From NCBI GenBank assembly GCA_029210775.1, contig JARGGI010000001.1, forward strand, positions 80,493-119,100: DNA of 38,608 bases, read 5' to 3'. This document shows, one piece after another, positions 1 to 38,608 of this stretch. A program made the position numbers and the translations under genes. Position 1 is the stretch's first letter. The number at the start of each line of letters is the position of its first letter. The notes under the pieces were generated by a model, which did not search any database, had not been told where the DNA came from, and saw only the letters and a program-made list of their open reading frames with translations. The stretch comes from Patescibacteria group bacterium. Lineage in GTDB: Bacteria; Patescibacteriota; Minisyncoccia; JAHIHE01; JAGLIN01.

Positions 1-92
1 ATGTTTCGGAAATCTAAAAACTAGTAAGTTATGTTTTTAAGAATGTATATATGTCGCTACTACTAATAATAAATAATAAAAAGAAATTAGTA

Positions 93-120
93 TTGACAAA
101 AAAAATAATTGTGCTATTCT
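93..120 (+). promoter_or_regulatory. Promoter for the small Phd-like gene
   Basis: TTGACA at 93-98 and TATTCT at 115-120 are separated by 16 bases, with TG at 112-113 making an extended -10. The start codon follows 36 bases downstream. Bases 1-92 hold no gene that I can recognise; a frame ending in TAG at 22-24 could be the tail of an upstream gene. Confidence 0.6.
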
Positions 121-156
121 CTATTAGTAGTTTAAAATATTTTTGTAAATGAAAAA

Positions 157-486
157 ATGAATGAAGACAGTTTTGATAAAATTAAAAAACTTATAAAAGT
201 GATTGGTGGAAAGGTTATTATAGTTGAAGATGGTAATCCTACTTTTGTAATTATAGATGTTGATGAATATGTTAATTACTCAGAAATTAAAAATCATTTT
301 ATTAACGAAACTTCAAAGTCAAAGAAGATAGTTGAAGAAAGAATAAACAAAGATATAAACGTTTGGAAAAGTATGCAGGATGAAAGAAAAATTAAACAAT
401 TTGAATCAGAAAATATTCGCAAAGATAGCAACAAAAATGAGATTAATAATGATGCTATTAACGATATTACCATTGAAAGTTTATAA
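157..486 (+). CDS. Small Phd/YefM-like protein (possible antitoxin-type DNA-binding protein)
   Basis: This is a protein of 109 residues. Residues 8-40 (KLIKVIGGKVIIVEDGNPTF followed by VIIDVDEYV) resemble the N-terminal fold of Phd/YefM antitoxins, where a short helix is followed by a beta-rich segment reading '..pfVIids.DEY'. The remaining 65 or so residues are highly charged (Lys, Glu, Asp, Asn) and probably helical or disordered, which in Phd-type proteins is the toxin-binding part. No toxin gene lies next to it: the next gene is EF-Tu. It has its own promoter and no Shine-Dalgarno sequence. Without a partner it may be an orphan regulator rather than half of a toxin-antitoxin pair. The family assignment rests on motif resemblance only. 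Confidence 0.5.
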   Translation: MNEDSFDKIKKLIKVIGGKVIIVEDGNPTFVIIDVDEYVNYSEIKNHFINETSKSKKIVEERINKDINVWKSMQDERKIKQFESENIRKDSNKNEINNDAINDITIESL

Positions 487-499
487 AATTCATAAAGTA

Positions 500-528
500 T
501 TGACAAGAATAATAATAGAGTATATAAT
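500..528 (+). promoter_or_regulatory. Consensus sigma-70 promoter for tuf
   Basis: TTGACA at 500-505 and TATAAT at 523-528 are separated by exactly 17 bases, a perfect match to the housekeeping consensus. It leaves an untranslated leader of about 200 bases (roughly 535-736) before EF-Tu. The leader is very A+T-rich. Just before the gene it reads TCCT-AAAAA-AGGAG, so the Shine-Dalgarno bases could pair weakly with the preceding TCCT. I see no known riboswitch in it. Confidence 0.75.
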
Positions 529-736
529 TTAACTTGTTATTAATATGTTTTTAATAAAGTAAATTTAGCAATAAAATTCATAATAAAATGAAACTTGCAA
601 AATTTCTCAGATATGTTAATGTAAAGTCATTGTTTTATAATAAATATTCATTTAAATTTAAAAATTAATCTTAATGAACTAGAGTTTAAAATGTAAATAT
701 TTTTGGCCCTAGTCCTAAAAAAGGAGAATCATAAAA

Positions 737-1936
737 ATGGCGGAATTATTTGACAGATCAAAACCACATGTCAATGTGGGTACTATAGGTCACGTTGATC
801 ACGGAAAAACAACACTAACAGCAGCTATGCTAGCTTGTTTGTCTTCATCAGGTCAAAAAGCTTCAAAAAAGGGAGTTGCTGAAATTGACAGTGCTCCAGA
901 AGAGAAAGAAAGAGGCATTACAATTGCTACTTCTCATCAAGAGTATGAATCAGATAAAAGACATTACGCTCATGTAGACTGTCCAGGTCATGCTGATTAT
1001 ATTAAAAATATGATTACAGGTGCCGCTCAAATGGACGGTGCTATTTTAGTTGTTGCTGCTACTGATGGTCCTATGCCTCAGACAAGAGAGCATATTTTAC
1101 TTGCAAGACAAGTTGGAGTTCCTGAAATCGTTGTTTTTATTAATAAAGTAGATCAAGTTGATGATCTTGAATTAGTTGATCTTGTTGAAGAAGAAATTAG
1201 AGAGCTATTAACAAAATACGAATTTGACGGAGCAAATGCTTCAATTGTTAGGGGTTCCGCACTTCAAGCGCTTGAATGTGCATGTGGAAAAGCTGAATGT
1301 GAAAAATGTAATCCAATTTTAGAAATTGTGAAAGCTCTTGATGAAAAAATTCCAGAACCAAAGCGAGATATTGATAAGCCATTTTTAATGCCTATTGAGG
1401 ATATCTTTTCAATTGAAGGAAGAGGAACAGTTGTGACTGGAAGAATTGAAAGAGGTGTAGTTAATTTGAATAATGAAGTAGAATTAGTTGGACTTGGAGA
1501 TACAAGAAAGGTTGTTATTACGGGAATTGAAATGTTCAATAAACAATTAGATAGAGGTCAAGCTGGAGATAATGCTGGAATTTTACTTAGAGGCATTAAA
1601 AAAGAGGAAGTTGAAAGAGGACAAGTTTTGGCAGCTACAGGTTCAATTACTCCACACTCAGAATTTGAAAGTGAAGTATATGTTTTGACAAAAGAAGAAG
1701 GCGGAAGACATACTCCATTTTTTTCTGGATATAAACCACAATTTTATATAAGAACAACTGATGTAACAGGCGATACAACTTTACCAGAAGGAACAGAAAT
1801 GGTTATGCCTGGAGATACAGTAAAGATAATTGTAAAACTAATTTCACCAGTTGCTATGGAAGATGGCATGAGATTTGCAATCAGAGAAGGTGGAAGAACA
1901 GTAGGAGCGGGTGTTGTTACTAAGATTATAAAATAA
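737..1936 (+). CDS. tuf: Elongation factor Tu
   Basis: EF-Tu is the GTPase that carries aminoacyl-tRNA to the ribosome. At 399 residues it has the usual length. The G motifs are intact: GHVDHGKT at 18-25, DCPGH of switch II, NKVD, and the RGSAL motif. The two beta-barrel domains follow, starting at [20 protein letters not shown]. It is one of the few genes in this window with a clear Shine-Dalgarno sequence (AAGGAG at 721-726). It stands directly before S10, as in the str-S10 order, but S12, S7 and EF-G are not upstream. An oddity is a four-cysteine insert at C181-x-C183-x4-C188-x2-C191, after the G5 motif, where E. coli EF-Tu has a short acidic stretch. Confidence 0.97.
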
Positions 1937-1964
1937 GGAGAATTTTCTTCTTATTTTATTTTTT
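1930..1964 (+). terminator. Intrinsic terminator overlapping the tuf stop codon
   Basis: Arms at 1930-1940 and 1947-1957 form an 11-bp stem with one G-T pair and a six-base loop (AATTTT). A T-rich tail (ATTTTTT) follows at 1958-1964. The tuf stop codon TAA (1934-1936) lies inside the left arm. It would separate abundant EF-Tu mRNA from the ribosomal operon. No strong promoter is visible between it and S10 (1965-2002), so read-through is probably partial. Confidence 0.6.
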
Positions 1965-2002
1965 AGATATTTTAATAATAATTAAGTTCAATTCCAACCG
2001 AG

Positions 2003-2338
2003 ATGGTAGAAAAAACTAAACAGGAGAATGAATCTAAAGCAAAGATTCGAGTAAAAATTAAGGCATATGATCATAAGATTATTGATCAATCGGCAAAACA
2101 AATAGTTGAAACCGCTTTAAGAAACGGAGCATCTGTTAGAGGACCAGTTCCCTTGCCAACTGAAATCAGTAAATTTACTGTAAATAGTTCAACTTTTGTT
2201 CATAAAGATGCACGAGATCAGTATGAAATGAGGGTTCACAAGAGACTTGTTGATATTCTTGATCTAAATCCGAAAATAATTGATGCGCTTACAAGTTTGA
2301 ATTTACCAGCAGGAGTATTCATTGAGATTAAGATGTAA
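2003..2338 (+). CDS. rpsJ: 30S ribosomal protein S10
   Basis: S10 is a small-subunit protein, also known as the transcription antitermination factor NusE. It has 111 residues. The motifs [15 protein letters not shown] and [10 protein letters not shown] are clear, and the C-terminal half matches the family. The N-terminus is about 8 residues longer than in E. coli. The start at 2003 has no Shine-Dalgarno sequence, as for nearly all genes of this operon. It opens the S10-spc cluster, but a gap of 189 bases separates it from L3. Confidence 0.96.
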
Positions 2339-2365
2339 TTATTTGAAAATTAAATGCTAGTTTAA

Positions 2366-2518
2366 GTGTTTATCACTAGGTTTCCTTATCGTTATATCGA
2401 GGCTTTGGTAGAAAGTACTAAACATACTGAATTAGCCAATTTTGTAAGTCGGATAAAACGATTGAAATTGGTTGAAATGTCTGATTTTTTTATTTGTAAA
2501 AATTTAAAGAATAAATAG
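2366..2518 (+). CDS. Possible small ORF in the S10-L3 gap (unrecognised)
   Basis: An open frame of 50 codons starts with GTG right after an in-frame TAA and ends in TAG at 2516-2518, 9 bases before L3. The predicted peptide contains RYIEALVESTKHTELANFVS and then KRLKLVEMSDFF, which looks more protein-like than the surrounding A/T-rich noncoding DNA. There is no Shine-Dalgarno sequence, but neighbouring genes lack one too. I do not recognise a family. It could equally be a leader RNA for L3 or a chance frame. Confidence 0.25.
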   Translation: MFITRFPYRYIEALVESTKHTELANFVSRIKRLKLVEMSDFFICKNLKNK

Positions 2519-2527
2519 TTTAAATAT

Positions 2528-3145
2528 ATGAAGTTTATTTTAGGTAAAAAAATAGGAATGAGTCAGGTTTTTATTGAAACTGAAAAAGATAGGAAAGCAA
2601 TTCCTGTTACTTTGGTTGAAGCAGGTCCTTGTGTTGTGACTAAGATTAAAACAGTTGAGAATGATGGTTACAAAAGCATTCAAATGGGTTTTTCAGAAAA
2701 GAAGAACATCAACAAACCTCTTATGGGACAATTAAAAGAATTGGGGAAATTTAGATATCTTAAAGAATTCAGAATAGAAAATGATGAGAAAGAATATAAG
2801 CAAGGAGACAAGATAGATATCTCAATTTTTGAAGCCGGAGATAAAATAAGAGTAGTTGGAACATCGAAGTCTAAAGGATTTCAAGGTGTAATGAAAAGAC
2901 ATAATTTTAAATGTGGCCAAGCATCCCATGGTCAGAAACACAGCAATAGAAAACCCGGATCTATTGGAAGCGCATATCCAGAACATGTAATAAAAGGAAG
3001 AAAAATGGCTGGAAGAATGGGTGGAGAGAAAGTTTCTCAGCTTGGTCTTGAGGTGGTTAATATTGATAAAGATAATAATTTATTATTAGTAAAGGGATCA
3101 GTTCCAGGAAATATTGGTTCGCTACTCAGGGTGGTTAGTGAATAG
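2528..3145 (+). CDS. rplC: 50S ribosomal protein L3
   Basis: L3 is a large-subunit protein of 205 residues that reaches towards the peptidyl-transferase centre. The N-terminal GKKIGMSQVF is diagnostic. The extended loop contains SHGQKHSNRKPGSIG, followed by the conserved KGRKMAGRMG. The start at 2528 fits the family and follows an A/T-rich leader (TTTAAATAT) without a Shine-Dalgarno sequence. Confidence 0.97.
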   Translation: MKFILGKKIGMSQVFIETEKDRKAIPVTLVEAGPCVVTKIKTVENDGYKSIQMGFSEKKNINKPLMGQLKELGKFRYLKEFRIENDEKEYKQGDKIDISIFEAGDKIRVVGTSKSKGFQGVMKRHNFKCGQASHGQKHSNRKPGSIGSAYPEHVIKGRKMAGRMGGEKVSQLGLEVVNIDKDNNLLLVKGSVPGNIGSLLRVVSE

Positions 3146-3174
3146 AAAAATAATTTAAGATAAAGATATTAAAT

Positions 3175-3810
3175 ATGTTAAAAATTAAAACTTACAATAT
3201 AGAAGGAAAAGAATCAGGAGAAATTGAGCTTTCAAAAGAAATTTTTGCAGTGAAAAGAAATGATGATTTGATTCATCAAGCATTTGTAGCCCATATCTCT
3301 AATACAAGAGTGGTTTTGGCTAATACAAAAGACAGAGGAGAGGTGTCAGGTGGAGGAAAAAAACCATGGAAACAGAAAGGCACAGGAAGGTCAAGACATG
3401 GATCAAGTAGGTCTCCAATATGGAAAGGCGGAGGAGTTACTTTTGGACCAACCACTGAAAGAAATTTTAGTAAGAAAATTAATAAAAAAATGAAAACAAA
3501 AGCACTTTTTATGGTTTTGTCTTCAAAAGTAAGTGATAATGAATTGATAATTTTAGACGATTTAAGTTTAAATAAGGTTTCTACAAAAATAATGAAAGGT
3601 ATTTTAAATAAATTACCAACGAAAGGAAAAATTTTATTCTCTTTGGATAAAAAGGATGACAATATATTTAAATCAATAAAAAATATTTCTAACATTTCTG
3701 TAATTGCAAGTGATTCATTAAACATTGCAGATCTTTTGAAAAATAAGACATTAGTTATTAATAAAAAGGGAATTGAAGATATAGAAAAAGTATATTCGCT
3801 ACATAAATAA
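3175..3810 (+). CDS. rplD: 50S ribosomal protein L4
   Basis: L4 is a large-subunit protein whose long loop lines the peptide exit tunnel. It has 211 residues. The loop motif GEVSGGGKKPWKQKGTGRSR, followed by HGSSRSP, sits at about residues 55-82. The C-terminal globular part is Lys/Asn-rich but of family length. In proteobacteria L4 also represses its own operon; nothing in the sequence shows whether that happens here. Confidence 0.97.
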   Translation: MLKIKTYNIEGKESGEIELSKEIFAVKRNDDLIHQAFVAHISNTRVVLANTKDRGEVSGGGKKPWKQKGTGRSRHGSSRSPIWKGGGVTFGPTTERNFSKKINKKMKTKALFMVLSSKVSDNELIILDDLSLNKVSTKIMKGILNKLPTKGKILFSLDKKDDNIFKSIKNISNISVIASDSLNIADLLKNKTLVINKKGIEDIEKVYSLHK

Positions 3811-3838
3811 TATTCAAAATTAAAGTTAATAAAAATAT

Positions 3839-4309
3839 ATGGGAATTTTAAATAAAATTATAAAAAAAGACGAAAAAATCCACAAAGAAGAAAAGAAGGA
3901 TACCAAGAAAGTGGTAGAAAAGAAAAATATAGAAATTGTTGATCCGTCAAGAAGTGCGAATAAAAACAGCAAAAAAGAAACTATTTCTAAGGTTAAGAAG
4001 ATTTCGAAAGATAAAATACCTTCGCACTATTTCGATATAATCAAAAAACCACATATTTCTGAAAAAACTTTTAATCTATCACAAAAAAATCAGTATGTAT
4101 TTGTTGTTTCTGATAGAGCAAATAAATCAGAGGTTAAAAAGGCAGTAAAGGATATTTATGGAGTTTCTGTAATTGGCGTGAATATTGTTAGTGTTCCTTC
4201 TAAGTCGAGAAGGTTTAGAGGAGTGATTGGAGTTAAAAGTGGTTATAAAAAGGCGATAGTAAAACTTTCCGAAGGAAATAAAATTGACTTAATGAAAGAA
4301 AGCAAATAA
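3839..4309 (+). CDS. rplW: 50S ribosomal protein L23 with a lysine-rich N-terminal extension
   Basis: L23 sits at the tunnel exit and docks trigger factor and SRP. The core starts near residue 64 (YFDIIKKPHISEKT) and runs to the C-terminus, including VNIVSVPSKSRRFRG. The first 60 or so residues are an extra, very Lys/Glu/Ser-rich tail with no recognisable fold. Family members usually have about 95 residues; this one has 156. The extension is continuous with the core in one frame, and no later ATG with a better context was found. Confidence 0.95.
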   Translation: MGILNKIIKKDEKIHKEEKKDTKKVVEKKNIEIVDPSRSANKNSKKETISKVKKISKDKIPSHYFDIIKKPHISEKTFNLSQKNQYVFVVSDRANKSEVKKAVKDIYGVSVIGVNIVSVPSKSRRFRGVIGVKSGYKKAIVKLSEGNKIDLMKESK

Positions 4310-4337
4310 TATATAATTTTGATATAATTTAAATAAT

Positions 4338-5189
4338 ATGGCAGTAAAAAAATACAAACCAACAACACCTGGAAGAAGAGGAATGATAGGATCTGATTTT
4401 TCTACGCTTGATAAAAAAAAGCCAGAAAAAGGGTTGCTTAAAAAAAAGACAAGAAAAGTTGGAAGGGGTAGTGCTGGAAAAATTACTACAAGACACAGAG
4501 GCGGTGGTGCAAAGAAAAGATTTAGAATTATTGATTTTAAAATGAATAAGATAGACATTCCAGCTAAGGTTCAATCTATTGAATACGATCCGAACAGATC
4601 ATCATTTATCGCATTGATTGCATTCGCAGATGGTGAAAAAAAATATATTGTTGCACCAGAAGGATTGAAAAAGGAAGACAAAGTTTTATTTTCTGAAAAT
4701 GCTTCTATAAAAATTGGGAATAGATTGCCACTAAAAAATATTCCTGGAGGGACAATAATAAGTAATATTGAAATGTTTCCTGGAAAAGGTGGACAATTAG
4801 CAAGATCTGCTGGTTCATCAGCAAAATTAATGGCAATTGAAAGCGGTTATGCACATGTAAGCTTGTCCTCGGGTCAGGTTAAAATAATTCCTGAAAATGC
4901 CTATGCCACTATTGGTCAAGTAAGCAATATAAATCATAATAAGATTGTAATTGGAAAAGCCGGTAGGTCAAGGTGGATGGGGAAAAGACCGCAAGTTAGA
5001 GGAAGTGCTATGAATCCAGTTGATCATCCTCATGGTGGTGGAGAAGGAAGACAACCGATTGGATTAAAACATCCGAAAACTCCATGGGGTAAGCCAGCAC
5101 TTGGATTTAAAACTAGAAAAAAGAACAAAGGTTTAAATAAACATAAGAACAAAAAAGAAGTATCTATAGTAGAAGAAGTAAAAAGTTAA
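4338..5189 (+). CDS. rplB: 50S ribosomal protein L2
   Basis: L2 is needed for subunit association and peptidyl-transferase activity. It has 283 residues, close to the usual 275. Motifs include [34 protein letters not shown] and the near-invariant [11 protein letters not shown], which contains the conserved histidine. A short basic, then acidic, C-terminal tail extends past the conserved end. Confidence 0.97.
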
Positions 5190-5201
5190 TTAACATTTTA
5201 T

Positions 5202-5492
5202 ATGTCAAGATCACTAAAAAAAGGTCCATACGTGGATGAAAAATTATTAAAAAAAGTAAAGGATATAAAACCAGGTGACAAGGTGGTAATTAAGACCTGG
5301 GCTAGGAATTGCACCGTTTCTCCAGAAATGGTTGGGTTTACTTTTGGTGTTCATAATGGTAAACAACATATTGAAGTTTTTATTACAGAAGATATGGTAG
5401 GTCATAAACTTGGAGAATTCTCTCCAACTAAAAAGTTTGTTAGACATGGTGGTAAAATGCAAAAAGAAATTGAAAAAAAACCTTCTAAGTAA
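5202..5492 (+). CDS. rpsS: 30S ribosomal protein S19
   Basis: S19 is a protein of the 30S head that contacts S13. It has 96 residues. It begins [17 protein letters not shown] and contains [13 protein letters not shown] and [14 protein letters not shown], all typical. It lies 12 bases after L2, in the standard order. Confidence 0.97.
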
Positions 5493-5540
5493 AAATTGGT
5501 TAACAAGCATAAATTTATATAAAAATATTTAATTAAACAT

Positions 5541-6017
5541 ATGGAAGTTGTAGCACATCTAAGAAATTTAAGAATTTCACCGAGAAAAGTAAGATTAATT
5601 GCTGATTTAATAAGAGGCATGAAGATTCAAGATGCAAGAATTCAGTTAGAATTTGCGAATAAAAAATCATCTGAACCGGTATTAAAATTGTTAAATTCTG
5701 CAATCGCTAACGCAATGCATAATTTCAATTTGGAAGAAAACAATCTTTATGTGTCAAAAATAATGGTAAACGAAGGTGCAACTCTGAAAAGATGGATACC
5801 AAGAGCAATGGGAAGAGCCTCAGCAATTCATAAAAGAACAAGTCATATTACAATAGCCGTAGACGAGGTAAAAAAAGATATTAAAGGAAAAAAAGAGATT
5901 AACGCAAAAGAAGACGAGAAAAAAGTAGTTAAAAAGAAAGATATTAAAAAAAATAAACTTGTTGATATAAAAGAAAATAAGAAAGAAAAAACAGGAGAAA
6001 AAAAGAAGCAGTTATAG
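5541..6017 (+). CDS. rplV: 50S ribosomal protein L22 with a lysine-rich C-terminal tail
   Basis: L22 lines the exit tunnel. The conserved core covers residues 1-112 or so: LRNLRISPRKVRLIADLIRG, then the segment ending RWIPRAMGRASAIHKRTSHI. After the core come about 45 residues made almost only of Lys, Glu, Asp, Ile and Asn. The usual length is about 110; this one has 158. Together with L23 it means that two tunnel-exit proteins in the same operon carry long charged tails. Confidence 0.95.
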   Translation: MEVVAHLRNLRISPRKVRLIADLIRGMKIQDARIQLEFANKKSSEPVLKLLNSAIANAMHNFNLEENNLYVSKIMVNEGATLKRWIPRAMGRASAIHKRTSHITIAVDEVKKDIKGKKEINAKEDEKKVVKKKDIKKNKLVDIKENKKEKTGEKKKQL

Positions 6018-6094
6018 AATAAGTCGCAAAGAATAAAGTAAATCTATTTCAAATTCAAATAATAAATAATACTATTTAAAGATTAGAAAATAAT

Positions 6095-6742
6095 ATGGGA
6101 AAAAAAATAAATCCATTTTTACATAGACTTGGGATAATAAGAGATTGGAAATCGAAGTGGTTTAACATAAATCAATACAGGGAATATCTGCGCAAAGACA
6201 TTGAAGTGAGAGAATATTTAAAGGAAAAATTGAAAAAAGCTGCGATTGAAGATATTATAATTGAGAGATCTTCTAATAGTATTGTTATAAATATTCACTC
6301 TGCGAGACCTGGTATTGTAATTGGAAGAGGCGGAACTGGAGTAGAAGAATTGAAACAAGATATAGCAAAAAAAATAAATGAAAAAACTGAATTAAAGGTA
6401 AATATAATTGAAATTAAGAATTCTGAATTAAGTGCTAATTTGGTTGCACAATCTATTGCAGAACAAATTGAAAAAAGATTACCGTTTAGAAGAGTTTTAA
6501 AACAAGCAATTGAAAAGACCATGCAGAATAAAAAAGCAAAAGGAATAAAAGTTGCAATTGCCGGAAGGTTGAATGGAGCAGAAATGGCAAGAACTGAATG
6601 GTTAAGTGAAGGTAAAATTCCACTTCAAACAATGCGTGCTGATATAGATTTTGCAAAATATGTAGCTCGAACTACTTATGGAGCAATAGGGATAAAGGTT
6701 TGGATAAATAAGGGGGAAATTTTTGAAGAAAGAGAAAATTAA
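6095..6742 (+). CDS. rpsC: 30S ribosomal protein S3
   Basis: S3 is a protein of the mRNA entry channel and has 215 residues. The KH domain motif IVIGRGGTGVEEL is clear at about residues 75-87. The C-terminal domain contains GRLNGAEMARTEW and the segment ADIDFAKYVARTTYGAIGIK. The gap to L22 is 77 bases and contains no obvious promoter. Confidence 0.97.
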   Translation: MGKKINPFLHRLGIIRDWKSKWFNINQYREYLRKDIEVREYLKEKLKKAAIEDIIIERSSNSIVINIHSARPGIVIGRGGTGVEELKQDIAKKINEKTELKVNIIEIKNSELSANLVAQSIAEQIEKRLPFRRVLKQAIEKTMQNKKAKGIKVAIAGRLNGAEMARTEWLSEGKIPLQTMRADIDFAKYVARTTYGAIGIKVWINKGEIFEEREN

Positions 6743-6773
6743 TATATTATTATAATTATTTTAAAGAAAATAT

Positions 6774-7184
6774 ATGTTGATGCCGAAAAAGGTAAAACAC
6801 AGAAAACAAATGAAGGGAAGAATGCGAGGTAAAGCATACAGAGGAAGTAAAATTTCTTTTGGTTCTTATGCTTTAAAATCTCTTGAAACTTCTTGGGTAA
6901 CAAGTCGTCAAATTGAGGCAGCAAGAAGGACGATGACTAGATATATTCAAAGAGGAGGTAAAATTTGGATTAGAATTTTTCCAGATAAGCCAATTACAAG
7001 AAAGGCCGCGGAAGTTCCTATGGGTAGCGGAAAAGGAAATCTTGATCATTATGCAGCAGTTGTAAAGCCAGGAAGGATAATATTTGAAATGGATGGCATC
7101 GCCGAAGATATTGCAAAAGAAGCAATGAGAAGAGCCAGTCATAAACTTCCTGTAAAGACGAAATTTATTATCAAAGAAAATTAA
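6774..7184 (+). CDS. rplP: 50S ribosomal protein L16
   Basis: L16 lies near the A site and the central protuberance. It has 136 residues. I chose the first ATG because [19 protein letters not shown] matches the family N-terminus (MLxPKRxKxRK); an in-frame ATG two codons later is less likely. Further motifs are [17 protein letters not shown] and [20 protein letters not shown]. Confidence 0.97.
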
Positions 7185-7209
7185 TATTAAAAAGTTAAAA
7201 TTTAAAAAT

Positions 7210-7419
7210 ATGAAAGCCAAGGAACTTAGAGAACAATCAGAAAAACAATTGCAAACTTTAATAAGAGAAAGCAAAGAAATGCTGAATAAATTTAGGTTTT
7301 CTATTACAAATAGGCAATTAAAAGATTATAGTAACATTAAGAAAACAAGAAAAATTATTGCTAGAGCTAAATCTATATTAACAGAGAAAAAAAAGAATTC
7401 AACAATTAATGAAAAATAA
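7210..7419 (+). CDS. rpmC: 50S ribosomal protein L29
   Basis: L29 is a small helical protein at the tunnel exit, next to L23. It has 69 residues. It opens MKAKELREQSEKQLQTLI, the standard L29 start, and continues with NKFRFSITNRQLKDYSNIKK and KTRKIIARAKSIL. The order L16-L29-S17 is the normal one. Confidence 0.95.
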   Translation: MKAKELREQSEKQLQTLIRESKEMLNKFRFSITNRQLKDYSNIKKTRKIIARAKSILTEKKKNSTINEK

Positions 7420-7430
7420 TATTTAAATAT

Positions 7431-7682
7431 ATGGATAAAGAAAAAATTGAAGTAAAGGAAAAAGTTGGAATTGTTGTAAGTGACAAAATGGATAAAACCG
7501 TGATTGTTAGAATTGATAGACTGAAAATGCATTCGAAATATAGAAAAAAATATACAGTAAGTAAAAGATATAAAGCACATGATCAAGAGAATAAATTTAA
7601 AGAGGGTGATAAAGTTGCCATTGTGCAAACTAAACCTATAAGCAAAGAAAAAAATTGGATAGCAAAGGAAATTAAGTCATAA
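7431..7682 (+). CDS. rpsQ: 30S ribosomal protein S17
   Basis: S17 is a primary 16S rRNA-binding protein with an OB fold. It has 83 residues. The diagnostic sequence is VGIVVSDKMDKTVIVRIDRL, followed by HSKYRKKYTVSKRYKAHD and the GDKVAIVQTKPISKEKNW segment. It lies 11 bases after L29. Confidence 0.97.
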   Translation: MDKEKIEVKEKVGIVVSDKMDKTVIVRIDRLKMHSKYRKKYTVSKRYKAHDQENKFKEGDKVAIVQTKPISKEKNWIAKEIKS

Positions 7683-7709
7683 GTTTTTATAAAGTTTAAA
7701 TAGTTATAT

Positions 7710-8081
7710 ATGATTCAACAAGGAAGCAAACTTTTAGTTGCAGACAATTCAGGGGCAAAATTAATTAAGTGTATAAAAGTTCTTGGCGGTTCAAAAAAAA
7801 GATATGCTTATATTGGAGATGTTATAGTGGCCTCTGTTAAAGTTGCTGAACCTAGAGGTCAAGTTAAAAAAGGGGAAGTCATCAAAGCTGTTATTGTTAG
7901 ACAAAAGAAGAGTCTAAGAAGAGAAGATGGTTCATATATACGTTTTGATGATAACGCAGTTGTTGTTGTAGACAAAGACAAGATAACTCCAAGAGCAACT
8001 CGTGTATTTGGGCCCATTGCTAGGGAATTAAGAAGTGAGGGCTTTATGAAAATAGTTTCTTTAGCACCAGAAGTATTATAA
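7710..8081 (+). CDS. rplN: 50S ribosomal protein L14
   Basis: L14 lies at the subunit interface. It has 123 residues, the normal length. Family motifs are [47 protein letters not shown] and the end segment [11 protein letters not shown] followed by [12 protein letters not shown]. No anomalies. Confidence 0.98.
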
Positions 8082-8098
8082 TTTATCTTAATAATTAT

Positions 8099-8425
8099 AT
8101 GAAAATCAAGAGTAATGACAAAGTTAAATTAATTACAGGAAAAGATAAAGGTAAAGAAGGAAAAGTTACCAAGGTGTTTTCTGTTGATGGTAAAATTATT
8201 GTTGAAGGTGTTAATCTTGTTAAAAGACATATTAAAAGTAGAAAACAGGGAGATCAAGGACAAAAAATTACTGTTGCATCTCCAATAAATATTTCAAATG
8301 TTGCTTTAATCTGTCCAAAATGTAATAAGCAAACAAGGGTGGGGTATTTATTAATAGAAAATGGAGAGAAACACAGAATTTGCAAAAAATGCAAGCAAGA
8401 TATAGCAGTTCAGGTTAAGAAATAA
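8099..8425 (+). CDS. rplX: 50S ribosomal protein L24, zinc-ribbon type
   Basis: L24 is an assembly initiator of the large subunit and has a KOW fold. It has 108 residues. The KOW motif is DKVKLITGKDKGKEGKVTKV near the start. The C-terminal part carries CPKC and CKKC pairs about 24 residues apart, so it is the zinc-binding form, as in Thermus, rather than the Cys-free form. Confidence 0.96.
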   Translation: MKIKSNDKVKLITGKDKGKEGKVTKVFSVDGKIIVEGVNLVKRHIKSRKQGDQGQKITVASPINISNVALICPKCNKQTRVGYLLIENGEKHRICKKCKQDIAVQVKK

Positions 8426-8450
8426 ATAAAATAATAAATTTCAAGATTTT

Positions 8451-9011
8451 ATGTATAAAACAAGATTAAAAGAAAAATATTTAAAAGAAGTTGTTCCTAA
8501 AATGAAGGAAGATTTTGGTTATAAAAATATAATGGCTGTCCCAAAAATTGAAAAGGTTATTATAAATGTTGGTCTTGGTAAAATTATTAGAGATAATAAA
8601 GATGAATTAAATAAAATTTCAAAAGAAATTGAAAATATAGCAGGACAAAAACCGGTTGTTACAAAAGCAAAAAAAGCTATTTCAAATTTTAAGACAAGAA
8701 TAGGTATGCCCGTTGGCCTTATGGTAACACTAAGAGGAACAAGAATGTACGAATTTTTAGATCGAATGACAAATATAGCTATTCCACAAATTAGAGATTT
8801 TCGCGGACTCAATAAAAAATCATTTGATGGAAATGGAAATTATAGCATCGGAATAAAAGAACACATTATATTTCCAGAAGTAAACAAAGAAAATATAGGG
8901 ACTATTTTTTCGATAGAAGTAAATATTACAACAACGGCAAAAACTGATAAAGAGGCCTATAAACTACTTAAAGACATAGGATTACCAATTGTTGATGATA
9001 ATAAAAAATAA
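8451..9011 (+). CDS. rplE: 50S ribosomal protein L5
   Basis: L5 binds 5S rRNA in the central protuberance. It has 186 residues. Conserved pieces are VGLGKIIRDNK, the GQKPVVTKAKKAISNFKTR segment, GMPVGLMVTLRG and the IPQIRDFRGL segment. The end part contains EHIIFPEV and the ITTTAKTDKEAYKLL motif. Length and order are normal. Confidence 0.97.
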   Translation: MYKTRLKEKYLKEVVPKMKEDFGYKNIMAVPKIEKVIINVGLGKIIRDNKDELNKISKEIENIAGQKPVVTKAKKAISNFKTRIGMPVGLMVTLRGTRMYEFLDRMTNIAIPQIRDFRGLNKKSFDGNGNYSIGIKEHIIFPEVNKENIGTIFSIEVNITTTAKTDKEAYKLLKDIGLPIVDDNKK

Positions 9012-9042
9012 TTTAAATATATTTAGTTATAAATAAAATAAT

Positions 9043-9228
9043 ATGGCAAGAACAGCGTTAATAGCAAAGGCACAAAAGAAACCAAAATTCTCAACTCGCA
9101 TAGTGAGAAGATGTTGGAAGTGTGGAAGAAAGCATGGATATATGAGAAAATTTGATTTATGTAGAATTTGTGTGAGGGAACTTGTAAGTGCAGGAGAATT
9201 GCCAGGAGTGAAAAAAAGTAGTTGGTAG
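9043..9228 (+). CDS. rpsN: 30S ribosomal protein S14, zinc-binding (type Z)
   Basis: S14 is a 30S head protein. This is the short zinc form, 61 residues, with [20 protein letters not shown] giving two CxxC pairs. It ends in the typical PGVKKSSW. The short form carries a structural zinc ion, unlike the longer Cys-free S14 of enterobacteria. Confidence 0.97.
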
Positions 9229-9296
9229 AAAAATAATTAATAATATATATAAGATAGTTTATAAAAAGTTTATTTAATAATGTTTAAGTTTAGATT

Positions 9297-9692
9297 ATGA
9301 CAATAACTGATCCAATAGCTGATATGCTAACAAGAATAAGGAATGCACAGAGGGCCAATCTTAATGTTGTCCAAATGCCATCTTCCAAGTTTAAATTAGC
9401 TTTGGCAAAAATTCTTAAAGAAGAAGGATATATTCAAGACACCATTCAACACAAAAAAGGGGTAAAAATTACCTTAGAAGTTGTATTAAAAAAAGATGGA
9501 GGCAATTATGCAATAGCTGGAATTAAGAGAATTAGTAAACCTGGACAAAGAAAGTATATTGGTAAGACAGAAGTAAGAGAAGTTCTTAATGGGTATGGTA
9601 TCGCTATTATTTCAACATCAAAAGGAGCCATGACAAATATTCAAGCAAAAAAACAAGGATTAGGCGGAGAAGTTATTTTCGAAGTTTGGTAA
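9297..9692 (+). CDS. rpsH: 30S ribosomal protein S8
   Basis: S8 is a primary rRNA binder of the central domain. It has 131 residues. It begins TDPIADMLTRIRNAQ and contains the GIKRISKPGQRKYIG segment. It ends with the STSKGAMTNIQAKKQGLGGE motif that holds the rRNA-binding Ser-Thr-Ser. The normal spc order is kept. Confidence 0.98.
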   Translation: MTITDPIADMLTRIRNAQRANLNVVQMPSSKFKLALAKILKEEGYIQDTIQHKKGVKITLEVVLKKDGGNYAIAGIKRISKPGQRKYIGKTEVREVLNGYGIAIISTSKGAMTNIQAKKQGLGGEVIFEVW

Positions 9693-9728
9693 TTAATGAA
9701 AAATTTAAAATAATATAATTATAGTTTT

Positions 9729-10277
9729 ATGAGTAAAATAGGAAAAAAACCAATTGAAATACCGTCAGGAGTTACGGTTTCTATAGGAGATAATAATGAA
9801 GTTATTGTTAAGGGCTCAAAAGGGGAGCTTAAGGATAAATTTGATCGTAAAATTAGTATAGAAATAAAAGACAACATAATTGAAATATCTCCAAAAGGAG
9901 ATAAAGCAAAAGCTAATGTATTATGGGGACTTTCTAGAACTTTGGTTGCAAATATGATTGAAGGAGTACAGAAAGGATTTGAAAAAAAGCTTGAAATTCA
10001 AGGGGTTGGATATAAAGTAATTACTAAGGGAAAAGATTTGGAATTAAGTCTTGGCTTTTCTCATTTAGTACCATTTAAAGCACCTGAAGGGATAGAATTT
10101 AATGTTGAAAAAAATATTATTACTGTTTCTGGTATAGACAAGCAATTAGTCGGGCAAGTAGCTGCAGATATACGAAGTAAGAAAAAACCAGAACCATATA
10201 AAGGTAAGGGGATTAGATATATTGGGGAACATATAATAAGAAAGGCTGGCAAGAAAGTCGCTGGATCTAAAGAATAA
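9729..10277 (+). CDS. rplF: 50S ribosomal protein L6
   Basis: L6 lies near the sarcin-ricin loop. It has 182 residues and two repeated domains. It starts MSKIGKKPIEIPSGV. The second domain holds LEIQGVGYKV, LELSLGFSH and the C-terminal PEPYKGKGIRYIGE motif followed by RKAGKK. No anomalies. Confidence 0.97.
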   Translation: MSKIGKKPIEIPSGVTVSIGDNNEVIVKGSKGELKDKFDRKISIEIKDNIIEISPKGDKAKANVLWGLSRTLVANMIEGVQKGFEKKLEIQGVGYKVITKGKDLELSLGFSHLVPFKAPEGIEFNVEKNIITVSGIDKQLVGQVAADIRSKKKPEPYKGKGIRYIGEHIIRKAGKKVAGSKE

Positions 10278-10306
10278 AAATTTAAAATTGTTAATTAGTA
10301 TAGAAT

Positions 10307-10660
10307 ATGAAAAATAAAGAAAAAATCAAACAAGCAGCAAAAATGAGAAGGCACAAGAAAGTGCGTTCAAAAATATGTGGAACTGAAAAAATTCCTAGAT
10401 TAAGTGTGTTTAAAAGTGCAAAAGGGATGTATGTTCAGTTAATAAACGATGATATTGGAATTACAATAGCGAGTGTTAGCGAAAAAGAAGCAAAGGGGAA
10501 GACAAAAGTTTATATTGCAAAAGAGATAGGAAAATTAATTGCTAAAAAAGGACAAGAAAAGAAAATTGAAAAAGTAGTTTTTGATAAAGGAAGTAATAAA
10601 TATCATGGTAGAGTAAAGGCTGTGGCAGAGGGTGCTCGCGAGGGTGGATTGATTTTTTAG
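10307..10660 (+). CDS. rplR: 50S ribosomal protein L18
   Basis: L18 binds 5S rRNA. It has 117 residues. It shows the basic N-terminus RRHKKVRSKICGTEKIPRLS, VFKSAKGMYVQLIND and the C-terminal VVFDKGSNKYHGRVKAVAEG. The length is normal. Confidence 0.97.
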   Translation: MKNKEKIKQAAKMRRHKKVRSKICGTEKIPRLSVFKSAKGMYVQLINDDIGITIASVSEKEAKGKTKVYIAKEIGKLIAKKGQEKKIEKVVFDKGSNKYHGRVKAVAEGAREGGLIF

Positions 10661-10699
10661 CTGTTTATCTTATTTAACTTATAATATTTTGAAATTAAT

Positions 10700-11269
10700 A
10701 TGGATAAAAAAGAAGGTTTAAATAAAAATTCTAATAAAAAAGAATTTTTCAAAGGTAGAAGAAGAGAAAAACCTGAATTCGATCAGAAAGTTATTGATAT
10801 TGCGCGTGTTACTCGTGTTGTTAAAGGTGGAAAACGATTTAGTTTTAGAACAGTAGTTGTTATTGGCGATAAAAAAGGAAGAGTAGGAGTAGGTGTTTCA
10901 AAAGGTCCCGACATGAAAGCATCAACAGAAAAATCTTATGCTGATGCAAAGAAGAATATGATTAAATTGTCATTTACGGGAAATACAATTCCACATCAAG
11001 TATCTCAAAAATTAGGAAGCTCTAAAATTCTTTTGAAGCCAGCTACAAAGGGTAACGGAGTTGTTGCTGGGGGTGCAGTTAGAACTGTTATAAGTATGGC
11101 TGGTATCAGTGATATTTCAGGAAAAATGCTTGGTGCGAAAAGTAAATTAAATAATGCTAGAGCAACTATAAAGGCATTAGAACAATTTTCCTTTGCAAAA
11201 AACAGAGCAAGCATCGTTCTTGCAGATAAAGAAAAAGTCACAAAAGAAAAAATAACAGATAAGAAATAA
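10700..11269 (+). CDS. rpsE: 30S ribosomal protein S5
   Basis: S5 affects decoding accuracy and helps form the mRNA entry channel. It has 189 residues. The double-stranded RNA-binding domain starts FDQKVIDIARVTRVVKGGKR, and KGRVGVGVSKGPDM follows. The second domain contains GNGVVAGGAVRTVISMAGI. The next gene is L15: rpmD (L30), which normally lies here, is missing. Confidence 0.97.
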   Translation: MDKKEGLNKNSNKKEFFKGRRREKPEFDQKVIDIARVTRVVKGGKRFSFRTVVVIGDKKGRVGVGVSKGPDMKASTEKSYADAKKNMIKLSFTGNTIPHQVSQKLGSSKILLKPATKGNGVVAGGAVRTVISMAGISDISGKMLGAKSKLNNARATIKALEQFSFAKNRASIVLADKEKVTKEKITDKK

Positions 11270-11303
11270 ATTTAAATATTTTATATAGTTAGAAATTAAA
11301 ATT

Positions 11304-11744
11304 ATGCAGTTACATCAATTAAAATTGAGTAAAAAGAAAGAAAGAAAAAGAGTTGGACGTGGAGGAGCTCACGGAACTACTGCTACTCGTGGAACAAAAG
11401 GACAAAGAGCAAGATCTGGAACAGGTAAGGGAAAAAACTTTGAAGGAACAAAAGTTCCATTGTGGAGACGAACTCCAAAATTAAGAGGATTCAAAAGTAT
11501 ATATGCAAAAAATAATATTGTGAATGTTTCAACTTTAGAAATGAATTTTCAAGATGGAGATATTGTTAATGAAAAAGTTTTGCTTAGTAAAAATCTAATC
11601 AGCAAAATAAAGCCGAGAGTAAAAATTCTTGGTAATGGAGATTTAAAAAAGAAGTTAACTATTAGTGGTTGCATAGTTTCTAAAAGTGCTGAAGAAAAGA
11701 TTATAAAAGTTGGAGGAAATATTAGAACAGCTTTAAATGACTAA
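11304..11744 (+). CDS. rplO: 50S ribosomal protein L15
   Basis: L15 is a large-subunit protein involved in late assembly. It has 146 residues. The N-terminal extension is typical: RKRVGRGGAHGTTATRGTKG, then GQRARSGTGKGKNFEG and PLWRRTPKLRGF. It follows S5 directly, without L30. SecY starts 11 bases after its stop. Confidence 0.96.
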   Translation: MQLHQLKLSKKKERKRVGRGGAHGTTATRGTKGQRARSGTGKGKNFEGTKVPLWRRTPKLRGFKSIYAKNNIVNVSTLEMNFQDGDIVNEKVLLSKNLISKIKPRVKILGNGDLKKKLTISGCIVSKSAEEKIIKVGGNIRTALND

Positions 11745-11755
11745 AAGCTAAATTT

Positions 11756-13027
11756 ATGCTCAAAAAACTAATCAGAGTTTTTAAAGACAAAGAGCTCCGT
11801 GGAAAAATAATTTATGTAGCTGTAATGCTTGTAATATTTAGACTTGCAGCACACATTCCAATTCCAATTGTTGACGCTGAAAGATTAAAAGATTTTTTTA
11901 ATAGCAATCAACTTTTTGGGCTTTTAAGTGCTTTTACTGGGGGAGGAATGGAAAAGTTCTCACTGATGCTGCTTGGTGTTGGTCCTTATATTACAGCTTC
12001 AATTATAATGCAACTTTTGACAATGATATTTCCACAGGTAAAAGAAATGTATCAAGAGTCAGGAGAAGCTGGAAGACAAAAGTTTAATCAACTTACAAGA
12101 TATGCTACCGTACCCTTAGCAGCACTGCAGGGATTTGGAATGATCACACTGCTTCGAAATCAGGGGATTATTTATGATATCAATGGATTTGATCTCGTTG
12201 TTGCAATTTCTTTGATTACTGCAGGTACAATATTTTTAATGTGGCTTGGAGAGCTTATTTCGGAAAAAAAGATTGGGAATGGTATTTCATTGATTATTTT
12301 TGCTGGAATTGTTTCAGGAATTCCAATGGCAATAAGTCAAACTTTATCAACTATAACTCCTGATAAATACCCAGGTATTATGGCTCTGTTGATAATGTCT
12401 TTGGTTGTTATCTTAAGCGTTGTTTTTATTACAGAAGCACAAAGAAATATACCAGTGTCGTATGCCAGAAGAGTTAGAGGAAGTAAAACCTATGGTGGTG
12501 TTTCAACTTTTTTACCATTAAAGGTTAACTCTGCAGGAATGATACCTCTTATATTCGCTATGTCTATGATGCTTTTTCCTGGAATCGTAGCCTCGTTTTT
12601 TGTTTCAAGTGCAAATCAGACCGTTGCAAATGTGGCAACTTCTATAAGCGAGCTTTTTCAAAATCAATTATTTTATGGTGGTCTATATTTTGTTTTAGTG
12701 TTTTTATTTACTTATTTTTATACATCAATTGTTTTTGATCCAAAAAATGTGGCAGAAAATCTTCAAAAACATGGTGGCTTTGTTCCTGGCGTAAGACCTG
12801 GGACAAATACTGCTGAATTTCTTGGAAGAGTTCTAAACAGAATAACATTTCTTGGTGCTGTTTTTTTGGGATTGATTGCAGTAGTACCATTTATTGGTCA
12901 AGCATTAACCAATATAACAACATTAGCAGTTGGTGGAGCGTCAGTTTTGATTGTTGTAGGTGTTGTTCTTGAGTCTATGCGTCAGATTGATTCTCAATTA
13001 ACAATGCGCGATTATGACGAATTATAA
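11756..13027 (+). CDS. secY: Protein translocase subunit SecY
   Basis: SecY is the pore of the Sec translocon in the cytoplasmic membrane. It has 423 residues and the expected ten membrane helices. Diagnostic pieces are RLAAHIPIPIVDAERL in helix 1, SIIMQLLTMIFPQVKEM, GNGISLIIFAGI and QRNIPVSYARR. In the usual spc layout secY is followed by adk, map, infA and then rpmJ, S13, S11, S4 and rpoA. Here adk and map do follow, with other genes between them, but the alpha-operon genes are absent. Confidence 0.97.
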   Translation: MLKKLIRVFKDKELRGKIIYVAVMLVIFRLAAHIPIPIVDAERLKDFFNSNQLFGLLSAFTGGGMEKFSLMLLGVGPYITASIIMQLLTMIFPQVKEMYQESGEAGRQKFNQLTRYATVPLAALQGFGMITLLRNQGIIYDINGFDLVVAISLITAGTIFLMWLGELISEKKIGNGISLIIFAGIVSGIPMAISQTLSTITPDKYPGIMALLIMSLVVILSVVFITEAQRNIPVSYARRVRGSKTYGGVSTFLPLKVNSAGMIPLIFAMSMMLFPGIVASFFVSSANQTVANVATSISELFQNQLFYGGLYFVLVFLFTYFYTSIVFDPKNVAENLQKHGGFVPGVRPGTNTAEFLGRVLNRITFLGAVFLGLIAVVPFIGQALTNITTLAVGGASVLIVVGVVLESMRQIDSQLTMRDYDEL

Positions 13028-13062
13028 AAATTTGCCCCCTAAAAAAGGATTTTAGATTGATG

Positions 13063-13092
13063 GCCTGAATTTTATTCGGGCTGTTGTTTTAT
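13063..13092 (+). terminator. Probable terminator after secY
   Basis: GCCTGAA at 13063-13069 pairs with TTCGGGC at 13075-13081, giving 7 bp with one T-G pair and a five-base loop. The tail TGTTGTTTTAT is T-rich but interrupted. It would mark the end of the ribosomal operon. Confidence 0.5.
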
Positions 13093-13111
13093 AATTTTAT
13101 ATTTGGTAATT

Positions 13112-13513
13112 ATGGAAATTAAAAAAATTCAACAAGTTTCAATAAAGGGTCTTCTGTGTAGAGATAATAAAATTTTATTTTTGAAAACTATAACTCAAAG
13201 ATGGGAAATGCCAGGAGGACGAGTTGATTATGGGGAAAATATTGACGATACTTTTTATAGGGAGATGAGGGAAGAAGCTGGATTCGAAAATGTAAAGATG
13301 GGAGATCTGATTAATTCATGGTCTTTTGTAAACGAGGAAATAAATCACCATTTTATCATATTTGATTTTGAAATTTTTACAGATGAGAATAAAATAAAAT
13401 TAAGTGATGAACATACAGATTATAAATGGGTCAGTGTGGATGAATTTGAGAAAATGGATATGCGCGAAGGGCATAAAGAAACTTTGAGAAAATATTTTAA
13501 ATTAAAAAAATGA
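13112..13513 (+). CDS. NUDIX hydrolase
   Basis: NUDIX enzymes hydrolyse nucleoside diphosphates linked to another group, often for pool cleaning. The NUDIX box is complete: GGRVDYGENIDDTFYREMRE followed by EAGF, matching Gx5Ex7REUxEExGU. I start it at the ATG at 13112, which gives 133 residues; an in-frame TTG at 13103 is less likely. The substrate cannot be told from the sequence. Its stop TGA overlaps the ATG of the next gene, so the two are translationally coupled. It is the only intact gene in this window that ends in TGA. Confidence 0.88.
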   Translation: MEIKKIQQVSIKGLLCRDNKILFLKTITQRWEMPGGRVDYGENIDDTFYREMREEAGFENVKMGDLINSWSFVNEEINHHFIIFDFEIFTDENKIKLSDEHTDYKWVSVDEFEKMDMREGHKETLRKYFKLKK

Positions 13514-14079
13514 AATATAAAAATAAATTATTCATAATATCAGGACCATCGGGTGCAGGAGAAGATAGTGTCATTGAAGGATTAAAAAAATATCTTCCAA
13601 TTGAAAGAGTTGTTACGACAACAACTAGAAAAAAACGTTCTGATATTTTTGTTGAAGATCCATACTATTTTATTTCCAAAGAAGAATTTGAAAAAGGTAT
13701 AGAGGATAGTAGATTTTTTGAATATGCGCAAGAATATAATAGTCAATTCTATGGCGTAACAAAGAAAGAGATTGAAAGAGTTTTAAATTGTGATAAAATT
13801 GGGATCTGGAAAATTGAATACAAAGGAGTAATTACTGTTAAAAAAATTATGCCAGAAATAAAATCTATTTTTATTATGACGCCAACTTTGGAAGATATCG
13901 AAAAGCGACTTTTGAAAAGAGGTGAAAATATTGAATATATTAAAGAGCGTATGACTTATACAAAAGAGTGGTTAAAATATGAAAATATTTATGATTATAA
14001 GGTTATAAATTATCAAAATAAATTAGATAATACAATAAAAAAAGTAAAAGAAATTATTTTAAAACATTGTAATAATTAA
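13510..14079 (+). CDS. Guanylate kinase-like protein with an altered P-loop
   Basis: The protein of 189 residues aligns in order with guanylate kinases: a P-loop-like start LFIISGPSGAGEDSV at residues 7-21, a GMP-binding-like segment VTTTTRKKR, then YYFISKEEF and FFEYAQEYNSQFYGV. The Walker A lysine is replaced by glutamate (E18; G12-P-S-G-A-G17-E-D-S), a residue that catalysis normally needs. It may therefore have little kinase activity, use another residue, or do something else. It overlaps the NUDIX gene by four bases and is followed by adenylate kinase, so the setting is nucleotide metabolism. Which kinase function is real, if any, is open. Confidence 0.75.
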   Translation: MKYKNKLFIISGPSGAGEDSVIEGLKKYLPIERVVTTTTRKKRSDIFVEDPYYFISKEEFEKGIEDSRFFEYAQEYNSQFYGVTKKEIERVLNCDKIGIWKIEYKGVITVKKIMPEIKSIFIMTPTLEDIEKRLLKRGENIEYIKERMTYTKEWLKYENIYDYKVINYQNKLDNTIKKVKEIILKHCNN

Positions 14080-14090
14080 TCAAAATATAA

Positions 14091-14750
14091 ATGAAAAAAA
14101 ATATAAATATAATTATTATGGGACCACAAGGTTCTGGAAAGGGAACGCAAGCAAGACTTTTGGCAGAGAAGTTTGATTTGCAAATTTTTGAAACAGGAAC
14201 TATTCTGCGCGCATTGGCAAAAGAAGACTCTGAGATTGGTAGAAAATTAGATTATATTATGCATGTGAAGGGTGATATTGTGCCTTGGGATTTTATGAAG
14301 GAAAAAATACTGAGACAGAAAATTGATCAACTTGATAAAGATCGAGGAATTATCTTTGATGGTACACCAAGGATTCTTGACGAAGCTGAATTTTGGAATG
14401 CAAAATTGCCATCCGTTGGCAGAAAAATTGATTATATATTTTGCATAGATATTCCAAAAGAAGAATCGGTTAAAAGAATTTCAAGTCGAAAACTTTGCAA
14501 GGAAAATTCACATCCTTTGATTGTTGGCAAAGATTTGAGTGAAGAAGAAACGAAGTGTCCAATTTGCGGAAGCGAGGTTTACAGACGAGAGGATGATACT
14601 CCAGAAAAAGTTTTAAACAGATTGCAATGGAATGAAAAAAATATGAAACCAGTTATTGAATATTATGATAAAAAAGGAATGATAATTAGAATTGATGGTA
14701 AAAAGACAATTAAAGAAATACAAAATGAGATTTTAAGTTACATAAAATAA
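14091..14750 (+). CDS. adk: Adenylate kinase
   Basis: Adenylate kinase interconverts ATP plus AMP and two ADP. It has 219 residues. The P-loop is intact (GPQGSGKGT at 11-19). The AMP-site motif reads ETGTILRA instead of the usual STGDLLRA, and DGFPR is replaced by DGTPR. The LID keeps a CPIC pair and an upstream C-x5-H, so a metal-binding LID is plausible. The position just after secY is the classic place of adk. The altered motifs leave room for another nucleoside monophosphate kinase. Confidence 0.85.
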   Translation: MKKNINIIIMGPQGSGKGTQARLLAEKFDLQIFETGTILRALAKEDSEIGRKLDYIMHVKGDIVPWDFMKEKILRQKIDQLDKDRGIIFDGTPRILDEAEFWNAKLPSVGRKIDYIFCIDIPKEESVKRISSRKLCKENSHPLIVGKDLSEEETKCPICGSEVYRREDDTPEKVLNRLQWNEKNMKPVIEYYDKKGMIIRIDGKKTIKEIQNEILSYIK

Positions 14751-14817
14751 AATTTTAAATTAATATAATTTATCCCACGACCGTGAGAAAAGTTATACTA
14801 AATATAAATTATAATGA

Positions 14818-15528
14818 ATGAAAGATATAATTCAAAAAATCAGGAAAGAACTCAAGGATAATATTGATTTGGAATACAAGAAAAACATATGTAATTTTTT
14901 TAAAGAAAGGCAAAAGTTATACGGAGTTCGAATACCAATCGTAAGAAATATTAGTAAAATATATTATTTTGAAATTAGGAATTTAGACAAGAAAGAAATA
15001 ATTTTTTTATGCGAAGAACTATTGGAATCAGGGTATACTGAAGAATCTGTTATAGCTTTTGATTGGGTATATGAAATTAAAAATCAATATGATGAGAAAG
15101 ACTTTAATATATTTGAATCTTGGCTTCAAAAATATATTTCTAACTGGGGAAGTTGTGATGATTTTTGCGGTCATACATTAGGATATTACTTTTATAAATT
15201 TCCAGAAGCTTTGCCAAAGTTAGAAAAATGGGCAAAATCAAAAAACAGATGGCAAAGAAGAGCTTCGGCTGTTTCCTTGATATATTCATTAAGAAGAAAA
15301 AAAAATCTAAGTAAAGCTTTTTCTGTCGCAAATATTCTCTTGAAAGATTCTGATGATTTAGTCCAAAAAGGATATGGTTGGATGTTAAAAGAAGCTGGTA
15401 ATGTTTATCTTGATGATGTATATGAATTTGTTGAAAAAAATAAGAAAAAAATGACAAGAACTGCGTTTCGTTATGCAATTGAAAAAATGCCATTGGAAAT
15501 GAGAATAAAAGCAATGAAAAAAAAATAA
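14818..15528 (+). CDS. AlkD-like DNA alkylation repair protein
   Basis: AlkD-family proteins are HEAT-like repeat DNA glycosylases that remove N3- and N7-alkylated purines without flipping the base. The protein has 236 residues, the usual size. Expected active-site residues are present: W110 and D114 in NWGSCDDFCGHTLG, R148 in NRWQRRASAVS, and W188 in GYGWMLKEAG. The C-terminal motif MTRTAFRYAIEKMP is typical. The 67-base gap before it holds a small palindrome (CACG-AC-CGTG) near 14776-14785. It sits between adk and map, genes that are often neighbours, so it looks inserted. Confidence 0.88.
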   Translation: MKDIIQKIRKELKDNIDLEYKKNICNFFKERQKLYGVRIPIVRNISKIYYFEIRNLDKKEIIFLCEELLESGYTEESVIAFDWVYEIKNQYDEKDFNIFESWLQKYISNWGSCDDFCGHTLGYYFYKFPEALPKLEKWAKSKNRWQRRASAVSLIYSLRRKKNLSKAFSVANILLKDSDDLVQKGYGWMLKEAGNVYLDDVYEFVEKNKKKMTRTAFRYAIEKMPLEMRIKAMKKK

Positions 15529-15547
15529 TTATATTATAAAATTAATA

Positions 15548-16321
15548 ATGAAAAATAAAGTTAATCTTAAATCAAAAGCAGAAATTGAGATAATGCGAGA
15601 GGGTGGAAAAATTTTAGCCTATATTTTACAAGTATTAGCTGTCAAGGTTAAGCCGGGAATTTCTGGTGATGAAATTGAGAAAATTGCAAATAAAGAGATA
15701 AAAAAATATAATGTTGTTCCATCTTTTTTAAATTATAGAATTCATAAAGAAGGAGTCCCATTTCCTGCCAGTATTTGTTTTTCTGTGAATGATGAAATTG
15801 TTCATGGATTTCCATTTAAAAAGACATTAAAAGAAGGAGATATTGTTGGTATTGATTTAGGGATTAAATATAAAGGTTTTCATACAGATAGCGCAATTAC
15901 AGTTGGTGTTGGTAAAATAAATGAAAGGACTCAGAAATTAATTGAGATAACAGAAAATTCATTATATAAAGGGATTGAACAAGTAAAACCAGGAAACAGG
16001 TCTGGAGATATTGGTTTTGCAATTCAAAGTTATGTTGAGAAAAATGGATTTTCGGTGGTTCGTGATTTGGTTGGGCATGGTGTCGGAAGGTCAATTCATG
16101 AAGCTCCAGAAGTTCCAAATTATGGAAATAGAGGAGAGGGGTTTAAATTATTTGAAGGAATGGTTTTTGCGATTGAGCCGATGGTAAATGAAAAAAGCTA
16201 CAATATTATATGCGATGATGATGAATGGACAATTAGAACAGAAGATAAAAAGTTGTCAGCGCATTTTGAGCATACAGTTGCGGTGACAAAAAATGGTTGT
16301 GAAATATTAACAAAATTATAA
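15548..16321 (+). CDS. map: Methionine aminopeptidase type I
   Basis: This enzyme removes the N-terminal Met from new proteins. It has 257 residues. The metal ligands are in place: D103 and D114 in GIDLGIKYKGFHTDSA, the His of LVGHGVGRSIHEAP, the Glu of FAIEPMVN and the Glu of FEHTVAVT. The substrate-binding His is in the same HGVGRSIHE motif. Only 3 bases separate it from ruvX. Confidence 0.95.
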   Translation: MKNKVNLKSKAEIEIMREGGKILAYILQVLAVKVKPGISGDEIEKIANKEIKKYNVVPSFLNYRIHKEGVPFPASICFSVNDEIVHGFPFKKTLKEGDIVGIDLGIKYKGFHTDSAITVGVGKINERTQKLIEITENSLYKGIEQVKPGNRSGDIGFAIQSYVEKNGFSVVRDLVGHGVGRSIHEAPEVPNYGNRGEGFKLFEGMVFAIEPMVNEKSYNIICDDDEWTIRTEDKKLSAHFEHTVAVTKNGCEILTKL

Positions 16322-16324
16322 ATT

Positions 16325-16735
16325 ATGAAAATATTAGGCATTGATTATGGTGATAGGAAGATTGGACTGGCAACTTCTGATATAAATGAAAAACTAGCTA
16401 GTCGTTTTTTGACGCTTGAAAATATATCTTCAAGAAAGACAATTAAAGAAATTAAAAATATAATTTCAAAAGAAGAAATTAAAGAAATAATAATTGGACT
16501 TCCTGTTGGTCTAAAAATTGAAAGCGAGCAAACTCAAAAAACAAGAGATTTTATAGGTTGCCTGGAAAAAGAGATGAATATTACAATTAAAAAAATAAAT
16601 GAAGTTTTCACTTCAAGAATGGCAGAAGAAAACCTCCTGAATGCTGGTGTAAAAAGAGAAGAAATGAAAAAAATAATAGACCAGGAAGCTGCACGGATTA
16701 TCTTACAAGATTATTTAGATAATCGAAAGATATAA
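16325..16735 (+). CDS. ruvX: YqgF/RuvX family nuclease
   Basis: YqgF/RuvX proteins have an RNase H-like fold and act in 16S rRNA 5'-end processing, or as putative Holliday junction resolvases. The protein has 136 residues. MKILGIDYGDRKIGLATSD carries the first catalytic Asp, IIIGLPVG the middle motif, and DQEAARIILQDYLD the last acidic motif. It closes the run of translation and nucleotide genes that began at tuf. Confidence 0.93.
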   Translation: MKILGIDYGDRKIGLATSDINEKLASRFLTLENISSRKTIKEIKNIISKEEIKEIIIGLPVGLKIESEQTQKTRDFIGCLEKEMNITIKKINEVFTSRMAEENLLNAGVKREEMKKIIDQEAARIILQDYLDNRKI

Positions 16736-16772
16736 AAATTATTTTTAAAATATTTTATTTTAACTGTTGTTG

Positions 16773-16781
16773 TGGTAGAAT
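16773..16781 (+). promoter_or_regulatory. Extended -10 promoter upstream of galT-like gene
   Basis: TG at 16773-16774 is followed by TAGAAT at 16776-16781, an extended -10. No good -35 lies 17 bases upstream, which is tolerable for this promoter type. The gap of 131 bases before the gene is otherwise featureless A/T-rich DNA. Confidence 0.45.
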
Positions 16782-16866
16782 TAAAATATATATAGAAATG
16801 TAATTGTATTATATATTATATTCTTATAAAAGATATCTTTCAAAATAAATTTATTAAGAAAAAAAT

Positions 16867-17883
16867 ATGACAACTAAAAATAATAGGGAGAACATCTTTT
16901 CTCAATTAAGGAAAGACCTTGTTAGTGGCACCTGGGTATTGTTTTCGACAAAAAGAAATCAACGACCAGATTGTTTCAAAAACAGAGAAAGAAAAAATGA
17001 AAAAGAAAAAAATGAAAAAGATTGTCTATTTTGCAAAGAAAATATATCAAATCAAGAAGAAGATACATTGGTTTATACAAAAAAAGATAATGATTGGAGC
17101 TTGAAAGTTTTTCCAAATAAGTTTCCAGCTTTATCGTCTGAATATAAAGACATAAACAAGAGAGAATATGGCCCATTTGAGGTGATTGACGGGATTGGAT
17201 ATCATGAAGTTCTTGTGACTGAAGATCACAATCTTGATATGGCAGAATTGGAAGTTATACAGATTGCTGAAATTCTAGATGCCTATCAAGATAGATATGT
17301 TTCTTTGATGAACAGAAAACATATAAAATATATTTCTATTTTTAAAAATTATGGATATGATGCAGGAGCTTCAATTAGACATCCTCATAGTCAAATCGTT
17401 GCAATGCCCATAATTGATCCAGATGTTTTCAGGAGTATAAATGGAAGTGAAGAATATTTTAGAGTTCATACGGAATGTGTTCATTGCGTGATGATTGGAT
17501 GGGAAAAGGAAAGTGGAAAAAGAATGATATTTGAAAATGAAGATTTTATAGTTGTTTGTCCTTTTGTTTCAAGGGTTTCTTTTGAAATGCGGGTTTATCC
17601 CAAAAGACATTTATCATATTTTGAAAGGATCACTGATGTGCAAAAAATTAAGCTGGCGGAAGCAATGAAATTTTGTTTGTCTAAGTTGAAGAAAAATTTA
17701 AATGATGCATCATATAATATGTTTTTACACACTTCTCCATGTGATGGAAAAACTTATGATCACTATCATTGGCACTTTGAAATATTTCCAAAAACAAATA
17801 CTTGGGCTGGTCTTGAACTTAGCACAGGGATAGAAATTTGTGCAATTCTTCCTGAAAGAGCAGCTGAAATATTAAGAAAATAA
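16867..17883 (+). CDS. galT: Galactose-1-phosphate uridylyltransferase-family protein
   Basis: GalT transfers UMP between UDP-glucose and galactose-1-phosphate. The 338 residues hold two HIT-like halves. The catalytic motif H172-P-H174-S-Q176 is in ASIRHPHSQIVAMP. Zinc-type cysteine pairs are CLFC in the N-half and CVHC at the start of the second half. The C-half contains HYHWHFEIFP. A Lys/Glu/Asn-rich insert lies before CLFC. Related enzymes include ADP-glucose phosphorylases, so the sugar substrate is uncertain. The next gene begins 10 bases on. Confidence 0.87.
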   Translation: MTTKNNRENIFSQLRKDLVSGTWVLFSTKRNQRPDCFKNRERKNEKEKNEKDCLFCKENISNQEEDTLVYTKKDNDWSLKVFPNKFPALSSEYKDINKREYGPFEVIDGIGYHEVLVTEDHNLDMAELEVIQIAEILDAYQDRYVSLMNRKHIKYISIFKNYGYDAGASIRHPHSQIVAMPIIDPDVFRSINGSEEYFRVHTECVHCVMIGWEKESGKRMIFENEDFIVVCPFVSRVSFEMRVYPKRHLSYFERITDVQKIKLAEAMKFCLSKLKKNLNDASYNMFLHTSPCDGKTYDHYHWHFEIFPKTNTWAGLELSTGIEICAILPERAAEILRK

Positions 17884-17893
17884 TATAAAATAA

Positions 17894-18376
17894 ATGGATT
17901 TTCGACTTCTTTTTGATTATTTTTCTCCTGAAATGGCTACATTTATAATTTCAATGCTTCCAGTTTCTGAGCTTAGAGGTTCGATACCTGTTGCGATTGG
18001 AATTTATAATATTGATCCATTAAAAGCATTTTTCATATCAATTATTGGGAATATGATTCCTGTTGTCGTCGTTTTGATTACTATTGAACCTATTTCAAAA
18101 TATTTAATGGAAAAATCAAAAATATTTAACAAGTTTTTTATTTGGTTATTTGCAAGAACAAGGAGAAAATATAATGGTAAATTTGAAAAATGGGGAGCAC
18201 TTGCACTTGTTACTTTTGTTGCTATTCCTCTTCCAATTACGGGTGGATATAGCGGCGCAATTGCAGCTTTTGTGTTTGGGATACCATTTAAGAAAGCCCT
18301 GCCATTGATTGCTCTTGGTGTTATTATAGCTGGTGTTATTATGACTGGATTAAGCCTAGGAGTTTGGGGATTTTAG
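17894..18376 (+). CDS. COG2426 small multidrug export-like membrane protein
   Basis: This is an integral membrane protein of 160 residues with about four helices. The family signature (Sm_multidrug_ex, PF06695) is seen as MLPVSELRGSIPVAIGIYN near the N-terminus and AIPLPITGGYSGAIAAFVFG in the C-half. A basic loop (FARTRRKYNGKFEKWG) separates them. The family name is historical and its transport role is unproven. The gene ends just before a palindromic repeat. Confidence 0.85.
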   Translation: MDFRLLFDYFSPEMATFIISMLPVSELRGSIPVAIGIYNIDPLKAFFISIIGNMIPVVVVLITIEPISKYLMEKSKIFNKFFIWLFARTRRKYNGKFEKWGALALVTFVAIPLPITGGYSGAIAAFVFGIPFKKALPLIALGVIIAGVIMTGLSLGVWGF

Positions 18377-18380
18377 TGTT

Positions 18381-18409
18381 TGTTATTCTGAATCAAGTTC
18401 AGAATGACA
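18381..18409. repeat. Palindromic repeat, GTCATT/AATGAC family (most intact short copy)
   Basis: TGTTATTCTGAA at 18381-18392 pairs with TTCAGAATGACA at 18398-18409: 12 bp with one T-G pair and the five-base loop TCAAG. It lies 5 bases after a stop codon. The TTCAGAATGACA end is shared with other copies in this window. It has no T-run, so it is not a standard terminator. Confidence 0.7.
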
Positions 18410-18442
18410 AATAATAATTAGCTTAATATTAATTTAATATTT

Positions 18443-19624
18443 ATGAAAAAAATATATTTAGATTATGCGGCAACTACGCCGGTGGATAAAAAAGTTTTAG
18501 TTGAAATGATGCCTTATTTTGCGAAAAAATTTGGTAATCCTTCGAGTGTTCATCAATTTGGTCAAGAAGCTCTTGAGGGAGTAGATAATGCACGTTTAAA
18601 AGTGGCTGATTTTTTGCATTGTCTTGTAAACGAAGTTATTTTTACAAGTGGTGCAACGGAGAGTAATAATTTGGCGATAAAGGGAGTTATAAAAGCAACT
18701 CAAATTGAAAATCCTCATATTATTACATCTGCCATTGAGCATCACTGCGTTTTAAATGCTTGTCAAACTGTTCAAAAAGATAAAATTGCAGAAGTGTCTT
18801 TTGTAAAAGTTAATAAAGACGGAATTATAAATGTAGGTGATATAAAAAATGTTATAAAAGACAATACAATCTTAGTTTCAATTATGTATGCTAATAATGA
18901 AGTGGGCACAATTCAGCCAATTGCTGAAATTGGAAAAATGCTAAAAGAAATTAACATTGATAGAGAAAAAAATAATTTGTCAAGAATATATTTTCACACG
19001 GACGCTGTACAGGCGGTAAATTATCTTGATTGCGATGTAAACAAGTTAGGTGTTGATTTTCTTTCTTTGTCTGGGCATAAAATTTATGGACCAAAAGGAA
19101 TTGGCGTTTTATATATTAGACAAGAATCTAAGATAAAATCAATTCAACAAGGAGGGGAGCAAGAATATAATTTAAGAGCTGGAACGCACAATGTTCCATG
19201 TATTGTTGGGATTGGAAAGGCGATTTCATTGGTGATAGAAAACAGAAAAAAGATGGCCGATATAAAGAAATTGCGAGATTATATGATTGATAAAGTTTTA
19301 AAAAATATTTCTGGCTCTCAATTAAACGGTTCTAAAGAATTACGCCTGCCTCATAATATAAATATCAGTTTTAAAGGAATTGAAGGTGAGAGCCTATTGA
19401 TGATGTTTGATCAAGAAGGAATTGCAGTTTCAACTGGTTCTGCTTGCTCTTCGGCTTCTCTTGCACCTTCGCATGTTCTTTCTGCTATGGGAATACCACC
19501 AGAGATTGCCCACGCAAGCATCAGATTCACACTTGGAAAAGAAACCACAAAAGAAAATATAGATTATACCTTGAAAGTATTAATTGAAAAAATAAAAAGA
19601 TTAAGAAAAATTTCTGGGATGTAA
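18443..19624 (+). CDS. iscS: Cysteine desulfurase (NifS/IscS family)
   Basis: This PLP enzyme takes sulfur from cysteine to form a persulfide. The protein has 393 residues. The PLP lysine is K213 in LSGHKIYGPKG, and the active-site cysteine is C335 in STGSACSSASLAPSHVL. Other marks are LDYAATTPVD at the start and SGATESNNLAIKG. ThiI starts 10 bases downstream, so its main client here is probably tRNA 4-thiouridine synthesis. No IscU, SufBCD or ferredoxin gene is nearby. NifS versus IscS subtype is not settled. Confidence 0.93.
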   Translation: MKKIYLDYAATTPVDKKVLVEMMPYFAKKFGNPSSVHQFGQEALEGVDNARLKVADFLHCLVNEVIFTSGATESNNLAIKGVIKATQIENPHIITSAIEHHCVLNACQTVQKDKIAEVSFVKVNKDGIINVGDIKNVIKDNTILVSIMYANNEVGTIQPIAEIGKMLKEINIDREKNNLSRIYFHTDAVQAVNYLDCDVNKLGVDFLSLSGHKIYGPKGIGVLYIRQESKIKSIQQGGEQEYNLRAGTHNVPCIVGIGKAISLVIENRKKMADIKKLRDYMIDKVLKNISGSQLNGSKELRLPHNINISFKGIEGESLLMMFDQEGIAVSTGSACSSASLAPSHVLSAMGIPPEIAHASIRFTLGKETTKENIDYTLKVLIEKIKRLRKISGM

Positions 19625-19633
19625 AATATTATT

Positions 19634-20851
19634 ATGTATACTCATATTATAGTCCACTACGACGAAATCACTTTAAAAGGGGGTAATAGGCCTTTTTTTG
19701 AACGTGTTTTAGTGGATAATATCAGAGAATTTTTAAAGGATATTAAATATGATAATTTTTATAAAGAAGGTGGAAAAATAATTTTAAATATTAATAAAAA
19801 TACTGATTTAGAAAAAATAAAAAAGACTTTAAAAAATATACCTGGAATCTCTAATTTCAATTTTGCAGTTTTAGAGGAAAAAAATTTAGAAAAGATAAAT
19901 AAAAAAACAGTTGAACTTTTGAAAAATTATTTAAAAACTGAAAATGAGAAAAACCTTCGACAAACTCAGGATGACAGAAAAAATGAAATAAAAACTTTTA
20001 AAATTGAAGCAAGAAGAGCTGATAAAAAATTCGCTCTAAAATCTCCGGAAATAAATGCCAAAGTAGGAGAGTATGTTATAGAAAATATGAAATTAAAAGT
20101 TGATGTCCATAGTCCAGATTTAGATGTAATTATAGATATAGGATATAAACAGTGTTATATATATTTTGAAAAAACGATTGGTATTGGCGGACTACCAGTT
20201 GGAACGACAGGCAATTTAATAAGCTTGATTTCAGGAGGGATAGACAGTCCTGTGGCGAGCTTTATGATGAATAAAAGAGGGGCTAAAAATATTTTTGTTC
20301 ATTTTAAAAATAAGACAATTGCAGGTCAAAACGATGGTCAAGATAAAATTGAAAAATTAGTAAAGCAGTTATGTAAATTTCAAGGAAAATCAAAACTTTA
20401 TGTTATAGCTTTTGAAAAATTTCAGAAAAAAATTATTGTCAATATTCCTTCAAAAAATCGTATGATTGTTTATAGGAGAATTATGTTTAAAATTGCTGGA
20501 GAAATTGCGAAAAAAGAAAAAGCAAAGGGATTTGTGACAGGTGACAGTTTGAGCCAGGTTGCTTCACAAACTATTGATAACATTAGTGCTATTTATAATA
20601 TTGCAAAACTTCCAATATTCCCACCATTAATAGGTATGAATAAGCAAGAGATTATAAATATTGCTGAAAAAATTGATACATATAATATTTCAATATTACC
20701 CTATCAGGATTGTTGTAGCTTTCTTATTGCTATACATCCAGAAACTAGGGCAAATCTTGAAGAAATTTTGAAACAAGAAAATAATATTAAAATTGACAGG
20801 ATGATTAATGATGTTATTTTAAATAATAAGCCAACAATAATTGAATTATAA
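19634..20851 (+). CDS. thiI: tRNA 4-thiouridine synthase ThiI
   Basis: ThiI adenylates U8 of tRNA and inserts sulfur delivered by the cysteine desulfurase. It has 405 residues: an N-terminal ferredoxin-like plus THUMP region, with IEARRADKKFALKSPEINA, then a PP-loop ATPase with SGGIDSPVAS at 200-209. The conserved PYQDCCSFL follows. There is no C-terminal rhodanese domain, so this is the short form. An oddity: residues 107-115 (NLRQTQDDR) are encoded by a piece of a palindromic repeat inserted in frame in the loop just before the THUMP strand KTFKIEARR. Confidence 0.93.
   Translation: MYTHIIVHYDEITLKGGNRPFFERVLVDNIREFLKDIKYDNFYKEGGKIILNINKNTDLEKIKKTLKNIPGISNFNFAVLEEKNLEKINKKTVELLKNYLKTENEKNLRQTQDDRKNEIKTFKIEARRADKKFALKSPEINAKVGEYVIENMKLKVDVHSPDLDVIIDIGYKQCYIYFEKTIGIGGLPVGTTGNLISLISGGIDSPVASFMMNKRGAKNIFVHFKNKTIAGQNDGQDKIEKLVKQLCKFQGKSKLYVIAFEKFQKKIIVNIPSKNRMIVYRRIMFKIAGEIAKKEKAKGFVTGDSLSQVASQTIDNISAIYNIAKLPIFPPLIGMNKQEIINIAEKIDTYNISILPYQDCCSFLIAIHPETRANLEEILKQENNIKIDRMINDVILNNKPTIIEL
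19954..19976. repeat. Repeat fragment inside thiI
   Basis: The bases CTTCGACAAACTCAGGATGA plus CA match the right half of a palindromic repeat type that I know from many bacterial genomes, there usually intergenic. Here it lies in frame in the coding region and adds a polar loop. The end, AGGATGACA, agrees with the other copies in this window. Confidence 0.6.
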
Positions 20852-20855
20852 ATCA

Positions 20856-20884
20856 TTGACATTTATTATAAATTATGGTAATAT
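20856..20884 (+). promoter_or_regulatory. Promoter for the membrane protein-HD operon
   Basis: TTGACA at 20856-20861 and TAATAT at 20879-20884 are spaced by 17 bases, with TGG directly before the -10. An overlapping TATAAT at 20882-20887 would give a spacing of 20. The leader is short, about 20 bases. Confidence 0.65.
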
Positions 20885-20910
20885 AATAGCATTCATTAAA
20901 TAATATATTT

Positions 20911-22521
20911 ATGACAAAGCAAATTTCTGAAACAGCAAATAAATTTATAAATGATTACAAAGAAGCAGTAAAAATTGAAAAAACTTATAATCAAACAGAT
21001 GAAGAAAAAATAAAAGTTCATCAGGTTTCAAGTAAGATTGCTTTTTTATATGAAAAATTAAGGAACTCCGTTGATTATCAAGAAGACCATCTTCTGAGAA
21101 AAATTGCCATTGAAAGAATATTAAAAAGAAGATTGATGACTGAAAAGAATGAGCTTAATGTTGCGAAATTTTTGATGTTTGAATTAATAAGAGCGAGATA
21201 TCTTCCTAACGATAAAATTCCAGAAAAACGAATTGAAGATATAAAAGAAATTATCGAAAAATATACACTACTTATTAATAATATTTCAGAAACTAATGAA
21301 GATGAAAAAAACAATGATACGGAATATTTGTTTGATTGGATAGCGGGAATTGCAGCTTGTGAAATTGAAGAAAAAATTGCTCCATATAAAAGAGAAAATG
21401 CGATTATTGAATTTGCTCAAAAAACAATTGACAGGAAGTTAAAAGTCCCAGAAGGGCTTATGAGTCAGGAAGATAAAAGAATTCAAATTTACATTGCGGT
21501 TCTTCGAAATCTGACGAAATCTGATCTTTCTTTAATTCAATATAGGCTATTTGAAAGAAAACATCCAGAATGGTTTTTTGCTCCATCGGAAGAAATTATT
21601 CTTAATATGTCAAAAAATATCAATTTTCTTGTTAATAATATAGAGAAGCAAATTAACAATTCATCTGGAGAAAACTTCTCAAGATTTGTAAAAAAGAACC
21701 TTGCATATTTCACAATTCTTGAAGGTGTAGTTCTAAAAAATATAAACAATATAGATAAGATATTTTCATATCATCTTCATATTGAAGATTCAATTAAAGA
21801 AGCGTGTGTAAAAAAATATAAGGAAGCAAAGTCAAAACTTAAAAGAGCTGCCGTTAGAAGCATAATTTATATATTTATTACTAAGATGTTTTTGGCTTTT
21901 ATTGTAGAGTACCCTTTTGATAAATATATAATTGGCCATATAAATTATATTGCTCTTGGAATAAACATAATGTTTCCTCCTTTGCTGATGTTTTTGGTAG
22001 TTGTGACAATTAAAGTTCCGAGCAAGAAAAATACAGAACTCATTGTTCAAGGAATAAAAGAAATGGTATATGGAAAATATACAAACCCGCCTTTTATTTT
22101 AAAAGGTGTTTTGCCGAAGAATTCTTTTTTTTACAAAACTTTTAAATTTTTCTATCTCTTGATATTTGTTGGTTCATTTGGGACTATAATTTATATATTG
22201 GAAAAATTAAATTTTAATGTAGTTAGTATCGGTTTGTTTTTATTCTTTTTAAGCGTTGTGAGTTATTTTGGGATTAGAATTCGTCAAAACGCTCGTGAGC
22301 TTGTTGTGGTCAAGAGAAAAGAGGGGATTATAACGTTTATAACAGATCTTTTTTCAATTCCGATTTTACGGATGGGACAATGGCTTTCCACAAAACTTTC
22401 AAACATAAATGTGTTTGTATTTGTCCTTGATTTCATTATTGAAGCACCTTTTAAAACTTTTGTGGAAGTTTTTGAAGAATGGATTTATTATATTAAAGAG
22501 GAAAGAGATAAAATATACTAA
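20911..22521 (+). CDS. Uncharacterised membrane protein with cytosolic helical N-domain
   Basis: This is a protein of 536 residues that I cannot assign to a named family. Residues 1-310 are soluble, charged and probably all-helical. Membrane segments follow near 317-335, 345-367, 410-430 and 433-455. The loop between the second and third contains VPSKKNTELIVQGIKEMVYG. The C-terminus (about 485-536) is amphipathic or partly membrane-inserted and ends with a charged tail. It has its own promoter and is followed after one base by an HD-domain phosphohydrolase. It may be a membrane anchor or sensor for that enzyme; this is only inference from adjacency. Confidence 0.8.
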   Translation: MTKQISETANKFINDYKEAVKIEKTYNQTDEEKIKVHQVSSKIAFLYEKLRNSVDYQEDHLLRKIAIERILKRRLMTEKNELNVAKFLMFELIRARYLPNDKIPEKRIEDIKEIIEKYTLLINNISETNEDEKNNDTEYLFDWIAGIAACEIEEKIAPYKRENAIIEFAQKTIDRKLKVPEGLMSQEDKRIQIYIAVLRNLTKSDLSLIQYRLFERKHPEWFFAPSEEIILNMSKNINFLVNNIEKQINNSSGENFSRFVKKNLAYFTILEGVVLKNINNIDKIFSYHLHIEDSIKEACVKKYKEAKSKLKRAAVRSIIYIFITKMFLAFIVEYPFDKYIIGHINYIALGINIMFPPLLMFLVVVTIKVPSKKNTELIVQGIKEMVYGKYTNPPFILKGVLPKNSFFYKTFKFFYLLIFVGSFGTIIYILEKLNFNVVSIGLFLFFLSVVSYFGIRIRQNARELVVVKRKEGIITFITDLFSIPILRMGQWLSTKLSNINVFVFVLDFIIEAPFKTFVEVFEEWIYYIKEERDKIY

Positions 22522-22522
22522 A

Positions 22523-23515
22523 ATGATTATAAAAGATAAAATTTGGGATAAAATTGTAATTCAAGATGATTTAGTTGAGAAAATCATCAAAGACAGGGAT
22601 TTTCAGAGATTGAAAGATGTGTCACAATTTGGAATTTTCAAGCATTGTTTTTTGTTTGACATTGAGTTTAGTAGATTTGAACATAGTATCGGAGTTTACT
22701 ATTTGCTAAAAAAATTTGGAGCAAAACGAGATGAATGCATAGCTGGACTTCTGCATGACATATCTCACGGAGCATTTTCACACGTTCTTGATTTGATTTT
22801 TATAAATGATGGCAATGAAGAATATGCAGACAGTATTCTTTTTGAAAAAATATCAAATTCAAATATTGGGAAGATTTTAAAAGAGAATGATTTTAATTTA
22901 AATAAGATTATAAATAATAAAAAACATGTCATTCTTGACAGAGAACTTCCTAACATTGCAGCAGACAGAATTGATTATACATTAAGAGACCCTTTAGGAA
23001 TGAACATTCAACTGGCAAAAAAGATTGTAAACTCATTGAAAATTATAAAAGGGGAGTTTGTTTTTCAAAATTCTTTTGTGGCAAATCTTTTTGCCCAGCA
23101 ATATTACATTTTAAATAATGAATTCTGGTCTTCGGCTTTTTGGACTGTTAATCACAAACTTCTTGCGCAAATAATAAAACTGAGTTTGGAAAAGAACTAT
23201 ATTAAAAAAGAGGATCTATTCTCTTTAGACGATTATCAAATTACAAAAATGATTGAAGAAAGAAAAGATAAAGAAATTTTAAAACTAATAAAGAAAATAA
23301 AAAGCCTTGATTATCATAAAATTGAAATTGTTGGAAAAGATGATAAATGTGATAAATATGATTACAGCTGGAAGAAAAAAAATCGGTTTGTTGACCCAAA
23401 AATATTAATTAGAAAAAAAGTAAAAAAATTAAGTGATATAAATTCAGAATGGAGACTTAAGCTTGAATATTTTAAAAAACATCCATATTTTGAATATAGG
23501 GTTAAATTAAAATAA
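22523..23515 (+). CDS. HD-domain phosphohydrolase (COG1078-like)
   Basis: HD proteins are metal-dependent phosphohydrolases. The COG1078 branch includes dNTPase-like enzymes. The protein has 330 residues from the ATG at 22523; a longer in-frame start inside the preceding gene is unlikely. The metal-binding set is present: H54 in SRFEHSIGVY, H78-D79 and H82 in LLHDISHGAFSH, and D148 in NIAADRIDYTLRD. The C-terminal third is Lys-rich and less typical. Substrate is unknown: dNTP or a nucleotide signal are both possible. It begins one base after the stop of the membrane protein. Confidence 0.85.
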   Translation: MIIKDKIWDKIVIQDDLVEKIIKDRDFQRLKDVSQFGIFKHCFLFDIEFSRFEHSIGVYYLLKKFGAKRDECIAGLLHDISHGAFSHVLDLIFINDGNEEYADSILFEKISNSNIGKILKENDFNLNKIINNKKHVILDRELPNIAADRIDYTLRDPLGMNIQLAKKIVNSLKIIKGEFVFQNSFVANLFAQQYYILNNEFWSSAFWTVNHKLLAQIIKLSLEKNYIKKEDLFSLDDYQITKMIEERKDKEILKLIKKIKSLDYHKIEIVGKDDKCDKYDYSWKKKNRFVDPKILIRKKVKKLSDINSEWRLKLEYFKKHPYFEYRVKLK

Positions 23516-23535
23516 ATAATTTTTAATATAAAATT

Positions 23536-23922
23536 ATGGGAGAAAGAAAATTTTTTCCTGGAAAAGGAAATATAATGGAATTTGATCATAAAGATGATCC
23601 AGATAGAAATGGAAATTTATCAATTGAAGAAAGATTAAGAAAAGCAGAAAAATGGAAAAGCGAAAAAGAAGAAAGAGATAAAAGATTACAAGAAATCAAA
23701 ACAGAACAAGAGCGACCAGTTGTAATCTCAAGCACCAAAATGAAAGAATTGACCGTTGAACAAAAGAAGGTCAAATTAGAAAAACTCAAGGAGTATTTTG
23801 AGTGTTTAGTAAGTGGCGAAGCTCCACGAATAGTAAAAGACAATAAAGGAGTAATGGAAGAAGAATTTTTATATGTGAAAGCGGAGATAAAAAAGTTAGA
23901 AGAAGAATTAAAAGAAGGATAG
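23536..23922 (+). CDS. Small charged coiled-coil protein (unrecognised)
   Basis: This has 128 residues and matches no family I know. The sequence is almost entirely Lys, Glu and Arg, with heptad-like stretches at about 28-60 (LSIEERLRKAEKWKSEKEER) and 75-90, and again at the C-terminus (KAEIKKLEEELKEG). There is no signal peptide or membrane segment. It lies 20 bases after the HD gene and is probably the third gene of that operon. Confidence 0.65.
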   Translation: MGERKFFPGKGNIMEFDHKDDPDRNGNLSIEERLRKAEKWKSEKEERDKRLQEIKTEQERPVVISSTKMKELTVEQKKVKLEKLKEYFECLVSGEAPRIVKDNKGVMEEEFLYVKAEIKKLEEELKEG

Positions 23923-24600
23923 AAAATCTTGTTTATTTATGATTAAATTTAAAAGAAGCAGAAAAGAGAGCAAGGATATCTCTGTGGTTTAATATGTTTA
24001 ATGTTTTATTGACTGTTAGTGCAACTTGTATTGTGTTATTTTTAAAAATCTCTTTAATAAAGATAAAAAAAACAATAAATTTTGAGATATTATAAATATT
24101 TCACTTATTGATACAAATATTTTAAAAACATTACAATTAAGACATACATTAACAACTTGATTACATATACATAAAATCCGCCATAGAAGCGGATATAAAA
24201 AGATTGTGAGTATGTCGCACAAGGTAGCTTTTACGACATTGGTTCTTGATTTTAGTGTCTTCTAATATAAGCAATAGATCTCCTTTCTAGATAAACTGAA
24301 TTTTATGTTACTAAATTTATTTTTTTAATAGGCATCAGTAATAGGTAGCTCAAGTCTGTTTTTTTATTTAAAATCATTCACAATTTTCAATGTATCACAT
24401 CTATTAAACAAATTATTGCTTGTCACAAATAAATGTCTATAAAAAAATATTTTACTGTGTTTTAAAATTATATAATATTCTATAAATAAATATCAATTAT
24501 AAACAATTTACTAAGAATCACATAATTGAACGATTTATAAATAATAGATTCTGAATTAATTCAAAATGACAATTTTTATAAATTTTTTATATATAAATAT
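23923..24600. other. Long stretch without a convincing gene
   Basis: This very A/T-rich stretch lies between convergent operons. It holds an open frame at 23943-24095 (+) that reads AEKRARISLWFNMF and then a hydrophobic run VLLTVSATCIVLFL; it starts after a TGA, has only an internal ATG at 23994, and looks like the tail of a broken membrane protein gene. A 6-bp hairpin ATCCGC/GCGGAT lies at 24176-24194. I see no tRNA, tmRNA or other known RNA. Confidence 0.5.
24548..24571. repeat. Decayed palindromic repeat
   Basis: ATTCTGAATTAATTCAAAATGACA is a degenerate version of the copy at 18381-18409, with the same outer ends (ATTCTGAA and AATGACA). The stem is imperfect. It is noncoding. Confidence 0.55.
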
Positions 24601-24626
24601 AAAAGAGTTTTACAGAACTCTTTTTT
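24601..24626 (-). terminator. Intrinsic terminator downstream of the secreted peptidase gene
   Basis: AAAAGAGTT at 24601-24609 and AACTCTTTT at 24616-24624 form a 9-bp stem with a six-base loop. On the - strand it follows the peptidase gene by about 45 bases and ends ...CTCTTTTATATTT. On the + strand it also has a TT tail, so it may work both ways for the convergent operons. Confidence 0.65.
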
Positions 24627-24644
24627 AACAGAACTCTTTTTTAA
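24613..24644. repeat. 16-bp tandem duplication at the terminator
   Basis: CAGAACTCTTTTTTAA at 24613-24628 is repeated exactly at 24629-24644. It duplicates one arm and the T-run of the terminator, so two alternative right arms can pair with the single left arm. Confidence 0.75.
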
Positions 24645-24670
24645 GGGAAATTAATTTATGTCGCAAAATA

Positions 24671-25996
24671 TTAATGATATATCACATATTGATCAACTAC
24701 AGTATTTGTTTTATAGATAGAACTTATATATTTCTGTGTTGTTGAAAGATATATATTTGCTCCACTTTGTCCATTCCACATAACAGGATCATGTACAATA
24801 TATCCTTTTGAGTCTTTACTGTGAATGACGACATAATGCCCACCACCCTTTCCAAGTGCTTTGATAAAAACAATTACAGGATGACCATTTGCAATTTCGC
24901 GATCAATTTGATTCCAATCAGATGTCGTAAGTCCTCCTGACTTGTGATAGGAATTCTTAATTAAATCTAAAAATCTCCACTGTTTTGGCCATACAATTAG
25001 GTCGTAATAAAATATAGGTTGCTTTGAAAGTCTTCCTGGGTCAATGTCAATTCCATAATATTTAAAAATCATACTTACGGCGGCAATTGCGCATCCATAA
25101 TCATCAACAGAAGAGCTTGAAAGACCGATTGTCATATCTTTCCACCTTGAATCGTTTTGTGAAAAATACCAATTCGTTGACGCAAGATTCTCTGATGGAC
25201 GCTCTGCAAGTGCTGTAATTCTTGCAATTTCAACTTGCATATCTCTTTTAAGTTTGTTTATATCTCCAAGAATCGTTTTTCTTTGTTTTCGGACATTAAA
25301 TAGCAAATCTTGATATTTATATTCTTTTCCTCTTGTTTCTTTTAATAGTGATTCTTTCGCATTTTTTTGAGCATCAACAATCTCTTTTTGGTTTAACAGT
25401 TTGTTATTTAATTTGCTAAGCTCGTCTTTTTTAATTATCATTTCCACTTTCTTCTCTTCTAATTCATTTCTTATCCGATTGAGTTTATCAAGAGCTTCTT
25501 TTATTTTTTCTCCAACTATATTCATATATTCAGCTTGATTAAGAAATTCGGAAAACTCATTGCTCTTGAGCATAATTTCAAGCATTGTTTCTTGATCGTA
25601 GTTATTAATTGTTCTGATTAAATTTTTCAAAATGACTTTTTGTTTTTCAATTTCTTCTTCTTTTATTTGAATCCTCAGTAGAATATTATTAATTTCAAGA
25701 TTGGTTTGCTCTATCTGAGCTTGCGTCGCTTGGATTTCCAAATTAAGCTGGGCAACTTGCGCATCAAGAAGTTCAATTTCGTTTTCAAGGCTCTGTTCTT
25801 CAATTCTGAGATCTTTTATAAGATCATTATATTCCTCGGCTTGATTTTCAAGATTTTTTACTACTTCATTTTTTTCAACTATTTTTTGTTCAATTTCTTT
25901 AACTATGTCTGCTTTTGTACCTAAAAACGGCATCAAAATGAAAGACGCTATCAGTAATATGGGTATTATCTTTGATTTTAAATAATTTAAAATCAT
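24671..25996 (-). CDS. Secreted coiled-coil protein with C39-like cysteine peptidase domain
   Basis: The protein has 441 residues. A signal peptide or N-terminal anchor (IIPILLIASFILMPFLGTKA) covers residues 10-29. Residues 30-255 form a long coiled coil of the EnvC/PcsB type. The C-terminal domain (about 275-441) resembles C39-like peptidases: FSQNDSRWKD, then C302 in DYGCAIAAVSMIFKYYGI, and H387 in GGGHYVVIHS. A later HDPVMW could supply the third residue. By analogy with PcsB and EnvC it is probably a cell-wall hydrolase partnered with FtsEX in division, but FtsEX is not in view. It has its own extended -10 promoter and no Shine-Dalgarno sequence. Confidence 0.85.
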   Translation of the reverse strand: MILNYLKSKIIPILLIASFILMPFLGTKADIVKEIEQKIVEKNEVVKNLENQAEEYNDLIKDLRIEEQSLENEIELLDAQVAQLNLEIQATQAQIEQTNLEINNILLRIQIKEEEIEKQKVILKNLIRTINNYDQETMLEIMLKSNEFSEFLNQAEYMNIVGEKIKEALDKLNRIRNELEEKKVEMIIKKDELSKLNNKLLNQKEIVDAQKNAKESLLKETRGKEYKYQDLLFNVRKQRKTILGDINKLKRDMQVEIARITALAERPSENLASTNWYFSQNDSRWKDMTIGLSSSSVDDYGCAIAAVSMIFKYYGIDIDPGRLSKQPIFYYDLIVWPKQWRFLDLIKNSYHKSGGLTTSDWNQIDREIANGHPVIVFIKALGKGGGHYVVIHSKDSKGYIVHDPVMWNGQSGANIYLSTTQKYISSIYKTNTVVDQYVIYH

Positions 25997-26030
25997 AATA
26001 AGTATTTATATAAAAACTATATAACAATTA

Positions 26031-26059
26031 ATTATAGCATATTTTGAGGGTTTGTTCAA
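26031..26059 (-). promoter_or_regulatory. Promoter of the secreted peptidase gene
   Basis: Read on the - strand: TTGAAC (26059-26054), 17 bases, TATAAT (26036-26031), with TGC directly before the -10. The start codon lies 34 bases further. It lies directly after the gltX stop codon. Confidence 0.7.
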
Positions 26060-26070
26060 TACAAAATAAT

Positions 26071-27597
26071 TTATTTCACTAATTCAATTCCCTTTTTAAT
26101 TCTTTTTAAAACCTTTTCTTTTCCCAAAACCGCCGCCACTTCAAATGGTCCAGGCGAGCCCTTGAGTCCAGTTAGTGCTACACGAAGTGGCCAAAGTAAT
26201 TTACCTGTGTTAATCCCCTCTTGTTCCATTAAATCTCGCAAAACTTTTTCTAAATTATTTTTAGTAAAATCTTTTTCGTTTAATTTTTCCAATTCCTGAT
26301 AAGCTAATTCTAAATTATTTTTTACTTCCTCAAAACTCATCTTCTTCCAAATTAACAATTCTTTTTCATATTCTAATTTATCAATAAAAATAAATTTTAC
26401 TGACTCCCCTATTTCGGAAAGTTTTTTCATTCGTTCCTGTTCTAATAAAACCACCTTTTTCAAATATTCAAAATCAATTTCTTCGCCAGTATTTAGTATT
26501 TTATATTTATTAGTGGAAATTTCCTTAATTAAATTTGCTTTAATCAAATATGGCATGCACAATTTAGTAAGTTTTGAGATGTCCATTTTTCGAACATATA
26601 ATCCATTTAACCAATCAAGTTTTTCGGTATTGAAAATTGCTCCTGTTTTATTCACACCAGATAAATCAAATCTTTTTATCATTTCTTCTAACGAAAATAT
26701 TTCCTCTTCCGTTTTTGGATTCCAGCCGAGTAACAATATAAAATTTAATAGCGCTTTTGGTAAATATCCTTTTTTTAAATAATCTTCCACCGCCACATCG
26801 CCTTGGCGTTTGCTAAGTTTGCTTTTATCAGGATTTAAAAGAAGAGGCAGATGCGTAAATTCCGGTGTTTTCCATCCAAAAGCTTTGTATAATAAAATAT
26901 GTTTTGGCGTGGATGGTAACCACTCCTCTCCGCGAATAACATGAGAAATATTCATTAGATGATCATCAACGACACTTGCCAAATGATAAGTTGGAAAACC
27001 ATCAGATTTCATTAAAACCTGATCATCAATTGTTTTGTTTTCAATTTTGATTTTTTTATAAATCAAATCCTCAAATTCTGTAAAACCTTCTTTGGGAACT
27101 TTTAATCGAACCACGTAAGGAGTTTTTTCATATAGAAGTTTTTGAACTTCGTCTTTGCTCAACTCCCTGCACTTTCCATCATACATAGGAGCCAATTTTT
27201 GCAATTGTTGTTTTTTTCTCATTTCTTCTAATCGTTCTTGACTACAAAAGCAATAATATGCATAATCTTTTTTTATAAGCTCATCTACATATTTTTGGTA
27301 TATATCCAGTCTCTGTGATTGAATATATGGTCCAAAATCGCCCTTTTGAAAGGTTTTATTGTCTTGATCGACAAATACTCCTTCTGAATACTCCAGGCCC
27401 ATAAAATCAAGAATTTTTACTAGATTTTCAATGGATCCCTCGACATATCTAGCTTTATCCGTGTCTTCAATGCGCAAGATGAAATCACCGTCATTGTGCT
27501 TGGCAAAAAGATAATTATATAAAACCGTTCGTAAACTTCCCATATGCAGATATCCTGTTGGACTCGGTGCAAATCTAACTCGTATTTTTTTTGACAT
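26071..27597 (-). CDS. gltX: Glutamate-tRNA ligase
   Basis: GltX charges tRNA-Glu, and in many bacteria also tRNA-Gln for later amidation. It has 508 residues, in the normal range. The HIGH-type motif is in FAPSPTGYLHMGSLRTVLYN (H18-M-G-S). The KMSKS-type motif is DKSKLSKRQGD near residue 260. The four cysteine or histidine zinc ligands are not obvious, apart from YYCFCS in the connecting domain. Whether it is discriminating cannot be read here. It has no Shine-Dalgarno sequence. Confidence 0.95.
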   Translation of the reverse strand: MSKKIRVRFAPSPTGYLHMGSLRTVLYNYLFAKHNDGDFILRIEDTDKARYVEGSIENLVKILDFMGLEYSEGVFVDQDNKTFQKGDFGPYIQSQRLDIYQKYVDELIKKDYAYYCFCSQERLEEMRKKQQLQKLAPMYDGKCRELSKDEVQKLLYEKTPYVVRLKVPKEGFTEFEDLIYKKIKIENKTIDDQVLMKSDGFPTYHLASVVDDHLMNISHVIRGEEWLPSTPKHILLYKAFGWKTPEFTHLPLLLNPDKSKLSKRQGDVAVEDYLKKGYLPKALLNFILLLGWNPKTEEEIFSLEEMIKRFDLSGVNKTGAIFNTEKLDWLNGLYVRKMDISKLTKLCMPYLIKANLIKEISTNKYKILNTGEEIDFEYLKKVVLLEQERMKKLSEIGESVKFIFIDKLEYEKELLIWKKMSFEEVKNNLELAYQELEKLNEKDFTKNNLEKVLRDLMEQEGINTGKLLWPLRVALTGLKGSPGPFEVAAVLGKEKVLKRIKKGIELVK

Positions 27598-27693
27598 ATA
27601 TTATTGATTTATGATATTAATGCTTTATTTAAGTAGGCTATAGTCTTAATTAAAGAGTAGGTTTTAAACATGTTTTATAAATTCTTTTTAAAC

Positions 27694-27779
27694 GGAGGAA
27701 AGATATGTGGAATTTTGAAATATCAGAAACTTGTTTTAAAACATTTTTTTTTGGTTTCAGGATGACAATCAAATTATAA
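27694..27779 (+). CDS. Possible 24-residue peptide with strong Shine-Dalgarno
   Basis: GGAGG at 27694-27698 lies 6 bases before ATG at 27705. The frame runs 24 codons to TAA at 27777-27779: MWNFEISETCFK, then TFFFGFRMTIKL. The strong ribosome site stands out, because ordinary genes here lack one. The last third is encoded by a repeat remnant (27755-27767), so the peptide may be a truncated or fused remnant. No consensus promoter: TATAAA at 27676-27681 lacks a -35. It overlaps the end of the - strand pseudogene. Confidence 0.35.
27755..27767. repeat. Repeat fragment, ATGACA end
   Basis: TTTCAGGATGACA matches the right end of the palindromic repeats at 18381-18409 and 19954-19976. The left half is not recognisable. 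Confidence 0.45.
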
Positions 27780-28833
27780 CTCAACCTCACAGCAAAACTT
27801 TTTTAAAACACTTTTAGAATAAAATTTCGGTAACAATTTATTATACCATAAATCAAAAACGATTTCTTGGGAAGTGTTAGGTATTGCTCTCCTTTCTTTT
27901 TGGGCCAATTCGAAATTTATTTTGGTAGCGGTAAAATCTTCAATTTTGAGCATTTCGAGTCGCAAGAATAAATTTTTGTTTACTTTTTGAAGCTCCAATA
28001 AAAATCCTTCCAATTTTTCTTCGGCTAAACCTTCTTCATATACATAAGCTGGGACATAGGCAAAAAAATCAGCTCCGAGTTCAATCAGCAATTTTGCGAT
28101 TTCAAATTGTTCTAAGGAATATTTTTCTTCCGCACCTGTAATAATACTAAAATCTTCTTTCGTTGTCCTCTTGAAACATCCCAAAATTCCAACATTTTTT
28201 GAACTGATCACTTTTTGCAAATCTTTTTGATGTTTTCTGATGATTTTCAGAGTCGATAGATTTGTGTTAATCCAAAGATATGAATCTGGAGATTTTTTCA
28301 TCATCTCAGAATATACATCGATAATAATTTCTAAAATAATCATACACTTTCCAACGCTAATCCTGATAATATTCATGGGAGTTTTTGATTCTTTTTTAAT
28401 TCTAAAAAAAATTATCCACAATTTCTTTAGCACTAAAATATCTGCCGTGTTTCTCACTTGCCGAATTAAGTTCTCTGGGCACGAAACAATAATTGCACAT
28501 ATAATTGCAACCGGCAACTTGAATCGTAAAAACTTTTGTAAAATCTGATAAACTTCTTTTCAAAGCATTAAAAGCTGAATATGTTGGATTTTGAAATTCG
28601 ATTTTCTTAAATCCATTTTTGCCAAGCGCAAAGAATTTTCCTGACCATTTCCCTTTCTCTGTTTCACTTAATCATTTAATATCATCAATATAATCTTTAT
28701 ATCTAAAATATTTAGATAGAATCTTTCGTTCTCCTGGGTCTTGCCCTGTTCCGCTAATTTTTGCAAGCAAGTATTTATTATTTTTAATAAGTTTATTTCT
28801 TAAAGTATTTGCTTTTTTGTTTGGATTAATCAT
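27774..28833 (-). pseudogene. Disrupted radical SAM protein gene
   Basis: The reading runs from ATG at 28833 (MINPNKKANTLRNKLIKNNK) but is broken. An in-frame TGA at 28674-28672 falls between DYIDDIK and LSETEKGKWSGKFF. The same frame then continues through the cluster motif CNYMCNYCFVPREL (CxxxCxxC) and stops again at a run of eight T at about 28413-28406 (- strand). Removing one T restores the frame into FFRIKKESKTPMNIIRIS and on to the C-terminus. The usual SGGE motif is mutated to SVGK. It was thus once an enzyme of about 350 residues that used an iron-sulfur cluster and S-adenosylmethionine, and is now probably inactive. The reaction is unknown. Confidence 0.8.
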
Positions 28834-28863
28834 AAAAACTGTTTTATTTCTTTTTTTTAAAAT

Positions 28864-28892
28864 TTGTTTTATAGTATTAATTTTGATATAAT
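28864..28892 (+). promoter_or_regulatory. Promoter for the Cys-rich small protein
   Basis: TTGTTT at 28864-28869, 17 bases, then TATAAT at 28887-28892 with TGA directly before it (extended -10). Transcription would begin near 28899, right at the Shine-Dalgarno sequence (28901-28907), leaving almost no leader. Confidence 0.65.
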
Positions 28893-28900
28893 AAAAAAAG

Positions 28901-29155
28901 AGGAGGGCATCAAATATTTTAGATAAAAAATATTGGCACGGAGATTTCAATGCGGGACTATATTGTGATCGTTGTGAAAACAAAATACCAAAAAGGCCCA
29001 AGAAGGGAGAAGTATGTGTAAATTGTAAAGGAGAATTTACTGGAAAATCCTTTGGATGTGAAGATAAAAAATGCACATCTGAAGGAGCTGAATTTTTTGG
29101 TATTGAAAATTGTATTACATCAAATTGTCGAAATTGTATGAAAATATACAATTAA
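28901..29155 (+). CDS. Cys-rich putative zinc protein, 79 residues, probable AUU start
   Basis: AGGAGGG at 28901-28907 is followed after 8 bases by ATT at 28916, the only near-start codon in a frame that is closed upstream by TAA at 28892-28894. The frame then runs 79 codons to TAA at 29153. It encodes nine cysteines: CDRC (17-20), CVNC (34-37), C48-x4-C53, C66 and CRNC (71-74), with many Lys between. This looks like two or three zinc ribbons or knuckles. There is no ATG before M75. It has its own promoter. The opposite strand shows only a shadow frame. I do not know the family; a nucleic-acid- or protein-binding role is possible. Confidence 0.6.
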   Translation, partial: RRASNILDKKYWHGDFNAGLYCDRCENKIPKRPKKGEVCVNCKGEFTGKSFGCEDKKCTSEGAEFFGIENCITSNCRNCMKIYN

Positions 29156-29203
29156 TCAAACTTAGTATAAACAATTCAAATATCATAAAATTGAGGTTTA
29201 ATT

Positions 29204-29980
29204 CTATAACACTGGAATTTTACCTTTTTTATTTTTTATAATTATCCATCCGAATTTTATTGTTGCATTATAAATCCGTTTTATTCTTTTTGGCTCTTGA
29301 AATAATCTATATAACCATTCAAATCCTAATCTTTGAAAAATTTTTGGAGCACGTTTTATCTTGCCAGAAATAAAATCAAATGACCCACCTACTCCGATTG
29401 CAAGTTTTACGCTTGGCATTTTTTTTATGTTTTTGCTAATCCAAATCTCTTGTTTTGGAGATCCAAAGGCGACAAACAAAATACCAGGTTTAGTGATATT
29501 TATTTTTTTTATTAATTTATCGTTTTCAATTTTATAATTATCCGACATAAAATCTTTAATTCCATCTTCTGCGCCAATAATTTTTAGATTGGGATATTTT
29601 TTACATAATATTTCAGAAGTTTTTTTTGCAATTCCCTCTTTCGCTCCTAATAAATAAATTTTCAGATCGTTTATATATTTTTCTTTACAGATTTTTTCAA
29701 TCAAATCAATTCCTGTAATTTTTTCTGGTAATTTTTTATGGTAAATATATTTATAAGCTAATAATACTCCAGTTCCATCAGGAATAACAAGATTTGCTTT
29801 GTTAATTATACTCTTGAACAGAGTATTTTCTTGAGCCTCAATAATCATTTCTGGATTAAGCGTTACGATGTAGTGTTGATCATTTAATAATAAAAAACCC
29901 TTGATTTTTTCAAGAACTTCTATAGTTGTTATTTTGTCAATTTTCACATCTAAAATTCTAAAATTAATATCTTTCGTCAT
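29204..29980 (-). CDS. WecG/TagA/CpsF family glycosyltransferase
   Basis: This family adds a sugar (such as N-acetylmannosamine) to a lipid-linked intermediate for wall or surface polymers. It has 258 residues, a normal length. Family motifs: TLNPEMIIEA, IPDGTGVLLA, KITGIDLI, IYLLGA, FVAFGSPKQEIWI, GVGGSFDFISGKIKRAP and the end segment RLGFEWLYRLFQEPKR. The gap to thpR is 9 bases, so the pair is one operon. Confidence 0.93.
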   Translation of the reverse strand: MTKDINFRILDVKIDKITTIEVLEKIKGFLLLNDQHYIVTLNPEMIIEAQENTLFKSIINKANLVIPDGTGVLLAYKYIYHKKLPEKITGIDLIEKICKEKYINDLKIYLLGAKEGIAKKTSEILCKKYPNLKIIGAEDGIKDFMSDNYKIENDKLIKKINITKPGILFVAFGSPKQEIWISKNIKKMPSVKLAIGVGGSFDFISGKIKRAPKIFQRLGFEWLYRLFQEPKRIKRIYNATIKFGWIIIKNKKGKIPVL

Positions 29981-29989
29981 GATATATAT

Positions 29990-30532
29990 TTATCCTTTAA
30001 ATTCAAAACTTTCAATGAGTTTATATTTTTCGATATTAGGACGTAATTGACTTTCCATTATTTCTATTCCTCCAGCTTCAAATCTCAAATTTTTTAATAC
30101 AGTATTCGTTTGCCTACCTTTGAGTTGATTTCCTCTTGCTCTTGCAAGTGTTATATGTGGTTTAAAGGGCTTATCTTCTAAATTGAAATCTTGTTCAAGT
30201 AAATTCTTATGAAGTAGTTTTTTTAATTTCATCATATTTGCGTCAATATGGACCGTTGCCCAAAACATCTTTGCTTCTACTGAATCAGGTCCCAATATAA
30301 TTTTATCAATTCTTATATTAAATGGTTTTAGATTTGATGCTGTCATTTTACTTGCGTTTATTATTGATTCAAGTTTATTTTTATCTACTTCTCCAAGAAA
30401 CTCAATTGTTATATGAAGTTTATAAAAATTTGTCCATCTTATATTCAAATTTCTCCACCTTTTTTCATAAGACAGAAGCTCTCTTTTGACCTCATCTGGA
30501 ATGTCTATTACTATAAAAATTCGTTTATTCAT
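29990..30532 (-). CDS. thpR: RNA 2',3'-cyclic phosphodiesterase
   Basis: This enzyme of the 2H family opens 2',3'-cyclic phosphate ends on RNA. It has 180 residues. The two HxTx motifs are LHITIEFLGEV and KPHITLARARG. The promoter's TATAAT lies only 6 bases before the ATG, so the mRNA is probably leaderless. Confidence 0.92.
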   Translation of the reverse strand: MNKRIFIVIDIPDEVKRELLSYEKRWRNLNIRWTNFYKLHITIEFLGEVDKNKLESIINASKMTASNLKPFNIRIDKIILGPDSVEAKMFWATVHIDANMMKLKKLLHKNLLEQDFNLEDKPFKPHITLARARGNQLKGRQTNTVLKNLRFEAGGIEIMESQLRPNIEKYKLIESFEFKG

Positions 30533-30538
30533 TGTTTA

Positions 30539-30567
30539 ATTATAGCAGGTTATGTAAAGTTTGACAA
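30539..30567 (-). promoter_or_regulatory. Promoter of thpR-wecG, leaderless
   Basis: Read on the - strand: TTGTCA (30567-30562), 17 bases, TATAAT (30544-30539), with TGC before the -10. The ATG follows at 30532, about where transcription should start. Confidence 0.75.
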
Positions 30568-30574
30568 AAAGAAT

Positions 30575-30592
30575 CTACGCTAATTAGTGTAG
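30575..30592. promoter_or_regulatory. 18-bp palindrome between divergent promoters (operator candidate)
   Basis: CTACGCTAATTAGTGTAG is an inverted repeat with a single mismatched pair. It sits between the two -35 boxes of thpR (- strand) and the 71-residue protein (+ strand), 7 and 11 bases from them. Its right half plus flank, ATTAGTGTAGA, recurs upstream of the promoter at 33095. The regulator is unknown. Confidence 0.6.
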
Positions 30593-30603
30593 AGCCAATT
30601 TTT

Positions 30604-30632
30604 TTGACAAATTTTTAATTTTCCGTTATATA
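30604..30632 (+). promoter_or_regulatory. Promoter of the 71-residue membrane protein
   Basis: TTGACA at 30604-30609, 17 bases, then TATATA at 30627-30632. The expected start of the RNA (about 30639) begins a 6-bp hairpin, AAGGTA-AAA-TACCTT (30639-30653), that could protect the 5' end. Confidence 0.65.
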
Positions 30633-30695
30633 TGAAGTAAGGTAAAATACCTTAAAATTAGGATTGAAAACAAAAATAGTAGCGGAGGGATAACT

Positions 30696-30911
30696 ATGAG
30701 ATGGAATTGGTATGGATTAACCAACAAGCAATTATGCTGGAATGTTGTAATATCAGTTTTAATGTGCTTTCTTGTTGCTTTAATAATAAATGCAATAGCA
30801 AGAAACGCAATTATTTTAAAATCATTACCAATAACTGTGATTTTCTTTGTTGTTGTATTTATTATATTATACCAAATAGGACCAGCAATAGTTACTAAAT
30901 ATATAAAATAA
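30696..30911 (+). CDS. Small two-helix membrane protein (unrecognised)
   Basis: The protein has 71 residues: a polar, Trp-rich start (MRWNWYGLTNKQLCW), a first hydrophobic helix at about 16-33 (VVISVLMCFLVALIINAI), a short loop with Arg-Asn, and a second helix at about 45-63 (PITVIFFVVVFIILYQI), then a basic end. It has its own promoter, a strong Shine-Dalgarno (GGAGG at 30684-30688, 7 bases before ATG) and a perfect terminator. It is therefore a stand-alone mini gene, probably in its own regulated unit. I do not recognise a family. Confidence 0.75.
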   Translation: MRWNWYGLTNKQLCWNVVISVLMCFLVALIINAIARNAIILKSLPITVIFFVVVFIILYQIGPAIVTKYIK

Positions 30912-30917
30912 TAAAGT

Positions 30918-30946
30918 TTACCATCTTTTTTGATGGTAATTTTTTT
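30918..30946 (+). terminator. Strong intrinsic terminator
   Basis: TTACCATC (30918-30925) and GATGGTAA (30932-30939) form an 8-bp stem with a T6 loop, followed by seven T (30940-30946). It closes the unit of the 71-residue protein. Confidence 0.85.
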
Positions 30947-30957
30947 ATATTTTTTTC

Positions 30958-30985
30958 TTGATTTAAAACACAAAAGTGGTAAAAT
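30958..30985 (+). promoter_or_regulatory. Promoter of amrS
   Basis: TTGATT at 30958-30963, 16 bases, then TAAAAT at 30980-30985 with TGG directly before it. The start codon is 28 bases downstream. Confidence 0.55.
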
Positions 30986-31013
30986 ATACATACTTTATGG
31001 AATATTTATAATT

Positions 31014-32036
31014 ATGAAAAAAGAATCGTATCTATATAAAAAACTTGAAAATAACAAAGTTCAATGTAGCACCTGCTCGCATAGGTGTTTTATTTTAACA
31101 GAAAAATATGGTATTTGCGGAGTAAGAAAAAATATTGACGGAAAATTATTTGTGCTTAACTATGGAAAAGCGATTTCGGAAAGCATAGATCCGATTGAAA
31201 AAAAACCACTTTTTCATTTTTTACCAGGAACTCACACCTTGTCAATTGCAACAGTCGGTTGTAATTTGAGATGTGGTAATTGTCAGAATTGGCAGATATC
31301 GCAATTAGTTAAAGATGATAAAAAACAATTAGAAATAGGACAAAATTTATTGCCGAGTGAAATTATTAGTCATGCTATTGAAAATAAATGTCCAAGTATA
31401 TCATATACATATACTGAACCGACAATTTTTTTAGAGTATGCGATAGACACAATGAAACTTGCAAAGAAGAATGGAATAAAAAACATTTGGGTAACAAATG
31501 GATTTATGAGCATTGAAACATTAAAATTAATCAATCCATATCTTGATGCCGTAAATGTAGATTTAAAATCTTTTGATGACGAGTTTTACAAAACTATTTG
31601 CAGTGCGAGACTTGCGCCTGTTTTAAAAAACTTAAAGTGGATAAAAAAAAATAGTATTCATCTTGAGGTTATAACACTCATAATTCCTGGATTTAGTGAT
31701 AATGAAAAAATGCTTGAAAAAATTGCAAAGTTTATTTTTAAGGAATTAGGAAGTGAAACGCCTTGGCACATAAGCGCTTTTTTAGGAGAGATTTCGTATA
31801 AAATGCAAGATGTTGTTGACACTCCTTATGAAATAATTCACAAAGCTTATAATATAGGAAAACAAATCGGACTAAAATATGTTTATGCAGGGAATGTTAC
31901 TGGAGATTTGATGGAAAATACTTATTGTCCAAAATGTAATAAACTTGTTATTGAGAGAATTGGTTATTTTGTGAAAAGATATGATATTAATGGAAAATGC
32001 GGAAAGTGTGGTGAGGGTTTGGATTTAGTCATATAA
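31014..32036 (+). CDS. amrS: AmmeMemoRadiSam system radical SAM enzyme
   Basis: The protein has 340 residues from the ATG at 31014; a longer in-frame start would overlap the upstream terminator. An N-terminal Cys cluster CSTCSHRCFILTEKYGICG precedes the radical SAM motif VGCNLRCGNCQNWQIS (CxxxCxxC). The C-terminus carries two more CxxC pairs, CPKC and CGKC. These features are those of AmrS (relative of pyruvate-formate lyase activators). Its natural reaction in this system is not established. The next gene is its usual partner type, an AMMECR1-associated LigB-like protein. Confidence 0.9.
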   Translation: MKKESYLYKKLENNKVQCSTCSHRCFILTEKYGICGVRKNIDGKLFVLNYGKAISESIDPIEKKPLFHFLPGTHTLSIATVGCNLRCGNCQNWQISQLVKDDKKQLEIGQNLLPSEIISHAIENKCPSISYTYTEPTIFLEYAIDTMKLAKKNGIKNIWVTNGFMSIETLKLINPYLDAVNVDLKSFDDEFYKTICSARLAPVLKNLKWIKKNSIHLEVITLIIPGFSDNEKMLEKIAKFIFKELGSETPWHISAFLGEISYKMQDVVDTPYEIIHKAYNIGKQIGLKYVYAGNVTGDLMENTYCPKCNKLVIERIGYFVKRYDINGKCGKCGEGLDLVI

Positions 32037-32043
32037 TTTATTT

Positions 32044-32154
32044 ACTGTCATTGAGAGGAACTCCGCAGAGCGACATGGCAATTCTGTGATTAGATTCCCC
32101 GCGTTTAGTTATGGGATTTCTTAATCGTCCTTTGGAACTTTTCGTAATAACAGT
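32044..32154. repeat. Decayed 111-bp palindromic MITE-like element
   Basis: The ends ACTGTCATTGAGAGGAAC (left) and the complement of AACTTTTCGTAATAACAGT (right) are related inverted repeats. Inside, GAGCGACATGGCAAT on the left matches the kind of sequence seen in known GTCATTG...GCAAT palindromes, while the right half (GGGATTTCTTAATCGTCC) is its degraded mirror. It begins 8 bases after the amrS stop. It does not encode a protein. Confidence 0.6.
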
Positions 32155-32174
32155 TAATTTTCTAATTTAATTAT

Positions 32175-32963
32175 ATGTTGAAACTTGCTTTAATATGTCC
32201 TCATCCTCCGATTCTTATTCCCTCAATTGGGAAGGAATATTTTTCCACGATAAAATCAACCACAAAAGCAATGAATGAGCTTGGAAATGAAATCAGAAAG
32301 AAAGAAATTGATACTATTGTCGTTGTCTCTCCTCATGGTCCAGTTCAAATGGACGCAATGTCAATCAGTAGTGATGAATTTTTGGAAGGTGATTTTTTGC
32401 AATTTAGAGATAGCACTTCAATAAAAATTCAAAACAATCTTGATTTAGTTAGTAATATAAAAAAAATTTCAAAGATAAGAAAAATACCGACAGAAATTAT
32501 TGACGATAATATTCCCCTTGATCATGGTGTTATGGTGCCATTATATTTTTTAAAAAAACATAATCCTAAAATTAAAGTTGTTTCAATTGCTTTTTCCTAT
32601 CTTGACCGTGAAAAACATTTTGAATTTGGAGAAGCAGTTTTTGAGGCGATTGAAAATATAAATGAAAATATTGCTTTAGTTGCAAGTGGAGATCTTTCTC
32701 ATCGCCTTACAGTTGACGCTCCTTCAGGATATTCGCTGGAAGGAAGAAAATTTGACGAACTTTTAATAGAACTATTGGAGAAAAACAAAGTTGATGAAAT
32801 ATTAAATTTGGATTCAGGCTTAGTTGAAGAAGCGGGAGAGTGTGGACTGAGGTCTATTATAATCTTGCTTGGCGCACTATCAAACTTAGAATATAAATTT
32901 GAAAAACTAAGCTATGAAGGACCTTTTGGTGTTGGATATTTAGTAGGAAGGTTTGAATTTTAA
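32175..32963 (+). CDS. AMMECR1-associated LigB-like (class III extradiol dioxygenase fold) protein
   Basis: The protein has 262 residues. Motifs are LALICPHPPILIPSIGKE at the start, VVVSPHGP, IPLDHGVMVPLYFLKK, VASGDLSHR and the C-terminal ECGLRSIIILLGAL, then YEGPFGVGYLVGRF. In many bacteria this domain is fused to, or next to, the AMMECR1 (AmrA) domain in the AmmeMemoRadiSam system. Here AMMECR1 is absent from the protein and the neighbourhood, and MEMO (AmrB) is not seen. The histidines of SPHG and GDLSH are likely metal ligands. The reaction is unknown. Confidence 0.82.
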   Translation: MLKLALICPHPPILIPSIGKEYFSTIKSTTKAMNELGNEIRKKEIDTIVVVSPHGPVQMDAMSISSDEFLEGDFLQFRDSTSIKIQNNLDLVSNIKKISKIRKIPTEIIDDNIPLDHGVMVPLYFLKKHNPKIKVVSIAFSYLDREKHFEFGEAVFEAIENINENIALVASGDLSHRLTVDAPSGYSLEGRKFDELLIELLEKNKVDEILNLDSGLVEEAGECGLRSIIILLGALSNLEYKFEKLSYEGPFGVGYLVGRFEF

Positions 32964-33008
32964 TTATTTTTAATATTTATAAGATTTAAATATTTCACAA
33001 TATTGTCC

Positions 33009-33041
33009 TTGTCAAAAAATGTTATTTGTTATAAATATAAT
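33009..33041 (+). promoter_or_regulatory. Possible upstream promoter in the 33.0-kb gap
   Basis: TTGTCA at 33009-33014 and TATAAA at 33030-33035 (with TGT before it) are spaced by 15 bases; TATAAT follows at 33036-33041. The spacing is poor. It may be a second promoter of the tiny unit at 33166. Confidence 0.35.
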
Positions 33042-33070
33042 CCTACCGCTTCTATAGTTATCCACCACAG

Positions 33071-33123
33071 TTATTAGTGTAGATCCTTTTAAACTTGACA
33101 TTTTCTAAATAATTTGGTAAGTT
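33071..33123 (+). promoter_or_regulatory. Promoter and shared upstream site of the tiny basic-peptide unit
   Basis: TTGACA at 33095-33100 and TAAGTT at 33118-33123, 17 bases apart, with TGG directly before the -10. Upstream, TTATTAGTGTAGATCC (33071-33086) matches TAATTAGTGTAGAGCC at 30581-30596 at nearly the same distance from TTGACA (11 versus 10 bases). Confidence 0.5.
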
Positions 33124-33151
33124 TTTATTACAACAAAAAAAAGAAAAATTT

Positions 33152-33219
33152 GAGGAGGTGAATAAATAGGAAGCAATCATAGTGTAAGAAAGAAAAAAAG
33201 AAAGAATAAACAGAAATAA
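33152..33219 (+). CDS. Tiny basic peptide, 17 residues, probable AUA start
   Basis: The best Shine-Dalgarno of the window, GAGGAGGTG (33152-33160), is followed after the right distance by ATA at 33166, directly behind an in-frame TAA. The frame encodes IGSNHSVRKKKRKNKQK and ends in TAA at 33217-33219. There is no ATG, GTG or TTG in this frame. The sequence looks like tiny basic ribosomal proteins or RNA-binding peptides, but I recognise no family. Alternatively GTG at 33158 opens a frame of only three codons, or the unit is a small RNA. The rest of the 398-base gap, apart from promoters and terminator, is A/T-rich and has no other gene. Confidence 0.45.
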
Positions 33220-33251
33220 ATAAAAAATCTTTCTTTTTAAGTTTAAAAAAC

Positions 33252-33276
33252 GGATGAATCTTTCATCCTCTTTTTT
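33252..33276. terminator. Bidirectional intrinsic terminator
   Basis: GGATGAA (33252-33258) and TTCATCC (33262-33268) form a 7-bp stem with a TCT loop. T-rich tails lie on both sides: TCTTTTTTT on the + strand, GTTTTTT on the - strand. It ends the + strand mini unit and the - strand surface operon. Confidence 0.85.
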
Positions 33277-33335
33277 TATTTAAATTTTTATTAAAACAAA
33301 AAATAGTAAAGTAAGTTATAATAATAAATTTTGGT

Positions 33336-33352
33336 CTTCACGGAAATGACAA
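33336..33352. repeat. Repeat fragment, AATGACA end
   Basis: CTTCACGGAAATGACAA resembles the right end of the GTCATT palindromes. Only the end is preserved. It lies in the noncoding gap just after the glycosyltransferase stop (which is on the - strand). Confidence 0.4.
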
Positions 33353-33361
33353 TTTCTATTC

Positions 33362-34264
33362 TTAAAAATCAACTTTCCCCATTTGCCCTAATAAAAAATC
33401 TTTCTCTCCTTTCAGAACTGCGAAAGCCCAATTTCTTTTGGCGGGGAAAAATATAATCTTAACAATCTGTTTAAAAAATAAAATTAAACAATAAGGATGC
33501 AAAATAATTTTATTTAATAATGATCCAGTTCTTTTTGCCATAACTAGTCCATTTCTTGTGTGATAATAAATATAACTTGAAGAACCTGGTTTAGTTGATC
33601 TTGATATTTTATGATATATTATTGAATCTGGAACATAGACACATTTATATCCAGCATTCTGTGCTCTTAGTGAATAGTCCGTGTCTTCATAATAAAGAAA
33701 ATAATCTTCAGACAGTGCTCCAATTTTTTCTATCAACTCTCTTTTAATCAGCAAACAACATCCAGTTAGGTAATCTACCTCTTTTTTTTTATCAAATTGA
33801 CCATTATCAATTATATCAAGTCCAATGTGTGTGCCACCATTTTTTAACCAATTAACTTTTCCGCCAGCAAACCAAATTCGATTCGGTTCATCATAAAAAT
33901 ATATTTTCGAACCAACAAGGCCAATGTTTTTGTCTGAGTCCCCTACTTTGACTAATTCATTTAAAAATATTTTTTCAACTGTTGTGTCATTATTAAGAAG
34001 TAGGATATAGTCAGCTTTATTTTCAGTTGCATATTTTATTCCGATATTATTTCCACCAGCAAAACCAAGATTATTTTCGTTTTCGATTACAATTGTTTTA
34101 AAATATTTTTTCTTTATTTCAGAAACAGATCCATCTTGTGAATTGTTGTCAACAACAATTATTTTATAATTTTTATAATCAATATTTTTTAAAGATTCTA
34201 AACATTCAAGCGTATCCTTTTTACCATTCCAATTTAATACGATTATATAAACTTCTTTTTGCAT
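33362..34264 (-). CDS. Family 2 glycosyltransferase
   Basis: GT-A fold glycosyltransferases of this kind make surface polysaccharides and resemble rhamnosyltransferases. It has 300 residues. It starts YIIVLNWNGKKDTLECLESL, then IIVVDNNSQDGSV and NNLGFAGGNNIGI. The metal-binding LLNNDT and the catalytic-type YYEDTDYSLRAQNAG are present. The sugar donor is not known. The first 56 bases of the gene are duplicated 437 bases upstream. Confidence 0.92.
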   Translation of the reverse strand: MQKEVYIIVLNWNGKKDTLECLESLKNIDYKNYKIIVVDNNSQDGSVSEIKKKYFKTIVIENENNLGFAGGNNIGIKYATENKADYILLLNNDTTVEKIFLNELVKVGDSDKNIGLVGSKIYFYDEPNRIWFAGGKVNWLKNGGTHIGLDIIDNGQFDKKKEVDYLTGCCLLIKRELIEKIGALSEDYFLYYEDTDYSLRAQNAGYKCVYVPDSIIYHKISRSTKPGSSSYIYYHTRNGLVMAKRTGSLLNKIILHPYCLILFFKQIVKIIFFPAKRNWAFAVLKGEKDFLLGQMGKVDF

Positions 34265-34289
34265 ATTTATTGTTTTAAGTTTAATAAAA

Positions 34290-34637
34290 TTAAGTTAAGA
34301 TTTGATCTAATACAACTATTATTGAATATGAAGCTAATATTAAAATTAAGCCCAAAAGTGTCCACGTAATCATTTTTTTTGCAGTTGCAACTTTTTGTTC
34401 ATCTCCTGAAGAAGTAGTATAAATAATTCCGCCAGCAATTAACATAAGAAGAGCTAAGGATCCTGCAACTCCTAGGGTCGATAATAGAAAATTTTCAACT
34501 AATTTGGAAAAATCACTAGTTGATATTGGATTTGGTATATTAATAGGGGTTTGTGCTTTAACATAGCCTATTTCTATAATAAATAATGAAACAAATATAC
34601 TACAAAGTTTAATTGTTTTTTTTGTGATGTTTTTCAT
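34290..34637 (-). CDS. T4SS-type pilin-like membrane protein, copy 1
   Basis: The 115 residues comprise a signal peptide (KLCSIFVSLFIIEIGYVKAQ, residues 10-29), then two membrane helices at about 50-73 and 90-112 separated by the loop TSSGDEQKVATAKKM. GG-I-x-Y-TTSSGDE and the AKKMITWTLLGLILI stretch are typical of the TrbC/VirB2-like 'T4SS_pilin' family common in CPR genomes. I chose the ATG at 34637; a longer in-frame start reads into duplicated DNA. It differs from copy 2 at N3K, P35T, S53W and T54A (this copy first). Confidence 0.82.
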   Translation of the reverse strand: MKNITKKTIKLCSIFVSLFIIEIGYVKAQTPINIPNPISTSDFSKLVENFLLSTLGVAGSLALLMLIAGGIIYTTSSGDEQKVATAKKMITWTLLGLILILASYSIIVVLDQILT

Positions 34638-34645
34638 ATTTTTAT

Positions 34646-34701
34646 AGCGTATCCTTTTTACCATTCCAATTTAATACGATTATATAAACTTCTTTTTGCA
34701 T
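34646..34701 (-). pseudogene. Truncated start of the glycosyltransferase gene (duplication scar)
   Basis: The ATG at 34701 opens MQKEVYIIVLNWNGKKDTL and then TAA a few bases after the junction. It is an exact copy of the first 56 bases of the glycosyltransferase gene and was left by the tandem duplication. It lies directly upstream of pilin copy 1 and might still be translated into a 19-residue peptide. Confidence 0.8.
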
Positions 34702-34726
34702 ATTTATTGTTTTAAGTTTAATAAAA

Positions 34727-35074
34727 TTAAGTTAAGATTTGATCTAATACAACTATTATTGAATATGAAGCTAATATTAAAATTAAGCCCAAAAGTGTCC
34801 ACGTAATCATTTTTTTTGCAGTTGCAACTTTTTGTTCATCTCCTGAAGAAGTAGTATAAATAATTCCGCCAGCAATTAACATAAGAAGAGCTAAGGATCC
34901 TGCAACTCCTAGGGCCCATAATAGAAAATTTTCAACTAATTTGGAAAAATCACTAGTTGATATTGGATTTGTTATATTAATAGGGGTTTGTGCTTTAACA
35001 TAGCCTATTTCTATAATAAATAATGAAACAAATATACTACAAAGTTTAATTGTTTTTTTTGTGATTTTTTTCAT
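34727..35074 (-). CDS. T4SS-type pilin-like membrane protein, copy 2
   Basis: The paralogue of the previous pilin, 115 residues, 99 % identical at DNA level over the unit. It has the same signal peptide, the two helices and the loop TSSGDEQKVATAKKM. It carries K3, T35, W53 and A54, the latter two at the start of the first membrane helix. It lies 36 bases after the amidase gene in the same operon, so it is likely the older location. Confidence 0.82.
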   Translation of the reverse strand: MKKITKKTIKLCSIFVSLFIIEIGYVKAQTPINITNPISTSDFSKLVENFLLWALGVAGSLALLMLIAGGIIYTTSSGDEQKVATAKKMITWTLLGLILILASYSIIVVLDQILT

Positions 35075-35110
35075 ATTTTTATTGAGTTAAAATTTGATTT
35101 TATAAGATTA

Positions 35111-38100
35111 TTAATAATATTTTTTTATTTTAACACCAACATAATAATGATTAATAATTTCTTGCCAAGAACCTCCATTTATTGCCATTTGATATGCTCC
35201 GATAGCACTCATTCCCGTACCGTGACTTGCAGATATTTTTTCTTGATCATGTTGTGTATTTGATGGATCTTTCACGCCTCCCCAAAGATAAGCATAGTCA
35301 TTTCCGCAATATGTTTTACTCAAAACTTCACAAGCATTTTTTGTTGTTCCTCCAGAATCAGATGAATATGCTGCAACTATTGGCTTATCATTATAATTTA
35401 TAATATTTCCTATAGTCTTCCTGTTAGCAGAAATTATTTTTGAGGCCCTCAATTCAAAATTATAACCTTTATAAACTTGATCATTTCCATTTCCTTTCCT
35501 GCTATTTTTTAAATGAAAAGATTCATCAGAATGTTTTCCTCCTCTTTTAATATAATACATTGCATAAGTTCTTGCAATTATTCCAAAGGCCTTGAGATAT
35601 TCTTCAGGACTGTCATTAAGAGCTTCTGCAATACCGTTTAAATAATCTTCTATTTGTAGTTCATTTATAATCCATAGTTTTTTAGATGTATTAGAATATT
35701 TTACTTCAATATTTCCTCTAAATTCATTATCATTAGTAATTTCATCCCATGCCAAGTCGTTATATGAAATCACTTTCATTATAACATTTTCAGATACTGG
35801 TAAAAATTTGACATAAGATTCTGTATTGAAAAATTTTATAGTTGTTTTTTGATTAGCGGACTTGTTTTCAGTCTTATTAATCATTCCATCTGAATTATAA
35901 TAATTTACGGTATAGTTTCCATTTGCACTGATAATTACATCTTCACTAGTTGTAGAATATATTGCAATTCTTATATTTGGGTTATTTTTTTCAGAATCGT
36001 TGCTTGAATTGATTGTCTCATCCTTTTTTTGTTTAGGAGTTTGTGAAATTACAGGTTTATTAATCAGTATTTCTGGTTTTATGTATAAATTCATTTCATC
36101 TTTTGAAATTTCAATAATGTTAGACCATTTATAGCCAGCTTTTATAAATTTTTCAGCAGTTTTTATCCATATAGGCTCTTCATTTTTTATTATATAAATT
36201 TTATCATCCCCTTTCCTTTTTAATAACGTGTTTTCTGGATATTTAAGATTTCCACCGTCAGGATATGCAATAAATTCTTCATCGTTTAAGACAACAATAT
36301 CTGACCATTTGCTTTTTGTGGTTTCAAATAGTAAAAGAGAGGTAAATTCTTTTCTTTGACCATTTTCTAATTTATAAACCACAGGAAAACCATCTTTTTT
36401 TATCAATGTTCCATCTGGATATGTCATAATTTTACCAATTGCGTAATCATTCATTTCGTTTGGACTAAGCGAAATTACTTCATTCCAATTGTATCCCAGT
36501 TTTTTAAATAAAGTAGAAGACACTATTTTCCTTTTTTTACCAGACTCTAAGAGATATATCGTTGGATTAACTTCAGACTTAATTAAAAGTCCGTCGGGAT
36601 ATAACACTCTACCGTCTAAAGGATAATTTTTTATTTCTTCTTTTGTGGTGTTTATAATGTTATTCCATTTATATCCTGATTTTTCAAAAAGTACAGATGA
36701 GGTAAATTCTTTTCTTTTACCATCTTTAACAAGATAAATTACTGGGAAACCTTCTGCTTTTAAAAGTGTATTATCGGGATATTTTACTACTTTTCCTTCT
36801 GGGTAATGATCAAATTCATCTCTACTTATTGAAATCACATTTTTTGTCTGAAATCCAAGAACATTCATAAGGTTATTTGAAGTAATTTCATGTCTTTCTT
36901 TGTTTTTAATTAGATATATCTTAAAATTATTCTCTTGTTTAACAAGAGTTCCATCGGGATAAATCATATCTGAATTTTGAAGATAAAAATCAATATTTAG
37001 ATCTTCTTTGATATTTTTCCATTTATAACCCAAATATTCAAATAGTTGAGGAGAAGTAAATTTTCTTTTTTTTCCATTTTCTATCAAAAATACATTACCA
37101 TTTTTATCTTTTAATAATTCTCCATTGGGAGCAAATTTAATAATTTTTCCATTTTCGTATATTTTCAAGTCACTTTTGAAAACTTTTATAATGTTATTTG
37201 TAGAAAATCCCATTTTTATAAATTCTTCACCAGTCATTTCCATTGCTCTTTTTTGCCTATTTTCTATATAGAATACTTTGGCCGTATCAAATTCCTGTAG
37301 AAGACTTCCATTTGGATGTATAATAATATTTTTATATTTATACATATCAAGCTGTGATTTTTGAATGGGTTTTATAATTCTATTTTTATAAGCATTTAGT
37401 AGATTCTCCTTTGAATCATATTTTGTTTTATATCCATCTTCAATAACATAAACAGACATATTTCCGCCTATTTGATAAGCATATTTTTCAAATTCTTTTT
37501 GAATTAGGGTTGCATTGCTTTGAATGTTGTCTAATTGCTTATATAGTTCATTTCCAGGACATGTAGTGGCGCTTAAGTCTCTATGTCCAACTAATCCGTC
37601 AATGTTTTTTCCTAAGAAGTTACTTGTTTTGTTTAAGTTTATGTTGTTATTTGCCGCTACCCAGCCAATGAAAGTTTCAAGAGATTTTTTTACTTTAAGA
37701 TTGAGTGGATGAGATATATATTCACTATTTATATTTCCTCCATAAGTTCCAATCACAGATATTCCTATACTTCCAATGTTATAACTATTAACATGTCCTC
37801 CAATTACTCCGTTTCCACCATATCTTCCTTCATAAATATTTCCATTCGGATCAATTAAATAATTATATCCAATATCTCCAAAGCCGTTATATTCTCCATC
37901 ATCGTCATACCAAGTTTTTTTGCCGTTGTGATAGGTATAAATGTTGTTAACCATTTTTTTATATTCACCGCTACCATCTGAATCTGATAATAGTTTTAAA
38001 CTTGCCGTGTGATGAATGATGATTTTTTCAACTTTTGCATATTTTGTTTCCCAAGTCATTTTTGATTCGTCTGCATTCCATTGTGGTCTAAAAATTATTT

Positions 38101-38212
38101 CAGGAATGTTTGGAATTGAAATTTGTGCGTTGCTAAAAAAGGGCATAAAAAATATGCCAATTAATAAATTTATAGTTGTTATAAGCTTCTGGTTCTTTTT
38201 GATAAATTTCAT
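35111..38212 (-). CDS. Secreted amidase with seven to eight surface repeats and a SpoIID domain
   Basis: This cell-wall protein has 1033 residues. A signal peptide (about 13-30, INLLIGIFFMPFFSNAQ) is followed by an amidase_2/PGRP-type domain at 40-230: H67 in EKIIIHHTAS, H210 in LVGHRDLSATTCPG, and C218, the zinc set of N-acetylmuramoyl-L-alanine amidases. Residues 250-710 or so hold about eight repeats of 60 residues of the form 'YPDGTLIK...IYLIENGKKR.FTS..LF...GYKWNNII'. The C-terminal SpoIID/LytB domain (about 745-1033) has E863 in GIAEAL, IIARTYAMYYIKRGG and SHGTGMSAIGAYQMA. It therefore joins two peptidoglycan-cutting domains. It starts the pilin/glycosyltransferase operon. Confidence 0.93.
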   Translation of the reverse strand: MKFIKKNQKLITTINLLIGIFFMPFFSNAQISIPNIPEIIFRPQWNADESKMTWETKYAKVEKIIIHHTASLKLLSDSDGSGEYKKMVNNIYTYHNGKKTWYDDDGEYNGFGDIGYNYLIDPNGNIYEGRYGGNGVIGGHVNSYNIGSIGISVIGTYGGNINSEYISHPLNLKVKKSLETFIGWVAANNNINLNKTSNFLGKNIDGLVGHRDLSATTCPGNELYKQLDNIQSNATLIQKEFEKYAYQIGGNMSVYVIEDGYKTKYDSKENLLNAYKNRIIKPIQKSQLDMYKYKNIIIHPNGSLLQEFDTAKVFYIENRQKRAMEMTGEEFIKMGFSTNNIIKVFKSDLKIYENGKIIKFAPNGELLKDKNGNVFLIENGKKRKFTSPQLFEYLGYKWKNIKEDLNIDFYLQNSDMIYPDGTLVKQENNFKIYLIKNKERHEITSNNLMNVLGFQTKNVISISRDEFDHYPEGKVVKYPDNTLLKAEGFPVIYLVKDGKRKEFTSSVLFEKSGYKWNNIINTTKEEIKNYPLDGRVLYPDGLLIKSEVNPTIYLLESGKKRKIVSSTLFKKLGYNWNEVISLSPNEMNDYAIGKIMTYPDGTLIKKDGFPVVYKLENGQRKEFTSLLLFETTKSKWSDIVVLNDEEFIAYPDGGNLKYPENTLLKRKGDDKIYIIKNEEPIWIKTAEKFIKAGYKWSNIIEISKDEMNLYIKPEILINKPVISQTPKQKKDETINSSNDSEKNNPNIRIAIYSTTSEDVIISANGNYTVNYYNSDGMINKTENKSANQKTTIKFFNTESYVKFLPVSENVIMKVISYNDLAWDEITNDNEFRGNIEVKYSNTSKKLWIINELQIEDYLNGIAEALNDSPEEYLKAFGIIARTYAMYYIKRGGKHSDESFHLKNSRKGNGNDQVYKGYNFELRASKIISANRKTIGNIINYNDKPIVAAYSSDSGGTTKNACEVLSKTYCGNDYAYLWGGVKDPSNTQHDQEKISASHGTGMSAIGAYQMAINGGSWQEIINHYYVGVKIKKYY

Positions 38213-38236
38213 ATAGAATGTTTTCGTTATGCTTTA

Positions 38237-38265
38237 AATATAGCAAATTTTTATTTATTAGTCTA
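38237..38265 (-). promoter_or_regulatory. Promoter of the surface operon
   Basis: Read on the - strand: TAGACT (38265-38260), 17 bases, TATATT (38242-38237) with TGC before it. The start codon is 24 bases further on. Confidence 0.6.
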
Positions 38266-38275
38266 TATAAGATTC

Positions 38276-38304
38276 AAAATAACCCCTAAATTAGAGGTTA
38301 TTTT
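38276..38304. terminator. Terminator downstream of the edge gene
   Basis: AAAATAACCCCTA (38276-38288) and TAGAGGTTATTTT (38292-38304) give a 13-bp stem with a three-base loop and one wobble pair. On the - strand it follows the edge gene and is followed by only a short T-run within the arm. Confidence 0.6.
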
Positions 38305-38328
38305 AAATTATTAAAAATATATAAGATT

Positions 38329-38608
38329 TTATTTTATAACATTTTCTCCGCTTGGATATAACTCAAGCTCTGAATCTGTAACTATAATTATATCATTCCA
38401 TTTGTAACCCCTTGAATTAAAGATGGCTTCAGTCGGTATCCATCTCTTTTTTCCATTTTCAATTAAATAGACTTTATATCCTGAATCAGTCAACAAGCTT
38501 CCATTTGGCATTGGATTAAAGCTTGCAATTACATTTTCTCCGCTTGGATATAACTCAAGCTCTGAATCTGTAACAATAATTATATCATTCCATTTGTAAC
38601 CCCTTGAA
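38329..38608 (-). CDS. C-terminal part of a surface protein with the same repeat (cut by the window)
   Basis: The last 92 codons of a gene that enters from the right edge. They hold one complete repeat and the end of another: SRGYKWNDIIIVTDSELEL, YPSGENVI, then PNGSLLTDSGYKVYLIENGK and KRWIPTEAIF, the same type as in the amidase protein. The gene ends with a repeat and has no domain after it. An internal ATG at 38509-38511 is not the start. A wall-binding or adhesive role is plausible. Confidence 0.85.
   Translation of the reverse strand, partial: SRGYKWNDIIIVTDSELELYPSGENVIASFNPMPNGSLLTDSGYKVYLIENGKKRWIPTEAIFNSRGYKWNDIIIVTDSELELYPSGENVIK
38339..38608. repeat. Nearly identical 192-bp (64-codon) coding repeat
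   Basis: The segment 38339-38416 recurs at 38531-38608 with a single base change, an offset of 192 bases. This indicates recent duplication of a 64-residue unit or ongoing repeat homogenisation. The second copy is cut by the window edge. Confidence 0.85.

Follow-up and report, generated by a model that had tools for sequence, protein, structure and literature searches.

The gene infC, which encodes IF3, is known to start at AUU, AUC or AUA in Escherichia coli and in other bacteria (PMC5472188). In Streptomyces, the GTC start of sigR is repressed by IF3 in vivo, so that the restraint exerted by this factor is also found outside infC (PMC5472188). The AUU start of pcnB in E. coli was proven to limit expression (Binns and Masters 2002, as cited in PMC13009471). 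The closest described case is cvfC1 from Staphylococcus aureus, which encodes a putative zinc-finger protein of 61 amino acids and begins with AUU behind a very strong Shine-Dalgarno sequence. This start, proven by initiation profiling and reporters, gives about 10% of the AUG output in poor medium; it is conserved among staphylococci, and cvfC1 is the first gene of its operon (PMC13009471). A literature search on start codons in Patescibacteria found no paper.

The locus described here lies in a window of 38,608 nucleotides, the whole stretch of DNA that was analysed, which is part of a patescibacterial genome of 1.17 Mb in 65 contigs. It carries a small cysteine-rich open reading frame (ORF), referred to below as the Cys gene. 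Like cvfC1, it would encode a small putative zinc-binding protein (zinc ribbon here, zinc finger in cvfC1) and it combines AUU with a very strong Shine-Dalgarno sequence. However, the AUU of cvfC1 is conserved, proven and operon-leading, and no homology between the two proteins is claimed. The Cys gene also shares a near-cognate AUH codon with infC, including the infC of its own family, which has AUH at the start position. Nevertheless, infC is an essential, self-regulated gene with a conserved AUH, whereas the relatives of the Cys gene begin with ATG or TTG; furthermore, the infC genes of the family have no evident Shine-Dalgarno sequence whereas the Cys gene has AGGAGGG. The likeness with sigR is limited to a non-canonical start, which limits synthesis in sigR but is GTC and belongs to a different gene, while pcnB shares AUU itself but encodes the poly(A) polymerase and has a proven start.

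The Cys gene and its relatives

The features of the locus, numbered from the first nucleotide of the window, are the following.

26071 to 27597, minus strand: gltX, a syntenic marker (context comparison)
27774 to 28833, minus strand: radical-SAM gene, divergent, a pseudogene in the window genome (TGA, frameshift, GGE to VGK, changes at invariant sites)
28864 to 28892, plus strand: predicted sigma-70-type promoter, TTGTTT, 17 nt, TATAAT, with an extended -10 TG (22 of 29 positions shared by G000, G001, G004 and G008)
28901 to 28907, plus strand: Shine-Dalgarno sequence AGGAGGG (also AGGAGGG in G001 and G004, AAGGAG in G008)
28916 to 28918, plus strand: ATT, the sole well-spaced near-cognate start codon of the frame (the relatives have ATG or TTG just behind the Shine-Dalgarno sequence)
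28916 to 29155 with the stop codon, plus strand: ORF of 79 codons, putative double zinc-ribbon protein (CxxC, CxxC, Cx4C, CxxC; homologues, invariant residues)
28950 to 28952, plus strand: off-frame ATG with GGAG upstream, usable as a start only if a base has been lost between it and the first cysteine
29190 to 29230: hairpin of terminator type, lying between the Cys gene and the convergent wecG-type gene (-11.1 kcal/mol, z -4.6)
29204 to 29980, minus strand: WecG/TagA/CpsF-family glycosyltransferase gene, convergent, a syntenic marker (context comparison)

The frame is closed on its 5' side by an in-frame TAA (28892-28894) and ends at TAA (29153-29155); no in-frame ATG, GTG or TTG occurs before codon 75, the ATG of NCMKIYN. 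The first-pass annotation, which had described this TAA-closed frame of 79 codons and ATT 28916 as its only near-start codon at the right distance, read the sequence correctly. Its count of nine cysteines was also right (three CxxC, one Cx4C and a lone C66), and the paired pattern is kept in the homologues, in which eight of the nine are conserved but C66 is not. The GC content at third positions is low (0.165 versus 0.37 and 0.39), which counts in favour of a functional gene.

As that annotation had proposed, homologues were looked for in 92 relatives, and three genomes, all of the same family, were found to carry one: G004 (L014/L003), G001 (L015/L005) and G008 (L018/L004). These three were confirmed by a profile search covering 384 genomes of the class, which gave nothing convincing elsewhere, and scans of genome contigs and viral contigs with the window protein found no relative, the alignment being too diverged to serve as query for the contig scan. 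The homologues are only 21-28% identical to the window protein; ten positions are nonetheless invariant (C17, C20, C34, C37, F41, C48, C53, F60, C71 and C74). In all four genomes the divergent radical-SAM gene lies on one side and the convergent WecG/TagA/CpsF-type gene on the other; in the window and in G008, gltX follows beyond the radical-SAM gene, and it lies outside the matches for G001 and G004. On this comparative evidence, the Cys ORF is a genuine, stand-alone gene of firm identity, because homologues with the same cysteine pattern, synteny and promoter exist in three further genomes. As judged from these searches, its protein family is found here in four genomes only, all from one Paceibacterota/Parcubacteria family. 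In G008 the homologue contains one more CxxC...Cx4C unit in its interior, which looks like a partial duplication of the ribbon.

The possibility that the frame is open by chance can thus be dismissed: AT-rich DNA does occasionally leave long frames (19 of at least 79 codons in 4000 dinucleotide shuffles of 28895-29155, none of the 19 with nine cysteines), but the homologues refute it, and the synteny and the conserved promoter also speak against it.

The promoter consists of TTGTTT (28864-28869) and of TATAAT (28887-28892) within the extended -10 TGA-TATAAT. A generic promoter scan did not list it because its -35 matches TTGACA only partly, and it is the conservation of the sequence that is the evidence for this predicted promoter. 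The earlier claim of an extended -10 promoter adjoining AGGAGGG is thereby upheld, both by the sequence and by its conservation in four genomes. The predicted 5' end of the transcript lies a few nucleotides upstream of AGGAGGG. Hairpins equivalent to that of the window are found 3' of the gene in G001 (z -4.5) and G004 (z -3.5), with a weaker one in G008. The comparison therefore shows a gene with its own predicted promoter, a very short leader starting almost at the Shine-Dalgarno sequence and its own terminator hairpin. AGGAGG alone is frequent (353 occurrences within 1.08 Mb of the source genome); the significance of AGGAGGG here is due to its position between the conserved promoter and the frame, not to the motif itself. 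RNA structure across the start is weak (z -0.16), which leaves a masking hairpin unsupported, and Rfam has no match within 28600-29400.

The paired cysteine ligands, with eight invariant cysteines across the homologues, are as expected for a zinc-ribbon protein, and two bound zinc ions are predicted because there are four conserved cysteine pairs. Pfam matches are all sub-threshold, and neither NCBIfam nor PADLOC gives anything above cut-off for the protein. Searches of the PDB by sequence and by fold gave weak and unspecific zinc-site matches, with weak hits of the eL43 type; the structure model has a mean pLDDT of 70.6 (medium confidence) and matches no fold at E<=0.001. It might be guessed that the ribbon binds nucleic acid or protein.

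Proposed near-cognate starts in the window lineage

It should be emphasized that infC was located in each of the 14 family genomes and that the first codon of its conserved Ile-Ala pair, which marks the start position, is always AUH: AUA in nine, AUC in four and AUU in one. In G002 and G008, three codons, none of them start-like, separate the upstream stop from AUA. This pattern suggests that the family of the window genome has probably kept near-cognate initiation for infC and, because the codon is kept across the lineage, that IF3-type control of start codons is probably present there. The infC loci (L044, L040-L053) apparently have no Shine-Dalgarno sequence, and several closely follow a tRNA-like 3' end.

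The Cys gene was also compared with the rest of its genome by scanning 1.08 Mb, with 2495 stop-to-stop frames of at least 70 codons, for frames that are closed upstream, have a strong Shine-Dalgarno sequence at close spacing and lack a usable canonical start. The Cys ORF was the sole convincing AGGAGG/ATT case; the few others listed were ATA or weaker Shine-Dalgarno cases without signs of being genes. Start-codon statistics from a crude gene caller, whose scoring biases them, were excluded as evidence. On the minus strand of L063, around 14456, AAGGAG and GTG-ATG-TAA precede a frame opened by ATT, possibly another lesion of a start region in the same genome.

In the three relatives, the Cys gene begins with ATG behind AAGGAG (G008) or with TTG six bases behind AGGAGGG (G001 and G004), the latter two also joining a strong Shine-Dalgarno sequence to a weak start. 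Alignment of the homologues thus locates the predicted start just 3' of the Shine-Dalgarno sequence, where the window has its ATT, 8 nt behind AGGAGGG or 9 nt behind AGGAGG. None of the three has ATT or another near-cognate start, so AUU at this position is peculiar to the window lineage. The homologues also reveal neither a conserved upstream ATG nor a frameshift that would explain the missing start, either of which would have contradicted the first-pass annotation.

Weak initiation at AUU or loss of the start codon

The reading tentatively preferred here is that the Cys gene is weakly expressed from AUU. In the window lineage, AUU would have replaced the ATG or TTG of the relatives; ribosomes held by the strong AGGAGGG would initiate weakly at 28916, and the output of the gene would be kept low as a result. 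The lean towards function comes from the intact frame, from the strong Shine-Dalgarno sequence with a well-spaced near-cognate codon and no usable canonical start, and from the precedents of infC and cvfC1. Conservation of the near-cognate start in relatives, which is seen for infC and cvfC1 and is supporting evidence without being strictly required, is missing, since the homologues have ATG or TTG. These starts and the decay of the divergent neighbour argue against initiation at AUU. Furthermore, the functional AUU starts known are far rarer than pseudogenes, which also counts against this reading, and an AUH codon at usable spacing is not rare in such AT-rich DNA, with an estimated chance of about 20%.

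The main alternative, a quite credible one, rated only slightly below AUU initiation, is that the canonical start has gone, that the Cys gene has entered early decay together with the radical-SAM gene and that ATT is incidental. It is a serious rival because the divergent radical-SAM neighbour, intact in eight genomes of the family, is clearly dead in the window genome. Trp codon 54 has become TGA (28672-28674), a frameshift lies in an A8/T8 run (28404-28411), and GGE has become VGK, with both G160 and E162 altered. Moreover, of 212 positions without variation in the relatives, 32 are changed (15.1%), versus 4.5-6.6% in intact orthologues. Reassignment of TGA was rejected as the origin of the stop, the second lesion being a frameshift and the other genes of the window reading normally with table 11. 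The radical-SAM gene itself scores above no curated NCBIfam cut-off.

Other genomes of the family bear on the same alternative. In G006 the radical-SAM gene is broken too, with fragments on two contigs and stops, and no Cys gene was found; the Cys gene, undetected in 10 of the 14 family genomes, is dispensable, and every homologue has the canonical start that the window gene lacks. On the other hand, the two genes are not strictly tied, five genomes having an intact radical-SAM gene and no Cys gene. That these five relatives keep the enzyme alone also leaves a direct role of the Cys protein with it unsupported.

Against loss of the start, the frame, all the conserved cysteines, the Shine-Dalgarno sequence and the promoter are intact, and the well-spaced ATT would be a coincidence, although a mild one. 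No further lesion and no lost conserved residue is found in the Cys ORF, but early decay would look alike. At the rates of decay of the radical-SAM gene, which shows an excess of about 9% in changes at invariant sites and two disabling lesions per 1.06 kb, the estimated chance that the frame stays intact and all ten invariant residues survive is about 20% (0.9^10 for the residues, multiplied by exp(-0.45) for the lesions). The lesion-free frame thus favours function only mildly.

A sequence error, a mixed consensus or another start is improbable. The true start could carry a wrong base, or a base could be missing between ATG 28950 and the first cysteine, so that the protein would have about 67 residues. 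The assembly is indeed fragmented (65 contigs), the relatives are metagenome-assembled genomes, and this ATG has an SD-like GGAG 6 nt upstream and stands about as far from the first cysteine as the start of G008. However, other genes nearby have open, intact frames, and the conserved spacing of promoter, Shine-Dalgarno sequence and start points to about 28914-28917, not to 28950. In addition, no ATG, GTG or TTG occurs in any frame from the start region to the A6 run; a simple indel therefore could not restore a start near the main Shine-Dalgarno sequence, and a frameshift of this kind was rejected.

If weak AUU initiation, the preferred reading, applies, the gene would respond to the level or activity of IF3 like infC; initiation at AUU and any dependence on IF3 are both putative. 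It is conceivable but rather doubtful that a change from a canonical to an AUU start, specific to this lineage, has placed the gene under IF3-dependent restraint, independently of cvfC1 but in parallel with it. The AUU start put forward in the first-pass annotation is plausible, given AUH at infC in the family and the precedent of cvfC1; that annotation missed the pseudogene next door, and the homologues have ATG or TTG. Its further proposal, a sensor of initiation stringency, is unsupported beyond analogy.

The Cys gene, a member of a tiny protein family found here in one bacterial family only, is a candidate AUU-start gene outside infC in Patescibacteria. Such genes would be systematically missed, because gene callers drop frames without ATG, GTG or TTG. 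If it is decaying instead, it illustrates cleanly that the condition of the neighbouring genes has to be examined when a start codon is missing. Elsewhere in the window, two near-identical small ORFs resembling membrane proteins (124 and 115 amino acids) lie in tandem on the minus strand at 34290-35074, apparently from a recent duplication.
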